A stretch of DNA of 64,000 nucleotides, taken from NCBI RefSeq assembly GCF_001748225.1, contig NZ_BDFE01000017.1:124001-188000 (forward strand), written 5' to 3'. Below the pieces are notes generated by a model that had not been told where the DNA came from, ran no database searches, and saw only the letters and a list, made by a program, of their open reading frames with translations. Positions 1 to 64,000 of the stretch are shown here, piece by piece. This stretch comes from Desulfoplanes formicivorans (GTDB taxonomy: Bacteria > Desulfobacterota > Desulfovibrionia > Desulfovibrionales > Desulfomicrobiaceae). The position numbers and the translations under genes are program-made. Within the stretch, counting starts at the first letter, position 1. Each line of letters opens with the position of its first letter.

Positions 1-447
1 AATGCGGTTCTTGAACAGACCCTCTCCTTTCTGGAAAACGAGGCCAAATACCGCAATATCAGCATCACCACCAGCATGCAGCAGAATCTCCCGCGCATTC
101 TCAGCGATACCTCCCAGTTGCAGCAGGTTTTTCTGAATATCCTGAACAACGCCATCGACGCCATTGGCAAGGGTGGTGACATCTCCATCAGCACCCAGGC
201 CGATCTGCGAACCAAGGAGCTTCACGTGACCATTACCGACAGCGGTCCGGGCATTCCCCGGGACATCGAGAAAAAGATCTTTGATCCCTTTTTCACCACC
301 AAACAGGTGGGCAAGGGAACCGGGCTCGGTCTGGCCATCAGTTACAGCATTATTGACAAGCTCGGCGGTACCTTGCGCCTTGAAAATGCCCGGAACAAAG
401 GTGCTTCGTTCATCATAACCCTACCTCTGACCCCTCAGGAAGGATAG
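1..447 (+). CDS. Sensor histidine kinase, C-terminal part (5' end outside window)
   Basis: The frame is open from base 1, so only the last 148 residues are seen. They cover the end of the dimerisation region and a complete HATPase_c domain. Visible are the N box (ILNNAIDAI), the G1 box (DSGPGI), the F box (FDPFFTTK) and the G2 box ([11 protein letters not shown]). The protein would autophosphorylate a His upstream of the window. It ends four bases before the first receiver gene, so it is very probably the kinase that feeds the three receiver proteins downstream. The sensory part cannot be described. Confidence 0.93.
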
Positions 448-451
448 TTTC

Positions 452-832
452 ATGGATGCCATTCGCGTACTCATAGTCGATGACGAACCGGATTTGCTCG
501 AGACCATGGTGAAACGGTTGAACAGACGGGGACTGGAGGTCACGGGCGTGGATAATGGTGAAAAATGTCTGGAATACCTGCGCACCAACAAGACAGATGT
601 GGTTGTTCTGGACGTTAAAATGCCCGGAAGAGATGGGCTGGAAATCCTTGAGGAAATCAGAAAAATGCATCCGTTTGTCCAGGTACTCATGCTCACCGGT
701 CATGCCTCGGTCCGTTCCGGCGAGCGGGGCATGGCCCTGGGTGCCTTTGACTACATGATGAAGCCTGTTTCCATTGACGAACTACTGGAGAAAATCCGTC
801 AGGCATGGATCAAAACCCGGAGCCGGAGCTAG
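452..832 (+). CDS. Stand-alone receiver (CheY-like) response regulator 1
   Basis: A 126-residue protein made only of a receiver domain. The acidic pocket is D10/D11, the phospho-acceptor D54 lies in VVLDVKMPG, the switch Thr is T82 and the conserved Lys is K104. No DNA-binding or enzymatic output domain is present, so it should act by protein contact or as a phosphorelay intermediate. It follows the histidine kinase by four bases and is followed directly by a second receiver of the same type, so the three regulators look co-transcribed. Confidence 0.93.
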   Translation: MDAIRVLIVDDEPDLLETMVKRLNRRGLEVTGVDNGEKCLEYLRTNKTDVVVLDVKMPGRDGLEILEEIRKMHPFVQVLMLTGHASVRSGERGMALGAFDYMMKPVSIDELLEKIRQAWIKTRSRS

Positions 833-834
833 CC

Positions 835-1215
835 GTGAACAGGGATGAGCAGGGTCTGCGCCTTCTTCTTGTGGATGACGAAACCGCCTTTCTGGAAAGT
901 GCGGCCAAGGTTTTCCGGCGCAAGGGGATCAAGGTTCTGACGGCAACCAGAGGAAGCAGTGCCCTGGACATTCTGGCTGCAAATCCTGTGGACGTGGTCA
1001 TTTTGGATGTCAAAATGCCCGGCCTTGACGGGATCAAGACCCTGGAGCGGATAACGGCCAGTCATCCCGAAACCAGAGTGATCCTGCTCACGGGACACGC
1101 CACCATGGAATCGGCTGCCCAGGGAATGCAGCACGGGGCAGCAGGGTATGTGGTCAAACCCGCGGATCTGGACGAACTTCTAGACAAAGCCAAAAAAGCC
1201 TGTGGTCATCGTTGA
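835..1215 (+). CDS. Stand-alone receiver response regulator 2
   Basis: A receiver-only protein of 126 residues from the GTG at 835. I prefer this start because it lies two bases after the stop of the previous gene and has GGAG about seven bases upstream. An ATG at 805 would overlap the previous gene by 28 bases and add a low-complexity N-terminus. The phospho-acceptor Asp is in VVILDVKMPG, with conserved LLTGHA and VVKPAD further on. It closely resembles the receivers on either side, which suggests tandem duplication. No output domain is present. It may compete with the neighbouring receivers for the same kinase. Confidence 0.9.
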   Translation: MNRDEQGLRLLLVDDETAFLESAAKVFRRKGIKVLTATRGSSALDILAANPVDVVILDVKMPGLDGIKTLERITASHPETRVILLTGHATMESAAQGMQHGAAGYVVKPADLDELLDKAKKACGHR

Positions 1216-1292
1216 TCATCCGACTACGGCATTTGGAAATACATGACACCAATAGGCATCTTTACCACGGTTCGACCAAAAGGAGGTAGGTA

Positions 1293-2195
1293 ATGGCGAA
1301 GAAAATCAAGGTGTTGATGGTTGATGATGAAGAGCGGTTCCGCTCGACAACATCCAAGATCCTGGAACGGAAAGGGTATGAGGTTTCCATGGCCGCAAGC
1401 GCAGAGGAGGCCCTTGATATCCTGAAAAGGACCACCCATGACGTTGTGGTTCTGGATATCAAGATGCCCGGACTCAGCGGCGAAGAAGCCCTTCCCAGGA
1501 TCAAGGAAATCGACGCGGACATTCAGGTCATCATGCTCACGGGGCACGGGGGCATGGAGTCGGCCCAGAAATCCCTGACCAAGGGGGCCTTCGACTACCT
1601 GAACAAACCCTGCGACATTGATCTGTTGTCCGCCAGGATCAATGATGCGTACATGTCCGTGCATACGCGCATTCCCAAGGAAAAAACAGCTGCCGAGATC
1701 ATGATTCCCATTGGGGAGTATACATCGGTGCAGGCCGACAGCACGGTCAGAGAAGGCATTGAAAAGCTCAAGGACGCCTATGAGGCCTTTTTATCCACGG
1801 ACAAGGTCATGGAAAGCGGGCATCGGGCCATCATTGTCTTTGACGGCAACGAGGTGGTTGGCGTGCTGACCATGCAGAAATTGCTCGAAGCCATCCGTCC
1901 CGAGTATCTTTCCGCGCCCAAACCGTCCATGGCTGAATCCATGCAGTATTCAACCATGTTCTGGAGCGGTCTGTTCTCCAGCCAGGTCAAGAAACTCAAG
2001 GACAGAAAGATCCGTGACGTGATGCGGGAATGTCCTCCCGTGGTGAATGAAGAGGCCAATCTCATGGAAGTGGCCGACACCATGTACACCCAACGGCGCA
2101 GACGCGTGATGGTGGAAGATGGTCAACAGATCATCGGTGTGATCCGCGAACAGGAATTGTTCTACGAAATCTCGAAAATCATTCTGGCAGGATGA
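1293..2195 (+). CDS. Response regulator with receiver and CBS-pair domains
   Basis: The start has a strong ribosome binding site (AAAGGAGG). Residues 1-120 form a receiver with D11/D12, phospho-acceptor D55 and a conserved Lys in YLNKP. Two CBS motifs follow, at about 133-200 (containing VVGVLTMQKLLEAI) and 239-293 (containing IIGVIREQELFYEI). CBS pairs usually bind adenosine nucleotides, so this protein could combine a phosphorylation signal with an energy signal. No DNA-binding domain is seen. The DASS transporter starts 45 bases downstream, so transporter activity or synthesis is a plausible target; that is inference from position. Confidence 0.92.
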   Translation: MAKKIKVLMVDDEERFRSTTSKILERKGYEVSMAASAEEALDILKRTTHDVVVLDIKMPGLSGEEALPRIKEIDADIQVIMLTGHGGMESAQKSLTKGAFDYLNKPCDIDLLSARINDAYMSVHTRIPKEKTAAEIMIPIGEYTSVQADSTVREGIEKLKDAYEAFLSTDKVMESGHRAIIVFDGNEVVGVLTMQKLLEAIRPEYLSAPKPSMAESMQYSTMFWSGLFSSQVKKLKDRKIRDVMRECPPVVNEEANLMEVADTMYTQRRRRVMVEDGQQIIGVIREQELFYEISKIILAG

Positions 2196-2239
2196 CCTGA
2201 CATACTTTTATCCCCATTTGCAAACCAGTAGAGGTATAT

Positions 2240-4090
2240 ATGACACAGGAAAAGAAAAAGGCCACAGGATACGACAAGTATGTGGACTGGAAGATTTTCA
2301 TCATTCCGGTTGCGCTCTTTTTCATCATACTTGCCCTGCCAATACCCAACAGCATGACCAGGGTGGGTACGCAGTACACGGTGGGCCCCAAGGCCGTTGT
2401 GAATATGCTGACCCAGGAACTGTTTCAAAAAGACAGTTCGCATGTGGAACAATGGCAGCTTCTCACCGCCCAGATGATGGAGCGGAACATGCGCATGGGC
2501 GCCCTGAGCAAGGCTCGATTCATGAAACGTAATACCAAATGGTGCAAGAAGTACAAGATCCCCTGCACCAGCGTCAATTTCAAGAAAGCTCATGCATTTA
2601 TCAATGATAATCTGGACGATCAGCAGTACCGGGCACTTATGGAAAAGGCCTATGATTACCGCATCAATGTCCTGGATTACAACAAACTCTCCGAAAGTGA
2701 TAAGAAAGCTGCTGACAAGGGCATCTGGGCCATCAAGGTTTCCATTGCCATGATGACCTTTGTTGTTCTCTGCTTTGTCACCGAATGCATCCCCCTGCCT
2801 GCAGTGGCCTTCTGCATCGGGCTGATCCTGGTCTTTTGCAACGTGATCACCAGGAAGGAAGTGGCCATGCTCTACTGGTCCGACGCATGCTGGTTTATCA
2901 TGGGTAGTTTGATGTTCGCTGCGGCCTTTGTCAAAACAGGCGTGGACAAACGCGTGTGTATGATGATGTTCAAGAAGCTGGCCGTACCCGATGCCAGATG
3001 GATCACCCTGATCTTCTTTTTGATTATCACCCCGTTGGCCGCGTTCATTTCCGACCACGCCCTGGCCGCCATGTTCCTGCCCATCGGCATGCTCCTTTAT
3101 CAGAACAGCCTGACCGATGAGATCCCCGAGGACAAGGAACTGGCCAAGATGCTCATGATTGCCATTGCCATGGCCTGTAACATCGGTGGTCCCGGTGCCC
3201 CGTCTGGTGGTGCCCGAAACGTCATCATGATGACCTACCTGAACGACATGTTCGGTTTTGATATCGGGTACTTCCAGTGGTGTACTTACTGTTTTCCGTT
3301 TATCATCGTCATGATCCCCATCACCTGGTTCATGGTCAACTGGCGCTTCAAGCCACGCATCAAGTCCCTCAAGCCGGCCATGCAGCATCTTGAAAAGGAA
3401 ATCGGCAAGATGGGCAAGTGGAACAAAAAGCAGATCTGGGCCGTTGTCATCTTCGTGGTCATGGTCTTTGGATGGTTTACGGAAAAGATCTTCTACAACA
3501 TCGGCATCTACCCCGTGCGTCTGGGTATCGGTGTCATAGCTGTTGCCGGTGCCGTAGCCTACATCATGGCCGGAGTGGTCAACTGGCGCGATTATCAGGA
3601 AAAGGTCGATTGGGGTGTTGTCTGGTTGTACGCCGGAGCCATCATCTTCGGTCGAACCCTAGATAAAACCGGTGCCGCCTATTGGCTGGCCAAGTCGGTC
3701 ATCGACTTTCTGGCCCCCTTTGGCATGGATCAGGGTCTGCCCCTCATGGCCACGGCCAACGGTCTGACCGCCATTCTGACCAACCTCATGGCCGATGGCC
3801 CTGCAGCAGCTGCTGTTGGTCCCATCACCCTGAACATGGCCGGCCTGGTGCATCCTGGCACGACTTTCCTCCCGTTCATGGCCATGAGCACGGCTGTGGC
3901 CTCATCCTTTGCCTACTGTCTGATCATTGGCACGCCTCCCAACGCCATTGTGTACGCCAGTGGATATCTGGAGCCCAAGGACTACCTGCGTGTGGGTATT
4001 CCCATGTGGTTTGTCGCCAATATCGTCATTCTCCTGTGTACCGCCCTGCTCTGGGGTATCATGGGATTTCCGGGATTGCCCGCCTACTAG
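2240..4090 (+). CDS. DASS/SLC13-family sodium:anion symporter
   Basis: A 616-residue polytopic membrane protein of the divalent anion:Na+ symporter family, which takes up sulfate or di- and tricarboxylates. One N-terminal helix (about 18-38) is followed by a hydrophilic stretch of roughly 125 residues and then by the usual block of membrane helices from about 168. The Ser-Asn-Thr signatures of well-known members are not obvious; the corresponding places read FISDHALAAM and LTNLMADGPAA, so substrate and cation cannot be assigned. It is preceded by three receiver proteins and followed by a small membrane protein and a second kinase. In a sulfate reducer sulfate or a C4-dicarboxylate are the natural guesses. 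Confidence 0.88.
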   Translation: MTQEKKKATGYDKYVDWKIFIIPVALFFIILALPIPNSMTRVGTQYTVGPKAVVNMLTQELFQKDSSHVEQWQLLTAQMMERNMRMGALSKARFMKRNTKWCKKYKIPCTSVNFKKAHAFINDNLDDQQYRALMEKAYDYRINVLDYNKLSESDKKAADKGIWAIKVSIAMMTFVVLCFVTECIPLPAVAFCIGLILVFCNVITRKEVAMLYWSDACWFIMGSLMFAAAFVKTGVDKRVCMMMFKKLAVPDARWITLIFFLIITPLAAFISDHALAAMFLPIGMLLYQNSLTDEIPEDKELAKMLMIAIAMACNIGGPGAPSGGARNVIMMTYLNDMFGFDIGYFQWCTYCFPFIIVMIPITWFMVNWRFKPRIKSLKPAMQHLEKEIGKMGKWNKKQIWAVVIFVVMVFGWFTEKIFYNIGIYPVRLGIGVIAVAGAVAYIMAGVVNWRDYQEKVDWGVVWLYAGAIIFGRTLDKTGAAYWLAKSVIDFLAPFGMDQGLPLMATANGLTAILTNLMADGPAAAAVGPITLNMAGLVHPGTTFLPFMAMSTAVASSFAYCLIIGTPPNAIVYASGYLEPKDYLRVGIPMWFVANIVILLCTALLWGIMGFPGLPAY

Positions 4091-4113
4091 CCCACATAAT
4101 TTCAACCTGTCTT

Positions 4114-4136
4114 CCTGCGGGGGTACCCCCCGCAGG
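4114..4136 (+). other. GC-rich hairpin after the transporter gene
   Basis: Ten base pairs (CCTGCGGGGG with CCCCCGCAGG) and a three-base loop lie 24 bases after the transporter stop. No T run follows, so a classical terminator is unlikely. It could stabilise the 3' end of the transporter message or partially attenuate expression of the small genes downstream. Confidence 0.5.
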
Positions 4137-4243
4137 GGACAGTCCGGGAGCAGCAGGTCGAGCCCTGTCCCACTGCAAGCATAAAGCATCTGTTGATGAG
4201 GTTCATCCTCCTGATTCAGGAACACTAACCAGGGAAGGTTGTC

Positions 4244-4393
4244 ATGAACAAGGAATCCAGAAAACAAATCGTCCACAAGGGGAGTGTCACCTATTTTACC
4301 AAGCATTTCGAGCGGACCCTCTTTTTCATCATGACCCTGCTCATGCTGGGATGGGGGCTCTGGGAAAAAGTGCAGGCCTATCTGGGCCAATAG
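4244..4393 (+). CDS. 49-residue single-helix membrane protein
   Basis: ATG at 4244 has GGGAAGG about seven bases upstream and the frame closes at TAG 4391. The N-terminal 24 residues are basic and polar, one hydrophobic helix spans about residues 26-40 (LFFIMTLLMLGWGLW), and a short polar tail follows. The start, Shine-Dalgarno and position between two membrane-protein genes in the same direction support a real gene. I do not recognise the family. Likely roles, by analogy with other transporter-linked microproteins, are stabilising or modulating the DASS symporter. It is shorter than many gene-calling cut-offs and easily missed. Confidence 0.7.
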   Translation: MNKESRKQIVHKGSVTYFTKHFERTLFFIMTLLMLGWGLWEKVQAYLGQ

Positions 4394-4429
4394 CGTTCTT
4401 TCAACTCCTTCTTGGACCAGGGAGCAATC

Positions 4430-5005
4430 ATGACCACAGAAACATTACCCGTACAGGAAATGGAACATCAGGGCGTGGGGAACACAAGCCCCAAGCAGAC
4501 CTATTTTCAGACCATTGTTGCCCTCATCACCTCTCCGCGTCTCTTTTTTGCCCAATTGCCCCAGGATACCGGGTATAAAAATGCCCTGATCTTTCTTGCC
4601 ATTTCAGGGCTTTTCTGGGCCAGTCTGCGCTATGTGTATTTTTCCGATCACTCCCTGTTTCAGGCGTTCACCCTGGGAATCAACGCCATGGGCATGCCCT
4701 TTGTCTTGGCCGGATTCACCTTCATGATCATGGGGCTGTTTTTCGGAAGACTGGCCTCCTACCGGCATGTGGCCATCATCTATGCCTATGCCACCGGCGT
4801 GACCATGATGGTCTCCTGGCTGCCGACCACGGAAATCTTTACCGAGCCCTGGAGATTCATTCTGGTGGCAGTGGGCCTGGTCAAATGGTGTTCCTTTTCA
4901 TGGATGCAGGCCATCACCTCCATTGTTCTCGGGGTGATCATCCTCCTGGTCATGCTCGCCTCCATGAGCCCCGTGCTCATGTATCTGCGTCAGTTTCTGG
5001 TTTAA
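4430..5005 (+). CDS. Yip1-domain integral membrane protein
   Basis: I chose ATG 4430 (MTTETLP) because GGAG lies six bases upstream; another ATG at 4412 has no such site. The 191-residue protein opens with a polar segment, then a TYFQTIVALITSPRLFFAQL motif typical of bacterial Yip1-domain proteins, followed by about five membrane helices. The bacterial members have no proven function; some sit in envelope or transport operons. It lies between the microprotein and a sensor kinase in one run of plus-strand genes, so it probably belongs to the same transport/sensing unit. Confidence 0.75.
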   Translation: MTTETLPVQEMEHQGVGNTSPKQTYFQTIVALITSPRLFFAQLPQDTGYKNALIFLAISGLFWASLRYVYFSDHSLFQAFTLGINAMGMPFVLAGFTFMIMGLFFGRLASYRHVAIIYAYATGVTMMVSWLPTTEIFTEPWRFILVAVGLVKWCSFSWMQAITSIVLGVIILLVMLASMSPVLMYLRQFLV

Positions 5006-5026
5006 CCGCAAGGATATCAGACGGTC

Positions 5027-6709
5027 ATGGGAGAACGATACTACACGACACTGCGCAAGCAGATTCTAACCGGGATGATCCTTGTTCCGGTGATTCCCTT
5101 TCTGCTGATCATCGGAGTCGGGTATTATCATTTTTCCACGTCCATCAAGGAAAACACCATTGCCTCCATGGAGCGGATTGTCCGGGACCATCGGGACATG
5201 GTTGCCTCCTTTCTCAGAGAACGCCGGGCCGATCTTGCCTTTGTTCTTGCCGAACACGGATTCCAGGAGCTGCAAAACCCCGAGATACTCTCGACGGTGT
5301 TTACTCATCTGCAAAAGGAATCACCCACCTTTGTGGATTTGGGCATTTTCGATCCCCAGGGCGTCCTTGTGGCCTACGTGGGACCGTACAAATTGAGTGG
5401 CAAGGTGTACAAGGAGACAACCTGGTTCCGGGAAGTCATGAACAAGGGCTTTTTTCAAAGCGATGTTTTTCTGGGATTTCGGAACATTCCCCATTTTGTC
5501 ATTGCCCTGTCCGGCAATCATGAACAACAGCCCTGGGTCATCAGGGCGACCATTGACACGTATCGGTTCAGCGAAATTGTGGAAAGCATCCGCATCGGTC
5601 GAACCGGCGAAGCCTATATCGTCAACAAATCCGGTATATTTCAGACCCAGAGAAGATCAGGCGGCAGGTTTCTGGAACATGCAGGCGAACAACTTCACTA
5701 TCCCGATCGACCCAACGGAATCCGGACCTACGTCCAGAAAGACCACAGGGATATGACCTTTCTCTACGCCACCACCTGGATCATTCCCCACAAATGGCTG
5801 CTCGTGGTTCGTCAGGACAAAAATGACGCCTTTGCCGCGCTCAATAAGGCGGCATGGATGAGTCTTGTCATTGCTGTTGTCAGTGGCATGGGCATGATTT
5901 TTCTGGCCATTGTCTTGAGCAAACGCATCGAAAAACGGCTTCGCATCACGGACAAGGAAAAGGCATCCCTGCAGGACCAGCTCATTCGTGCCACCCGGCT
6001 GGCCGAGCTCGGCGAGATGGCCGCCGGATTCGCCCACGAGATCAACAACCCTTTGCAGGTCATGGAAAGCGATCATGCCTATATAGCGCTGATTCTCGAA
6101 GATATGAAACAAAAGGGGGATTTCAGGGAAGGGGAGGACAGTCAGGAACTGGAGCAGGCTCTGGGTCAGATCAAAAAGCAGATCCGTCGTTGTGCCAGGA
6201 TCACCCAATCGATTCTGCGTTTTGGTCGCCAGGGCAAACCCGAATACAAAAAAATCGATCTGACCACCTTCATGCCGGAGGTGGTGTCCATGATAGCCAA
6301 AAAGGCCTCGGTCAACGGGATTGAGCTGACAAGCACGTTGCCTGAACAACCTCTGACAATCCATGCTGACCCAGGGCATATGCAGCAGGTACTGCTCAAT
6401 CTTTTCAACAATGCCATTTATGCCATTGTTGAACGCCATGGCAGCGAAGGAGGGCGTCTTGGCATAACAGGCACCCGTACGGACGAAGGACTTGTGGAGA
6501 TCCGAGTTCAGGACAATGGCGGGGGCATCAGCCCGGAAAATCAGAAAAAAATATTTTCCCCGTTTTTTACCACCAAACCTGTTGGCAAGGGGACCGGACT
6601 CGGTCTGTCCGTGTGTTTCGGGCTCGTGGAAAACATGGGCGGAACCATGGAAGTCAGCAGCCAGCAGGGAACAGGAACAACGTTTACCCTCAGGTTTCCC
6701 TCGCGGTAA
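5027..6709 (+). CDS. Membrane sensor histidine kinase with extracytoplasmic sensor domain
   Basis: A 560-residue protein. A first membrane helix at about 15-36 and a second at about 276-298 enclose a periplasmic region of some 235 residues that looks like a double-Cache ligand-binding domain. After a short linker comes HisKA with the phosphorylated His at 337 in AGFAHEINNP, then HATPase_c with the N box (LFNNAIYAI), DNGGGI, FSPFFTTK and [10 protein letters not shown]. No clear HAMP domain is seen between the second helix and HisKA. No receiver is encoded directly after it, so it may signal to the three receivers at 452-2195. A terminator follows at 6754-6788. Confidence 0.93.
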   Translation: MGERYYTTLRKQILTGMILVPVIPFLLIIGVGYYHFSTSIKENTIASMERIVRDHRDMVASFLRERRADLAFVLAEHGFQELQNPEILSTVFTHLQKESPTFVDLGIFDPQGVLVAYVGPYKLSGKVYKETTWFREVMNKGFFQSDVFLGFRNIPHFVIALSGNHEQQPWVIRATIDTYRFSEIVESIRIGRTGEAYIVNKSGIFQTQRRSGGRFLEHAGEQLHYPDRPNGIRTYVQKDHRDMTFLYATTWIIPHKWLLVVRQDKNDAFAALNKAAWMSLVIAVVSGMGMIFLAIVLSKRIEKRLRITDKEKASLQDQLIRATRLAELGEMAAGFAHEINNPLQVMESDHAYIALILEDMKQKGDFREGEDSQELEQALGQIKKQIRRCARITQSILRFGRQGKPEYKKIDLTTFMPEVVSMIAKKASVNGIELTSTLPEQPLTIHADPGHMQQVLLNLFNNAIYAIVERHGSEGGRLGITGTRTDEGLVEIRVQDNGGGISPENQKKIFSPFFTTKPVGKGTGLGLSVCFGLVENMGGTMEVSSQQGTGTTFTLRFPSR

Positions 6710-6753
6710 TGCCGCACACGCCTCCCTCCATAAACGGGAAACCTTCTTCATCG

Positions 6754-6788
6754 CCCACCAGGATACCCGGCTGTCCTGGTGGGTTTTT
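6754..6788 (+). terminator. Rho-independent terminator of the kinase/transporter run
   Basis: A ten-base-pair perfect stem (CCCACCAGGA with TCCTGGTGGG) and ten-base loop is followed by TTTTT on the plus strand. It lies 45 bases after the stop of the histidine kinase. The T run just touches the stop codon of the convergent Ser/Thr kinase gene. Confidence 0.88.
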
Positions 6789-8122
6789 CATGCGCGCACC
6801 GCCAGAACATGAAAAAGGCAGGTTCTGTCCTGGCCGGCCACATACCCGTTTTCCAGATCCACAAACCAGGCCTGGGTAAACGTCCGGGTATCAGCGCTCC
6901 AAAACCATTTTCTCCCGGTATCCACAATGGTGGGCGTGCACAGATCTTCGGGATGGGCCTTGGGTTGAATCAGGGTGATCAATTCATCCACAGTGGGAAG
7001 CCGCCAGGTCTGGTGAGCACCCTGATTGAGACCATCAAGATATGTCCGGGCTTCCTCCCAGGTCAGGGGAAAAGGGGAGGGGGACTTCGACCAGGTCAAA
7101 CCGGTGGCCCCATCCTTCCATCCATCCTGCCCCTGAGCCTCAAAGACATTGAGCACATGGTGCTGGGGACGGGCTAGGGCATCAACGGGAAAGACCTTGC
7201 TGGCGGCAACCGGACCCGTGCGCACTGGCACACGGCGAGGAGAGGCTGGCAGGCCTGGCCTGGGTGGGGAAAAGGATTCAGGAAGAAGACGACAGATAGC
7301 CTGCTGACTTGTTTCCCATGACTGACGAAGCTGTTCAAGAGCCTTTTTCATATCCATGGCCGATGCAAACCGCTTGTCTGGATCCGGGTGCAGACAACGG
7401 GAGAAAAAATCGTCCCAGATATTGTCCAGCATGAGGCCGTTGAGATCCCGGTCTTCGGGATGCATGGGCAGTCGCCCCGTGAGCATGCGGAAAATGACCA
7501 TGCCTGCGGAATAGATGTCCGAACGATGGTCGGCCCTGGAAGGATCGGCTTCCTGTTCCGGAGAGGTGTAGTAGGGGGAACCGATTTTCAGGTTGGACGG
7601 TCCCTTGTGATGCGGTTCTCCCCGGAGCCGGGACAATCCGAAGTCAATGAGCTTGATCCGGTCCTCACCGGTAATCATCATGTTGAAGGGTTTGATGTCC
7701 CTGTGAATGATCCCGGCATAATGAAGGCGGGCCAGGGCATCGAGCATGTCCATGGCGTAATGAAAGACCCGGGAAGGGGGCAGGGGGCGACAAGGGTCTT
7801 CCACCCGATGGGTCTCTCCGATGATGGTCCCCAGATTCTGGCAGAAGTACTCCATGACCATGAACAGCCGTCCCTGGTCATCCCGCCCCGTGTCCCACAC
7901 CGAGGCAATGTTCGGATGGGACAGGCGGCCCATGATCCTGGCTTCGTGGATGAACTGGCGCTCGATTTCTTCCCGGCCCATGAGGTCCTCGAGCATGTCG
8001 TTGGGATCCAGCAGCTTGAGGGCCATGATCTTGCCCAGCTCGGGCCGGAGAACCTTGTAAACCCGGCCCATGCCGCCACGACCGAGAAGTCCGATGATCT
8101 GATACTGATTGATGTATTTCAT
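6788..8122 (-). CDS. Ser/Thr protein kinase with C-terminal DUF1566 domain
   Basis: From the ATG at 8122 the protein has 444 residues; an ATG at 8188 would add 22 unconserved residues, and neither has a convincing Shine-Dalgarno. The Hanks-type kinase domain shows the Gly-rich loop GRGGMGRVY, catalytic Lys 36, HRDIKPFN with Asp 142, IDFG with Asp 160 and an SPYYTSPEQ activation-segment motif, so it should be active. A Pro-rich linker of about 50 residues leads to a DUF1566 region (about 345-444) with WRLPTVDEL and a final aromatic-rich part (WFWSADTR). No membrane helix is seen. Its target is unknown. It is the last gene of a minus-strand run containing phosphoesterase and stress-protein genes. 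Confidence 0.88.
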   Translation of the reverse strand: MKYINQYQIIGLLGRGGMGRVYKVLRPELGKIMALKLLDPNDMLEDLMGREEIERQFIHEARIMGRLSHPNIASVWDTGRDDQGRLFMVMEYFCQNLGTIIGETHRVEDPCRPLPPSRVFHYAMDMLDALARLHYAGIIHRDIKPFNMMITGEDRIKLIDFGLSRLRGEPHHKGPSNLKIGSPYYTSPEQEADPSRADHRSDIYSAGMVIFRMLTGRLPMHPEDRDLNGLMLDNIWDDFFSRCLHPDPDKRFASAMDMKKALEQLRQSWETSQQAICRLLPESFSPPRPGLPASPRRVPVRTGPVAASKVFPVDALARPQHHVLNVFEAQGQDGWKDGATGLTWSKSPSPFPLTWEEARTYLDGLNQGAHQTWRLPTVDELITLIQPKAHPEDLCTPTIVDTGRKWFWSADTRTFTQAWFVDLENGYVAGQDRTCLFHVLAVRA

Positions 8123-8279
8123 GATGAGCTGGCACAGAATAAAGGCCCTGTCGTCCAACCGTGACAAGGGCCTGATGGTTGCACCCAAACGGCCACCCTG
8201 GAATGGCCTTTACCGGCCTATTCTGAGCACTCGGCAGGCAGAACAGCAGCGGCCGACACGTTCTCCAAAGGGAGTTGAT

Positions 8280-9005
8280 TTACCCCAAAAGCCGTTCCCC
8301 GTAATAGGCAGGAAATCCCAGGGCATTGATTTTGGCGGCTGTCCTGCGGGCATCATACGGAACAAAACAGACCTCGATGGTGGCGTTCTCCTTGTCCCAA
8401 ATGACATATTTGGCACTGGGATCACCGTCTCGAGGCTGGCCCACGCTGCCGACATTGACGATACATTGTTCCCAGTCCAGGGAAAGGATCCCCTTGTGCA
8501 GGATGCGCGACTCGACACTCCCCTGATGAAGTCCTTCCAGAACAAGCTCGTGGGTATGGCCCACAAAAGAGGGGGTATGGCTCAAGCCTGCCAGGCGTTT
8601 GGCCAGGGTTTCTCCCTGAATCTGAAAGAGGTACACGAACGGTGACCTGGGGGGAAAACCGTGCACAAAAAGGGCGTCGTCCACAACCAGGCTTCTGGGC
8701 AGGGTGGCCAGAAAGGATATGGCGTCTTCTGAAAGCATCTCCCGCATGCGCAGGACATTGGCCCTGGTCTTGGGGTTGAACCAGAACAGGGAGCGGTCAC
8801 TTAACACGCCCATTTCGTGGTTCCCTGCAACCGAGAGAATGGAACGCTGACGAACCCGCTGGACAACCTCCTGGGGATTGGGACCATATCCCACCAGATC
8901 ACCCAGACAGATGATCCGGGAGAGACCGCGCTGGTCAATATCGGCAAGCACGGCTTCCAGGGCCTCGAGATTGGCGTGGATGTCGGAAATAACAGCAATG
9001 GCCAT
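8280..9005 (-). CDS. Calcineurin-like metallophosphoesterase (YfcE/ApaH superfamily)
   Basis: A 241-residue cytosolic enzyme with the complete two-metal signature: D8 and H10 in SDIHANLEAL, D36 in GDLVGYGPNP, N62/H63 in GNHE, a His in VHGFPP and GHTHE. The GDLVGYGPNP signature is typical of bacterial proteins resembling phosphodiesterases or serine/threonine phosphatases. It starts eight bases after the universal stress protein gene and precedes the Ser/Thr kinase, so one possibility is that it reverses the kinase's phosphorylation; this is inference from order only. The substrate could equally be a nucleotide or cyclic nucleotide. Confidence 0.88.
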   Translation of the reverse strand: MAIAVISDIHANLEALEAVLADIDQRGLSRIICLGDLVGYGPNPQEVVQRVRQRSILSVAGNHEMGVLSDRSLFWFNPKTRANVLRMREMLSEDAISFLATLPRSLVVDDALFVHGFPPRSPFVYLFQIQGETLAKRLAGLSHTPSFVGHTHELVLEGLHQGSVESRILHKGILSLDWEQCIVNVGSVGQPRDGDPSAKYVIWDKENATIEVCFVPYDARRTAAKINALGFPAYYGERLLG

Positions 9006-9012
9006 GAGGCAT

Positions 9013-9954
9013 CTACTCCAGGGTCACGGGAGTTTCAAACCCCTCGGGCTTGATGGCCAATACCGAACAGTCAATCTCCTGCAGCACCTTTTCAGCGGTA
9101 TTGCCGATGAAAAATCCCGCAATACCGGTTCGGCAGACCGTTCCCATGACCACCAGATCAATCTGTTCCTCCATGGCCTTGCGGGGAATCAAATCCCCGG
9201 CCTTTCCCTTGAGCAGATGGACATGGGGCGTGATCCCCCGGAAATCCTGCTCGTCCAGAACGGTTTGCAGCTGTTTCTTGTGCTCGTCACGCATCTCCAC
9301 GATCAAAGAGTCCACAATATCGGAGGAAAATTCCTGCCTGGCCCGCAAGGTGCCTTCCATGGGAAGCCGCCAGCAATGGATCACGTGAAGCTCACATTGT
9401 TCGTCATGAGCAATGGACAGGGAAAGATCCAGGATGTTGCCGTTCAGACCATGTCTGGTGGCATCTTCCGTGTCCGGATCAACCGCAGCCATGATCTTGG
9501 AATAGGTGGTTCCCCGGGTAGGCTTTTCCACCCATACGGGACAGGGACATTCGCGCAACAGATGCATGGTGGTGCTGCCAAAAAGGGCGGTTCTCGGAAA
9601 CCCGTGTTCTTCGGCCGTGGTCATGACCAGGTCGTGGCCTTCGCGCAGGACCTGCCTGATGATTTCCAGAAACGCTGAACCGAACAGAAACCTTCCATGG
9701 ACATCAAGCCCCTCGTCACGAAGGGGATCAAGAAGCTGGTTCATGGACTTTTGAAACTCCACGGCTGCAAGCTCGCTGATATCAATGCGATAACTGGAAT
9801 TGAGCCGGGCGAGAATCTTGTCCGGGATCTTGGCGAGCACCCGGACCATGGTCAGACGCCCCTTGTTTGCCCGGATGATGGACGAGGCACGGTGCAGAAT
9901 CTTTTCATCGTCATTGTCCGTGAGCACCAGAAGGATATTTTTGAATCGCTTCAT
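9013..9954 (-). CDS. Universal stress protein with tandem UspA domains
   Basis: A 313-residue protein containing two UspA folds: about 1-150 (starting KNILLVLTDND) and 155-305 (with ILAAVDP-like start and a C-terminal VVMGTVCRTGIAGFFIGNTAEKVL). The second copy keeps the ATP-binding signature of the G-2x-G-9x-G(S/T/N) kind; the first is less clear. Such tandem proteins are related to UspE and act in stress survival or redox signalling. The ATG lies four bases after the stop of the oxidoreductase gene with GGAG overlapping that stop, which indicates translational coupling. Confidence 0.9.
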   Translation of the reverse strand: MKRFKNILLVLTDNDDEKILHRASSIIRANKGRLTMVRVLAKIPDKILARLNSSYRIDISELAAVEFQKSMNQLLDPLRDEGLDVHGRFLFGSAFLEIIRQVLREGHDLVMTTAEEHGFPRTALFGSTTMHLLRECPCPVWVEKPTRGTTYSKIMAAVDPDTEDATRHGLNGNILDLSLSIAHDEQCELHVIHCWRLPMEGTLRARQEFSSDIVDSLIVEMRDEHKKQLQTVLDEQDFRGITPHVHLLKGKAGDLIPRKAMEEQIDLVVMGTVCRTGIAGFFIGNTAEKVLQEIDCSVLAIKPEGFETPVTLE

Positions 9955-9957
9955 GAC

Positions 9958-11139
9958 CTACTCCGTTTGCGTTGTCCCAAGATACGCGAGAAGTTCCTTT
10001 CCTGCCCGCCGGGCACCAATGATGTTCCGGGCACACGGCCCCAATCCCAGTTCGGCAAGAGGACCCGTGACAAAGATGTTGCTGCCCCAGAGAATCTTGT
10101 GCTCCAGGACCGGATAGCCACATGCTGCCGTGGGCAGACCATGATCCCGGACAAGACCATCCACCAGATCACCGCCGGGACGGGACTCCTCGAACCCCGT
10201 GGCCAGTACAAGCTGATCGCATGTGAGGGTCTTGTCCCGTCCGGTAAGTACAATGGAGCCGTCATGCATCCATGATTTGGCGATCCGGGCCTGGATGAAG
10301 TGAAGTCGGCCCTTGGCCACTTCCGTGTTCAGCTGTGCGCGGATTTCCCGGGGAACCGATCCCCGATGGCGGGCCTGCCGGATCATCTCGCGTCGTTGGG
10401 AATAGGGGGTTCGATTGAATCCGTCCAGGCATTTGGGCCCGACCCAGCAGGGATCAAAATCCAGATCATGAGGCCTGAGGGGATGGCGTGAACACAGGGT
10501 GACCCTGCCTGACAGATCACGGCTCAGGGTCAGGGCCAGCTGAACCGCGGTGATACCGCCGCCAACCACCATGGTGTGCCCCACATCGGCCAGGACTGTC
10601 CGATCAAAATGCGGGTCGAACACATGATGGACCATTGAGGTGGCATCAAACAGATTGGTGGCCCAGGAAGGCCAGCAGGGCTGATCGGAATTGCCCAGAC
10701 ACAGGAGAACATGTCTGGAGACAAGATCACCCGCGGTTGTCGCAACCATGAGGTGATCCTGTTCAGGTGTGATGGACGTGGCCCGTCCCGTGATCCGGAT
10801 GGTATCGAGTCTGTTTGTTCTGATCACATGATCACAATGATCGTTGAACAGGGAGAGGGCAGGGCGGTAGTATTTGGGGATAAACAGGGGATCAGCCTCG
10901 CCCTTCCAGGTCTTGGAAAACTGGTACAAGGAGAGAATGGGAATATCCAGATTGTGCACCGACGGGGAACGCAGATACTGCATGCCGCAATTGGCCGTGT
11001 TCTGACGCCATCTGTGCAGGGGACGTTCAAAAGGATCAACGATCCTGATCTGGTCGTGATCCACGCCGGCTTCCTGGACAAGGACGTTGGCCATATGGTT
11101 TCCATGGATGCCTCCGCCGATGATCAGCCAATCAAGCAT
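9958..11139 (-). CDS. FAD/NAD(P)-dependent oxidoreductase, SidA/monooxygenase-like
   Basis: A 393-residue flavoprotein. The N-terminal Rossmann motif GGGIHGNH (residues 8-15) should bind FAD. A second dinucleotide motif, VVGGGITAVQLAL, lies in the middle, and LVLATGFEESRPGG near residue 320 is the ATG motif seen in lysine/ornithine N-hydroxylases and flavin-containing monooxygenases. No siderophore genes are nearby, so the name gives fold rather than substrate. It is flanked by a universal stress protein and a small membrane protein in the same operon, so a redox or detoxification task is plausible. Confidence 0.8.
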   Translation of the reverse strand: MLDWLIIGGGIHGNHMANVLVQEAGVDHDQIRIVDPFERPLHRWRQNTANCGMQYLRSPSVHNLDIPILSLYQFSKTWKGEADPLFIPKYYRPALSLFNDHCDHVIRTNRLDTIRITGRATSITPEQDHLMVATTAGDLVSRHVLLCLGNSDQPCWPSWATNLFDATSMVHHVFDPHFDRTVLADVGHTMVVGGGITAVQLALTLSRDLSGRVTLCSRHPLRPHDLDFDPCWVGPKCLDGFNRTPYSQRREMIRQARHRGSVPREIRAQLNTEVAKGRLHFIQARIAKSWMHDGSIVLTGRDKTLTCDQLVLATGFEESRPGGDLVDGLVRDHGLPTAACGYPVLEHKILWGSNIFVTGPLAELGLGPCARNIIGARRAGKELLAYLGTTQTE

Positions 11140-11152
11140 GCCCGTGCCTCCC

Positions 11153-11650
11153 TTACTCCCACAAAAATGTTTTCACGGATACGACCTCAAGCTCCCAAGC
11201 CGGGTGCTTGCCCGGGTCCAGCCCGGGAACAGATACCTTCTGGATGATCTCCTGGTCTTGTCCCGGGCCCATCCGGGTGAAAACCGTGAATTCCTGCGTG
11301 CCGAGGACGTCCTTTCCGGCGGCATTGCCAAGATCATGGTCTGATGCCGTGTCTTTATAGACAGTCAAGCGCAACTTGATTTCCCTGATCGTGCCTTCAG
11401 GGGCCTTGTTGATGAGCCGCCCCTTGAGAAAAAGCTGCAGAGTCGGATCCAGGCGAACATTTTCGATCACAACCTGTGAGGGAAGGATCCTGGATGTGGT
11501 CCGGATATCCACGTACTTGTTCCCCTCGTAAACCAGAACGCCGATGATTCCAATACTCAGGGCATAAACAAGGAAAAATTTCCTGAGCCTGGACGGATTC
11601 AGGAAAAGGGTAATCAGCAGGAGGATGACCAGGATGACGAGAAAGCGCAT
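11153..11650 (-). CDS. Small membrane-anchored protein of unknown function
   Basis: A 165-residue protein with two hydrophobic segments at the N-terminus (about 2-18 and 26-43) and then a soluble domain with alternating beta-strand character (VVIENVRLDPTLQLFLKGRL, IREIKLRLTVYKD). It resembles proteins whose C-terminal part is an Ig-like or FxLYD-type beta domain outside the membrane, but I cannot name the family. It begins the run that continues with the FAD oxidoreductase, 13 bases away. An upstream AGGAGG sits about seven bases before the ATG. Confidence 0.75.
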   Translation of the reverse strand: MRFLVILVILLLITLFLNPSRLRKFFLVYALSIGIIGVLVYEGNKYVDIRTTSRILPSQVVIENVRLDPTLQLFLKGRLINKAPEGTIREIKLRLTVYKDTASDHDLGNAAGKDVLGTQEFTVFTRMGPGQDQEIIQKVSVPGLDPGKHPAWELEVVSVKTFLWE

Positions 11651-11798
11651 GGTGTTGCCTCCTTGAAGAGGATTGAAAAAAGGGTCAGGAGTGTTAGCTG
11701 CAATTCACCGAAACAAGACGGCCCCTTGCCTTGGCAGAACGATGCAGGGACAATGCACGGCCTCTTCTTCCAAGGCGCCCACGACCTTTTGGCCGCAC

Positions 11799-12680
11799 CT
11801 AAAGCCCGAAACCGTCGATCTCGTATTTTTTCATGAATCCGACGGGATGATACGATTCCTTGGCCTTGCGCAGACCCGGATCATCCAGGTCCTGTTCCCG
11901 GTTGACAATGGCTTTCTCGCAACAGGTATGTTTGAGAAAAAGCTGATTCATGGCCTGGTAGACGCCCTTGTAGTTGGGGCAGCCCTTTTCAAAATGAATG
12001 ATCATCTGATCATTGGGGGCAAGTTCGGCAATGGTGTAGGCAATCATTTTCCCGTCAGCCACAATACCGGCTCCAAGAATGTGCTGGAGACAGTCCCAGT
12101 CACGCATGATCTTGACGATGGCCCGATTTTCCTTGTCCAGCGTGGAATCGGACTCGGAATTTTTCCACAGGAACCATTCGGTCTGCAGGGTCAGGGCCTG
12201 TTCGATCTTTCTGGCATCCAGCGTCACGTACTCGTAATCATATTTCTTGATAAACTGGTTCAACAGGTTCTTTTTCTTGTGATACTTGCGCCCGGCAAGT
12301 TCAATGAGTTCGGGAATGGAATAGAGATAATCCCACTGCCCCCTGGCCTCGTCCACCGGGAGATGGGGCCAGAGACGGACAAAGGTATCCTTGAGCTCTT
12401 GGGGAACCCTGACCATGGGGGCATACTTGGCAAGAATCTCTTTGTACGCCTGCCAATCCATGGCATGCCAGTTGCCCACGGGGGCCCAGATGCAGGGGAC
12501 AGGATATTGCTGCCTGATGAACACGGCATCACGCGTGAACGCCCAGGAAAGCCCATACTCCTCCTGCCAGCCCCAGAGATTGATGAAGCTGTAATCCGAG
12601 GTGATTTGAGGGCATTGGGTCAACAGCGTGAGATATGTTGATTGTTCAGTCAGGGAAATGGGTGTGAATTGCAGATTCAA
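11799..12680 (-). CDS. DUF2156 protein (GNAT-like, related to lysyl-PG synthetase C-terminal domain)
   Basis: I place the start at TTG 12680, where AAGGA lies six bases upstream and the homologous region begins (NLQFTPISLTEQ). An ATG at 12794 would add 38 residues with a false signal-like stretch. The 293-residue protein carries the family features TSDYSFINLWGW near the N-terminus and REQDLDDPGLRKAKESYHP near the C-terminus, which form the paired GNAT-like fold also found at the C-terminus of MprF. Family members are thought to transfer an aminoacyl or acyl group, possibly from aminoacyl-tRNA to a lipid or peptide. The true substrate is unknown. Confidence 0.85.
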   Translation of the reverse strand: MNLQFTPISLTEQSTYLTLLTQCPQITSDYSFINLWGWQEEYGLSWAFTRDAVFIRQQYPVPCIWAPVGNWHAMDWQAYKEILAKYAPMVRVPQELKDTFVRLWPHLPVDEARGQWDYLYSIPELIELAGRKYHKKKNLLNQFIKKYDYEYVTLDARKIEQALTLQTEWFLWKNSESDSTLDKENRAIVKIMRDWDCLQHILGAGIVADGKMIAYTIAELAPNDQMIIHFEKGCPNYKGVYQAMNQLFLKHTCCEKAIVNREQDLDDPGLRKAKESYHPVGFMKKYEIDGFGL

Positions 12681-13173
12681 AGCTTGTTCCTTAGGCAAAG
12701 GTGAAGTGACAGCACATGCAGCAAAGATGACGATACCACACAAGATCGGAACGCGAAAACAGGGACAATCATGGATCCCGTCCTGGGCAGACAATGTAAC
12801 CCAATAAGATCATGAGACAGATTTGTCCATGGGCAGATCACATTCATCCATCCGGGCTTTTTGATCACCCGGGAATTCCACCCCACGCCCATGATTAAAC
12901 AGACTGCCCACGTTGATGGGAAACCTAGCGGGATGTACGATACAGAGACCTGAAATCAGCGGACATGGGCTGCTGATGCGATCAGAGAAATATCATCCGA
13001 CGGCTTCCAATCCGCATGAAAAAAGGGCAGGCTGGATAGCGCACCCTGCACGGATCGGGTCTTGCTTGTCCCGATTGCGGACATTATACTCGATATTCGT
13101 GTCTGGTTGACGGCAACAGCGCCTTGCCAGACCGACACGAGTATCCCTTCTCCAACGCAAACAAGGTGGTACC
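12681..13173. other. Divergent intergenic region, no gene seen
   Basis: About 490 bases separate the DUF2156 gene (minus) from the copper ATPase (plus). The short reading frames here overlap each other on both strands, lack ribosome binding sites and carry no motif. The region should contain both divergent promoters. The only clear structure is the inverted repeat at 13092-13145. Confidence 0.6.
13092..13145 (+). promoter_or_regulatory. Inverted repeat upstream of the copper ATPase
   Basis: GATATTCGTGTC at 13092-13103 is matched by its near-perfect complement GACACGAGTATC at 13134-13145 (11 of 12). The right arm ends 28 bases before the ATPase start. A TTGACG resembling a -35 element lies between the arms at 13107-13112. 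It may be an operator for a copper-responsive regulator or a hairpin in the leader. No regulator gene lies beside it. Confidence 0.35.
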
Positions 13174-15516
13174 ATGCCCTCCTCATCGACCTCATCAGAT
13201 CGGACCGCGCCCCCCGCAGAAGCCCAAAAAATATCCCTGTCCATCCAGGGCATGCATTGTGCGTCCTGTTCATCGCGCATTGAGCGTGTACTGGGTTCAC
13301 AAGACGGCATCTATGAGGCCAGGGTGAATCTGGCCTCGGAATCAGGCACCTTTGCCTTTGATCCGACCAGGGTAAAACTCCGGGACATCAGGCATGCCAT
13401 AGAGGATCTCGGTTTCTCCAGCACGGTGGCAACAGCAGGGGCCAGCATGTACAAAGAACGCCAGGCAAAGAACCTGGCCAATCTTGCGGCCTTGCGCAGG
13501 GACCTTATCCCGGCCTTTGGCTTTGCCCTTCCGATCATTCTTTTGTCCATGGGGCACATGGTGGGCCTGCCCCTGCCCGCCTTTCTCGATCCCCTGCATG
13601 CCCCTTTCACCTTTGCCCTGGTACAGGCTCTGCTCCTTGTGCCGGTCCTCTGGGCAGGAAGACGTTTCTATACCAGCGGCATTCCGGCTTTTTTGCGTGG
13701 TGCGCCCAATATGGATTCCCTGGTGGCCATGGGAACCGGCGCTGCCGTCCTCTATTCCACCTGGAATCTGGTGGAGATCGGGATGGGCATAACACCCCAA
13801 CAAAAGGCCATGGATCTGTATTTCGAATCCGCGGCCATGCTCATTGCCCTGATCTCTCTGGGCAAGTATTTCGAGGCCCGGTCCAAGCTCAAGACTTCCG
13901 AGGCCATCGGGTCCCTGATCAAGCTGACACCTGACAAGGCCATCCTTGTCAGACAGGGCCAAAACGGCGAGGAACAGGTGCTGATTCCCACCCAGGAAAT
14001 CGAGCCCGGTGACGTGCTGCTGGTCAAGCCGGGAGAACGCATCCCGGCGGATGCCGATGTGATTGCGGGCGAATCGAGCGTGGACGAATCCATGCTCACG
14101 GGCGAATCCTTGCCTGTTGCCAAACGCCCTGGAGACAAAGTTGTCGGGGGAACCGTCAACGCAACCGGTTCCTTGACCATCAGGGCTACCCGGGTGGGGC
14201 AGGATTCCATGCTCGCCCGCATCATCCGCCTGGTTCAGGAGGCCCAGGGCTCCAAGGCACCCATTGCCAATCTGGCCGACCGGATCAGTCTTTATTTCGT
14301 GCCCGCAGTCATGGTTGTGGCCCTGGTGGCCGGAGTCTCCTGGTTGACCATCGGCGGGGAGAGCCTTTCCTTCAGTCTGCGCATTTTTGTGGCGGTCATG
14401 GTTATTGCCTGTCCCTGCGCCATGGGACTGGCCACCCCCATTTCCATCATGGTGGCCACCGGCCGGGGAGCGCGGCTCGGGGTGCTTGTCAAAAGCGGTG
14501 GGGCCCTGCAGATGGCGGAACGCATCAGGACCATTGTCTTTGACAAGACAGGCACCCTCACCGTGGGTAAACCCAGTGTGACAGATATTCTGGTCGTGGA
14601 CGACCAGGGCGATGAGGAAGAGATCCTGGGGCTGGCTGCCTCGGTGGAAGGCTCGTCCGAACATCCCCTGGCCCAGGCCGTGGTGGAAGCAGCCAGATCC
14701 CGGGGGATCGCCACCCATGGGGTGGAATCCTTTGAGGCTCTGCCCGGCAAAGGTGTCCGGGCTCGTGTTCAGGGCCGCGAGATCCACATAGGCCATGTCG
14801 CCTACATGAAGTCCCTTGATCTTGCGGGTATGGAAAAAGCGGGCGGACGCATCAGGAAAATGGCCGAGCAGGGCAAAACCCCGGTCCTGATGGCCATGGA
14901 CGGCCGATTGCGGGGAATCATCGCCATTGCCGACAGGATCAGGCCCGAAACCCCCGAGGTGGTGGCCGCATTGAACCGCAGGGGTATTGAAGTGATCATG
15001 CTCACCGGAGACAACAAGACCACGGCCCAAGCCATTGCCCGACAAGCCGGCATCAGCCAGGTGATCGCCGAGGTCCTGCCGGACAGCAAGGTGGCGGCCA
15101 TCCGGGAACTCAAGCAACAGGGAAAGAGAGTGGCCATGGTGGGAGACGGCATCAATGACGCGCCTGCCCTGGCCGGAGCGGATCTGGGCATGGCCATGGG
15201 ATCGGGTATCGACGTGGCCATTGAATCCGGGGATATCGTCCTCATGCGCCAGGGACTTTTCGGCGTACTCACGGCCCTGGAGCTCAGTCGGGCAACCATG
15301 CGCAACATCAGGCAGAATCTTTTCTGGGCCTTTGCCTACAATGTTATTGGCATCCCCTTTGCCGCCGGGATCTTCCACGTATTTGGCGGCCCAACCCTGA
15401 ACCCCATGATTGCGGGGGCCGCCATGGCCATGAGTTCGGTTTCCGTGGTCGGCAACGGTCTGCGACTGCGCTGGTTCACTCCCCAAAAGACGCGAAATGC
15501 CGTTGCTGCGCCCTGA
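13174..15516 (+). CDS. copA: Copper-exporting P1B-type ATPase (CopA-like)
   Basis: A 780-residue heavy-metal P-type ATPase. One N-terminal heavy-metal-associated domain (about 20-87) has GMHCASC with C29 and C32. The transmembrane metal site is C413-P-C415 ([11 protein letters not shown]), the aspartyl-phosphate is D457 in [11 protein letters not shown], the nucleotide domain has the HP dipeptide in [10 protein letters not shown], and the hinge is [10 protein letters not shown]. The CPC motif and the Asn/Met-Ser pattern of the last helices fit Cu+ export rather than Zn or Cd. It stands alone with no chaperone or regulator beside it. Cardiolipin synthase follows after 190 bases. Confidence 0.93.
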
Positions 15517-15708
15517 TAGAGTATAACCATGATCATGAATCCGCAATCCGCTATCCATCCCCCAAGCCCATCCTGGGTGCGACTCGGGAGACCAACCCCC
15601 AGGCTCCGGTTTGCTGCCATGTTGGTTATCAAGGTGCGGTGCACCCATGCGGGAATCTCTCCCCATGCCTTGCAAAAGGTAGTGCAGGGGTGACAGAGGA
15701 GATGGAAC

Positions 15709-17148
15709 ATGTTTGAACGAGACATTCTGGCCCTGTTTGCCTGGCTGGTCACCCTTGTGGAAATCCTGGGCATTGTCACAGCCGCCCACGCTGTCATGCG
15801 GACGCGTACTTCCCAGGGGGCCATCGCCTGGGCCATTTCCCTGGTTACCTTTCCCTGGGTGAGTCTGCCCCTGTATGCTGTTTTCGGACGCAACAAGTTC
15901 AACGGATACGTGCGTCTTCGTACCTCCAGGGACAGAGCCGTCCATCATATGCGCGAACAACTGGCCACCCAGGCCCGCAGCGAAGGATACATTGACGAGG
16001 GGCTTGGCCAACAATGGAAGACCCTGGTCCGCTTGTCGGATATGCCGGTCATGCGACACAACAAGTGCGAGCTCCTGATCAACGGAGAAATGACCTTTGG
16101 GGCCATGTTCACGGCCATGGAACAGGCAACAGACTATATTCTTGTCCAGTTTTTCATCATCAAGGACGATGAACTGGGGCGCCAGTTGGCAGATATTCTC
16201 ATGGCCAAGGCCCGACAGAACATCCGGGTCTGCCTGCTGTACGACGAAATCGGCAGTCAGGGACTGAGTTCTGCCTATATCAACAAGCTGCACCAGGCAG
16301 GGGTGATTGTCGCCCCCTTTCACACAACCAAGGGAAAGGCCAACCGGTTTCAGATCAATTTTCGCAACCATCGCAAGATCGTGATTGTAGATGGCCGGCT
16401 CGCCTTTGTGGGCGGGCACAATGTGGGTGACGAATATGTATCCCGTCACTGCACCTTTGGCTCGTGGCGGGATACCCATGTTCGGGTTGCAGGGCCTGTT
16501 GTCCAGGCGATCCAGTTTTCCTTTGTGGAGGACTGGTACTGGGCACGTGGTGAAATCCCCCAGGAACTGTCCTGGGAAATGACCAGGGCCGAATCCGGCA
16601 ATGAACAGACCCTGTGTATCGCCTCGGGTCCGGCCGATGATGTGGATACCTGCGGACTCTTTTTTGTGGAAGCCATCAACCGGGCCCGCAAACGCATATG
16701 GATCGCCAGCCCCTATTTCGTGCCGGACCAGCGGGTACTGGCCGCCCTCAAGCTGGCCGCATTGCGGGGCGTGGACATACGCATCCTGTTGCCCCAGAAG
16801 CCGGATCATCTGGCCGTGTATCTGGCCTCCTTTGCCCGGTATGAAGAAATCATTCCCCTTGGCATCAAACTGTACAGGTATCAGGAAGGGTTCATGCACC
16901 AGAAGGTGGTTTTGGTGGATGACGCGTTTGCTGCCGTGGGCACGGCCAATATGGACAACCGCTCGTTCCGGCTCAATTTCGAGATCATGCTCCTCAATTT
17001 CAGCCGACCGTTCATCAATCAGATCGAAACCATGCTCAGGCAGGATCTGACACGGTGCAGACAGGTTGATATGAATGATTATCAGAGCCGTTCTTTCCTG
17101 TTCAGGTTTGCGGTCCGTGTGGCTGCCCTGATGTCCCCCATTTTGTAG
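15709..17148 (+). CDS. cls: Cardiolipin synthase (phospholipase D family)
   Basis: A 479-residue protein with two N-terminal membrane helices (about 5-25 and 38-58) and two HKD motifs: HRKIVIVD in the first half and HQKVVLVD in the second, each followed by the GG/GT-N-x-D signature. These are the catalytic sites that condense phosphatidylglycerol into cardiolipin. The length and the N-terminal helices match bacterial ClsA-type enzymes. GGAG lies eight bases before the ATG. It is not obviously in an operon with either neighbour. Confidence 0.93.
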   Translation: MFERDILALFAWLVTLVEILGIVTAAHAVMRTRTSQGAIAWAISLVTFPWVSLPLYAVFGRNKFNGYVRLRTSRDRAVHHMREQLATQARSEGYIDEGLGQQWKTLVRLSDMPVMRHNKCELLINGEMTFGAMFTAMEQATDYILVQFFIIKDDELGRQLADILMAKARQNIRVCLLYDEIGSQGLSSAYINKLHQAGVIVAPFHTTKGKANRFQINFRNHRKIVIVDGRLAFVGGHNVGDEYVSRHCTFGSWRDTHVRVAGPVVQAIQFSFVEDWYWARGEIPQELSWEMTRAESGNEQTLCIASGPADDVDTCGLFFVEAINRARKRIWIASPYFVPDQRVLAALKLAALRGVDIRILLPQKPDHLAVYLASFARYEEIIPLGIKLYRYQEGFMHQKVVLVDDAFAAVGTANMDNRSFRLNFEIMLLNFSRPFINQIETMLRQDLTRCRQVDMNDYQSRSFLFRFAVRVAALMSPIL

Positions 17149-17274
17149 AAACATTCCCCTGCTGTCCCAGGGACATGGCCCCCCATGTCTTCCCTCATCC
17201 ATCCCGTTTGTGCGCACCCCGTCAGAGGGCCGTACATGCTGGCTGCATCTGAAAATACTTGCCGGAACTCCTGG

Positions 17275-17302
17275 GATACGGTTATGGTCTCATAACCGTA
17301 TC
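17275..17302. promoter_or_regulatory. Perfect 12-bp inverted repeat upstream of the octahaem cytochrome
   Basis: GATACGGTTATG at 17275-17286 and CATAACCGTATC at 17291-17302 form a perfect dyad with a four-base centre (GTCT). It ends 69 bases before the cytochrome start. The inner part, TTATG-N4-CATAA, has the 5-4-5 layout of Crp/Fnr-family operators, although the bases differ from the FNR consensus. No T run follows, so it is not a terminator for the preceding gene. Confidence 0.5.
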
Positions 17303-17371
17303 GTACATGCATGGGCCCTGAACCAGCATCAGACCTGCGCTCACCCATGCAAACGCAATGGAGGAGATGGT

Positions 17372-19018
17372 ATGGACAAACAGTGCTGGCCTTTGTTTAT
17401 CATGAAGGCATTGATGCTTCCGGTGCTGCTCTGGTGGAGTTGTGCCGGGACCATCTGGGCGGCCAACGAACCCGACGCTCCGGGACGCACCCTGGCCAAG
17501 CAGATGATCCGGGAGGATCATGAACTCTGGATCACAGCGGATCATTCCAAATTCAAGCAACTCCAACAGCCTTTTGCATCAGGTCCCCAAGTGACCCGGG
17601 CCTGTCTGGGGTGTCACACCGAAGCCGCGGTCCAATTCCACAAGACCATCCACTGGACCTGGAAAGATCCCAGTGACGCCAGCGGCAAGATCGGCAAGGC
17701 GGGCATCACCCTGAACAACTTCTGAATCAACATCAACAGCAACGAGGCTCGTTGCACCTCCTGCCACGCAGGATACGGATGGAAGGACAAAACCTTTGAT
17801 TTCAGCGATCCCACCCTTGTGGATTGCCTTGTGTGTCATGAGCAGACAGGAACGTACAAAAAATTTCCTTCGGGAGCGGGCCATCCCGCCTCGACGCCCA
17901 AACAATTCGGCAAGCAGACCTTCTATCCTCCGGACTGGAACAAGGTCGCCCAGTCCGTGGCTCGTCCGTCCCGGAACAATTGCGGGGTCTGTCATTTTTA
18001 TGGTGGCGGGGGAGACGGCGTCAAACACGGGGATCTGGATTCATCACTGATAAAACCCAACAAGAAACTCGACGTGCACATGGGCCTGGACGGGCAGAAT
18101 TTCACCTGCACCCGGTGCCATTCCACCAGGCTGCACAATATTGCCGGACGGGTCTATTCCACCCCGGCGGCCACGCATCGCAAAAGTCTGCTTGAAGATG
18201 ACCTGAGTGCCAAGATCATGTGCGAATCCTGCCACAGTGCCACGCCCCACAAACAGGGGACCAAGCCCAACGACCATACGGACAAGGTGGCCTGTCAGGC
18301 CTGCCATATTCCGACCTTTGCCCGGGTCAATCCCACCAAGATGGTCTGGGACTGGACCACAGCGGGTCAGAAAAAGGATGGCAAGCCGTATACGGTCAAA
18401 GGGCCTTACGGCAAGAATGTCTACGATACCAAAAAGGGAACCTTTGTCTGGGAAAAGAACGTGGTGCCCGAGTACCACTGGTACAACGGGGCCATGCATA
18501 TAGTAAGTGCTGAAGAAACCATTGATCCTTCCGGAACTGTCAGGCTGACCTGGCCCGTGGGGGACCGGAACATGGACAATGCGCGCATCTTTCCCTTCAA
18601 GGTCCATCAGGGCAAGACACCCTATGACAAGATCAACAACACGTTGGTCATTCCCAAGCTGTTCGGGGCCAAGGGAACCGGGGCCTACTGGCAGGAATAC
18701 GACTGGCAAAAGGCCATCACCGCGGGCATGGCCTATACGGGACTGCCCTTCAGCGGAGAGTACGGGTTTCTGGACAGCGTGTATGCCTTTCCCATCAGTC
18801 ACATGGTCGCTCCCAAAACAGACAGTGTGCCCTGTGGTGAATGCCATGCCCGGAAGGGACGTCTGGCCAATCTGACCGGATTCTACATGCCCGGTCGTGA
18901 CCGGATCACCGCCCTGGACATGGGCGGATGGACACTGGTGGTGGCATCCATCATGGGTGTGATCATCCACGCCCTGGCCCGGATGTTTTCGTTCCGGCTG
19001 CGGAACAAGGAGGACTGA
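17372..19018 (+). CDS. Selenocysteine-containing octahaem c-type cytochrome, tetrathionate reductase family
   Basis: Read through the in-frame TGA at 17723-17725, the frame gives 548 residues, with selenocysteine at 118. A signal peptide (about 1-30, ending TIWA-AN) sends it to the periplasm, and a C-terminal helix at about 517-539 anchors it. Eight CxxCH haem motifs start at C78, C128, C152, C204, C246, C284, C308 and C488, the number expected of the octahaem tetrathionate reductase family. The first haem motif lies before the TGA and seven after it. The residues around U118 (TLNNF-U-ININSNEARCTSC) match a family block in which I recall Cys. The start at ATG 17372 has GGAGGAG upstream. In Shewanella this family reduces tetrathionate, nitrite and hydroxylamine in vitro; the in vivo substrate here is not known. 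A nonsense mutation is the alternative, but one clean TGA with a SECIS-type hairpin and intact downstream sequence makes it unlikely. Confidence 0.92.
17723..17755 (+). promoter_or_regulatory. Selenocysteine TGA codon and candidate bacterial SECIS element
   Basis: The TGA at 17723-17725 is followed by a hairpin with six perfect base pairs: GCAACG (17739-17744) and CGTTGC (17750-17755). The loop is AGGCT. The loop begins 19 bases after the TGA and has G at its second and third positions, both features of known bacterial SECIS elements recognised by SelB. The hairpin lies inside the coding sequence, as it must in bacteria. The loop GG resembles that of formate dehydrogenase messages. Confidence 0.8.
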
Positions 19019-19669
19019 ATGACGAGAAAACCCATGAAAAAAATATATCTGTACACCCGGTTCGAACGTTTCTGGCACTGGGTGCAGGCCCTTTTCATCT
19101 TCATGCTCCTGCTGACCGGTTTCGAAATCCATGGGACCTTTGGTCTTATGGGCTTTGCCAAGGCGGTCTCCCTGCACAACCTCCTGGGCATCACCTGGAT
19201 CATCCTGTTCATTTTCTTCATCTTCTGGTTGTTCACCACCGGAGAATGGAGGCAATACGTTCCAACCACCAAAAAGCTCTTCGAGGTCATCCGGTACTAC
19301 TCCTCGGGGATATTCAAGGGACAGCCTCATCCGGTCAGAAAAACCAGAGGAGCCAAGCACAATCCCTTGCAACGGCTGACCTATCTGGGACTCACCGCGG
19401 TCTTGCTCAGCCTGCAGATGCTCACGGGCTTTTTGTACTATACGTACAATGACTGGAAAGCCTGGGGAATCGACGGGTTCCTGGATCTGGGAGTGCTTGC
19501 GGCCATCCATGTTTTGTGCGGATTTGCCATTCTGGCCTTTGTCATTGTCCACATCTACATGACCACCACCGGGCACACCCTGACCGCCCATATTGCGGCC
19601 ATGTTCAGCGGGTGGGAAGAAGTCGAGGAGGGTGAAGTCGAAAGCTGGGAGGTGCATGAGAGAACATAG
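19019..19669 (+). CDS. Membrane cytochrome b subunit (cytochrome b561/thiosulfate-reductase type)
   Basis: A 216-residue protein with four hydrophobic helices (about 19-38, 50-72, 118-138 and 156-180) and His residues placed to bind two b haems, including H20, H53 and those in AAIHVLCGF and IVHIYMTTTGH. The family feeds electrons from menaquinol to periplasmic reductases. The ATG follows the stop of the octahaem cytochrome directly and the ribosome binding site AAGGAGG lies in the end of that gene, so the two are translated together. The pair forms a complete quinol-to-periplasm reductase. A terminator follows. Confidence 0.9.
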   Translation: MTRKPMKKIYLYTRFERFWHWVQALFIFMLLLTGFEIHGTFGLMGFAKAVSLHNLLGITWIILFIFFIFWLFTTGEWRQYVPTTKKLFEVIRYYSSGIFKGQPHPVRKTRGAKHNPLQRLTYLGLTAVLLSLQMLTGFLYYTYNDWKAWGIDGFLDLGVLAAIHVLCGFAILAFVIVHIYMTTTGHTLTAHIAAMFSGWEEVEEGEVESWEVHERT

Positions 19670-19733
19670 GCGCCAGCCGTGCAGAAACCTGGCTGACTGC
19701 AGAACGCTTTTCTGGTGTCATTGAGCTAAACCC

Positions 19734-19771
19734 AAAAGGTCCCTTGCCGGCAACCCGGCAAGGGACCTTTT
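19734..19771. terminator. Bidirectional terminator, 17-bp perfect stem
   Basis: AAAAGGTCCCTTGCCGG and its exact complement enclose the loop CAAC. The A run on one side and T run on the other allow termination in both directions. It separates the plus-strand cytochrome operon from the convergent ABC exporter operon. Confidence 0.9.
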
Positions 19772-19822
19772 CACATGGTCATGCACCGGCACAAAGGAGT
19801 CATGGTGCCACCAGGGAATCGA

Positions 19823-20854
19823 TTACGTGGTCTTTTCCCGGGGAGACGCGCCAGCAGGCACCGTCTTGTGGGATGGCTTGGCCGGATCAACGACCCATGT
19901 TTCCTGCTCGCATGCCTCCATGAGCTGCTCTGCCGTGTTTGTGGACAGACGAAAATACTCGGGTCTGTCGGAATGGGTCATCACGTATGTTTTCTGTTCC
20001 GGAAGATGGAACAGGCGATACATTCTGTTTTGACCATGTGCCCCCTCAATTTCAAACTGCACAACAGGCTTTTCCAGGGCATCCTCCTGTCCGGAGGACG
20101 TATCAAAGACCTCATCAAAACGGATGGACGCAAGCCATGTGATCAGTTTGTCCACGGATGTGGCATTGACCTCCTGCCCATCTTCATCGCCTTCAAGATG
20201 CCATACGGTCACTGTAGAAGCATTGGTGGCATTGACGGCAGCAGATTGCCCGCTCATGGTTTTGGATTCTTTTCTCACATGCACCTCGCCCAGACGCACA
20301 CCTGCTATTTCCTTTTCAGGAAACTGCAGGACGGTTTTGTCCTCCCATTGGGACGGGCGAAGGGGCACATCATATGATGCCATGTGCACGGCATAGATGG
20401 CATCTTCATCATCAACCCTGGCATGAACCTGACGCAGACCAGGAGATGTTCCCAGATACACGACTACTCGGGGCTTACCCTCTGATGCCAGGGAGATGCG
20501 TTTTTCAAAGGATGTTTCAGCCACCTTGAATCGGGCTCGTGCCTCCCGAGTGGTTGCAACCGGGGTCCCGGTTTGCAGGCCCAGGAGGCGATCCAGCATG
20601 GCGTTGACGCGATGGGTATCAGCCGGAAAATCACCACGCTGGGCAAGGACCCACGCACCGTTCTTGCGGGCCAGAACGATCTTTTCCTTGTCCGGCCCTT
20701 CCAGGGTGATGGTGTCTATGGTGTCCCTCAAGACCCCCTGAACAAGCCTTGCCTGTGTCGGGGTGGTTGATCTCCAATCGGATAACCCCAAACCAAGGGC
20801 CAGCAGGATCTGCACACCAAGCAATACGGCCAGGAGTTTGATCTTCGTGTTCAT
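19823..20854 (-). CDS. DUF4340 protein of a Gld-type ABC exporter
   Basis: The start is ATG 20854, which has GCGGAGG ten bases upstream and follows the stop of the permease fusion by four bases. The 343-residue protein has one N-terminal membrane helix (about 5-21) and then a mostly beta extracytoplasmic region with repeated DUF4340 units, for example WVLAQRGDFPADTHRVNAMLDRL. DUF4340 genes regularly follow GldA-GldF-GldG type exporters in bacteria that do not glide. The cargo of these exporters is unknown. It is the last gene of this operon. Confidence 0.85.
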   Translation of the reverse strand: MNTKIKLLAVLLGVQILLALGLGLSDWRSTTPTQARLVQGVLRDTIDTITLEGPDKEKIVLARKNGAWVLAQRGDFPADTHRVNAMLDRLLGLQTGTPVATTREARARFKVAETSFEKRISLASEGKPRVVVYLGTSPGLRQVHARVDDEDAIYAVHMASYDVPLRPSQWEDKTVLQFPEKEIAGVRLGEVHVRKESKTMSGQSAAVNATNASTVTVWHLEGDEDGQEVNATSVDKLITWLASIRFDEVFDTSSGQEDALEKPVVQFEIEGAHGQNRMYRLFHLPEQKTYVMTHSDRPEYFRLSTNTAEQLMEACEQETWVVDPAKPSHKTVPAGASPREKTT

Positions 20855-20858
20855 GAAA

Positions 20859-23750
20859 TTATACCTCCGCAAGAACCTGTTCATACCGTTTGCCATCGCT
20901 TGCCGTCACCCACCGGCGCCACAACCAGATGAGCAGGAGTTCAAACAGGGCAAAGCAATAGTTGCCAAGTTCCCACATCCGCTGCCCTCCCTGGGGCAGG
21001 GGGTAGAGGGTGCGGGCCAGCTGGGTTCGACCCCGCAAGGCCAAAAGGCCGCGATCCTCAAGGGACCAGTCCACGGCATTCTGGATGAAATCCAAGGGCT
21101 TGGTATAGTGGGTGCCCAATCCCTGGGAAATGAGATCAATGCTGGTATCCGAAGCAAAGGCATTGCTTGCAATGAGTACCAAACGCGAAGTCCCGGGCGA
21201 ATGGTCGATGATGCTTGTGATGCGTGGCCGGCTCTCTTCATCCTCTTGGGTACCCTTTTGGTCACCCTTGGGGTTTTCCTCCTGGGCTTCTGCCTCGGTG
21301 GTTGCCAGAAGGGGGGATTTTTTGCCCTTGAAAAAGGAATCCAAACGCCCCTGGATGGCCACAGCCAGTACATGGGAGCTTGGGGTGCCGGTCACGGCAA
21401 ATCCGGTTTGAGGATATAAGCGATAATTGGGCATGACATCCAGATCATCACTGGTCCAGCTTTCCGGTGAACTGTGGAGAAGTTCTATTACATGGCGATC
21501 CTTGTTCTTTTCCTTGTCCACCGTGATGGGAGAAGCCCAATTGAGGGTGAGCTGACCCAGAGACGAGGTGATGGGATTGTCCCCCAGCTGTTCGGTCCCC
21601 CGCAAATCAGGAAAGTGGGGATAGGGCAGCATCCGTATTTCGCGAAGGGTCAGGCCGCCCACATACCGCTCCACCGGAACAGGCAGGGCCGCATTGTACC
21701 GGTCCAGGACCATGCTTTTATCCATGGACAGACCGTAATGGGCAAGAAGATCCTCCAGTCCGGCTTCATGGGGCTGGGCAAGGATGGTATTGCTGATCCG
21801 CACATCAAACGGCGACGTGGCCATGATCACACTGCCTCCCTGCATGAGAAACTGATCAATGGCAAAAACCTGCCTGTCATCCAGATTGCTGGGGGCCAGC
21901 ACCAGCAGCAGGTCCGCGTCATCAGGGACCATACCCTCCTTGAGATCGGTTTCCTTTAAGCGGGCATTTTCGGCCAGGACCTTTTCCAGATCCGTGTACC
22001 GGCGGGCATGGGGTCCATAAGGGGCCGGTTTGACAAGGGCAATGGTCTTGAGGACGCCCGGGGTCAGACGTTGCAATGCTGCCTTCAGGGACCTTTCAAG
22101 GCCTGCCTTGTCCAGGGTTTCGGGCAGGGGAACAGGCACGGTTTCATGGTTTCCTTCAAGGATCAGGGAAAACCAGAACGGCTGGGGGTTGAACAGGTTG
22201 GCGATGTGCGGGCCAATGCCGTAGCGTTGGCGCAAGGATGCCGCCTGGTCGCTGTTGCCGCTGTCGGGATCTTCCACCTGGACGATCAGTTTCCCGTTGG
22301 CCTGGGTACGGTATTCCTCAACAAGCTCATGCAGATCGTTCCGCAGTGCGCGCAATGTTTCGGGTAGTCGTTTGTCCGGAGAGATGAATGCCTTCAGGGT
22401 CACGGGATCCTGCATGTTTTCAAAGGGATTGCCCCCGGCCTGCCACGCTCCGGCAACCTTCCTTATGGCCCGGGTGATGGCGTATTCCGGATTTTTCAGG
22501 ACAACGTCCACATCCTCTTCCCCGCGAAACTTGACCTCGATGAGGTCCTGGAACCCGAGCTTTTCATACTGATCGCCATAGGCAATGACCACGTCAAAAT
22601 AGGAATTGACCACTGCGGCCTGGTATCTGTCTGCCGTTTGAAAGGGAGTGGGGCGAACACCAAACCGGGATGCGGCTTCTTCTTCGGCGTTCTTGTCGCG
22701 CGTGGGGTCGATCATTTCCACCCGGACCTTGCCGTTTCCGGCAATGGCATATTCCTCCATCAAATCCTTGAGGCGAGGAACCAGGGGAGCCAGTAACGGA
22801 TGCGTTCTGTCGGAAAAATACCCGCGAATCAAAAGGGGTTCACGAAGCAGGCTTAATTGATGATTGGTGGCCTGGGAAAGGGAATAGATGTTGCCCTGGG
22901 TCATGTCCACGCGGGCGGCACTGACAGGTTGCAGCCAGAAGTTGGCTGCCACGAAATTGGCCATGGCCAGACCCACCATCCACCCCCAAACAAGGTGTCT
23001 TTTGGTGAGGGGATTGCCTGCCCAGCGCAATCTTTCTAGGGAAAAAAGATTAAGGCAGAGGAAAACACCGGCAATGGAAACATAATAGTAGAGATCCCGC
23101 AGATCAAGAACACCGCGGGTAATGGAATCAAATCGTGATCCCGTACCAATGAGGGCAAGCCATTTTCCCATGTCATACCCGAAAAGGCGGGTCAGGGTTG
23201 AGGAACCCAGAAGATACAACACCCCGCAGACCACAGACGTGAGCATCAGGGCGACAATGGGATTATCGGTCCGGGCACTCATGTAGAGACCAATGGCCAC
23301 ATAGGCCCCTGCAAGAAAAAGAGTGGCCACATAGCCGCCCAGCACCGGTCCCCAGTCCAGCGGTCCAAGAACAAAGGCCGTCAGGGGAAGGGGCAAAGTG
23401 AGCACCAGGGCCAGGACAATGAGTCCCATGACCGCACAAAATTTGCCAAGGACAATGCCCAGGGGGTTGACGGGAGCGGTCAGCAGGTTTTCCAGGGTGC
23501 CTCCCCGGTGTTCCTCGGCCCAGGTGCGCATGGTCAAAGCGGCCACAAGAAAAATCAAAAGAATGGGCATCCACTGGAACAGGGGACGCACATCAGCGAT
23601 GTTGCGGGCAAAATAGGTTTCAACCCAGAAAAAAATGAACAAATTGGTGGCCAGAAACCCTCCCAGGAACAGGTAGGCAGCAGGGGATGCGAAAAAACTT
23701 CGAAATTCCTTGCGGGCAACACAAGGGACAACGGCAAGGGTGTTACGCAT
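20859..23750 (-). CDS. Fused ABC-2 permease and GldG-like protein
   Basis: The start is ATG 23750, overlapping the end of the ATPase gene by eight bases behind GAGGAGG. The 963-residue protein has two parts. Residues 1-255 are an ABC-2 permease with about six helices and the family motif RTWAEEHRGGTLENLLTAP. From about 275 there is another helix, then a large GldG-type region with a typical VDMTQGNIYSLSQAT start, a DUF4350-like middle and a final helix near the C-terminus. In Flavobacterium the equivalents GldF and GldG are separate proteins. It should form the membrane part of an exporter with the ATPase at 23743-24663. Confidence 0.9.
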   Translation of the reverse strand: MRNTLAVVPCVARKEFRSFFASPAAYLFLGGFLATNLFIFFWVETYFARNIADVRPLFQWMPILLIFLVAALTMRTWAEEHRGGTLENLLTAPVNPLGIVLGKFCAVMGLIVLALVLTLPLPLTAFVLGPLDWGPVLGGYVATLFLAGAYVAIGLYMSARTDNPIVALMLTSVVCGVLYLLGSSTLTRLFGYDMGKWLALIGTGSRFDSITRGVLDLRDLYYYVSIAGVFLCLNLFSLERLRWAGNPLTKRHLVWGWMVGLAMANFVAANFWLQPVSAARVDMTQGNIYSLSQATNHQLSLLREPLLIRGYFSDRTHPLLAPLVPRLKDLMEEYAIAGNGKVRVEMIDPTRDKNAEEEAASRFGVRPTPFQTADRYQAAVVNSYFDVVIAYGDQYEKLGFQDLIEVKFRGEEDVDVVLKNPEYAITRAIRKVAGAWQAGGNPFENMQDPVTLKAFISPDKRLPETLRALRNDLHELVEEYRTQANGKLIVQVEDPDSGNSDQAASLRQRYGIGPHIANLFNPQPFWFSLILEGNHETVPVPLPETLDKAGLERSLKAALQRLTPGVLKTIALVKPAPYGPHARRYTDLEKVLAENARLKETDLKEGMVPDDADLLLVLAPSNLDDRQVFAIDQFLMQGGSVIMATSPFDVRISNTILAQPHEAGLEDLLAHYGLSMDKSMVLDRYNAALPVPVERYVGGLTLREIRMLPYPHFPDLRGTEQLGDNPITSSLGQLTLNWASPITVDKEKNKDRHVIELLHSSPESWTSDDLDVMPNYRLYPQTGFAVTGTPSSHVLAVAIQGRLDSFFKGKKSPLLATTEAEAQEENPKGDQKGTQEDEESRPRITSIIDHSPGTSRLVLIASNAFASDTSIDLISQGLGTHYTKPLDFIQNAVDWSLEDRGLLALRGRTQLARTLYPLPQGGQRMWELGNYCFALFELLLIWLWRRWVTASDGKRYEQVLAEV

Positions 23751-24663
23751 GGGCCACCTCCTCATTGACCTGGGCAAAAACCGTTTCAAGATTCTGATGT
23801 TCCGGTTGCAATTGGTGCAAGGCAAATCCAGCCTGCATCAGGGTATGGGCAATGCGGGGAGCCGTTGCTGGTTCTGCTGCCACCCGATACCGCCACAGTC
23901 CGTTTTCACTTCCAAGTTCCGTGCTGGTGGCCACCCCTTCAATGCCGGAAAGGATGTTGCCGGCATCGCCGTCGACCGCCACAATCAGCGCATGGCTCTG
24001 CTGCAGGGTGTCCAGGTCCGCATCCACCACAAGCCGGCCGCTGCGCACAATCAGAACCCGTTCACACACGGCCTGGACCTCCTGGAGGATATGCGTTGAA
24101 ACCAACACTGTGGCTGTTTCGGCAAGTTCGGTGATCAGGTTGCGCATGTGGAAAATCTGGGTGGGGTCAAGGCCATTGGTAGGCTCATCAAGAATGACAA
24201 TGTCGGGATCGTGAAGAATGGCCTGGGCCACGCCCACCCGTTGTCTGTAGCCGCGGGACAGGGTGTGAATGGGTGCTGTTGCCTTGGCCTTCAGTGCCGT
24301 GCGACGGATTGCCCTGGCAACGGCATCCTGACGCAGATGAGGGGAAACCCCATGCAACCCTGCCTGGTACATCAGGTAATCAATGACCGTCATTTCAGGC
24401 CAGAGAGGGCAGTTTTCAGGCAGATAGCCTATGCGGGACTGAATGGCGGCCGTGTCGGTGTCAATGCCAAGGCCGTCTATGACGATACTGCCCTGGGTGG
24501 GTTCGAGAAATCCCGTGATCATTTTCATGATGGTTGTCTTGCCTGCTCCATTATGACCGAGCAGACCCACCACCTCGCCTTTCCCAATGGAAAAACTGAC
24601 ATCGTTTACCGCGATGAACTCGCCGTAACGCCGGGTCAGATGCTCAACATGAATCATCATCAA
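23743..24663 (-). CDS. ABC transporter ATP-binding protein, GldA-like
   Basis: A 306-residue cytosolic ATPase with Walker A GHNGAGKTT, a Q-loop in GYLPENCPLW, the signature LSRGYRQRVGVAQ, Walker B VILDEPTNGLDP and a switch His in STHILQE. The C-terminal 80 residues form the extra domain common in ABC-2 exporters (drug, lipid and Gld systems). Three ATG codons occur in a row at the start; any may be used. It is the first gene of the operon and energises the permease-GldG fusion next to it. Confidence 0.92.
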   Translation of the reverse strand: MMMIHVEHLTRRYGEFIAVNDVSFSIGKGEVVGLLGHNGAGKTTIMKMITGFLEPTQGSIVIDGLGIDTDTAAIQSRIGYLPENCPLWPEMTVIDYLMYQAGLHGVSPHLRQDAVARAIRRTALKAKATAPIHTLSRGYRQRVGVAQAILHDPDIVILDEPTNGLDPTQIFHMRNLITELAETATVLVSTHILQEVQAVCERVLIVRSGRLVVDADLDTLQQSHALIVAVDGDAGNILSGIEGVATSTELGSENGLWRYRVAAEPATAPRIAHTLMQAGFALHQLQPEHQNLETVFAQVNEEVAHA

Positions 24664-24866
24664 TGTATTTCCTCAAGACAAATGGGGGTTGCAAAGGGAA
24701 ACATTTCAAAAAGGGAAAAAGCATGCAGGTCAGGGGATGGTTCACATCCTGACCAAAGGGAAAAAACAGAGCGGTGGAGAACGGCTGAAACTGCCGGGGG
24801 GATCAATTCGCATGGGACAATCATTGCGAATGGTATTGTGACCAACGTTGTACGGAAAAACCACAA

Positions 24867-24911
24867 CAAAAACGGATGGTTCAACCATCCATAAGAGCTG
24901 AACCATCCGTT
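24867..24911 (-). terminator. Terminator of the hsp20 gene
   Basis: A perfect 13-base-pair stem (AACGGATGGTTCA with TGAACCATCCGTT) and 15-base loop is followed on the minus strand by TTTTT. It begins ten bases after the stop of the small heat shock protein gene. Confidence 0.85.
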
Positions 24912-24920
24912 GGGGGTGTA

Positions 24921-25487
24921 TCAATCATCAGAGGTTGTAACCTCGATTTCTCTGACCTGGGAGGCAGGCACGGATTTGCGGGGGAAGGTAACCGTTAATA
25001 CTCCTTTGCTGAAACGTGCCTTGACGCCGTTTTGATCCGCATCTTCAGGAAGGGAGAGCATCCGCTGAAACGAGCCATAGGACCGTTCCAGCCTGTAAAA
25101 ATTCTTGCCCTTGTCCTCGGAGACCTGTTTCTTTTCGCCGTGGATCATCAGGGTATCATTGACAATCTCCAGCTTGATATCCTTCTCGTCCACTCCGGGA
25201 ATCTCCACCGCAATGGAGTATTCCTTGTCCGTGACACCCAAATCCAGGCTGGGCTTGAACATGCCCCCGGAAAGGCGTGCGGCCGGAGAAGTCTCCTGCC
25301 CCCAGAACGGCAGGCCGAAACGATGCAGGGCCTGCTCAAAGAGCCGGTCAAATTCCTGGTGAAATTGATTCAGGGAATGGGCAAAATCATGCTCCTGAAC
25401 ACGTCCGCGTGCAACAGGAATGACCGTGCTTCCGTGCTCTTCTTCTTTCTTAAACCAATTCCATGGATTCAATTTTTCAATGTTCAT
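24921..25487 (-). CDS. Small heat shock protein Hsp20/alpha-crystallin family
   Basis: A 188-residue ATP-independent chaperone that holds unfolding proteins. The alpha-crystallin domain covers about 78-172, with YSIAVEIPGVDEKDIKLEI, LMIHGEKK, the A-x-x-x-x-G-V-L signature in ARFSKGVLTVTFPR and a short C-terminal tail. Two ATGs stand together; AGGAGG is only two bases from the first and five from the second, so I use the second. It is monocistronic, with a terminator behind it. A short complementarity between the leader and the Shine-Dalgarno is discussed as a finding. Confidence 0.92.
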   Translation of the reverse strand: MNIEKLNPWNWFKKEEEHGSTVIPVARGRVQEHDFAHSLNQFHQEFDRLFEQALHRFGLPFWGQETSPAARLSGGMFKPSLDLGVTDKEYSIAVEIPGVDEKDIKLEIVNDTLMIHGEKKQVSEDKGKNFYRLERSYGSFQRMLSLPEDADQNGVKARFSKGVLTVTFPRKSVPASQVREIEVTTSDD

Positions 25488-25610
25488 CATGTCCTCCTTG
25501 GTAATGGTTTGCCTTTCAAGGTATCCGTACCCTCCCGTGAGAGCGGGGGTGCCTTGATCTCCATGAGATTAATACCTTTTTGGGGGCAGTCAAGAAGGAT
25601 GCACAATACA

Positions 25611-25648
25611 GTTTTCAGGGGACGACCAGGTGGTCGTCCCCTGAAAAC
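25611..25648. repeat. Perfect 18-bp inverted repeat between hsp20 and korC
   Basis: GTTTTCAGGGGACGACCA and its exact complement are separated by only two bases (GG). It lies 11 bases beyond the korC stop. The outer ends are GTTTT and AAAAC, so neither strand has a T run at the 3' side of the stem and a standard terminator is not formed. It could be a transcript-end stabiliser, a protein-binding site or a repeat element. Confidence 0.6.
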
Positions 25649-25658
25649 CATGGGTGTT

Positions 25659-26303
25659 TCAATGGGATTCGTTTGATGCGGCGGAGGCTGGAGAAGCAGA
25701 ATTTTCCTCGGTTCCCCAGAGCAGATCAGCCATTTGTGCGGGAGCGTCGGGATATTGTTTGCGGGCCACGCGAAGCCCCAGGTTGTAGGCCTTTTTGTTG
25801 ATCTCCTGGATCTTGGCGGGCAGGGCGGCCTTGAGCCGTCTTCTGACGGCCTGGGCATTCATGAAGGGCAGCAAATGGGTCAGGGCTCCCAGGGTGATCA
25901 CATTGGTTGTCTGGACCACGCCGATCTTTTCCTTGGCCATTTGCGTAAAAGGCAGGCCCCAGTAAATGTTTGAGGGGGATTGATCCACCAGGGAGGAATC
26001 AATAAGCAGCCGGCCATGCATTTTCAGAGAGTTGTAATACATGTTGCAGGCTTCCTGACTCAGGGCCACCAGCAGATCAAGTCCCACGGGTTTGGGATAG
26101 CTGATGGGATCTGAACTCAGCACCACGTCCGACCGGCTGGCACCGCCCCGGGCCTCGGGCCCATAGCTTTGGGTCTGACAGACCTCGTACCCGTGATCAA
26201 GTGCCAGGGCCTGGCCCATGATCTTGCCAAGGGTCAAAATGCCCTGGCCCCCCAGACCGGAGAGTCGAATTTCAAAACGTGTCAGATGGTTGTTATTGTT
26301 CAC
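25659..26303 (-). CDS. korC: 2-oxoacid:ferredoxin oxidoreductase, gamma subunit
   Basis: A 214-residue protein starting at GTG 26303, which lies inside the end of korB (11-base overlap) with GGGAGG six bases upstream. It carries the gamma-subunit signature LSGLGGQGILTLGKIMG at the N-terminus and ARGGASRSDVVLS, as in KorC/VorC-type proteins. In the complex this subunit helps bind coenzyme A. It completes the korDABC set. The C-terminal tail (EENSASPASAASNESH) is unusually polar. Confidence 0.9.
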   Translation of the reverse strand: MNNNNHLTRFEIRLSGLGGQGILTLGKIMGQALALDHGYEVCQTQSYGPEARGGASRSDVVLSSDPISYPKPVGLDLLVALSQEACNMYYNSLKMHGRLLIDSSLVDQSPSNIYWGLPFTQMAKEKIGVVQTTNVITLGALTHLLPFMNAQAVRRRLKAALPAKIQEINKKAYNLGLRVARKQYPDAPAQMADLLWGTEENSASPASAASNESH

Positions 26304-27144
26304 CGCGTGCCTCCCTCAACTGGTTGCGCATGGCAGCATACCGTTCTTCAAGCCCGGGAATCTGTTTGTCCTGAAAGACGCCAATGGGTATTCTGTCGCG
26401 TTGCTTGTCCGGAGGCAGGGCATTGTACTTTTCAACGGAAAGGGCCTGTTTCCTGTACCATTTGTACATGTCGACCACGGTTTTGAACTTGTTCTTGCGG
26501 CCGTACTGGGTGTGACAGGGCGTCATGACCTCGATGAGATTGAACCCGGGATTGGTCAGCCCCTTGACCAGCAGTTTGTCCAGGAGATGAGCGTGCATGA
26601 CCGTGCTGCGGGCCACAAAGGGGGCCCCGGCCGCACGCACCAGATCAATGACATCAAAGGCCTGTTCCAGCTGGCCGTAGGGGGTTGTTGCCGACACGGT
26701 TCCTTCGGGACTGGTGGGGGATTTCTGGCCTCCGGTCATGCCGTAGATATTGTTGTTCAGAATGAGTGCGGTGAGCCCGATGTTCCGCCGGGCCGCATGG
26801 ATGAGATGGTTTCCGCCAATGGCCAGGGCATCGCCATCACCCATGACCACAATGACCTTGAGGCGGGGATTGGCCATCTTGATGCCCGTGGCAAAGGTCA
26901 GAGCCCGGCCGTGGGTGGTATGGATGGTGTTGAAGTCCACGTACACGGCCATGCGACCGGAACATCCGATACCGGCCACCAGAACGACTTCATCCTTGGA
27001 AAGTCCCAGACCATGCACGCACCGGATCAGGGAACCGAGAACAATGCCGTGACCGCATCCGGGACAGTAGACATGGGGGAACTTTTTGTTATGCCGAAGA
27101 TACTCGTGAATGATATGTGTTATCTCTGCCATGGTATCCTGCAT
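26293..27144 (-). CDS. korB: 2-oxoacid:ferredoxin oxidoreductase, beta subunit
   Basis: A 283-residue protein that binds thiamine diphosphate: CPGCGHG at about 24-30 and GDGDALAIGGNH followed by NNNIYGMTGGQ match the TPP motif GDG-x(~25)-NN. Thiamine enzymes of this class convert 2-oxoglutarate and CoA to succinyl-CoA with reduction of ferredoxin, or the reverse. The specificity for 2-oxoglutarate is inferred from the four-gene order and the succinyl-CoA ligase upstream. An in-frame ATG at 27132 is an alternative start. Confidence 0.9.
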   Translation of the reverse strand: MQDTMAEITHIIHEYLRHNKKFPHVYCPGCGHGIVLGSLIRCVHGLGLSKDEVVLVAGIGCSGRMAVYVDFNTIHTTHGRALTFATGIKMANPRLKVIVVMGDGDALAIGGNHLIHAARRNIGLTALILNNNIYGMTGGQKSPTSPEGTVSATTPYGQLEQAFDVIDLVRAAGAPFVARSTVMHAHLLDKLLVKGLTNPGFNLIEVMTPCHTQYGRKNKFKTVVDMYKWYRKQALSVEKYNALPPDKQRDRIPIGVFQDKQIPGLEERYAAMRNQLREARGEQ

Positions 27145-27264
27145 TGGTATAAGAGGATTGGTGGTTCACACCCCCCTGGAAAGGAGTCGAGCACAAGGGG
27201 AACTTGCCGGGTGATCCAGGTCCGTGTTCGGACCCGTCAGTTGCCTATGGAACCGCCCGGTGGC

Positions 27265-28422
27265 TTACCGTGAAACACTGCCGAGCACGGTTTTGAGGAG
27301 CTCGGACGGGGTGATGATCTGGCCATCCACCCTATTCATGGTCACCACCCGTGCCATGCCGTTGTTGACCCGTTTTACCTCCCGGGAGATCTGACCCATG
27401 TTCATTTCCGGGACCACAAGGGTCTTGCTTTGGCGGGCCACCCGTTCCACAATGCGTCGGGGAAAGGGAAACAGGGTCTTGAGTTTGACCAGCCCGGCCC
27501 TGACCCCTTGTTCCCGGGCCAGTTCAACAGCCAGTTCCGCGGAACGGGCCACACTGCCGTAGGCCACAATGGCGATTTCCGCATCCTCGCACTGGATCTC
27601 GTCAACCATCTGGATATCGTAATAATGCTGGTCGATCTTGCGGAAAAGCCGATTCATGAGTCCTTCCACTTCCTGGGGCTTGGAAGTGGGAAATCCCTGG
27701 CTGTCATGTGTCAGGCCGGTGGTGTGAAACCGGTAGCCCGTTCCCATGGGCGGCATGCAGGGAACCCCCTTCATGGTCTCCTCAAAGGGCGTGTACCAGT
27801 CAAAGGGCATGGATGGCGCGACCCGTGAAAAAATCTGAAAGGTGGATGGATCGGGCAGGGTGATCTTTTCCCGGGTGTGGGCGGTGACCTCGTCAATGAG
27901 CAGGATCACCGGAGTGCGATACTTTTCCGCAAAATTGAACGCGGTCACGGTCATTTCAAGACATTCGCGCACATTGACCGCAGAAAGCACAATGATGGGA
28001 TGATCGCCATGGGTCCCCCATCTGGCCTGCTGGACGTCACCCTGGGCCGGGTTGGTGGGCAGCCCGGTGCTCGGTCCGCCCCGCATGACATTGACGATGA
28101 CCAGGGGAACCTCGGCCATGCAGGCATACCCGATATGCTCCTGCATCAGGGAAAAGCCCGGACCCGACGTGGCCGTGAGCACCTTGCGCCCGGCCAGGGA
28201 AGCACCGATGATTGCCCCCATGCTGGCGATTTCGTCCTCCATCTGCAAAAAAACCCCGTTTTCCAGCAGGGGCAGACGTCGGGACATTTCCTCGGCGATT
28301 TCCGTGGACGGGGTGATGGGGTATCCGGCGAAAAAATCACAGCCGGCCAGCAACGCGCCCTCGACAACCGCTTCATTGCCCTGGGCAAACAATTCCTTGT
28401 GTTTTTTCTTCCTGGAAGACAT
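27265..28422 (-). CDS. korA: 2-oxoacid:ferredoxin oxidoreductase, alpha subunit
   Basis: I use ATG 28422, which overlaps the stop of the ferredoxin gene by one base (TGATG) with GGAG just upstream; the protein then has 385 residues. It shows the pyrimidine-binding domain (EGALLAGCDFFAGYPITPSTEIAE) and TSGPGFSLMQEHIGYA, then VNVMRGGPSTGLPT, all typical of KorA. A transketolase-like C-terminal domain follows (IVAYGSVARSAELAV). About 120 bases without a gene separate it from korB, which is unusual for this operon; no frameshift explains them. Confidence 0.92.
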   Translation of the reverse strand: MSSRKKKHKELFAQGNEAVVEGALLAGCDFFAGYPITPSTEIAEEMSRRLPLLENGVFLQMEDEIASMGAIIGASLAGRKVLTATSGPGFSLMQEHIGYACMAEVPLVIVNVMRGGPSTGLPTNPAQGDVQQARWGTHGDHPIIVLSAVNVRECLEMTVTAFNFAEKYRTPVILLIDEVTAHTREKITLPDPSTFQIFSRVAPSMPFDWYTPFEETMKGVPCMPPMGTGYRFHTTGLTHDSQGFPTSKPQEVEGLMNRLFRKIDQHYYDIQMVDEIQCEDAEIAIVAYGSVARSAELAVELAREQGVRAGLVKLKTLFPFPRRIVERVARQSKTLVVPEMNMGQISREVKRVNNGMARVVTMNRVDGQIITPSELLKTVLGSVSR

Positions 28423-28769
28423 CAGCTCTCCGTGCACACTGCTTCAACCGGTTTTGCTTCCGGTTGTTTGACGTTCTTAGACTTTGCCTGTGCCGCTATT
28501 CCGGAGACATCCTTGAAAACGGTTCCCGCAGGGTAGCCGTTATGCACCGCCCCGTTACATTCTTCCCTGGGACGCACGGAAACCGCAAAATCCGGACAAT
28601 GCATCTCGCAAAACCCGCAATTCAAACATTCCTCTTCCCTGACCACGCATGCCTTGCCGTCTTTTCCCATCTCAAAGACCTTTCCGGGACAAAAGGCGAC
28701 GCACAAGCCGCACCCCTTGCACCAGTCGGAAAAGACCCGCACCCTGGTTTGCCCTTTGCTTTTGGCCAT
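28422..28769 (-). CDS. korD: 2-oxoacid:ferredoxin oxidoreductase, delta subunit (2[4Fe-4S] ferredoxin)
   Basis: ATG 28769 gives 115 residues starting MAKSKGQTRV; longer starts add unconserved sequence. Two cluster motifs are present: CKGCGLCVAFCP and CLNCGFCEMHCP, which hold two [4Fe-4S] clusters and pass electrons from the TPP site to free ferredoxin. The tail of about 45 residues is rich in Ala, Lys and Glu. It is the first gene of the korDABC operon. Confidence 0.9.
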   Translation of the reverse strand: MAKSKGQTRVRVFSDWCKGCGLCVAFCPGKVFEMGKDGKACVVREEECLNCGFCEMHCPDFAVSVRPREECNGAVHNGYPAGTVFKDVSGIAAQAKSKNVKQPEAKPVEAVCTES

Positions 28770-29102
28770 CTGATTATGCCTCTGCCTGACTGAAAAGTTG
28801 ATGTTATGAGGCGGGAAAAGCCTAGCGCCCGCCCGGTCATACCCGGTGGTCCACCTGTGTGCGCGTAGCCGAGCCGTCATGAAATGGCAATGGGTTTGCC
28901 GCGAATATTTCACATGTTTTTCATCTGGGGATCATCCTGATGCACAGGCAGCATTCTTCGGATAAGGCCAAAAGGACATGCCCGGGCTTTTCTTCATGCC
29001 AAAAACAGATCCAACAGCAGGGAATGCTTGAAAAACATGCTTGAAAGCCAGCCTGACGTCCTGCAACATGGCCCCGTTCTGCGTGTGCCTGCCAGCCATC
29101 CA
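28770..29102. other. Gap between sucCD fusion and kor operon, no gene seen
   Basis: About 330 bases lie between the stop of the succinyl-CoA ligase gene and korD, both on the minus strand. I see no coding frame with a ribosome binding site and no clear terminator hairpin. It presumably carries the kor promoter. Confidence 0.5.
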
Positions 29103-31205
29103 TCACCCCAGCAGTTTTGCTATGTGCTCGACCCCGTCTTCCAGGGAGGAAGCCACGAAAATCCCGGCATCGCGCATGGCCGTGAGTTTGGCGTCGATCT
29201 CGCCGTGCCCCTTACTCAGAATGGCTCCGGCATGACCAAAGGTCTTGCCGGGAGGAGCGGTCTGCCCGGCAATGAACCCCACAACCGGAAGATCAAACCC
29301 CGTGGACCTGATGTACGCGGCCAGTTTTTCCTCTTCATTGCCACCGATTTCTCCCAGCACAACAACGCCCCGGGTTGTGCCATCATTTCTGATGAGTTCC
29401 AGCATGTCGGTAAGGCCCGACCCGATGAACGGATCACCCCCGATGCCGACACAGATGGACTGACCGATCCCGGCCCGGGTCAGGCCGTAAACGGTTTCAT
29501 AGGTCAGGGTGCCGCTTCGGGAAAAAACAGCCACCGGACCGGGTTTGAAAATCATCCCGGGCATGATGCCCAGCTTGATCTCATCAGGGATGACCAGACC
29601 CGGGGTGTTGGGGCCGATGAGCCGGGAAGTGGACGAGGACATGGCGTGCAAAACCCGCAGCATGTCCGCCTGGGGAATGGATTCGGTGATGCATATGATC
29701 CAGGGAATGTTTTCGGCGGCAGCCGCAAGAATGGCGTCGGGTGCAAATGCCGGGGGCACAAAAATCACGGTGGCGCCGATGTCATGATGGGCACAGGCCT
29801 GACGCACCGTGTCATAGACCGGGATGTCGTCAACACGGGTTCCTCCCTTGAACGGGGTCACGCCGGCAACAACCCGGGTGCCAAAAGAGCGCATGAGCCC
29901 CGTGTGCAATCTGCCGGTCTTGCCGGTTATTCCCTGAACCAGCACCTGGGTTTCCCGGTTCAGAGCGGACAGGGGACCGGAAGGGTGAAGAGAAACCCTG
30001 CCGTCCGGTTGCACCACCTGATCCGGCATGGAGATGGTTGTTGGCTCGGCCACATTCTTGCGTGCTGCTGAAGGGTGGATGATCCCGGCCAGCTCGGCAA
30101 GAGCTGATTCCATGTTCTCCACCAGGCAGAGCCGGGGATGGTTCAGGGCCTTGAGAATCTTTTGGCCGTCATCAGCCATGTAGCCGGAGAACCGGACCAC
30201 ACAGGGCTTGGTCAGCTCCACCTTGTCCAGGGTGGCGGTAAGGGCCTCGGCCACATGGGCGCAAGAAAGAATTCCCCCGAAAATATTGATAAAAATGACC
30301 TTGACCCGATCGTCTTCCACAAGCAGTTCCAGGCCGGTGCGCATCCTGGGGATATCTGCTCCCCCGCCCAGATCCAGAAAATTGGCCGGTTCCAGCCCGT
30401 TTTTGTTCAAAATATCCATGGTGTTCATGGCCAGCCCGGCCCCGTTGACCATCATGCCCACGGACCCCTTGAGGCGGTGGTAGCTCAGTCCGGCGGTCCG
30501 GGCCCTGATTTCGTCGGGGCTTTGGTGTTCTGGACGGCTGAGAGCCTTTTTGACCTCGGGGAGCAATGCCATCTTGCTGTCATCCAGATCCACCTTGCCG
30601 TCCAGGGCCACCAGGGTTCCCTGGTCGGTCAATGCCAGGGGATTGATTTCCGCCAGCAAGGCCCCGTGGGTGGTGACCAGATTGATCAGGGAGGTGCACA
30701 GGGCGTGAAAGGTGGACCAGGTTGTCCGGGGAAGGCCGAGATGGAAAAAGGCGTCCTGGATGCGGTGCTCATAACTGGAGGTCAAAAAATCAATTGATGC
30801 GGTCATGAGGGTGTCCCTGGAGGATGCTTCCACATCAACCCCGCCACATGCATTGCAGGCCAGGACAAGGGATCGGGTCTCACGCTGTACAAACACGCTC
30901 AGGTAGTATTCTTTCTTGATAGAGGCTGCAGGCTCGATGCGCACGTAAGGGACGGCAAGATCCCGTATGCGCATGGATAAGATGACGGGAAGGACCTGTT
31001 CCAGCTCCTGCATGTCCTTGACAAGGCGAACACCGCCGGCCTTGCCCCGACCACCGGTAAGCACCTGAGCCTTGACCACCATGGGAAAACCGATGGCAGT
31101 GATGTGGTCTTCATTCCCGGTTATGGTCGTGAGGGCATGCCCTCTGGGAACGGGGATGCCGACCTGAGCGAAAAGCTGTTTACTGGTATGTTCATCAAGT
31201 TTCAT
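29103..31205 (-). CDS. Fused succinyl-CoA ligase (beta-alpha)
   Basis: ATG 31205 has GCAGGAGATCGG directly upstream; the protein has 700 residues. Residues 1-370 match the beta subunit: ATP-grasp domain (VVKAQVLTGGRGKAGGV), INPLALTDQG, and the CoA-ligase part with NGAGLAMNTMDILN and FINIFGGILSC. Residues 410-700 match the alpha subunit: CoA-binding VQGITGKTGRLHTGLM, GPNTPGLV and the phosphohistidine segment GHAGAILSKG. The usual organism has two genes, sucC and sucD; here one chain does both. It interconverts succinyl-CoA and succinate with ATP and sits before the kor operon, so the two steps from 2-oxoglutarate to succinate, or back, are neighbours. A related acyl-CoA ligase specificity cannot be excluded. 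Confidence 0.88.
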   Translation of the reverse strand: MKLDEHTSKQLFAQVGIPVPRGHALTTITGNEDHITAIGFPMVVKAQVLTGGRGKAGGVRLVKDMQELEQVLPVILSMRIRDLAVPYVRIEPAASIKKEYYLSVFVQRETRSLVLACNACGGVDVEASSRDTLMTASIDFLTSSYEHRIQDAFFHLGLPRTTWSTFHALCTSLINLVTTHGALLAEINPLALTDQGTLVALDGKVDLDDSKMALLPEVKKALSRPEHQSPDEIRARTAGLSYHRLKGSVGMMVNGAGLAMNTMDILNKNGLEPANFLDLGGGADIPRMRTGLELLVEDDRVKVIFINIFGGILSCAHVAEALTATLDKVELTKPCVVRFSGYMADDGQKILKALNHPRLCLVENMESALAELAGIIHPSAARKNVAEPTTISMPDQVVQPDGRVSLHPSGPLSALNRETQVLVQGITGKTGRLHTGLMRSFGTRVVAGVTPFKGGTRVDDIPVYDTVRQACAHHDIGATVIFVPPAFAPDAILAAAAENIPWIICITESIPQADMLRVLHAMSSSTSRLIGPNTPGLVIPDEIKLGIMPGMIFKPGPVAVFSRSGTLTYETVYGLTRAGIGQSICVGIGGDPFIGSGLTDMLELIRNDGTTRGVVVLGEIGGNEEEKLAAYIRSTGFDLPVVGFIAGQTAPPGKTFGHAGAILSKGHGEIDAKLTAMRDAGIFVASSLEDGVEHIAKLLG

Positions 31206-31287
31206 CCGATCTCCTGCATGCAAAAGGGGATATAAAGGGCCAACAAGTCCTCAAAGGCTCTTTCTTCAACCCGTCTGAAAAGTCAAA

Positions 31288-31325
31288 GAAAAACCCCGTT
31301 CTCATGCATGAGAGCGAGGTTTTTC
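31288..31325 (-). terminator. Terminator of lysA
   Basis: A long hairpin with outer stem GAAAAACC/GGTTTTTC and a palindromic inner part (TCTCATGCATGAGA) lies 27 bases after the lysA stop. On the minus strand the stem ends in GGGGTTTTTCTTT. It may also work on the opposite strand. Confidence 0.8.
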
Positions 31326-31351
31326 AAACAATCTTCCATGGCAAACCGTGC

Positions 31352-32605
31352 CTACTTTTCCAAGGCATCCTCTTCCAGGGCCACCAGGGTCTGGTATTGC
31401 TCCCGTTTTCTGATCACCCGGCTTGTTGCACCGTCCACAAGAATTTCGGCAGCCCGGGGGCGGGAATTGTACTGGGAGGACATGACAAACCCATAGGCCC
31501 CGGCAGAATGAACAGCCAGAAGTTCGCCAGGTTGCACCTGGGGAAGCTCCCGATCCTGGGCCAAAAAATCGCCGGATTCGCAGATGGGACCGACCACATC
31601 CACCTTTCTGGACGGACGCCCCTTGGGCTCGACCTCGGCAATGCGATGAAATGAGCCATACAGGGACGGACGGATCAAGTCGTTCATACCCGCATCCACA
31701 ATGACAAAATCCTTGGTGCTTCCCTGTTTGATATACTCGACCTGGGTGACCAGAATGCCCGCGTTGCCGGCAATGACCCGACCGGGTTCGAGAATCAGGG
31801 TCAGATCCATGCCCGCAAGGGCCTTTTTCAGGGCCTCTCCAAATTCCCTGGGATGGGGCGGTTCCTCTTCGTCATAGGTGATGCCCAGACCGCCGCCCAG
31901 ATCCAGGTATTTGATCATGATTCCCTTTTCTGCCAGCTGTCCATGAAGTTTCTTGAGGCGTTCAATGCTTTCCAAAAAGGGCTCAATGGTGGTGAGCTGG
32001 GAACCGATATGGCAGTCAATGCCCACGGGGTTGACCCCGGGAAGATCCCTGGCCTTCACATAGATGGGCAGGGCCTGGTCCATGGGGATACCAAACTTGC
32101 TCTTCTTGAGGCCAGTGGCAATGTAGGGGTGGGTCTTGGGATCCACATCAGGATTGATACGCAGACTTACCTGGGCCTCAAAGCCGAATTCCACGGCCAC
32201 CTTGCTGATCCGTTCCAGTTCCTGTTCGGATTCCACATTGAACATGAGAATACCCGCAAACAGGGCCTCCTGAATTTCGGCCACCGACTTGCCCACACCG
32301 GAATACACGATCTTCTTGGGATCGATCCCCGCCCGCAGGGCCCTGAACAGTTCACCGCCGGAAACAATGTCAACGCCCGATCCTTCCTGCTTGAGCAGGT
32401 TCAGAATACTCAGGTTGGAGTTGGCCTTGACCGAATAGCAAATCAGGTGATTGATTCCTTCAAAAGCCGAATCAAAGGCCTTGAAATGGCGTTGCAATGT
32501 CTTGGCGGAATAGACGTACAAAGGCGTGCCGTACTTTTCCGCAAGTTCCCTGATCCGGACGTCCTCGGCATGGAGTTCTCCGTCCTTATACTTGAAATAA
32601 TTCAT
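31352..32605 (-). CDS. lysA: Diaminopimelate decarboxylase
   Basis: A 417-residue PLP enzyme catalysing the last step of lysine synthesis. The PLP Lys lies in CYSVKANSN near residue 60, DIVSGGEL and HIGSQLT follow, the glycine-rich phosphate loop is LDLGGGLGI, EPGRVIAG is near 275, and the subunit-interface Cys is in GPICESGDFLA. Length is normal. It lies downstream of mutS and a lipoprotein gene on the same strand. No lysine riboswitch is evident in the 140 bases before it. Confidence 0.95.
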   Translation of the reverse strand: MNYFKYKDGELHAEDVRIRELAEKYGTPLYVYSAKTLQRHFKAFDSAFEGINHLICYSVKANSNLSILNLLKQEGSGVDIVSGGELFRALRAGIDPKKIVYSGVGKSVAEIQEALFAGILMFNVESEQELERISKVAVEFGFEAQVSLRINPDVDPKTHPYIATGLKKSKFGIPMDQALPIYVKARDLPGVNPVGIDCHIGSQLTTIEPFLESIERLKKLHGQLAEKGIMIKYLDLGGGLGITYDEEEPPHPREFGEALKKALAGMDLTLILEPGRVIAGNAGILVTQVEYIKQGSTKDFVIVDAGMNDLIRPSLYGSFHRIAEVEPKGRPSRKVDVVGPICESGDFLAQDRELPQVQPGELLAVHSAGAYGFVMSSQYNSRPRAAEILVDGATSRVIRKREQYQTLVALEEDALEK

Positions 32606-32745
32606 GATATTCTCTCCACATGCGCAGTACGCAGTTTATGTATTCCATGCTTGTTTGATGCATTTTTCAAAATTGCAGCCAATACCCTGCACCGAGGCTG
32701 TCCGGCTTCAAGCACCCTTGGTGCAACGCATTGTACGCCGTTGCC

Positions 32746-33195
32746 TCACTCGTCCTCTCCCACATACATAACATGCGATGCAACAGGCTGCAGGGACGCA
32801 TGCACATTGTGACCAACAATCCTCCACCGAAATCCCGTATGGGGGGGAAGCTGGCAAAAAAGCAGGGTCAGTGTCTGCCCCTGCCGGGTGATTTCAGGAT
32901 CGCTCATAGCAAAGGACCTGGTCTCCCGGGCCTGAAAAGGACAGGAGGGGCAGTCTTCGTCGCCGGGAGCCCATTCCAGATCCACACGGGCCAGATTGTC
33001 ATAGGCCCCTTCAACCGTGGCCCGGATGGTCAGGCAGGTGTCTGAAAAGGAAAAGCTGACCTCCTTCCAGGAAAATTCATCCTCTTGGGCCAGTGGAGAA
33101 GGCCAGACCTTGAGGCCACAGCCCGTGGTCAGCAAAAGGATACCAAGCAGGGCGATACACGCCCACAATGCGTATTTGCTACCTGTTGTGTACAT
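32746..33195 (-). CDS. Small lipoprotein of unknown function
   Basis: A 149-residue protein with a signal peptide and lipobox LTTGC (Cys at about residue 26), so it should be lipid-anchored at the cell envelope. The mature part is mostly beta with a CPSC pair near residue 83. Its start overlaps the 3' end of mutS by 17 bases, indicating co-transcription. I do not recognise the family. Similar lipoproteins accompany lysA as an LptM/YifL-type gene in other bacteria, but those are much shorter. Confidence 0.75.
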   Translation of the reverse strand: MYTTGSKYALWACIALLGILLLTTGCGLKVWPSPLAQEDEFSWKEVSFSFSDTCLTIRATVEGAYDNLARVDLEWAPGDEDCPSCPFQARETRSFAMSDPEITRQGQTLTLLFCQLPPHTGFRWRIVGHNVHASLQPVASHVMYVGEDE

Positions 33196-35818
33196 GCTGT
33201 TTCCATTTGCTCAAAATTGTCAGGGCCTCCAGGGGAGTAAGACCGTCAATATCCATGTTCTGCAACTCCCGGACAATGGGGTGGAGGTCAGGGGACTGGG
33301 GCGCATGAGGAGCATCATCGGCCTGTGTCCCGGCCAATCCCGGCAGCAAGGGCTCTCTGGTGACCATTTCCCGGACGGCCTGGCCGTGCTGGCGTTTGGA
33401 TGATTTCTCCAGTTGCTCCAGGATCTCCCTGGCCCGTTGCACCACCGGCATGGGAACCCCGGCCAGTCGGGCCACTTCGATGCCGTAACTGCGATCCGCC
33501 GGCCCAGGTACGAGACGACGCAGAAAAATGATCTCTCCCTTCCATTCCTTGACCGCGATATTCAGATTCCTGACCTGATCAATGTCCCCCTCCAGCCCAG
33601 TCAATTCATGATAGTGGGTGGCAAACAGGGTCCGGATGCCTCCCTGGCGTCGGGCCAGCTCTTCCACAACGGCCCAGGCCAGGGACAACCCGTCAAAGGT
33701 GGAGGTGCCGCGGCCGATCTCGTCAAGAATGATCAGGCTTCGTTTGCCGGCCTGGCGAAGAATTCTTGCTGTTTCACTCATCTCCACCATGAAGGTGGAT
33801 TGACCCTGGGCCAGGTTGTCCGAAGCCCCCACGCGGGAAAAAATCCGGTCGCATAATCCGAGATATGCTTGTTCCGCAGGAACCAGCGAGCCCATCTGGG
33901 CCATGATCATGATCAAGGCGGTCTGCCGCAGGACCGTGGACTTGCCAGCCATGTTGGGCCCGGTAACCAGGAGCACCTTGCCGTCCTCGCCCATGTGCAG
34001 GTCATTGGGAATGTAACTGGCGCTTCCCTGTACCGCCTCCACCACGGGATGTCTGCCGCCCTTGATGGACAATTCCAGCCCTGTATGCAGGCGGGGCGCC
34101 ACCCAGGACCATCGGCGAGCCGCATGCCCCAGGCCCTGCCAGTAATCAATCTGAGCCAGAATTCCGGCCATGGCCATGAACCTGTCGCGCATGGCAGCGA
34201 CCTGTTCCCTGAGACGGGTGAACAAATCATACTCCCGGCTCTTGCGCTTCTGTGCGGCGGAAAGGAGCTTTTCTTCCAGCTCCTTGAGCTCCTGGGTGAT
34301 GTAGCGTTCGCTGTTCACCAGGGTTTGACGCCGGATGAAATGCTCGGGAACCGGTTCCTTGCTCGCCTTGCTCAGTTCGAAATAGTATCCGAAAACCCGG
34401 TTGAATCCGAGTTTGAGTTTGGAAAGATGGTTTTCCTGCTGTTCCTTGTCCCTGAGCCTGGTCAGGGTAGCTTCACCATGTTCGGTCAACTCGATGAGTT
34501 CGTCCAGCTGGGCATCAAAGCCCTGCTTGAAAAGACCGCCTTCAGTGATCAGATGATTGGGATTGTCAAGCAGGGCTCGCTGGAGCAGCTCGCCAAGGGC
34601 CTCCAGATTGTCCCACCCGGCAAGAACCTTTTTCAGCAACCGGGGTGGCTGGGCAACCTCCTGAAGCAGCTCCTGCAACCGGGGAAACCGGGACAGACTC
34701 TGGCGAAGGGCTACAAAATCCTTGGGTGTGCACCGATTGAGATAAATCCGGGTGCTCAACCGTTCCACATCATACACCGTGTCCAGAGCCGCGCGCACCT
34801 TGTCGGTCAGTTCAGGATCATTGAAAAAAAGCCGGACAACTTCCTGGTTGGCCTCTATGGGCGCCAGATCCTTGAAAGGTTGATGCAGACGTTTTCCCAG
34901 CAACCGCTTGCCCATGGGCGTCATGGTCTGATCCATGACATGGAGCAGGGTGCCTTTGCCCTTGCGCCCATCCATGCGGGTGAACAATTCCAGATTGCGT
35001 TCGGTCACCTCGTCGAGCATGACCTGACCGGAAAGATGCAGCGGTGAAAACGGAGCCAGGCACGTCAGATCCTGTTTCTGGGTCTGGGTCAGATAGGCGA
35101 CAATGGCCCCGCAGCACCTAACGAGCAGAGGCTTGTCAGCCAGATCAAGGACATCGAGGCTGGCAACCTGTTGAGCCCGCAACACTCGGTCCTGGGCACC
35201 CTTGGGATCAAAATAGCCTGCAATGGGAACATGCGTCACCCGAGCAGTCATCTGTCCCTGACCGGCCGGGATGCGGCAGTCCCTGGGAAGCAGCAGTTCC
35301 CGGGGAGCGACCTTGCCCACCCATTGCCAAAGAACATCAGGGTCCCTGGATACCAAACCCGTCCATTCCCCGGTGGTGCAGTCGGCCCAGGCCAGTCCAC
35401 CACCTGACTGATCATCCAGAAACAGGGCGGCCAGAAACTGGTTTTCTCCCTGATCATGGACCAGATCTTCGACAACCGTTCCGGGAGTGAGCACGCGGGT
35501 CACTTCCCGTTTGACAAGCCCCTTGGCTTCCTTGGGGTCTTCCACCTGATCGCAGATGGCAATTTTGAATCCCTTTTCAAGGAGCTGCTTGAGATATTCA
35601 TTTTTGGCGTGATGCGGTACCCCGCACATGGGCACGGGATGGTCGGCATGGGGATTGCGCGAGGTGAGAGCGATTTGCAGTTCACGAGACGCCTTTTCCG
35701 CATCCTCGAAAAAAAGTTCGTAAAAATCACCCATGCGGTAAAAGAGCAGGGCATCAGGATATTCCTCCTTGATGCGCAGGTACTGCTCAAGCATGGGGGT
35801 GAGTTTGGGTTTGCTCAT
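33179..35818 (-). CDS. mutS: DNA mismatch repair ATPase MutS
   Basis: From ATG 35818 the protein has 879 residues and begins MSKPKLTPMLEQYLRIKEEYPD, the typical MutS N-terminus with the Phe-x-Glu mismatch motif soon after (YRMGDFYELFFEDA). The ATPase domain has Walker A TGPNMAGKSTVLRQ, the Walker B ILDEIGRGTSTFDG and a helix-turn-helix end. The upstream ATG at 35890 would overlap the TPR gene by 62 bases and adds no conserved residues. MutS finds mispaired bases and recruits MutL. No mutL lies in the window. Confidence 0.95.
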   Translation of the reverse strand: MSKPKLTPMLEQYLRIKEEYPDALLFYRMGDFYELFFEDAEKASRELQIALTSRNPHADHPVPMCGVPHHAKNEYLKQLLEKGFKIAICDQVEDPKEAKGLVKREVTRVLTPGTVVEDLVHDQGENQFLAALFLDDQSGGGLAWADCTTGEWTGLVSRDPDVLWQWVGKVAPRELLLPRDCRIPAGQGQMTARVTHVPIAGYFDPKGAQDRVLRAQQVASLDVLDLADKPLLVRCCGAIVAYLTQTQKQDLTCLAPFSPLHLSGQVMLDEVTERNLELFTRMDGRKGKGTLLHVMDQTMTPMGKRLLGKRLHQPFKDLAPIEANQEVVRLFFNDPELTDKVRAALDTVYDVERLSTRIYLNRCTPKDFVALRQSLSRFPRLQELLQEVAQPPRLLKKVLAGWDNLEALGELLQRALLDNPNHLITEGGLFKQGFDAQLDELIELTEHGEATLTRLRDKEQQENHLSKLKLGFNRVFGYYFELSKASKEPVPEHFIRRQTLVNSERYITQELKELEEKLLSAAQKRKSREYDLFTRLREQVAAMRDRFMAMAGILAQIDYWQGLGHAARRWSWVAPRLHTGLELSIKGGRHPVVEAVQGSASYIPNDLHMGEDGKVLLVTGPNMAGKSTVLRQTALIMIMAQMGSLVPAEQAYLGLCDRIFSRVGASDNLAQGQSTFMVEMSETARILRQAGKRSLIILDEIGRGTSTFDGLSLAWAVVEELARRQGGIRTLFATHYHELTGLEGDIDQVRNLNIAVKEWKGEIIFLRRLVPGPADRSYGIEVARLAGVPMPVVQRAREILEQLEKSSKRQHGQAVREMVTREPLLPGLAGTQADDAPHAPQSPDLHPIVRELQNMDIDGLTPLEALTILSKWKQHVHNR

Positions 35819-35828
35819 GCCGGAAGAT

Positions 35829-36962
35829 TCAATCGTTGAGGGACTTTCGAAAGCGGATGGAATGCCAGGACCGGCATCTGGGGCAGACATAAAAAATCTG
35901 TTCGCGTTTGAGCCCGCACTGGGAACACACGAACCGTTTGACCTGCTGCGCCCGCTTGAGAAAAAACTCCAGTTGCACGCTGAAAACCGGATTCAGGGAT
36001 TGCTCTGGCAGGGACAGAAGCAAAACCTCCAAGCGGGTCGGCCAGAAATCCGGATCAAGAAACAGTGATTTTTCCAGCCAGGTTTTGGCCTGCGCGGTGT
36101 CCCCGGCCTGAATATGCAGAAGAGCCCCGTAATAATAGAGCAGCAGGTCATCGGTATAGGGCTCGATGCACTCGAGGGCCCGGGCACAGGCCTCGGGATG
36201 AACATGGGGTTGCGGATCAGGTGAACCCGTTTTGATTCCGTGCTGGATCAGTCCTTCCAGAAGGACAAACCGAAGCTCCCGGGCGACGTTTTTCAAGCCC
36301 GCATCAAGGCGTTTGCTGAACCGCTTCCAGTCTCTCCGGTCATACTCCCAAAGCAAATGTTCCAACCATGCTTCAGGAGAAGGTGAATAGATCTTGATGG
36401 CCCTGTTCAGCCATTTGAGGGCTTCATCACGGTTCTGATTCGTGGTGTCCGCAAGAAGAGACCGGGCATGCAAAACTAGGTAATGAGCCTGCCCCTGAGG
36501 AAACTTAAGAGCGGCACAATGTCTGGCAGCGGTCTGGAATTCATTGGTCTTGGCGGCCAGATCAACCAGCTCCAGAATAATGCGCGGATCCTTGCCGCAC
36601 AGCTTCTGGGCCTCTTCCAGGGCCGCCAGCGAACGGTCCATGAACCCGGCCCGTTTGTAATCCTTGCCCAGTTCGAGATAGGCCCGTCCCTTGAAATCGT
36701 TGTCCAGGCCCGGACGAATGATCAGATTCTGACGGATCTGAATGGCCCGTTCGAGTTCTCCCTGAGAACGGTACAGATTGCCCAGGGCCAGATAGGTTTC
36801 TACGCTGTCGGAGTTGTTCTTGACGACCCGACTGAGCTCGCCAATGGCGGCCAGGGTATCCCTGTCCGACAAACTGTCACCGAGCTCAAGGGGAAAAAGC
36901 GAACCACTGGTGCGTGATGGCTTTCCTTTGAACATGGAGCGAATCGTGTTCCACAGCGTCAT
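35829..36962 (-). CDS. lapB: TPR protein with C-terminal rubredoxin-like zinc site, LapB/YciM-like
   Basis: A 377-residue protein with several tetratricopeptide repeats from about residue 45 onwards (for example TYLALGNLYRSQGELERAI and RAYLELGKDYKRAGFMDRSL). The end holds a four-Cys metal motif, CSQCG and CPRCRSW, as in LapB. LapB controls lipopolysaccharide synthesis by steering degradation of LpxC by FtsH. The N-terminal anchor helix of E. coli LapB is not obvious here. lapA lies directly upstream, the order found in E. coli, which supports the assignment. Confidence 0.85.
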   Translation of the reverse strand: MTLWNTIRSMFKGKPSRTSGSLFPLELGDSLSDRDTLAAIGELSRVVKNNSDSVETYLALGNLYRSQGELERAIQIRQNLIIRPGLDNDFKGRAYLELGKDYKRAGFMDRSLAALEEAQKLCGKDPRIILELVDLAAKTNEFQTAARHCAALKFPQGQAHYLVLHARSLLADTTNQNRDEALKWLNRAIKIYSPSPEAWLEHLLWEYDRRDWKRFSKRLDAGLKNVARELRFVLLEGLIQHGIKTGSPDPQPHVHPEACARALECIEPYTDDLLLYYYGALLHIQAGDTAQAKTWLEKSLFLDPDFWPTRLEVLLLSLPEQSLNPVFSVQLEFFLKRAQQVKRFVCSQCGLKREQIFYVCPRCRSWHSIRFRKSLND

Positions 36963-37132
36963 AGGATCTCATAACTCCGTTAGGAAATATCCCGGACACG
37001 CGCGGGGATCAACCGGATTGGGATTGGCCTGGACAAACAGAAATCTGCCTTGTGGTCCCTTGAAAAGGACCAACAGGGCCTGGAAAACAACGTACCCACC
37101 CCAAAGGGAAAGCACGCCCGGGAACAGCCGGA

Positions 37133-37495
37133 TTATGCCTGTTCGGGTTCGACGTCAGCAGTAACGGCTTCGGTCTGATAGTCGGTTTCCTCGATGGGCA
37201 TGTTCCTCAGAGAATTGAGCTCTTCTTCCTGCTGCTTGATGGTCTTGCGGGCCGTGCGCAATTCCCTGGACAAGCGGATTTTCTCACACAGAAAATAAAT
37301 CATGGGCAAGATGGCGCCAGCAACAAAGGCGAGCAGAATGAGGAGATAATGCGGAACAGGTGCACTGGTAACGCTCCAGGAAAAAAGCCCGAGCTGAAGA
37401 ATGAGGGTCTGGACCAAAACGTCCGTGTTCTGCACGAAAAAAAGCATGGACACGAAAAACAGGACAACCAGACACAGAACCTTCAAATAACGCAT
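37133..37495 (-). CDS. lapA: LapA/DUF1049 membrane protein
   Basis: A 120-residue protein with two hydrophobic helices (about 4-22 and 48-70) typical of the LapA domain: FFVQNTDVLVQTLILQ between them, and a basic coiled-coil tail (ELRTARKTIKQQEEELNSL) followed by an acidic end. LapA pairs with LapB in lipopolysaccharide assembly control. It is separated from lapB by 170 bases without a gene. Confidence 0.85.
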   Translation of the reverse strand: MRYLKVLCLVVLFFVSMLFFVQNTDVLVQTLILQLGLFSWSVTSAPVPHYLLILLAFVAGAILPMIYFLCEKIRLSRELRTARKTIKQQEEELNSLRNMPIEETDYQTEAVTADVEPEQA

Positions 37496-37703
37496 GCTAG
37501 CACTCCTTGCTGAAAACGGTTGTTGTATTCAGGACCGTGCAAGTTCACGGCCGTTCACATAGAGGGAAAAAACTGGATACACCACAGGGCGATCCGGATA
37601 AAGAGTGCAGGAGAAAAGGAGAGGGCAAAAGCTTACCTTTTGTCCCTGACCGGAAGGAGCGGTGAGGGTATTGCCCCGTCGCGGCCCCTTGCCCGAAAAG
37701 CTT

Positions 37704-38207
37704 TTACGCCTGACTCTTGCCGCCGCCCAGGACTTTGAAATGGGGCAGCAACTTGGCATAGGTCGTTTCAAGGTGTTCCGGAACAACCATGGTGGACGCG
37801 CTGACCGCCATGAAGGAGTGGTCACCCACCCACCTGGGAACAAGGTGAAAATGGAGGTGTTCCTCGATCCCGGCCCCGGCTGCTTCACCCTGATTGAGGC
37901 CCATATTGATTCCCTGGGGGTGAAAAACCCGGGTCAGGATATCGCTGGTGGCCCGCAGCAGGTCCATGGCCTCGTGGCCTTCTTCAGCCGTCAGATCCGT
38001 GAGCATGCTTACGTGTCTATACGGAGTGACCATGAGATGTCCACTGGAATAAGGAAATTTGTTCATGATCACGAAACAATGTTCGCCGCGGTACAAAACA
38101 AGCCGTTTGGCATCCTCTCGCGTGTGTTGAGGAATGCAGAACACGCAACTGTCGGGTTTTTCATCAAGGATGTAATCGATCCGCCATGGGGCCCACAAGG
38201 TTTTCAT
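37704..38207 (-). CDS. HIT-family nucleotide hydrolase/transferase
   Basis: A 167-residue protein with the histidine triad HLHFHLVPRW at about 104-113 and an N-terminal CVFCIPQ zinc pair. It belongs to the Fhit/Ap4A-phosphorylase-like branch by the length and the GLNQGEAAGAGIEEHLHFH context. It would cleave dinucleoside polyphosphates or nucleotide-amine conjugates. It is the last gene after the amino-acid ABC transporter, 11 bases away, but the link may be only positional. Confidence 0.9.
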   Translation of the reverse strand: MKTLWAPWRIDYILDEKPDSCVFCIPQHTREDAKRLVLYRGEHCFVIMNKFPYSSGHLMVTPYRHVSMLTDLTAEEGHEAMDLLRATSDILTRVFHPQGINMGLNQGEAAGAGIEEHLHFHLVPRWVGDHSFMAVSASTMVVPEHLETTYAKLLPHFKVLGGGKSQA

Positions 38208-38217
38208 GGCAGCCCTC

Positions 38218-38958
38218 CTACAAAATTTGACTCAAAAACTTTTTGGTTCGCGGATGTTCGGGATTTTCAAAGAAATGCTCGGGAGTCCCCTGTTCCACAA
38301 TCACTCCCCCGTCCATGAAAATGACCCGGTCGGCCACTTCTTTGGCAAAACCCATCTCATGGGTCACAACAACCATGGTCATGCCTTCGCGGGCCAGTTT
38401 GACCATGACGTCCAGAACCTCGCCGATCATTTCCGGATCCAGGGCGGACGTGGGTTCGTCAAAAAGCATGATCTTGGGATTCATGGCCAGGGCCCGGGCA
38501 ATGGCCACACGTTGCTGCTGCCCGCCCGAAAGCATGGCAGGGTAGACGTTGGCCTTGTCGGGGATACCGACCTTGTCGAGAAGGGTCATGGCGGTTTTTT
38601 CGGCCTGGGCCTGGGGAATCTTTTTCAACCGTATGGGTGCCATGGTCAGGTTCTGAAGTACGGTTTTGTGCGGGAACAGATTGAAGCTCTGAAAAACCAT
38701 GCCCAATTCCTGGCGGATGGCATTGATGTCATTTTCGCGGGCATTGACGTCCTTGCCATCCACGATGATCCTGCCGCGATCAATGGATTCGAGACGATTG
38801 ATGGATCGCAGCAGGGTGGACTTACCCGAACCGCTGGGTCCGATGATGACCACCTTTTCCCCGGGATTGACGGACAGGGAAACGTTGTCCAGGGCCTTGA
38901 GGGTACCAAAAAATTTGTAGACGTTTTCTATGCGGATGATGGGATCAATGGCGTTCAT
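38218..38958 (-). CDS. Polar amino-acid ABC transporter ATP-binding protein
   Basis: A 246-residue ATPase of the GlnQ/HisP type. Walker A is [12 protein letters not shown], the signature is [13 protein letters not shown], Walker B is [13 protein letters not shown] and the switch His lies in VVVTHEMGF. It drives the importer made of the permease and binding protein upstream. The gene overlaps the permease gene by 14 bases. Confidence 0.95.
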
Positions 38959-39739
38959 AATAGTTCAGCTTGTGCTCCATGCGGCTTACGCCCTTTGAAA
39001 GAATAAGGGTAATGACCAGGTAGACCAGGGCCACCATGGTAAAGGCTTCGAAATAATAAAAGGATTCACTGGCAAATTCCCGGCCCCGACGCAGGATGTC
39101 GGCAACAGCAAGGATGGAAACCAGGGAACTGTCCTTGAGCAGGGCAATGAACTCATTACCCACGGGTGGCAGGATGGTCCGCCAGGCCTGCGGCAGAACA
39201 ACCAGGAACATGGTCTGGGATCGGTTGAATCCAAGGGTTCGGGCAGCCTCTGTCTGGCCGTGATCAATGGAATCGATACCGGCACGAAAAACCTCGCCCA
39301 TGTAAGCCCCGTAACAGATGGCCATGGCAATGACCGCAGCCGCAAGAGGAGGAAGATTGCTGAAAAGCTCGAACTTCCCCAGGGCATAATAGATGTAGAA
39401 AAGCTGGACCAGCAGGGGGATGCCCCGGATGATCTCCACATACGTGGACGCGATCAGGTTGAAGAACCTGTTGCGGGACAGGCGACCGAGTCCTGTCACC
39501 AGCCCGATGACAAGGGAGAGAAGGATGGAGTAGATGGTTACCTGGAAGGTGACCAGAATGCCGTCCGGAAGGAACTTGAGAATATCCAGATAGGGATCTG
39601 GTTCGGTCATGCACAAATAGATAATGATGGCCACGGCTCCGATAAAGGAAATCCACCAGGCACTGAAAAGGCCCCGGTCTTTTTTCGAAGGAATGGCTGC
39701 ACCGTCACCAACATGGATGTTAACTTCTTTCTTGCTCAT
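38945..39739 (-). CDS. Polar amino-acid ABC transporter permease
   Basis: A 264-residue membrane protein of the HisMQ family. A soluble N-terminal tail is followed by about five helices, with the permease signatures [15 protein letters not shown] and the EAA-loop [27 protein letters not shown]. It forms the membrane channel with itself or one other copy. Only one permease is encoded here, so a homodimer is likely. Confidence 0.94.
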
Positions 39740-39806
39740 GAGAATGCCTTAATGAGAAACGATCGACCGTGATGCGGTAATAGACGTTGGACGTTGCCAA
39801 AAAGGA

Positions 39807-39832
39807 CAGGAAGCCGCTATTGCGGCTTCCTG
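39807..39832 (-). terminator. Attenuating hairpin between binding-protein and permease genes
   Basis: An 11-base-pair perfect stem (CAGGAAGCCGC with GCGGCTTCCTG) has a four-base loop. On the minus strand TTTTT follows after three bases. Such a partial terminator after the binding-protein gene would give more binding protein than membrane subunits. Confidence 0.65.
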
Positions 39833-39855
39833 TTCCTGATAATTCTTCGATTTGA

Positions 39856-40599
39856 TTATTCTTCCGTGGGGAACCATTTCTTGAAGATGGCGTCGTACTC
39901 TCCACTGGCCCTGACGGCCTTGAGGCCCTTGTTGATCAGTTCAAGAACCTCTGTGTTGCCCTTGTTCACGGCAATACCAAGATATTCGGGTTCGTCGGGA
40001 ACGATCAGAAAGGCCAGGGACAGGGAATCAACATAGTTCTTGTTCTGCAAAGCATACCCAACAGCAACGGCGTCATCGCAGATGACCGCGTCGATGCGGC
40101 CATTGTTCAGATTCTCGATGGCCAGACCCACTTCATCATAGGATTCGGGCTTGGCACCCTTGATCTTCTTGGAGGCGAAATACCCGGTGGTTCCGATCTG
40201 GGCACCGATTTTCTTGCCCTTGAGATCGTCAATGCTCTTGATGCCCGCGCCTTTCCGGGTAACAACGCCCTGCTTGACCTCAAAGTAGGGGTCACTGAAA
40301 TCCATAACCCGTTTGCGCTTGTCCGTAATGGACACTGAGGAGGCAATGGCATCGTACTTTCCAGCGGCCAGTCCTGCAAAAATACCGTCCCAGGCCGTGT
40401 TTTTGATCACGGCAGTAAATCCTGCGGCCTTGGCAATGGCTTTGACCAGATCCGGGCAAAACCCCACAATGTTCTTGTTGGCGTCAACCATCTCCATGGG
40501 GGGCCAGGTGGCGTCGGAAGCAAAAACAATGGTCTTGGCCACGGCCACATTGGACAAAAACAAGACAGCAGCCAGCGTGAACAAAGCTTTTTTCATCAT
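39856..40599 (-). CDS. Amino-acid ABC transporter substrate-binding protein
   Basis: I use the first of two adjacent ATG codons at 40599, with GAGGAGG upstream; 247 residues. A signal peptide (about 1-20, ending VAVA-K) exports it. The bilobed SBP_bac_3 fold shows FASDATWPPMEMVDANKNIVGFCPDLVKAIAKAAG at the start and a GIAVNKGN segment near the end. The Asp-rich hinge and Arg in KRKRVMDFSDPY fit polar amino acids; cystine, glutamine or arginine are possible and the sequence does not decide. Confidence 0.93.
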   Translation of the reverse strand: MMKKALFTLAAVLFLSNVAVAKTIVFASDATWPPMEMVDANKNIVGFCPDLVKAIAKAAGFTAVIKNTAWDGIFAGLAAGKYDAIASSVSITDKRKRVMDFSDPYFEVKQGVVTRKGAGIKSIDDLKGKKIGAQIGTTGYFASKKIKGAKPESYDEVGLAIENLNNGRIDAVICDDAVAVGYALQNKNYVDSLSLAFLIVPDEPEYLGIAVNKGNTEVLELINKGLKAVRASGEYDAIFKKWFPTEE

Positions 40600-40699
40600 G
40601 GTGCGATCCTCCTCGCAAAATGGTAGTAGCATAAAATTCGAGTTTTTAGGTTATTCCGGAGGTCAGGTCAAGAAAAGCGGGGCAGCCGGACCCAGGGCA

Positions 40700-43351
40700 T
40701 CACCTGCTGCGGGCAGCCATTTCCCGGGCCATGCGCAGCTGTTCCTCCCGGCTCAGGGAGTCGTTATCCAGTTTGGCAGCGGTGACGGCCCTGAGAATCT
40801 GGCCGTAGATGGGTCCTGAAGCAATACCCAATGCCTGAAGATCCTTGCCCGTGATGTCGATGGTCTGGGTTCTCAACTGGGTCAGAAAGAGCGAAATATG
40901 CTTGCGCATGCTTTCCTTCCGGCTCCTGGCCATGAGATAGAGAACTCCTTCAAGGGCCAGGGGTTCGAGAATGAAAAAGAGTTCGCTTGTGGCCTGTTTT
41001 CCCTGTTCCCAACGAAACAGATCCTCAATGGCCTTCCGGATTGAATGCCTGAGACTGGTCAGCAGGCAGGCCTGCTTCTTGGTCAGATTGAGCCGGCGTA
41101 CCAGAACCTGAACCTGGGCATCATTGAATCCGGCGCACAGGCCAAGGAGGTACACCAGCCAGGGACAGGGAGAGGGCTCAAGATAAAGCAACCTATACCA
41201 AGCAACCACTTTTTCGATTTCCTCGAGGATCTGCTGCTTGGCCGGGTCCATGGTCAGCATGGGATGGATGGCCTTGAGCAGATTGAACCGGGCCATTTCC
41301 TTCAGGCAGGCCACGGGCTTGTTTTCCGCCAGCATGAGCCGGATTTCATGAAAGATGCGGCTTCCGGAAAGTTTGTGAAAGATGTTCAGCTCCACGGCGT
41401 TCTTGATCAACCGTTCGGTCTGGCCGCCAATGGAAAAGCCGAACCGCTGGGCAAAGCGGATGGCCCGGATGATCCGGGTGGGATCTTCCACAAAACTCAG
41501 GGAGTGGAGCACCCGGATGGTCTTGTTCTTGATGTCTTTTTGCCCTCCGAAAAAGTCCACCAGCCGCCCGAATTGATCCGGATTGACCTGCACGGCCAGG
41601 GCGTTGATGGTGAAATCTCTGCGAAAGAGATCCATCTTGATGGACGAGAGTTCAACCGTGGGCAAGGCCGCAGGGTATTCATAGTATTCGAGCCGAGCCG
41701 TGGCCACGTCGATCTTTTCCCCGGACTCCAGCACAACCACAGCAGTCTTGAACTTGCGGTGTTCCCTGACGCGCCCGCCAAAGGTTCGGGCCATGGCCCG
41801 GGCAAAGGCAATGGCATCGCCTTCCACCACGAAATCCACGTCAAAATTGGGCAGATGGAGCAAAATGTCCCTGACAAATCCCCCCACACAATAGACATTG
41901 ACCCCCTTGTCTCTGGCCAGCTCACCGACCTGGACCAGAAAATCGAACAGCTTGCGGGGAAGCCGTTCCCGAAGCAGATGCTTGATCTGCCGTTCCCGAC
42001 GTCGTTCCGGTATCAGGGTCTCCGGTATGCGGGCCGGTTCGCTGACCAGGGTGTGGATCAGATCCGTGCGGGTGATCACTCCGGAGCAATCGCCCCGGTC
42101 ATCCAGAACCGGTACCAATCGCTGCCCCTGGCCCAGAATGATCTCCATGACCGGGTAGAGGTCCATGTCCTGGGTAACAGTGGCAAAATCGCGGAGCATG
42201 TATTCCTTGACCAGGACATCTCCCAGATGGTGGATAATGGCCTTTTCAGCAAGCTGGTGATCCAGGATGCCCACGCAGGTAAAGGTACCCGGTTCCACAA
42301 CCGGGATGGCTTTGAGGCCATAGCGGGTCATGAGATCGGCAGCCTCGTGCAGGGTCTTGTTCTTTTCAATGACAACGGCCGGAGTGGAGCACAGGGAACG
42401 CACATCAAAGTCCGGGGTAATCTGGGAGTAGAGGAGGGCAAAGAGTTCGTCCTTGACCTGCTCAAGAGTCCTGTCCTTGATGGAGGCAGATGCGGCATAG
42501 GGATGGCCGCCTCCGCCCAGGGAGGTACAGATGGTTCCCACGTCCACATCCGCGGTCCTGCTCCTGGCCACCACCTGAACCCGATCCTGCATTCTGCCTA
42601 GGGCAAAGAGCACGCGAATGTTTTCCATCTCCAAAAGCTTGTGGGCCAGCAGGGCGAAATCGCCCACATAGCGATCCAGGGAAACATCGGCCACAACCAC
42701 GTCAATGCCGTGAATGGTGTGGGTATTGGCTGATTCGAGCAGGCTGTTCAGGATGAAGATCTGATCGGCACTGAGCTCCCGATTGACCAGATCGGCCACC
42801 ATGTTGAAATCCATGCCCTGCCGGGCAAGCCAGGCGGCTGCTTCCAGATCGTGAAACGTTGTCGAGGAAAAGGTAAAGTTCCCCGTGTCTTCATAAATCC
42901 CAAGCCCCATGATGGTGGCTTCGTCTGGAGAAAGCACCACCTTTTTCTCCCTGAGGATAAGGGCAATGATGGCCGTGGCCGATCCCCACGGCTTGACCAC
43001 GTTGTGCTGGCCATGCAGATCTTCGGGCGAATCGGGATGATGGTCATAGATGTGGATTTCCAGATGGGGATTGTCCAGCACAGCAGCCACATGGAGAATG
43101 CGGTCCTTCTGACGCGTGTCCACCAGAACCAGACGACGAACAGACGAGAGGTCGATCTCCTTGGCCGATTTGAAATTGAACAGGTAGGTGGCGCTCTGGA
43201 TGAAAAAATTTTTGAGATTGCGTTCCTGGGATCCCGGGAAAATGAGCACGGCATCTTCATACAGTTTGCCGGCAGCAACAATGGCGCTTAACGCGTCAAA
43301 ATCCGCATTGGCGTGGGACGTGATAATGGTGTGGGCTGGTTGTTTGGTCAT
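40700..43351 (-). CDS. Multidomain DHH phosphoesterase-CBS-tRNA nucleotidyltransferase
   Basis: ATG 43351 overlaps the stop of xerD by four bases (ATGA), so translation is coupled; the protein has 883 residues. Residues 1-300 form a DHH/DHHA1 phosphoesterase (TSHANADFDALSA, YDHHPDS, GGGGHPYAASA). Two CBS motifs follow at about 315-440. From about 465 comes a class II CCA-adding type nucleotidyltransferase with GGFVRDILLHLPNFDVDFVVEG, RRDFTINALA and the RNA-binding end. In bacteria with split activities such long enzymes add either CC or A to tRNA ends. The DHH part could trim short RNA. The exact base specificity is not visible. Confidence 0.9.
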   Translation of the reverse strand: MTKQPAHTIITSHANADFDALSAIVAAGKLYEDAVLIFPGSQERNLKNFFIQSATYLFNFKSAKEIDLSSVRRLVLVDTRQKDRILHVAAVLDNPHLEIHIYDHHPDSPEDLHGQHNVVKPWGSATAIIALILREKKVVLSPDEATIMGLGIYEDTGNFTFSSTTFHDLEAAAWLARQGMDFNMVADLVNRELSADQIFILNSLLESANTHTIHGIDVVVADVSLDRYVGDFALLAHKLLEMENIRVLFALGRMQDRVQVVARSRTADVDVGTICTSLGGGGHPYAASASIKDRTLEQVKDELFALLYSQITPDFDVRSLCSTPAVVIEKNKTLHEAADLMTRYGLKAIPVVEPGTFTCVGILDHQLAEKAIIHHLGDVLVKEYMLRDFATVTQDMDLYPVMEIILGQGQRLVPVLDDRGDCSGVITRTDLIHTLVSEPARIPETLIPERRRERQIKHLLRERLPRKLFDFLVQVGELARDKGVNVYCVGGFVRDILLHLPNFDVDFVVEGDAIAFARAMARTFGGRVREHRKFKTAVVVLESGEKIDVATARLEYYEYPAALPTVELSSIKMDLFRRDFTINALAVQVNPDQFGRLVDFFGGQKDIKNKTIRVLHSLSFVEDPTRIIRAIRFAQRFGFSIGGQTERLIKNAVELNIFHKLSGSRIFHEIRLMLAENKPVACLKEMARFNLLKAIHPMLTMDPAKQQILEEIEKVVAWYRLLYLEPSPCPWLVYLLGLCAGFNDAQVQVLVRRLNLTKKQACLLTSLRHSIRKAIEDLFRWEQGKQATSELFFILEPLALEGVLYLMARSRKESMRKHISLFLTQLRTQTIDITGKDLQALGIASGPIYGQILRAVTAAKLDNDSLSREEQLRMAREMAARSR

Positions 43352-44292
43352 GATGGCGTGGATCGGGGATGATACATGGTGTGGATTTCCATGAGACGTT
43401 GGGTCTGCACGTGGGTATAGATCTCTGTGGCGCTGATATCGGCGTGGCCCAGGAGAATCTGGACGGTACGCAGATCTGCGCCGCCCTCGAGAAGATGGGT
43501 GGCAAAACAATGGCGCAGGGTGTGGGGGGAGATGGTCTTGGTGATCCCGGCCTTGACCCCGTAGCGCTTGATGAGCTTCCATACTCCCTGGCGGGTGAGC
43601 CGGGTGCCTGAACGGTTCAGAAAAACAGCGTCCTGCTGCGGGTTAAAAAGGGCATTGCGTTGTTTCAGGTAGCTGGTGAGCACCTGGGCGGCTGTTTCAT
43701 TGAGGGGAACGATCCGTTCCTTGCCCCCTTTGCCCCAGATGCGCAGGATATCCGTCTGGGCATCATAATCCTGGGGGCGCAGGCTGGTCAGTTCGGAAAC
43801 CCTCAGACCGGCCCCGTACAGGACTTCCAGGATGGCCCTGTCCCGGAGTCCCAGCTTGGTCTTCGGGTTTGGCATGTCCAGCAGCCGGAAGGTTTCTTCC
43901 TGGGTCAGGACATCCGGGATGGTCCGGGCGATCTTGGGGTTGGCCAGAATCAGGGTCGGATTGTCCGCAATCAGTCCCTGCTCATGGGCGTATCCGAAAA
44001 AGGCACGCAACGAGGCAAGATGGCGGGCCAGGGTTCTGGCCGATCCGATCCGGTTGGACATATGGCGCAGATAGACCAGAAGCGTGTCTTCCCGCACGTC
44101 CTGGATGTTCATATCATGCACATGAAGAAAACGCATCAGGGAGCGCAGATCGGTCTGATAGGCAGCAATGGTTTTCTCGGCCAGCCCCTTGACCACAATG
44201 AGATGTTCGAGAAACCGATCCAGGTCTTGCTGATCGGAAAGCGGCAGGGACACGGTGGGCACTCCGTCGGGCAGGGGGTTCGACTTCGACAA
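43348..44292 (-). CDS. xerD: Tyrosine recombinase, XerD-like
   Basis: A 314-residue site-specific recombinase. The SAM-like N-terminal domain is at about 22-105 and the catalytic domain at 130-305. Catalytic residues are an Arg in GAGLRVSELTSL, Lys in GKGGKER, His/Arg in HTLRHCFATHLL, His in LLGHADI and the nucleophilic Tyr in ATEIYTHV. Length and motifs fit the chromosomal dimer-resolution enzymes XerC/XerD. It sits in a housekeeping operon, so it is not an island integrase. Confidence 0.92.
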   Translation of the reverse strand: MSKSNPLPDGVPTVSLPLSDQQDLDRFLEHLIVVKGLAEKTIAAYQTDLRSLMRFLHVHDMNIQDVREDTLLVYLRHMSNRIGSARTLARHLASLRAFFGYAHEQGLIADNPTLILANPKIARTIPDVLTQEETFRLLDMPNPKTKLGLRDRAILEVLYGAGLRVSELTSLRPQDYDAQTDILRIWGKGGKERIVPLNETAAQVLTSYLKQRNALFNPQQDAVFLNRSGTRLTRQGVWKLIKRYGVKAGITKTISPHTLRHCFATHLLEGGADLRTVQILLGHADISATEIYTHVQTQRLMEIHTMYHPRSTPS

Positions 44293-44406
44293 TGATCATG
44301 CCTATATATACCTCCATGCTTGCAGGCACAAGAGGAAAAGGGTAGCATCCTTCAAAGGAGTATCACCTCGTGCGCGTGAACCACCGTGAAACAAGGAGAC
44401 AAGGCC

Positions 44407-44592
44407 ATGGCAAATGGATTGACACCCGAACAGATCGATGTTCTGTCCGCCTTTGCACAAGAGGAACCCCACAGGATGCAAAACCTGATCAACATCATCC
44501 GGGACAGGGGGCAGGACCTGGAGACCCTCAAGAATAAAATTCTGACCATTCACATGGAACGGCGCAAGAGGGGAGTCAACAAGACCCCGTAA
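44407..44592 (+). CDS. 61-residue hypothetical protein
   Basis: ATG 44407 has AAGGAG eight bases upstream; an ATG at 44386 adds seven residues without a site. The sequence is helical and charged (EQIDVLSAFAQEEPHRMQNLINIIRDRG) with a basic end (HMERRKRGVNK). No family is recognised. The folK gene starts three bases after its stop, so it is probably co-transcribed with folate synthesis. Confidence 0.75.
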   Translation: MANGLTPEQIDVLSAFAQEEPHRMQNLINIIRDRGQDLETLKNKILTIHMERRKRGVNKTP

Positions 44593-44594
44593 TC

Positions 44595-45107
44595 ATGCCT
44601 CATACATTTGCCTACATATCTCTGGGTTCGAACATGGGAGACACCCGGGCCCATCTTGACAAGGCCCTGGATGCCATCAGCAACCTTGATGGCCTTTCCC
44701 TGATGCAGGCTTCAACAATATATAGGACCGAACCCCAGGGGGTAAGGGAACAACCCTGGTTCGCCAATCAGGTGATCAAGGTGGCCTGCAGCCCCACGTG
44801 GACCCCTTCGGACCTCCTGCACTCCCTTCTGGCCCTGGAGACCAGACTGGGTCGGGTGCGAACCACAAGATGGGGCCCCAGGGTCATTGATCTGGATCTG
44901 CTTTTGTTTGGCAATACGGTTTGCCATGATCCCCGGGTCACGCTTCCCCATCCGCGGATGCTTGAAAGGGCGTTTGTACTCATTCCCCTGCTGGAGATTG
45001 AACCGGAACTGGTTTTGCCTGACGGGACCAGGGCATCGCAGGCTTTGGATGCCATTTCCCATACCATTGAAGGAGACACCATCTGGCAGACGACAAATGA
45101 ACCATGA
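44595..45107 (+). CDS. folK: 2-amino-4-hydroxy-6-hydroxymethyldihydropteridine pyrophosphokinase
   Basis: A 170-residue enzyme of folate synthesis that transfers pyrophosphate from ATP to the pterin alcohol. It shows the HPPK features: YISLGSNMGDTRAHLDKA at the start, S-IYRTEPQGVREQPWFANQV, LGRVRTTRWGPRVIDLDLLLFG with the catalytic Asp pair, and LPHPRMLERAFVLIPLLEI. Length is normal and no fusion to folB or folP is seen. folC lies near 62 kb. Confidence 0.95.
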   Translation: MPHTFAYISLGSNMGDTRAHLDKALDAISNLDGLSLMQASTIYRTEPQGVREQPWFANQVIKVACSPTWTPSDLLHSLLALETRLGRVRTTRWGPRVIDLDLLLFGNTVCHDPRVTLPHPRMLERAFVLIPLLEIEPELVLPDGTRASQALDAISHTIEGDTIWQTTNEP

Positions 45108-45277
45108 CGCCCAGGGCACGAGCAGGGCAGCTCTGTTCATGACAGGATGGGCAACGTCCTCCAATGAACCCATACCTTCCTGCCTTGCCGTGAAACAAGA
45201 CACGCTTTATCGTCCTGGCTGCCCACGCATACTGTCTCTTCCAACACCATCTGGACTTCATCAAAAAAGGAATCATT

Positions 45278-45556
45278 ATGTTGAAATTTGTCATTATGGC
45301 CATTGCCGCATATATATTGTTCAAACTGGTGACCGGCGACAAAAAGAAAAAAGCCGCCACCCAACAGCAGAAGAACAGGGATCTTGCTGCCGACGGCGTC
45401 ATGGTCAAGGATCCCATCTGCGGGACCTTTGTACCCAAGGATACGGATATCAGGGTCAAGAACGGCGAGGATGTGCATTGTTTTTGCAGTTACGAGTGTC
45501 GGGACAAATATGTTGAACAACTCCAGGCTGGACAGGAAAACAAATCCGTTGGGTAA
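45278..45556 (+). CDS. Small membrane-anchored YHS/TRASH-like metal-binding protein
   Basis: A 92-residue protein with AAAGGAATC before the ATG. An N-terminal helix (about 3-18) is followed by a basic segment and a Cys-rich module, [18 protein letters not shown] to [15 protein letters not shown], which resembles YHS or TRASH domains that bind metal ions. The Cys spacing suggests one metal. It may carry copper, iron or zinc at the membrane. It lies just before the transaldolase-like gene, 27 bases away, but no functional link is evident. Confidence 0.8.
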
Positions 45557-45582
45557 CCAACCACAGCAAAGGAGACAAGCCC

Positions 45583-46242
45583 ATGAAATTCTTCATTGAT
45601 ACGGCAAATCTGGAAGAAATACGCAAGGCCAAGGCCCTGGGCATGGTCGACGGGGTGACCACCAATCCGACCCTTATGTCCCGGGAAGCCAGCGACTGGC
45701 GGGAAGTGGCCGCAGCCATTTGTGCTGAAATCGACGGCCCGGTAAGCCTTGAAGTCATTGCCCAGGACGCCGAGGGCATGATCCGTGAAGCCCGGGATCT
45801 GGTTGGTTTTGGTCCCAACGTAGTGGTCAAGATTCCCATGACCCTGGAAGGCATCAAGGCGGTGCGCCAACTCAATTCCATGAACATTGCCACCAATATG
45901 ACTCTGGTCTTTTCACCTTTGCAGGCCCTTGCCGCAGCCAAGGCGGGTGCCCATTACGTAAGTCCCTTTGTGGGAAGACTGGATGATGTGGGGCATGAAG
46001 GCATGGAACTGGTATCACAGATCCTGACCATTTATGACAATTATATGTTCGACACCCAGGTGCTCGTGGCCAGTGTGCGCAGCATGACCCATGTGCTGGA
46101 AGCAGCCATGCTCGGTGCCCACGTTGTGACCATCCCATTCAAGATCATGAATCAGCTTACCGCCCATCCCTTGACCGACAAGGGTCTCAAGGCCTTTCTG
46201 GCTGACTGGGAGAAGAAACAGCAGACAGACAAGTCGCAATGA
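45583..46242 (+). CDS. fsa: Transaldolase-like fructose-6-phosphate aldolase
   Basis: A 219-residue TIM-barrel enzyme of the small transaldolase family. It has the N-terminal [28 protein letters not shown], the Schiff-base Lys in [11 protein letters not shown] near residue 86, and [13 protein letters not shown]. Proteins of this size are either transaldolase or fructose-6-phosphate aldolase; the sequence alone does not decide. It would link sugar phosphates of glycolysis and the pentose pathway. AAGGAG precedes the ATG. Confidence 0.9.
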
Positions 46243-46441
46243 TCCGACCAACGGATGTAAAGGTTCAGAAAAGCCCCCAAACCCGGTCATCCGGGTCCGA
46301 TGGGTCCGGTTGCTCCGTGAGCGCATCGCAAAGCGACCGGAATGAAAAGCCCATAATGATAATTATGTAAACTTTTGTATCCCGGCATGCTTCATACTCT
46401 CCCCTGGAGACGCCGGGATACACTCATCTGATCGTTGTCCG

Positions 46442-48517
46442 ATGATGTCTTCTTCATCCATCTTCTTCATTACACACCAACCCCTTTATGCCATGCCACA
46501 ATTCCGTATCACCCTGCATATATTCATGATAACCTGTCTTCTGGCCGAATTTTGCTGCACCCCTGTCCATGCGGCCCAGAACAGGGCTTCCAGCCAGAGC
46601 TTTGCGGCCTGGCTCGAAAGCTATCATGCCTGGGACGTGTACGAACAGGAACTGGCCGCCCGCGCAAGCAGTCCGGACAATATTCTGGATCGGGCCCAAA
46701 CATTGCTCAGACTCAACAAACCCGAAAAGGTCATCTCGTTGCTGGCAACTGCTTTGGGGGATCAGGCCCAGGAGAACAAACGCCTGGTCTTGCTCGCCAG
46801 GGCCAACAGGCTGGTCGAAGACTATCAGGCATGCATCTTCAACTGGCTGGCCTTTGCCCGCAATGCCGACAGCAAGGATGTTCACAAGGTCATGGGAGCA
46901 GAGTCCGGACTGGACCTGCTTTTTGAAAACGTCTGGAAAAAATGGTTCTGGGAATCCTTTTTCACCCAGAATCCCGTGCTTTTTGACACCCGCAAGCCCA
47001 CCCTGGATCAGATGATACAGATCGGCCAATCAGTCTGGCCGACCCAGACCTTCTGGAAGCAGGTTCCCGCCATTTTTGCCGACATCACTGATCTGTTTCC
47101 TCCAGCCTCCCCCTTGTCGGCCTCTCTACCTTTGGACAGGACCCTCATTGGAAAAACCCTGGCCGCCTGGTCCCTGGGATTCTGGGAACAGGGAGATCAC
47201 TTCCTGCAACAGATTTCCTCGCCCCATGTGGTTGATTTCTGGTACAGATTTGCCGAGTTGATCGGTCATCCGGCACGTACCCAGGGTACCAATAGCCTGA
47301 CAAACCCTCGCATCAAAGCGTTTTTCACCCTTTTTGCACCGGACATCCGCGCGTACACCAATTGGATCCTTACCCCGCCGGAAGCACCTGTCTGGCCGTC
47401 CTTTTCCCAACGATTGCAATCCATGGACCCCCGGCAGGGACTGGAGATGGTTACTGCTGAGCGGGATTCCCTGTTCCTGCAGGAATCCATTCGCCGAACC
47501 CTGGACCTGTGCGCCTTTGCCCTGAACCTTGAACAGGGATCGCTGCAGCAGCTGGAACAGGCCTGGACCGGGCTGGATACGGAGGAGCACACCCCTCCCC
47601 TTCTCTTGCGCATCGCCTACAGCGTTCTGGGAGGTCACCCTGGCAGACCCCAACAGATCCCTCAGGCAACCCTGACCGCCTATCTCCTGGCGGCTGCCGG
47701 ACTACACCACCCGGGAATGGTGATGGCGGATTTCTGGAACACGGACAACTCCACACACCCCTATCCCCTGGATTACCTTGCCCAGTACCAGGATCTGGCA
47801 ACAGCCGTTGCCACCGGGCCCGACCGGACCGTATCCGTCCAACTGGCCTTTCTCTATCCCCAGTCTCCTGCGGCCCAGAAAGCCCTGCTCCATCTGGCCA
47901 AGACAGCCAACCACAAGGGACATCGCGCCCTGGCCTGGTCCTATCTCAAGACCATTCAAACACGCCATCTGGACAGTGAAGATCGCATCGAATTTCTTTT
48001 GGCCCGGGCGGGCATGGAAATGGAACTGGGCTATGAAGATGCCGCCCTCAAGGATTATACCGTGCTGATGCAAGAACGCCCGGAACGGATTCCTCCGGAA
48101 AAACAGCTCAAACTGGCTCTTCTGGGCCAACAGAAGCAACAATGGACCTGGGCCCAGACCATTCTTGAATCCCTCTGGGAGCGCAGAGCAAACCTGAAGG
48201 AACCCGTCAAGGCCGAGATCCTGTTCTGGCTGGGCGAGGGAGCCCAGGCCCAGGGAAAGGTTGACCAGGCCCTTGCCTACTATCTGCGCCTGGCGTGGGC
48301 GTATCCCAAACAAAATATCTGGGCGGTCACCGCCCTGTACCGGGCCGGACTGATCTATGAACAACAGGGAAACTTCGAGACAGCCAAACGCTTGTACACC
48401 ACGGTACTCAAGCAATCCGATCGCAAGAGCCAGAAAGAGGCCGCCCGAACCCGTATCGCATCGGTGACCGAAGGCATGCACAAAAGGGAACACTCCCTGC
48501 CTTTGCCCCTGTTCTGA
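46442..48517 (+). CDS. Exported TPR-repeat protein of unknown function
   Basis: A 691-residue protein with a hydrophobic N-terminal segment (about 24-44, ending PVHAA) that is a likely signal peptide; an ATG at 46493 is an equally plausible start. The rest is all helical. Its last 200 residues hold recognisable tetratricopeptide-type repeats (AEILFWLGEGAQAQGKVDQALAYYLRLA, ALYRAGLIYEQQGNFETAKRLY). No catalytic domain is seen, and in particular no lytic transglycosylase domain. It may be a periplasmic scaffold. A structured leader lies just upstream. Confidence 0.8.
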   Translation: MMSSSSIFFITHQPLYAMPQFRITLHIFMITCLLAEFCCTPVHAAQNRASSQSFAAWLESYHAWDVYEQELAARASSPDNILDRAQTLLRLNKPEKVISLLATALGDQAQENKRLVLLARANRLVEDYQACIFNWLAFARNADSKDVHKVMGAESGLDLLFENVWKKWFWESFFTQNPVLFDTRKPTLDQMIQIGQSVWPTQTFWKQVPAIFADITDLFPPASPLSASLPLDRTLIGKTLAAWSLGFWEQGDHFLQQISSPHVVDFWYRFAELIGHPARTQGTNSLTNPRIKAFFTLFAPDIRAYTNWILTPPEAPVWPSFSQRLQSMDPRQGLEMVTAERDSLFLQESIRRTLDLCAFALNLEQGSLQQLEQAWTGLDTEEHTPPLLLRIAYSVLGGHPGRPQQIPQATLTAYLLAAAGLHHPGMVMADFWNTDNSTHPYPLDYLAQYQDLATAVATGPDRTVSVQLAFLYPQSPAAQKALLHLAKTANHKGHRALAWSYLKTIQTRHLDSEDRIEFLLARAGMEMELGYEDAALKDYTVLMQERPERIPPEKQLKLALLGQQKQQWTWAQTILESLWERRANLKEPVKAEILFWLGEGAQAQGKVDQALAYYLRLAWAYPKQNIWAVTALYRAGLIYEQQGNFETAKRLYTTVLKQSDRKSQKEAARTRIASVTEGMHKREHSLPLPLF

Positions 48518-48619
48518 TGGTAACACCGTCGGATTCACGTCCCAGTTGCTGCTGCCAGCCTGTTTCCCGCTGCCCGCCATATGAACGTATATTCAGAACC
48601 CCTGCCATAAGGAGGCACC

Positions 48620-48865
48620 ATGAAATACATCATGTTTGAAGATTTTTCCGGAAATCCTCTGCCCATCATCTTTCCCAACCGTATTGCCCATGATGAACTT
48701 CGCAAGCAGATTCCCTATTCGACCATCCTGTCTGCCGGGTACATCAAACGAACCGAGACCGGATTTGCCTGCTTCGGCAAGGCCAAGGATCTGGGCAAGG
48801 AGGCTTCCCCCGAGGATGAAGGATTGATCATGGACCTGTTCCGGAAGAATGAGGATGATGAGTGA
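48620..48865 (+). CDS. 81-residue hypothetical protein
   Basis: AAGGAGG lies five bases before the ATG. The protein starts MKYIMFEDFSGNPLPIIFPN and ends in an acidic tail (KNEDDE). It looks like a small soluble protein of mixed strands and helices. No metal or catalytic motif is seen and I do not recognise a family. It is followed by a very strong hairpin terminator. Confidence 0.8.
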   Translation: MKYIMFEDFSGNPLPIIFPNRIAHDELRKQIPYSTILSAGYIKRTETGFACFGKAKDLGKEASPEDEGLIMDLFRKNEDDE

Positions 48866-48894
48866 TCATCAAAACCATTCCTCTGCAAACACGT

Positions 48895-48947
48895 ACACAA
48901 ACAAACGCGCTGGTAGCCATGATGGCTACCAGCGCGTTTGTTTGTGT
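48895..48947. terminator. 25-bp perfect hairpin between convergent genes
   Basis: Bases 48895-48919 and 48923-48947 are exact complements around a three-base loop. The outer part is A/C-rich on one side and T/G-rich on the other (CAAACAAAC with GTTTGTTTG). It lies between the ends of two convergent genes and should stop transcription in both directions. Confidence 0.8.
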
Positions 48948-48957
48948 GTATGAGAAC

Positions 48958-49836
48958 CTATTCAGGTCTGGTTTTCCAACGTTTATGCATCCAGAACCAT
49001 TGTTCAGGCCGTTCCTGGACCATGTGCTCCACGGCCCGGGTATAGAATTGGGCAATGGTCCGGATATTCTCTCCCCGGGTTCCGGTGAGGGTTGCCGTAT
49101 CCAGGGGTTCCCCCACTTTGAGCCGATACTGCATCCCGCCTTCCCGGAAAAGAAAAACAGGCAGCACAAGGGCTTTGGCCCGCAAGGCAAGCAGGGCCGG
49201 ACCCATGTTCACAGCGGCTGTCCTGCCCAAAAAGGGAATAAACACGGCTTCTTCGCGTGAACAGTTGTGGTCGACCAGAAATGCTGTCATTCCCTTGTTT
49301 TTCAAACACCTGAGCACTTTTCTGGCAGCATTGCGATGGGGAAGGATCTGAAGATGCCCCACACTTCGCAATCTGAGCATGAGCCGCCCCAGGGCCTTGT
49401 CCTTGGGCAGCCGGACCACGACCTGACAGCAGCGGGCCGGGATCAGGAGGCGACACAATCCGGCCAGCAGTTCCCAGCCGCCAAGGTGTCCTGTCACGGC
49501 CACCACCGGACGATCCTGATCAAAAACATGGTCAAAGCGCTGCCGGTCATCCGGGCTCACCAGGACATGATCGCGCCAGAAATGATAGTCCACCTGCCGG
49601 GCCAGAAAAATCTCGCCAAAGGCCCATGCCGTGTGATTGAAATTGGTTCGCGCAATGGTTCGGGCCTGCTTGCGGGAAATCTGCAGCCGCTTTTCCATAT
49701 TCGCAACAGCCAGGTGCCGTCGCCCGGGAAGAACATGCCAGAAAAGCCATCCCAGCACCCTGCCCAATCGCTGTACACCAGCGGGACGCATGCGGGAACA
49801 AACCGCCCCGATGACCGTATAGACAAGATCACGCAT
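48958..49836 (-). CDS. Lipid A biosynthesis acyltransferase (LpxL/HtrB family)
   Basis: A 292-residue membrane-associated acyltransferase. The N-terminal helix is followed by the catalytic motif TGHLGGWELL (His with an acidic partner), then FLVDHNCSREEAVFIPFLGRTAAVNMGPALLALR and the family end QWFWMHKRWKTRP. It adds a secondary acyl chain to lipid A. Several such genes may exist in the genome, so I give no number. It follows a DUF374 acyltransferase gene by 24 bases, a common pairing. Confidence 0.9.
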   Translation of the reverse strand: MRDLVYTVIGAVCSRMRPAGVQRLGRVLGWLFWHVLPGRRHLAVANMEKRLQISRKQARTIARTNFNHTAWAFGEIFLARQVDYHFWRDHVLVSPDDRQRFDHVFDQDRPVVAVTGHLGGWELLAGLCRLLIPARCCQVVVRLPKDKALGRLMLRLRSVGHLQILPHRNAARKVLRCLKNKGMTAFLVDHNCSREEAVFIPFLGRTAAVNMGPALLALRAKALVLPVFLFREGGMQYRLKVGEPLDTATLTGTRGENIRTIAQFYTRAVEHMVQERPEQWFWMHKRWKTRPE

Positions 49837-49860
49837 GACAATATTCTCCAGGGAAAAGCA

Positions 49861-50478
49861 TCAGATCATCCCCTCCAGAATGGACGTCAGTCGTTGTTGT
49901 TCGGCCGCCAGGGTGGATGTATCGAGCTTTTCCGGGACCATGTACGGCTCTCCGTAGACTGCCTCGCACCGGGAACCCGGCAGGGGGAGCTGAAACCTGT
50001 CCCAGGCCTTGTGAAACACCTTGGCATGGCTGATACGGGCGCGCACGGGCATGATGGGCACCCGGGCCTTGGAGGCCAGAAAAACGGCCCCTGGCTTGGC
50101 CTGATGACGAGGTCCCCGGGGACCGTCCACGGTCAAAACCACATGATGTCCCTTGGTTTGGACCTCCTTGAGGGCCGCCAGCATGGCCTTGAGCCCCTTG
50201 CGGGAACTGGACCCCCTGACCGTGCCATAGCCGAGACGTTCCATGACCCGGGCCAGGATCTCGCCGTCCTTGCTGCTGCTGACCACCGCGACCACTCCTT
50301 CGTTTCTGTGCAGATAGGTCAGGGGAAAGAGCTCGTCGTGCCACAGGGCAAAAATCATGGACTGCCCCTGCTCGGTTCGGGATGTCATGGCCTGATGATT
50401 GGTACGGGTAAACCGCAGGGTGCTCCCCCATAGCCTGAAAAGGCCGGAAACCACGGGGGCAAGATGATAACAATGCAT
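49861..50478 (-). CDS. DUF374 lysophospholipid-type acyltransferase
   Basis: ATG 50478 has AAGGA nine bases upstream and gives 205 residues, normal for the family; a longer frame to 50598 adds unconserved sequence. It shows IFALWHDELFPL (with the catalytic His-Asp), VSSSKDGEILARVMERLGYGTVRGSSSRKG and TVDGPRGPRHQAKPGAVFLA. DUF374 proteins are predicted to acylate a lipid A or phospholipid precursor. The next gene is a lipid A acyltransferase, so both probably modify lipid A. Confidence 0.88.
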   Translation of the reverse strand: MHCYHLAPVVSGLFRLWGSTLRFTRTNHQAMTSRTEQGQSMIFALWHDELFPLTYLHRNEGVVAVVSSSKDGEILARVMERLGYGTVRGSSSRKGLKAMLAALKEVQTKGHHVVLTVDGPRGPRHQAKPGAVFLASKARVPIMPVRARISHAKVFHKAWDRFQLPLPGSRCEAVYGEPYMVPEKLDTSTLAAEQQRLTSILEGMI

Positions 50479-50718
50479 GAATGTCCTTGATAGATCGGCT
50501 AAAAGGATACGTATCGGAAACAGATTTGAATAAAAGGGTCCGTGTAAAAGGTCAAATGAAGCCGCCCGGCCTTGCCTACCCGTAGCAGCCCGCTTCACGG
50601 CTCAGCCGAACCATTTGCCTTTGCCTGCCAAACGCACTAGATGTCAGGACGTTTTGTTCATGTTGACCATGCAAGCACGTGGTTGCCTGATTCACTGCCA
50701 CCAGGGAAACGTATCGCC

Positions 50719-53034
50719 ATGTCCAAAAGACGTATCCGTCTGACCATCACGGGTCAGGTCCAGGGGGTGGGATTTCGCCCCTTCATTTACGGCCTGGCCC
50801 ATGAATTCAAACTGACCGGATCGGTGCTCAATGCGCCAGAAGGCGTGATCATCGAAATTCAGGGGGAACCAGCCAACATTGACGCCCTTCTCCACGGCCT
50901 TCAAACCCGCCTGCCCCCCTTGGCCCGGATCGTGTCCTGCCAGCAGGAAAGCATCCCTCCCCTTGATGGTGACAACGCCTTTGTCATTCTGCAAAGCACC
51001 CAGGGCAAGGGCCATCACGTGCTCATCTCCCCGGATGTGGCCACCTGTGCTGACTGTCTCCAGGACATTTTTGATCCGGACAACCGCCGCCATCTCTATC
51101 CGTTCACCAATTGCACCAATTGCGGCCCCCGATACACCATCACCCGATCCATTCCCTATGATCGGGACAAGACCTCCATGGCCTGTTTTCCCCTGTGCCC
51201 CCAGTGTGACCAAGAATACCGCGATCCCCTTAACCGCCGCTTCCATGCCCAGCCCAATGCCTGTCCCCAATGCGGTCCCCATGTCTGGCTGACCGATGGC
51301 ATAAAAGAACGCATCTGCCCGGACCCTCTGGCCCTCCGGGAAACGGCTCGCCTTTTGTTTGAAGGGAAGATCATTGCCATCAAGGGACTGGGCGGATTCC
51401 ATCTGGCCTGCGACGCCACCAGCACAACCAGCGTCAACCAGCTCAAAACCCGCAAGAATCGCTGGGGCAAACCCCTGGCCATCATGGTTCCTGATCTTGA
51501 AACCGCGCAAACCGTGTGCACGGTAAGTGACAAGGACAGGGAACTACTCTCCGGCCATATCCGGCCCATTGTGGTCATGCCCCGAAGGCCTGCTTCCGCA
51601 TTGGCCAGAGAACTTTCTCCGGATACGGATTTTCTCGGGGTGATGCTTCCCTACACTCCGTTGCACCACATCCTGTTGCACCATTACGCCCAGTTGTGCG
51701 GTCCAAGCAGAATACCCGCCCTTGTCATGACCTCGGGCAACCTCAGTTCCGAACCCATCTGCCTGGGCAACCGGGAAGCCCTGTCGCGCCTGGCCGCCAT
51801 TGCCGACTATTTTCTGCTTCACAATCGGGATATTCTCATCAGGTGCGATGATTCAGTGGTCCGCCATAACCAGAAAACCCCTCAATTTCTGCGCCGGGCC
51901 AGAGGCTATACTCCCGGCCCCATTTTCCTGGCCCAAAGCGGTCCCTGCGTTCTGGGCGTCGGCCCTGAACTCAAGAACACCCTGTGCCTGACCAAGGAAA
52001 ACCAGGCCTTTGTTTCCCAGCACATCGGGGATATGGAAAATCTGGAAACCTTCGAATTTTTCAAGGAAATCGCCGCCCACCTCCAGGACATCCTCCAGGT
52101 TGTTCCCAAAGCCGTGGTCCGGGATCTGCATCCGGACTATCTTTCATCGCGCTTTGCCGACCAATACAAGGATATCCCTGTGTTCAGCCTGCAGCACCAT
52201 TTTGCGCACATCCACGCGGTCCTGGCGGAGAATCGTTTCCAGGGGCGGGCATTGGGACTGGCTCTGGATGGCACCGGACTGGGAACCGATGGAACCCTGT
52301 GGGGCGGCGAATTGCTGGCCGTGGATACGCACACCCTGGATCACCACCGGACAGGCCGCTTTGATCATCTGCGGCTGCCCGGGGGTGAAGCCGCTATCAA
52401 GGAACCCTGGCGCATCGCCAGAAGCATGCTTTGCGACCTGGGGATACAGGCTCCCGGCAGCAGGGACTGGCCCTGGCTGAAACCATTTGCCCGACAGGAC
52501 GCATTCATCCCGCACATGCTGGCCAAACAGATCAATACTCCTGTTTCATCAAGTTGCGGCAGGCTGTTTGACGGGGTTGCCGCCCTGCTCGGCCTCAAGC
52601 TGACCATTGCCTACGAGGGCCAGGCCGCCATCATGCTGGAAGCCATCCAGGACAGGGGTGAACATACGGGATACGCGTGCAGCGTTCGTGAGCAGGACGG
52701 TATGCTTGTGCTGGGAACACGGGAACTTTTTGCCCAGGTTGTTGGAGATTGGGAAAAAGGCATTGATGCGGGCATCATCAGCCGCCGGTTTCATCTGGGA
52801 CTCATGCACGGTCTGGCCGCATGGGCAGACCAGGGGGCCCAGCAACAGGGCGTCTCCACCATTGGTCTGAGCGGCGGGGTCATGCAGAATCAGACCCTCA
52901 GCCTGGAACTCCCCCCGCTTTTGGAACAAAAGGGACTGACCGTGCTGGTCCACAATCATCTGCCCCCCAATGACGGATGCATTTCCCTGGGTCAGGCCGT
53001 GTACGGACGCCAGCAACTCCGGATGGATGCGTAA
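50719..53034 (+). CDS. hypF: Carbamoyltransferase HypF (hydrogenase maturation)
   Basis: From ATG 50719 the protein has 771 residues. The order of domains is acylphosphatase (GQVQGVGFRPFIYGLA), two zinc-finger motifs (CADCLQDIF with CTNCGPRYT, and CPLCPQC with CPQCGPHV), a YrdC domain (GLGGFHLACDATS, LMLPYTPLH-type segment) and the Kae1-like end (VVRDLHPDYLSSRF, QHHFAHIHAV, LALDGTGLGTDGTLWGGE, LSGGVMQN). It makes the thiocarbamate that becomes the cyanide ligand of [NiFe]-hydrogenase, together with HypE. No other hyp gene is nearby, so the set is scattered. Confidence 0.94.
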   Translation: MSKRRIRLTITGQVQGVGFRPFIYGLAHEFKLTGSVLNAPEGVIIEIQGEPANIDALLHGLQTRLPPLARIVSCQQESIPPLDGDNAFVILQSTQGKGHHVLISPDVATCADCLQDIFDPDNRRHLYPFTNCTNCGPRYTITRSIPYDRDKTSMACFPLCPQCDQEYRDPLNRRFHAQPNACPQCGPHVWLTDGIKERICPDPLALRETARLLFEGKIIAIKGLGGFHLACDATSTTSVNQLKTRKNRWGKPLAIMVPDLETAQTVCTVSDKDRELLSGHIRPIVVMPRRPASALARELSPDTDFLGVMLPYTPLHHILLHHYAQLCGPSRIPALVMTSGNLSSEPICLGNREALSRLAAIADYFLLHNRDILIRCDDSVVRHNQKTPQFLRRARGYTPGPIFLAQSGPCVLGVGPELKNTLCLTKENQAFVSQHIGDMENLETFEFFKEIAAHLQDILQVVPKAVVRDLHPDYLSSRFADQYKDIPVFSLQHHFAHIHAVLAENRFQGRALGLALDGTGLGTDGTLWGGELLAVDTHTLDHHRTGRFDHLRLPGGEAAIKEPWRIARSMLCDLGIQAPGSRDWPWLKPFARQDAFIPHMLAKQINTPVSSSCGRLFDGVAALLGLKLTIAYEGQAAIMLEAIQDRGEHTGYACSVREQDGMLVLGTRELFAQVVGDWEKGIDAGIISRRFHLGLMHGLAAWADQGAQQQGVSTIGLSGGVMQNQTLSLELPPLLEQKGLTVLVHNHLPPNDGCISLGQAVYGRQQLRMDA

Positions 53035-53055
53035 CGCAAAGGGCCGGGGCATCCC

Positions 53056-53682
53056 TCAATCAAAAGCCGCAGGCCGGCACGGATCCTGGAGATGTTTTTT
53101 GATTTCAGCAATATGCTCGGGGCTGGTACGATTGACCGAAAGCTCGGGCAGATCATCCATGTCAAAAAAGCCCACTTCCGAGGTTTCCTCGCTGGGAGTT
53201 GGTTCACCACCGACCATCTCGCATAAGAAAATGATCTTAAAGGCGTGGTAAAACTCCAGCGGTCTTCCCCTGCGGTTGGCATCCAGCACGGCTATAACCT
53301 TGGTGGGCCGGACTTCGAAACCACTCTCCTCCCTGACTTCACGAATGATGGACTGGGAAGGTGTTTCCCCCACATCAGCCCACCCTCCGGGCATGGTCCA
53401 CTTTCCGTCCGCCCGCTCCTTGACCAGCAACAGCCTGCCCTCGTGGACAAGAGCCCCCCGCACATCCACCTTGACCGTGGCATAGCCCGGCTGGGCCAGA
53501 AAATTCTTTTCCAGCTCCTGGCTGGATCGCTGGGTGTGATACGCAACCATGTCGGCAGCAATGTGCATGAGCTGGGTAAAATTCTCTTCATCATAATGAT
53601 TTTTCTTGTAGGTCAGACCAATCTGGCTGATGGCCTGGATGGTCCGGGCCCATTTGAGCCACTGGGGGGAATTGTCGTGCAT
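53056..53682 (-). CDS. Nudix hydrolase with Nudix N-terminal domain
   Basis: ATG 53682 has AAGGAG eight bases upstream; 208 residues. Residues 5-60 match the Nudix_hydro_N helical domain (WLKWARTIQAISQIGLTYKKNHYDEENF). The Nudix box, G-x5-E-x7-REVREESGF, covers about 105-127 in GGWADVGETPSQSIIREVREESGFEV (shown here only as a family signature). Such enzymes hydrolyse nucleoside diphosphates linked to other groups; ADP-ribose or a nucleotide sugar is plausible. It is transcribed towards hypF. Confidence 0.88.
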   Translation of the reverse strand: MHDNSPQWLKWARTIQAISQIGLTYKKNHYDEENFTQLMHIAADMVAYHTQRSSQELEKNFLAQPGYATVKVDVRGALVHEGRLLLVKERADGKWTMPGGWADVGETPSQSIIREVREESGFEVRPTKVIAVLDANRRGRPLEFYHAFKIIFLCEMVGGEPTPSEETSEVGFFDMDDLPELSVNRTSPEHIAEIKKHLQDPCRPAAFD

Positions 53683-53720
53683 TGCGTTGCTCCTTGCTCC
53701 CGTATGAACTGTAATGGCAA

Positions 53721-53763
53721 AAAACCCCTGGGGGATCCACAAGATCTGCCCCAAGGGTTTTGT
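53721..53763 (-). terminator. Terminator of the chemotaxis receptor gene
   Basis: An imperfect hairpin pairs AAAACCCCTGGGG with CCCCAAGGGTTTT around a 16-base loop. On the minus strand the stem ends in GGGGTTTTTT. It lies 29 bases after the receptor stop and before the Nudix gene. Confidence 0.75.
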
Positions 53764-53791
53764 TGTTGCAAACCGGGATGAATGTCAAAGG

Positions 53792-55834
53792 CTACCGGGA
53801 TCTGAACTCCTGAACAAGTTCACCCAATTGCGCTGCAAGGGAGGCAAGTTCCACAGTGGCATCCCTTGTCTGCTGCATACCCTGAGCGGTTTCCTGGGTC
53901 ACCTGATTGATATCCTCAATGGATTTACTGATCTCTTCACTGGCCGTCGATTGTTCTTCAGAGGCCGTGGCAATGGAGGTAATCTGTTCGAACATCTCCT
54001 CGGATGAAGTCACGATCTCGTTGAGGGCATTACCTGCCTGATTGGCCAGTTCCGTGGTTTGGGTAACTACCTGAGCCGTAACATCCATATTTTTGATATT
54101 GATTTCAGTTCCCTGCTGAATGCTTTTAACGGCCACCCCCACTTCCTTGGTGGCCTGCATAGTCTTTTCAGCCAGTTTGCGCACTTCATCGGCAACAACG
54201 GCAAAGCCCCTGCCCGCATCACCGGCTCGGGCAGCCTCAATGGCCGCGTTGAGTGCCAGCAAATTGGTCTGGTCGGCAATATCACTGATGACATTCAGGA
54301 TTTGTCCGATGCCATCGGCTTCTGAACCAAGCTTGTCCAAATTGCTTTTCATGGTCTGAGCCTGTTTGTGCACTTTGTTAATGGAATCCACAGCACGAGC
54401 CACGACCTCCTTGCCTGTAAGGGCGTTCTGTTTGGCCTCCTTGGAAGCCAGGGAAGCCCGGGAGGCGTTTTTGGCCACCTCCAAAACCGTGGCATTCATC
54501 TGCTCAACGGAAGTTGCTGTTTCCTGAGTTCTTGTACTCTGTAACGTTGTCCCTTGGGTCACCTGTTCACTTTGGGCGGCCAATTCTTCAGAAGCCGAGG
54601 TCAACCGTTCCACAATGCCCTCAATGGATTGGGCAGCCTGCTGCATACCCTCGGCACGGGCATGCTCGGCCTCTTTCCGGGCGGTCACGGCTTCACGCAT
54701 GGCCTGATCAGCTTTTTCCTTTTCCATGCGTGCCTGCTTTTTTTCAGCCTCTGCCTGCTCTATAAGCTTCTTGAGCTTGGCAACCATGGTTTTAAGAGCC
54801 TGTGCCAGTTCCCCGAGATCGTCGTTACGATGCACGTTCAAAACGGTGTCGAGCCGTCCCTGGGCGATCTCTTTGGCAAAGGCAATGCATGTCTTGACCG
54901 GTCTGGTCAGTTTTCCGGCCACCACAAGGGTTACTACGGCCACCACAAGGGAAATGCCCACAATGACCACGGCCAAAAACCAGATCAGATACCAGATATC
55001 CTGAACAATGGGCGCCCTGTCCTTGCCGATGAAAAGCATGCCCTGGATTTGTCCACCAAGATCCCGAATGGGCCAATAAACCGTATCAAACATGGCCCCG
55101 AAAAGTTGATTTTCCCCTTCATAAATTTCTCCCTCATTTAAAACAGTATGAGCAATATCCTTGTTGGTCAAAACCGTACCCACAACCCGCTTGCCGGACT
55201 CGTCGACAATGGTGGTGGCCACCCGTTTGGTTTTGTCAAAAACCGTGCATTCCACCTGCATATCCTTCTTGATAGCATCAACAAAGGGAAGGGATGAAAG
55301 ATTGTACCCCAGAAGGACAGCCCCTACCACCTGATTGTGGTCATAAACCGGAGCTGCGGCCCTGAAGGAAAACCTGATGAGATTGCCTCGGGCAATGCCA
55401 ACAGCCACATGGCCCTGCAAAGCCTGACGCACAATGTATTTGCCGGCCTGACTGTCACCGTGCTTGGCAGCATGTCCCCGGGCGACCACAATCCCCTCCC
55501 TGTCCACCAGGGTGATGAAATCAAGGGACATGCTGGAAATGAGAGCCTGCCCGTATGTTTGCAGTCCAGACGTATCTTCCTGGACAAGGCCCTTGATGAC
55601 CCGTTCATCCCTGGCCGTTAAGGTGGCATACCCTTCAATTTCACGTAACACCCTGGATACCCTGGCATCAATGATCTTCTTGATGGCCCCGATATTTTCC
55701 CGGTTGGTGTTGGTGAGAATCTTCCGCATTTCCAATCCCACGCTGGTCACGGTACCCACACTGACCGCCACCATGGCCACAATGATCATGAGCATGATCC
55801 GAACCCGAAACGACACGCGAATCCCCTGTTTCAT
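53792..55834 (-). CDS. Methyl-accepting chemotaxis protein with Cache-type sensor
   Basis: A 680-residue receptor. Helices at about 12-33 and 281-305 enclose a periplasmic region of some 245 residues that resembles a single/double Cache domain ([37 protein letters not shown]). A HAMP domain follows (about 306-360), then a coiled coil and the signalling domain with the hairpin tip [26 protein letters not shown]. It has no C-terminal CheR-binding pentapeptide. The ligand is unknown. It stands alone with its own terminator. Confidence 0.93.
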
Positions 55835-56078
55835 CTCCTCTCCCCCTGTGATTGAACCCGATGGGTCAACGGGCTTGATCCTGTTCGCACCATATTCCCC
55901 ATAACGTTATGGAACGTGCCGTATTGTATACGTACCATGTATGACGTCATGAAAAACTTAACGGACTGACAAAAAAGCTGACATGGGGCCCTTGTCCCTG
56001 CTCTGTATAAGTTAAAAAAGTTCAATGATATGAGCAAGAGAATTGCAACCCGGGACAATGCCAATCATGTTGCATGCC

Positions 56079-56110
56079 AAAAAAAAGGGACAGATACGAA
56101 TATCTGTCCC
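56079..56110 (-). terminator. Terminator of selB
   Basis: A ten-base-pair perfect stem (GGGACAGATA with TATCTGTCCC) and the loop CGAA is followed by eight T residues on the minus strand. It lies 27 bases after the selB stop and ends the folC-selA-aminopeptidase-selB run. Confidence 0.92.
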
Positions 56111-56136
56111 AGTGGGTGTGAAGTGACCTGGCGAGT

Positions 56137-58041
56137 CTATTGGCGACGCATCTTGCGACTGTTGCCAATACGCACGGTGAATTTCTGCTTGTCCATGAAT
56201 TCAAGCAGGGGGATGGCGAATTTACGCGACAAACCGGTCAGATCCTTGAAATCTGCCGGGGTGAGTTCTTCCCTGGTGGCAAAAAAATCCGTTAACACGG
56301 TGCGCAATTCCTGGATGGCGCGGGCATCAAAATACAGATCTTCGCTGATTTTGATCAACTGGTTCTCTTCCACCAGGTGGCGCATCAGGGGAAGAATATC
56401 CTTGGCCGAGACATCTAGGGTTTCCTGCACCACCTTGAGGGTGGGCGGAGTCAGACCGCCCTTTTGATACAGGGCGGTGAGCTCCCGACGAAGTTTGTCC
56501 TGATCCGATGCCAGGGAAACCTTGTGTCCGGGAAGATGCAACAATTCCTGGTCCACAACGATCCGTTCCTGTTTGTTCAGCCGTTCCAACACAAAATGAA
56601 AGAGCTTGGGCGAAAGATCCTTGCCCCAGGTGGAGGCCAGCTCGCCCCGGGAAAGTCCCGGACGCATGGGATTTTCCCGGTGAAAAGTTTTGAAAAAGGC
56701 AATGGCCTGATCACACAGCTCAAGCACGAGTTCGCCGGACACATAAATACGCTGGTCCTTGTCCACCAGAAAGGCCTGTTGGCGCCCGCCCAGGGTTTGC
56801 AGAACCTTTTCCAGGGCCTTTGACTCAATATCGGTCATGATACGCAGTTTGGCAAAACTCAATCCGCCCGTGCCCGCCAGTTCCAGCTGGTGAATGACCA
56901 AATCCTTTTCCTGGGCCGAGGCCAGGGTCTCCAAGATGTGCAAATCCCTGGAAAACCGTTTCACCTTGCGCCCCAGGGGATTGATGATGGAGGCGCCGGC
57001 AATGGTCTGCAAGGGCGAAAACGAGCGGATGATGCATCGATCCCCATAAACCCCTACCATGGGCGTTTCAAAACGGACCTGGCAGACAGCGGTCTCACCG
57101 GGTTCCAGATTGTCCCTGTCCAGAAAATAGAGCCTGGCCAGAATCTCCCGGGTTCCGTGATGGAAATGGACCTGGGTGCGGTGCTTGATCCCCTTTTTGG
57201 CCGAAGGCAGGCAGGTGATCTCCAGATCCCAGACCGTGCTGGGAAACAGGGAGTCAGGCTGGGCCAGCATTTCACCCCGGCTGATCTCGGCCTTTTCCAG
57301 GCCGTACAGGTTGATGGCTGTTCGGAGCCCGGCCTCGGCCTCTTCCTGGCTGTCACCGTGGACCTGAAGTCCCCGAACCTTGGTGGTCAGTCCCGAAGGA
57401 TAGAGGACAAGGTCCTGGCCCACCTTGAGTTTGCCCGAGAAACTGGTTCCCGTGACAACGGTCCCATATCCCTTCATCACAAACACCCGGTCAATGGGCA
57501 ATCGGAACAGATCGGACCGCCGCTTGGGCTTGAACGCCCTGGTCAGCCGGGTGATCTCCTGTTTCAGCTCGTCAATGCTCGCACCCGTGTGCGCGGATAC
57601 CGGGATAATGGGAGCATCTTTCAAAAAGGTCGATTCAAGGTAGGAGGCAACATCCTCGGTCACCAGTTCCAGCCATTCCTCATCAACCATGTCCGTCTTG
57701 GTCAGGGCCACAAGACCGGTCTTGATGCCCAGAAGCGTGCAGATTTCCAGATGCTCCCGGGTCTGGGGCATGACTCCTTCATCAGCAGCAATAACCAGCA
57801 GGGCAAAGTCAATGCCTGCGGCACCGGCAACCATATTCTTGACGAATTTTTCATGGCCCGGGACATCAATGATCCCCAGGCGCAGATCCGTATCCAGATC
57901 AAGAAAGGCAAAGCCCAGCTCAATGGTGATACCGCGCTTTTTTTCCTCCACCAACCGGTCGCAATTGATCCCGGTGAGGGCCTTGATAAGGGTTGTCTTG
58001 CCATGATCAATGTGACCGGCAGTGCCCATGATGACAGGCAT
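56137..58041 (-). CDS. selB: Selenocysteine-specific elongation factor SelB
   Basis: ATG 58041 has AAGGAG six bases upstream; 634 residues. The GTPase domain shows G1 [13 protein letters not shown], switch [21 protein letters not shown] and TKTD, with the short insert that separates SelB from EF-Tu. Three beta domains follow, then a C-terminal half with four winged-helix modules that bind the SECIS hairpin (end: GNSRKMRRQ, basic). SelB brings Sec-tRNA to ribosomes stopped at UGA. Its presence supports the reading of TGA 17723 as selenocysteine. Confidence 0.96.
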
Positions 58042-58185
58042 GAAACGCTCCTTGTATGAAAATGGGGATACAGGAAACAACGTGCTCAACAGACAGTGCA
58101 CAGGGGGCAGGACCATGCCCGGGACATGCCGTGGCTGGCATACGACACGGCATCCTGCACACCGAATACTGCGGCGCAACTCGCG

Positions 58186-59571
58186 TCAATTTTTCAAAAA
58201 CGTCCTGTAGGCCAGCACGGTCGCGTAGACGTCCATCTTGCTGGAAATCTCAAAAGGGCTGTGCATGGCCAGAACACCGGGGCCGAAATCGATGATGTCC
58301 ATGCCGTAGATGGCCAGGTATTTGGCCACGGTTCCCCCGCCGCCCTGGTCGACCTTGCCCAGTTCGGCCATCTGCCAGGGAATGCCGGCCTGGTTGAGGA
58401 TCTTTCTGAGCCAGGCCACGTATTCGGCATGGGCGTCATTGGCTCCGTATTTCCCCCTGTGACCGGTGAACTTACAGAACACCGGACCATATCCCAGCTT
58501 TGAGGCGTTGAGTTTTTCATGCACATCCTGGTAATCCGGATCCATGGCCGCATGAACGTCCGAAGACAGGGCCTTGGTGACCTGCATGACATGGCGGAAT
58601 TTGGTCTCGGGTTCCCAGGCATCGATTAAATCCCTCATGCAATACTCGAAGAAAAGGGATTGGGCTCCGGTGGAACCGTCAGAACCGATCTCCTCCTTGT
58701 CCCACACAAGAACCACCTGGGTGTATTCAGGCTGTTCTTCAGACGACAGAAAGGCCTCCATGGACGTAAACACACAGATGCGATCATCCTGACCATAGCT
58801 GCCGATCATGGATCGATCCAGACCAACTTCCCGTGCCGGTCCTGCAGGCACGGCCTGGATTTCAGCGCTGTACAGGTCTTCTTCCACAATGCCGTACTTC
58901 TTGCCCAGCAGGGCAAGGATGTGGTTCTTGATGGGCTCATCCTCTTTTTGGCACTCGGATGTTCCCTTTTGTTCGAGGGGGGCATGGCCCAGATAAATGT
59001 TCATCTTTTCGGCCTCAAAGGCCTCACTGACCTTTTTGTCCGCCTGCTTCTGGGAAAGGTGGGGAAGCAGATCGGCAATGGCAAACACCGGATCTTCGGG
59101 ATCATCGCCAATGGCAATGTGCACGGTTTCCCCATTGGTCTTGGCCACCACGCCATGCAGGGCAAGGGGCCGGGAAAACCACTGGTATTTCTTGATCCCC
59201 CCGTAATAATGGGTCTTGGCCAGGCCCACTTCGCATGACTGATAAAGTGGGTGCTGTTTGAAATCCAGGCGGGGGCTGTCCGCATGGGACCCCACCAGAC
59301 GAATGCCCTCGGACAGGGGGCGCTTGCCCCGACGGGCCATGAACAGGGTCTTGCCCCGATGATTGCGCATAACCAGATCCTGTAAAAAATCCTCGGAAAA
59401 TCCCCTTTCCCTGAGAATCTTCCGGCCCCAGGCAACCACTTCGCGCTCGGTCTTGCACGTGGACAAAAAGGTCCGGTACCTGGCACAGATCTCCTCCATG
59501 GCCTTGCGGTGGGAGGAGGTATCAAAAATTTCCCAACAGCTCTTGGGATCGCATTTCATCTTCGGTTCCAT
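58186..59571 (-). CDS. M18-family aminopeptidase
   Basis: A 461-residue zinc metallopeptidase (aspartyl aminopeptidase family). It has the metal ligands in VGSHADSPRLD, DKEEIGSDGSTGAQS and near the end AMHSPFEISSKMDV, with QVTKALSSDVHAAMDP and GKVDQGGGGTVAKYL. ATG 59571 has GGAG eight bases upstream; the ATG at 59598, which follows the selA stop directly, is the alternative. The enzyme removes acidic N-terminal residues from peptides. It lies between selA and selB with no clear reason. Confidence 0.92.
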   Translation of the reverse strand: MEPKMKCDPKSCWEIFDTSSHRKAMEEICARYRTFLSTCKTEREVVAWGRKILRERGFSEDFLQDLVMRNHRGKTLFMARRGKRPLSEGIRLVGSHADSPRLDFKQHPLYQSCEVGLAKTHYYGGIKKYQWFSRPLALHGVVAKTNGETVHIAIGDDPEDPVFAIADLLPHLSQKQADKKVSEAFEAEKMNIYLGHAPLEQKGTSECQKEDEPIKNHILALLGKKYGIVEEDLYSAEIQAVPAGPAREVGLDRSMIGSYGQDDRICVFTSMEAFLSSEEQPEYTQVVLVWDKEEIGSDGSTGAQSLFFEYCMRDLIDAWEPETKFRHVMQVTKALSSDVHAAMDPDYQDVHEKLNASKLGYGPVFCKFTGHRGKYGANDAHAEYVAWLRKILNQAGIPWQMAELGKVDQGGGGTVAKYLAIYGMDIIDFGPGVLAMHSPFEISSKMDVYATVLAYRTFLKN

Positions 59572-59598
59572 ATATGATTCTCCGTTCTCAGTTACCAT

Positions 59599-61035
59599 TT
59601 ATTTCTTGTATTCCTTGTCCTTGAGGCCGTCCTTTCCAAGTCCTTCGAACGCCTCCTGCAATGCCTCAATGACCAGACCCATGTGTCGGGAATCAAGGGT
59701 CCTGGGATCAAGGCAGAACCAATCATCCTCAATACGCCCCACCAGAGGCGGATTGGTGGCCAAAAAGGCGTTTTTGAGTTCATCAGCCGACCAGTCCCTG
59801 CCCTTGATCCCCACCAGGGTGGTGGCAAGATCCTGCTCGGGAAAAGCCCCACCGCCCACGCGGGAAACACTGGGAACCAGGGTCAAATCCAAACGGTCAC
59901 TGAAACGCCGTTTCAAACGCTGTTTCATTCGTTGTGCCTTGGCCTTGAGAAAGGAGGCATCCGCTGTGATCATGGAAAGGGTCGGAACATGGGTCCTGGC
60001 CAGTTCCGGATCCAGATACAGCCGCAGGGTGGCTTCCAGGGCGGCCAGGGTCATCTTGTCGATGCGCAGGGCCCGGTTGAGCTGGTTGGTTTTGATGGGA
60101 TCAATGTATTTCTTGCGTCCGACAATAATGCCTGCCTGAGGCCCTCCCAGCAGTTTGTCCCCGCTAAAGGAAATCACGTCCAGGCCCGCGGCAACCGTTT
60201 GCTGCACCGTGGGTTCGGGCATCATGCCGTAGGCGGAAAAATCAAAAAGATTGCCGCTGCCCATGTCCTCGATGACCGGCAGATCGTGCTTGTGCCCCAG
60301 GGCCACCAGTTCTTCCTGGCTCACCGCCTTGTGGAATCCGATGATGCGATAATTGGAGGTGTGCACGCGCATGAGCACGGCCGTGTTTTCGTTGATGGCG
60401 TTTTCATAGTCGCGCACATGGGTGCGGTTGGTGGCCCCCACTTCCTTGAGAATGGCGCCGCTCTTGGCCATGACCTCGGGAATGCGAAACGATCCCCCGA
60501 TCTCCACCAGTTCGCCCCGAGAGACAATGGCCTCTCTCCCCTTGGCCCATGTATCCAGAATGAGCAGGACAGCCGCGGCATTGTTGTTGACCACCAAAGC
60601 GGCTTCTGCGCCCGTCAGCCTGCACAGGAGATCTTCTACGTGGGCGTAGCGGATGCCTCGCTTGCCCGTGGCCAGGTTGAACTCCAGATTGGAATAGTAT
60701 CGGCAGGCATCACTCACCGCCTCCACCGCGCTGTCAGCCAGAATGGACCGCCCCAGATTGGTGTGCACCACCACGCCTGTGCCGTTGAGCACCCTGCGAA
60801 AATGGGGACGGGACTGGGAGCAGACAAAGGAGGCCGCCCTGGTCACGAGCTTTTCCCATGCAAGTTCTTCGGGATCGGTGATCACCTGATCCCGAATTTC
60901 CTGGCGGCAAAGGTCCAGAAATTGGTTGATCTTTTCCCGCTGCATGGGCTGGGAAATCCAGGCAAGCTCCTTGTGGGTGGCAAATGCCTGCAAGAACTTG
61001 TCTACCGAAGGAAGAAGTCTGAACAGATTTTGCAA
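59599..61035 (-). CDS. selA: L-seryl-tRNA(Sec) selenium transferase SelA
   Basis: I choose the TTG at 61035 (reads LQNLFRLLPSVDK), with AAGGA eight bases upstream; 478 residues, the usual length. The long frame upstream to 61293 is GC-rich noise overlapping folC. PLP is bound by Lys in SFSGDKLLGGPQAG; HTNLGRSILA, LEFNLATGKRG and EDMGSGNLFDFS are all SelA features. The enzyme converts Ser-tRNA(Sec) into Sec-tRNA(Sec) using selenophosphate. It lies in the run folC-selA-aminopeptidase-selB. selD and the tRNA gene selC are not in this window. Confidence 0.95.
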   Translation of the reverse strand: MQNLFRLLPSVDKFLQAFATHKELAWISQPMQREKINQFLDLCRQEIRDQVITDPEELAWEKLVTRAASFVCSQSRPHFRRVLNGTGVVVHTNLGRSILADSAVEAVSDACRYYSNLEFNLATGKRGIRYAHVEDLLCRLTGAEAALVVNNNAAAVLLILDTWAKGREAIVSRGELVEIGGSFRIPEVMAKSGAILKEVGATNRTHVRDYENAINENTAVLMRVHTSNYRIIGFHKAVSQEELVALGHKHDLPVIEDMGSGNLFDFSAYGMMPEPTVQQTVAAGLDVISFSGDKLLGGPQAGIIVGRKKYIDPIKTNQLNRALRIDKMTLAALEATLRLYLDPELARTHVPTLSMITADASFLKAKAQRMKQRLKRRFSDRLDLTLVPSVSRVGGGAFPEQDLATTLVGIKGRDWSADELKNAFLATNPPLVGRIEDDWFCLDPRTLDSRHMGLVIEALQEAFEGLGKDGLKDKEYKK

Positions 61036-61138
61036 TATTCCATTCCTTGTTCGTATGGGTGTATCAAATGATATGAAAACAGGACCGTAGGACCTTGCCC
61101 CCCTGCACGCTGCCGCACGTGGTGCACCCAACCTGCTC

Positions 61139-62389
61139 CTACAGCATGTCAGGCCGCATGCGAAAATACTCGCCAAGCAAAAACAGGGAACCACACACCA
61201 GCACCCTTTTGCCGGTCTTGCCAATGACATCAAAAGCCTCGTGCATACTGGAGCAGGCACGAGCGCGGGGACCAAGAAGACGGGCCAGATCATGAGGGTC
61301 CATGGCCCGGGAGTTGTCCGGTATCCCGGGAACCAGGATCAAACCGGAACACAAGGCCCGGACCCTGTCCAGATGATCCAGAAGATTCTTGTCCTTCATG
61401 CAGGAAAAAATCATCACCTCGGGGCCAAAATGCATCTGATCCAGGGATCGGGCAAGGGCTTCAAGCCCCATCAGGTTGTGCGCTCCGTCCAGAAGCACCA
61501 TGGGATCTCCCGGAATGATCTGCATCCTGCCCGGATGTCTGGCATGAGAAAGCCCATGCATACATTCCAAAGACGAAAATGACCACCCCCGGATGCGGCT
61601 GCAAACCGACCAGCCGGCAAGGGCAAGCCTGGCATTGGTCTTTTGAAAGGCACCGGCAAGTCCAAGCCTGATCTGGTCAATATCCAGCATGGCCCCATCC
61701 GGACAGACAAAACCGCCATCACGGGGCATTTCCCTAAATCCGGCCTCTTTTGCATCTGCCCGGGTCCGAAAAATATCGCCAATACCCGGTTGCTGGGGAG
61801 CGCACACCACCTCTCCTCCCTCAATGGCTCCGGCCTTGTCCCTGGCAATGGCCTCCAGGGTTGAACCCAGCACCTGTTCGTGATCCATGCCCACCGGAGT
61901 GACCAGGGTCAGATGATGGGCAAAGACCGAGGTGGCATCCCAGGTCCCGCCAAGACCCGCCTCCATGATGGCCAGATCAACCCCTTCACGCACAAAGGCG
62001 AGCATGGCCATGAGGGTCAACAATTCAAAATAGGAAAATTCCAGCTCCGGACAGGCGGCGTACACATCATTGGCCAGATCCAGCCACGCCTCACGGGAAA
62101 GCATCTCCCCGCCAATGCGGATGCGTTCCCGGGGAGTCACAAAATGGGGCGAGGTAAACACACCCGTGGTATATCCATGGGCAGAGGCAATGGCGTGCAG
62201 AAACGCAGCCGTGGACCCCTTGCCATTGGTGCCCACGATATGGACCAGAGTCAGGCAGGGGTTGCCAAGGTTCAAACGCGCCACGCCCTCATGCACTCGC
62301 TCCAAACCGGGTTTCATGCGGAAAAGTCCCAGGGAATCAAGATGGGCGTTGAAGGATTCCCACGTGGGAAAAAAAGGAGAATGTGACAT
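61139..62389 (-). CDS. folC: Folylpolyglutamate synthase/dihydrofolate synthase
   Basis: ATG 62389 gives 416 residues; a longer frame to 62527 adds no conserved sequence. The Mur-ligase fold shows the ATP loop VGTNGKGSTAAFLH, TSPHFVTPRERIRIGGE, EAGLGGTWDATSVF and VLLDGAHNLMG. The enzyme adds glutamate residues to folates and, in many bacteria, makes dihydrofolate. It starts the operon that carries selA and selB 100 bases further on. Confidence 0.93.
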   Translation of the reverse strand: MSHSPFFPTWESFNAHLDSLGLFRMKPGLERVHEGVARLNLGNPCLTLVHIVGTNGKGSTAAFLHAIASAHGYTTGVFTSPHFVTPRERIRIGGEMLSREAWLDLANDVYAACPELEFSYFELLTLMAMLAFVREGVDLAIMEAGLGGTWDATSVFAHHLTLVTPVGMDHEQVLGSTLEAIARDKAGAIEGGEVVCAPQQPGIGDIFRTRADAKEAGFREMPRDGGFVCPDGAMLDIDQIRLGLAGAFQKTNARLALAGWSVCSRIRGWSFSSLECMHGLSHARHPGRMQIIPGDPMVLLDGAHNLMGLEALARSLDQMHFGPEVMIFSCMKDKNLLDHLDRVRALCSGLILVPGIPDNSRAMDPHDLARLLGPRARACSSMHEAFDVIGKTGKRVLVCGSLFLLGEYFRMRPDML

Positions 62390-62721
62390 GTGTACAATGC
62401 CGCCCCTGTTACCGGCCCAGGCAAACCAGAGCCGGGATGGCTGCCCATAAGGACAAAGTGACCCCGTAAACCACGGGATGAAAAAAAGCACGCCCCTGCC
62501 CGCCCCTATCCCGCACCACGGGACCATGGGTCCGGACAGACATGCTCAACGGGTTGCATTTGTTGGCCAAGTCCTGTTCTTTGTCAATTGGGAACCCGAA
62601 TCCTTTTCTGACCCCTTGAACAGGTTGACATTTTCCTCGATCTTCCCTATTCGCCTCTAGCTGTTCGCAGGGAATCCTTGTCCATCACAATTCCCACAAC
62701 CATGCGATATAGCATCCATTG
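62390..62721. other. Intergenic region upstream of tRNA-Arg
   Basis: About 330 bases separate folC from the tRNA gene. Apart from the promoter-like sequence at 62625-62653 I see no gene or hairpin. Small frames present here lack ribosome binding sites. Confidence 0.5.
62625..62653 (+). promoter_or_regulatory. Probable sigma-70 promoter of tRNA-Arg
   Basis: A consensus -35 element TTGACA at 62625-62630 and TATTCG at 62648-62653 are separated by 17 bases. The -10 element is weak, but the spacing is ideal and the tRNA begins 68 bases later. Confidence 0.5.
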
Positions 62722-62798
62722 GCGCCCGTAGCTCAGCTGGATAGAGCAACGGCCTTCTAAGCCGTTGGCCGCACGTTCGAATCGTGCCGGGCGCGCCA
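62722..62798 (+). tRNA. tRNA-Arg (anticodon TCT)
   Basis: A complete cloverleaf: acceptor GCGCCCG with CGGGCGC, D arm GCTC with GAGC, anticodon arm ACGGC-CTTCTAA-GCCGT with anticodon TCT, and T arm GCACG-TTCGAAT-CGTGC. The discriminator is G and CCA is encoded. It reads AGA and AGG codons as the TCT isoacceptor. A terminator follows within ten bases. Its 3' end is a common integration site for mobile DNA. Confidence 0.97.
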
Positions 62799-62807
62799 AT
62801 AAAAACT

Positions 62808-62841
62808 AAGGGGTTACGCTTATCAAGCGTAACCCCTTTTT
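62808..62841 (+). terminator. Terminator of tRNA-Arg
   Basis: A perfect 14-base-pair stem (AAGGGGTTACGCTT with AAGCGTAACCCCTT) and the loop ATC is followed by TTT. It lies ten bases after the tRNA. Confidence 0.92.
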
Positions 62842-63344
62842 CTTTGCATTATCTGCACGCCTCACCTGCCACGTCAGTCCCGACCACCCTTGCTCCAAAT
62901 CTCCAAAAATCGGAAACCCCTCTTGCGTCATACAACGTCGTCATGTTAGATGAGAAGCTGTTAACACCCTAGGATCATGGAGATAGCGGCAGCGCTGTCC
63001 CCGTCCGGGATCAACGACGAATAGAATGACCAAATCCAGACAATATCGATATAAAATAACTTTTCTCGACCATCTTTCCCGTCATACGCTTCAAACTTTC
63101 TCGATCCAACTCATCGTGAAGGTATTTAGGAATCAATCAAAATAATACCGAAGTCACCTGCAGTAAAAAGACCTCCACCCCTCTGGACTGAAAACATGAA
63201 GCAGTAATTTTTCAAAAATATCTGATTTCGTCAGATACTCTAATCAATAAGCTAATAACGCTGAAAATCCCTGATAATATGATCAAACTGGAATTATCAG
63301 GAACCATATAATAAGGCACACATCAAAAAAAGGTAGAAGACACT
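62842..63344. other. Transition into AT-rich DNA, no gene seen
   Basis: About 500 bases after the tRNA terminator. The first 250 are mixed in composition and contain only short frames without ribosome binding sites; they may hold remnants. From about 63020 the DNA is clearly AT-rich and stays so to the end. I found no second copy of the tRNA 3' end in the remaining bases, which is expected if the island continues beyond the window. Confidence 0.5.
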
Positions 63345-64000
63345 GTGAAGACAGTATTTCGTATATATGAAAATAAGAATGCAAAATTTGAATCATCCAT
63401 ATTTGATATGATTAATGGGAACAAAGAAACAAAGCAAACAAAAGGATTAGCTTATATTTTAAAAGAATATCCCGATATAATAAAAGATATTTTATCAATA
63501 GAAACAGTAAAGGATTACACAAAAAATAAAAAAATACAACCAAATTGGAATAACACTAACAAAATAGAGGTTATAGCAGAAAAAATAACCACGTCAAGAA
63601 AACGATTAGACATACTAATTAAAATAGATAAGGACAAAAAACCTTTTCTTGCGATAATTATTGAAGCAAAAAGTATAAAATCTAACATAAAACCGATTGA
63701 TGCATCAATTCAACTACAAAAATATTTGCATGCAGATGAGCTTCCAGAATTAGAAAAATACAAAAAAATACCTATCGTGTTAACAAATTACAAAACCATT
63801 CTCACAAACGAAATAATAACAATTAGATGGGCAGAAATTATAAATATAATTTCTAAACGAAATAAAGATAACAATGACTTACTGTGGCAATATTATAATT
63901 TTATAACTGGAGTGAATAAGGACATGAATTTTTATGAAAAAGAGGTGCTCTCTATCCCTGCAGGAAAAACGATCGATTTGGTTCAGAAATATTTGATCTA
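63345..64000 (+). CDS. Probable PD-(D/E)XK nuclease-fold protein, 3' end outside window
   Basis: A GTG at 63345, with AAAGGTAG about ten bases upstream, opens a frame that is unbroken for 218 codons to the end of the window. The product is rich in Lys, Ile and Asn, with codons ending in A or T, unlike every other gene here. R87-L-D89-I-L-I is followed 18 residues after the Asp by E107-A-K109, with a Glu at 75 or 79 before it: the layout of PD-(D/E)XK nucleases. Proteins of this fold are common in phage defence and mobile islands. The assignment rests on short motifs and is tentative; the reading frame itself is secure. Confidence 0.6.
   Translation, partial: MKTVFRIYENKNAKFESSIFDMINGNKETKQTKGLAYILKEYPDIIKDILSIETVKDYTKNKKIQPNWNNTNKIEVIAEKITTSRKRLDILIKIDKDKKPFLAIIIEAKSIKSNIKPIDASIQLQKYLHADELPELEKYKKIPIVLTNYKTILTNEIITIRWAEIINIISKRNKDNNDLLWQYYNFITGVNKDMNFYEKEVLSIPAGKTIDLVQKYLI

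Follow-up and report, generated by a model that had tools for sequence, protein, structure and literature searches.

A predicted selenocysteine at a nearly invariant cysteine position of an octaheme cytochrome in the tetrathionate reductase family

An octaheme c-type cytochrome gene of Desulfoplanes formicivorans contains an in-frame TGA at codon 118. This codon, with a probability of roughly 0.9, specifies a selenocysteine (Sec118) that replaces a nearly invariant cysteine, Cys64 of the Shewanella octaheme tetrathionate reductase (OTR), at an active-site column of the family. According to the alignment, Sec118 would belong to the segment that leads up to the CxxCH motif of heme 2, the catalytic, lysine-ligated heme. 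The gene lies in a stretch of 64,000 nucleotides of contig NZ_BDFE01000017.1, henceforth called the window, and the replacement had been proposed in an original prediction made from the letters of that stretch.

The octaheme cytochrome gene

The features that define the gene are the following:

17360..17366, plus strand: Shine-Dalgarno-like GGAGGAG, 5 nt upstream of the start codon (sequence inspection)
17372..19018, plus strand: putative Sec-containing octaheme c-type cytochrome of the OTR family, 548 aa including Sec118 (TIGR04315, 1SP3, structure model)
17723..17725, plus strand: TGA, codon 118, predicted selenocysteine, aligned with Cys64 of 1SP3
17753..17767, plus strand: heme-2 CxxCH motif, CTSCH, residues 128-132 (motif scan)
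18023..18025, plus strand: Lys218, aligned with Lys153 of 1SP3 and invariant in the alignment

The TGA of codon 118 is the only internal stop of the frame 17372-19018, as had been predicted, and another TGA (19016-19018) terminates it. Eight CxxCH motifs are found at residues 78, 128, 152, 204, 246, 284, 308 and 488, in the order typical of the TIGR04315 family, and the TIGR04315 profile is matched from end to end (positions 1-440 of 440) with 622.5 bits, the cut-off being 375. The match to 1SP3 has an E value of 2e-128. A structure model (pLDDT 82.6) finds 1sp3 as its sole confident PDB match, with a TM score of 0.87 (normalised to the target) and an rmsd of 2.8; the model predicts a hydrophobic helix near the N-terminus (residues 6-30) and a second helix at the C-terminus (513-547), and the protein would be periplasmic and anchored via the latter. 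Lys218 is invariant in 45 aligned sequences, and its counterpart, Lys153 of 1SP3, is presumably the heme-2 lysine ligand itself. The genome harbors a single copy of the octaheme gene.

Codon 118 falls in a cysteine/selenocysteine column

When the protein was aligned with its relatives, the TGA of codon 118 fell on the Cys of SINNFC in 1SP3, residue 64 when counted along the chain. Among 253 distinct relatives, this column is encoded by TGA in 108, TGC in 100, TGT in 44 and GCC in 1; Cys or Sec is therefore found in 252 of the 253, and Ala in one distant row. As the set was partly gathered by SECIS pattern, the figure of 108 must not be taken as a frequency. The less biased share comes from a phylum sample spread over 395 genomes, in which 31 of the 78 family matches above cut-off have a TGA, one each (hand count), and no internal TAA or TAG occurs in any of these 78. 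Both the recurrence of the codon in 108 of 253 homologues and the fact that the internal stops of these 78 matches are all TGA exclude chance as the source of the TGA. The original prediction had assumed a family Cys close to the catalytic heme, and had proposed to inspect the column of residue 118 and to search related genomes for TGA at the same codon. The alignment bears out the former, many related genomes carry the TGA, and a perfect SECIS hairpin, described below, lends further support to the replacement of the Cys by Sec.

The site lies ten positions N-terminal of the heme-2 CxxCH motif in every one of the 91 non-redundant Sec genes, and in 120 of the 130 Cys genes. Heme 2 is catalytic in the OTR family and ligated by a conserved lysine (PMC11024163), and its catalytic role is also described elsewhere (PMC4484225). 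Most members of the organism's own taxonomic family have Cys in the codon-118 column, so Sec is dispensable for the basic reaction.

Two more distant groups deserve mention. Two cousins with about 28% identity (L076 and L077) have TGA at the homologous column; the RNA 3' of it falls outside the bacterial SECIS limits, yet forms a long stable hairpin, possibly of another SECIS class. In a second subfamily (L229, L196, L260) the octaheme part is embedded in a larger protein that has 13 CxxCH motifs, and many of its members have Sec with a SECIS of the window type.

Two SECIS hairpins built from codons of the heme-2 motif

Downstream of the TGA, the following element was detected:

17739..17755, plus strand: bacterial SECIS hairpin GCAACGA-GGC-TCGTTGC, 20 nt from the TGA to the apical loop, bare energy -7.5 kcal/mol

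The hairpin is separated from the TGA by 13 nt and consists of a perfect 7-bp stem and a GGC loop. Published limits for bacterial SECIS elements are a loop of 3-9 nt, a stem of 4-16 bp, a distance of 16-37 nt from the UGA, a G in the first two loop positions and an energy of at most -7.5 kcal/mol (PMC13188914). The window SECIS lies within these limits (loop GGC, 7 bp, 20 nt), with a bare energy that is exactly at the limit; the 45 nt that follow the TGA fold at -9.0 kcal/mol. The limits are passed by 90 of 91 non-redundant Sec genes and by 2 of 130 Cys genes, while the chance pass rate, taken over every TGA triplet of the window, is 4.2%. Compared with synonymous recodings, the fold after the codon has a mean z of -2.45 in Sec genes and -0.23 in Cys genes.

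Sec genes have either of two hairpin types. The codons for Ser-Asn-Glu-Ala-Arg-Cys form the window type, and those for Asn-Trp-Cys-Arg-Cys-Thr-Ser form the second, AACTGGTGCAGGTGCACCAG, whose loop lies 24 nt from the TGA. Many homologues contain the exact pattern TGA-N12-RGCAACGAGGCTCGTTGCAC of the window type, and 62 of 340 genomes of one class contain it with at most two mismatches. The exact pattern of the second type occurs in 23 of 390 genomes of the phylum, and all 23 matches lie inside octaheme genes already present in the phylum sample. Reversed control patterns gave zero matches for both types (340 class genomes and 390 phylum genomes). Third-base choice within the SECIS of Sec genes is nearly frozen: AAC is used in 90/91, GAG for 65/65 Glu codons, GCT for 62/62 Ala codons, CGT in 64/65 window-type genes and TGC in 89/91. 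A difference is also seen at protein level, as the residue at +8 is mostly Pro in Cys genes (68/120) and Ala, Cys or Ser in 91/91 Sec genes. Our reading is that the RNA element may impose this change on the protein.

Selenocysteine machinery and decoding of the UGA

Two genes of the Sec machinery are found in the window, in agreement with what had been predicted:

56140..58179, minus strand: selB, Sec-specific elongation factor (TIGR00475, 409.8 bits)
59602..61293, minus strand: selA, L-seryl-tRNA(Sec) selenium transferase (TIGR00474, 616.5 bits)

The genome as a whole has selA, selB, selC and selD. Presence of the machinery does not discriminate between Sec and Cys enzymes because tRNA-Sec is also found in genomes with the Cys enzyme; with 65 of 69 genomes positive, Cys-enzyme carriers included, tRNA-Sec was discarded as a useless discriminator. 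The selD gene itself (L276, G000:C17:78963-79883) has one in-frame TGA, and its product is probably a selenoprotein, as known for SelD in other organisms.

If codon 118 were a true stop, caused by a nonsense mutation, gene decay or a sequencing error, a dead product of 117 residues would be made. A lone stop in one genome would fit this explanation, and so would the presence of Cys in the nearest relatives, which belong to the same taxonomic family. Against it, TGA occupies the same codon in 108 distinct genes, a SECIS follows it in 90 of 91, and an internal start would, by inspection, drop the signal peptide and hemes 1 and 2. Furthermore, selection is maintained past the TGA: the median dN/dS, calculated by a crude counting method on 187 pairs, is 0.14 downstream and 0.12 upstream, and the downstream value indicates that the full octaheme protein is under selection. 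Sequencing error and pseudogene are ruled out by the shared TGA column, the SECIS and the downstream dN/dS, and a true stop is extremely improbable. Another possibility is that the UGA is read as a different residue, Cys or Trp. Insertion of Cys would yield a working protein, as the remaining half of the family has Cys in this column; however, the Sec machinery of the genome is complete, the SECIS fits the published model, and the octaheme gene's own terminal TGA acts as a stop just 5' of the next gene. Such read-through is accordingly very improbable.

Taken together, the TGA column, the SECIS, the nucleotide conservation, the downstream selection and the presence of selA, selB, selC and selD make Sec insertion at codon 118 close to certain on genomic evidence. 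SelB and tRNA-Sec would perform the decoding, with the hairpin, which begins 14 nt past the UGA, as their guide, and synthesis of the full-length cytochrome by this route is strongly supported by sequence.

Repeated switching between Sec and Cys

The distribution of Sec and Cys was mapped on trees that are unrooted with regard to Sec gain versus loss; gain and loss are therefore inseparable, and the counts of changes carry no direction. With the Sec and SECIS columns left out, a tree of 221 rows has at least 15 Sec/Cys changes, or 10 if only well supported branches are counted. In a mixture-model tree of 54 rows, 10 changes are needed and 5 are forced by starred branches. These trees indicate that Cys and Sec have switched at least several times in the family.

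Both trees place the window gene among Cys genes from the same taxonomic family (support 95 in the fast tree; 91, not starred, in the mixture-model tree). Horizontal transfer of a Sec gene into this lineage is thus unsupported. The idea that the window-type Sec genes of one subfamily form a single clade with a single origin was also discarded, as it is rejected by an AU test (p 2e-45; quick tree, 37 rows). Near-identity of the window-type SECIS across lineages does not necessarily indicate one origin, because pairing with the fixed Asn-Glu-x-Arg-Cys codons would set almost every third base of the element. Two Cys genes look like recent reversals from Sec to Cys that retain SECIS relics: L259 has TGT 5' of an intact SECIS, and L191, which has a Sec sister, combines TGC with a nearly intact one.

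Cytochrome b partner and genomic surroundings

Two additional features are located 3' of the octaheme gene:

19019..19669, plus strand: b-type cytochrome subunit (PF01292), b561-type, 216 aa, putative membrane partner (profile match; a homologue adjoins in many relatives)
19734..19770, plus strand: strong hairpin 3' of the cytochrome b gene, -31.5 kcal/mol

The ATG of the cytochrome b gene begins on the base directly after the terminal TGA of the octaheme gene. This coupling, the eight CxxCH motifs and the two terminal helices agree with the architecture initially predicted. A cytochrome b homologue lies 3' of the octaheme gene in 17 of 22 second-type Sec genes and in 20 of the 24 window-type Sec genes whose product has a C-terminal hydrophobic helix, a count that scores the window's own cytochrome b as missing solely from read-through past the stop. 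The hairpin 19734..19770 is a probable transcription terminator of the two-gene operon; a terminator scan missed it because its T run is short. The operon neighbors that were examined do not fix the substrate by gene context.

About 70 bases 5' of the start codon, a perfect inverted repeat, GATACGGTTATG-GTCT-CATAACCGTATC, spans 17275-17302 and is possibly the operator of the operon. No other copy was found in the genome with up to 3 mismatches allowed. Further upstream, the N-terminal domain of a CopA-like heavy-metal ATPase (13174-15516, plus strand) weakly matches, below cut-off, a model for UxxU metal-binding (seleno)proteins. An open frame of 1291 codons (13342-17217, minus strand) runs antisense to the CopA-like and cardiolipin synthase genes; profile searches found no family match for it, and it is probably spurious.

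Proposed function of Sec118

Gene order and the known architecture of the family suggest that electrons would pass from the quinol pool to the adjacent cytochrome b and from there to the octaheme protein. Most likely, the enzyme would reduce a sulfur compound, for example tetrathionate. The original prediction had seen in Sec a more nucleophilic or more reducing ligand beside the heme, and a role as nucleophile or heme ligand is putative. In the scheme that we propose, the Sec118 selenolate would attack an S-S bond to form a selenenyl-sulfur adduct, and heme 2 would then deliver electrons for the release of the second product. We give about even odds to reductive S-S cleavage with Sec118 as nucleophile beside heme 2. 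It is favored because relatives reduce tetrathionate, among other compounds, and because the octaheme/cytochrome b pair of Thermosulfurimonas has been proposed as a tetrathionate reductase. The broader proposition is more tentative, and we place it somewhat short of an even chance: the selenolate of Sec118 would act directly at the lysine-ligated heme 2 as its partner in catalysis, polythionates giving a selenenyl-sulfur intermediate, and repeated Cys/Sec conversion in one phylum would have used two unrelated SECIS hairpins made from the codons leading to the same heme motif.

The main alternative is that Sec118 is real and the physiological task is reduction of nitrite or hydroxylamine, either for ammonification or for defense against nitrosative stress, with Sec tuning proton or electron delivery at heme 2 instead of attacking an S-S bond. 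To our knowledge, NrfA-type ammonifying reductases function without a free Cys at the heme, and the invariant Cys/Sec points therefore to sulfur chemistry; in addition, many carriers are probably akin to sulfate reducers, rich in sulfur intermediates. On the other side, purified relatives reduce tetrathionate, nitrite and hydroxylamine (PMC6449678, PMC4484225, PMC11024163). The Shewanella OTR reduces both nitrite and hydroxylamine in vitro (PMC4484225), and its use of more than one substrate weighs against a firm substrate call; a relative from Beggiatoaceae also reduces nitrite, although tetrathionate is reduced faster (PMC6449678). On balance we regard a nitrogenous substrate as unlikely, at somewhat less than one chance in three. 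A different view is that residue 118 has a structural or regulatory role without catalytic gain: it might be a persulfide carrier or a redox switch, or the UGA might couple the enzyme level to selenium. Repeated switching is consistent with this view, as both residues work, and Cys64 of 1SP3 is reportedly modified. The near-absolute restriction of the column to Cys and Sec, and its position ahead of the catalytic heme motif, argue against it, and make a purely structural or regulatory role distinctly improbable.

A large share of the family members sampled in the phylum are selenoproteins. Their activity may therefore be tied to the supply of selenium, and gene callers can report Sec octaheme genes as truncated by mistake. 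The family also offers natural Sec and Cys enzymes, sometimes from a single genus, for comparison at a heme active site whose structure is known. Repeated switching, together with near-identical SECIS elements imposed by the Asn-Glu-x-Arg-Cys codons, makes the family a good case for the study of Sec gain and loss.

Comparison with known systems

Sec in the OTR family is not new, since one table row of a review published in May 2026 gives the family, on the basis of GenBank annotation, as a selenoprotein under the name 'Tetrathionate reductase family octaheme c-type cytochrome' (PMC13188914; accessions TIGR04315 and WP_331457571.1). The original prediction, which knew of no description of Sec in this family, is corrected by that row and holds insofar as the row gives neither site nor discussion. 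The original prediction also expected automatic annotation to split the gene; the listing implies that NCBI annotation handles at least some Sec members. Among open-access papers, no other literature on Sec in OTR was found. The occurrence of Sec at the exact active-site Cys column, the two SECIS hairpins made from codons of the same heme-2 motif and the repeated switching appear to be undescribed. WP_331457571.1 belongs to the same family and presumably has the same Sec site; in the table its Sec motif is 'not available', and SECIS, phylogeny and function are absent (PMC13188914).

In Thermosulfurimonas dismutans, TDIS_1882 and TDIS_1883 are likewise an octaheme reductase and an adjacent cytochrome b with a proposed membrane link, and the portion of the report that deals with TDIS_1882 does not mention Sec (PMC4911364). 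Predicted Sec is also known from c-type cytochromes of deltaproteobacterial lineages with an in-frame TGA that belong to protein families other than OTR: Geobacter GSU2937+GSU2936, described in 2007 (PMC1914089), with five CxxCH motifs in the N-terminal part and a C-terminal part unlike any characterized protein, and the multiheme cytochrome ExtKL / NF040886 (PMC13188914).

The closest characterized system is the OTR of Shewanella oneidensis (SO4144, 1SP3), which has 45% identity, the same fold, eight hemes at matching places, an Asp/Lys pair at 150/153 and Cys64 in the Sec column. The Shewanella enzyme is described as soluble and periplasmic (PMC6449678), and its crystallized chain of 443 residues ends about 22 residues past the aligned region, whereas the window protein has an extra C-terminal helix. 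The other difference lies at the active site: Cys in Shewanella, and a predicted Sec in the window protein.
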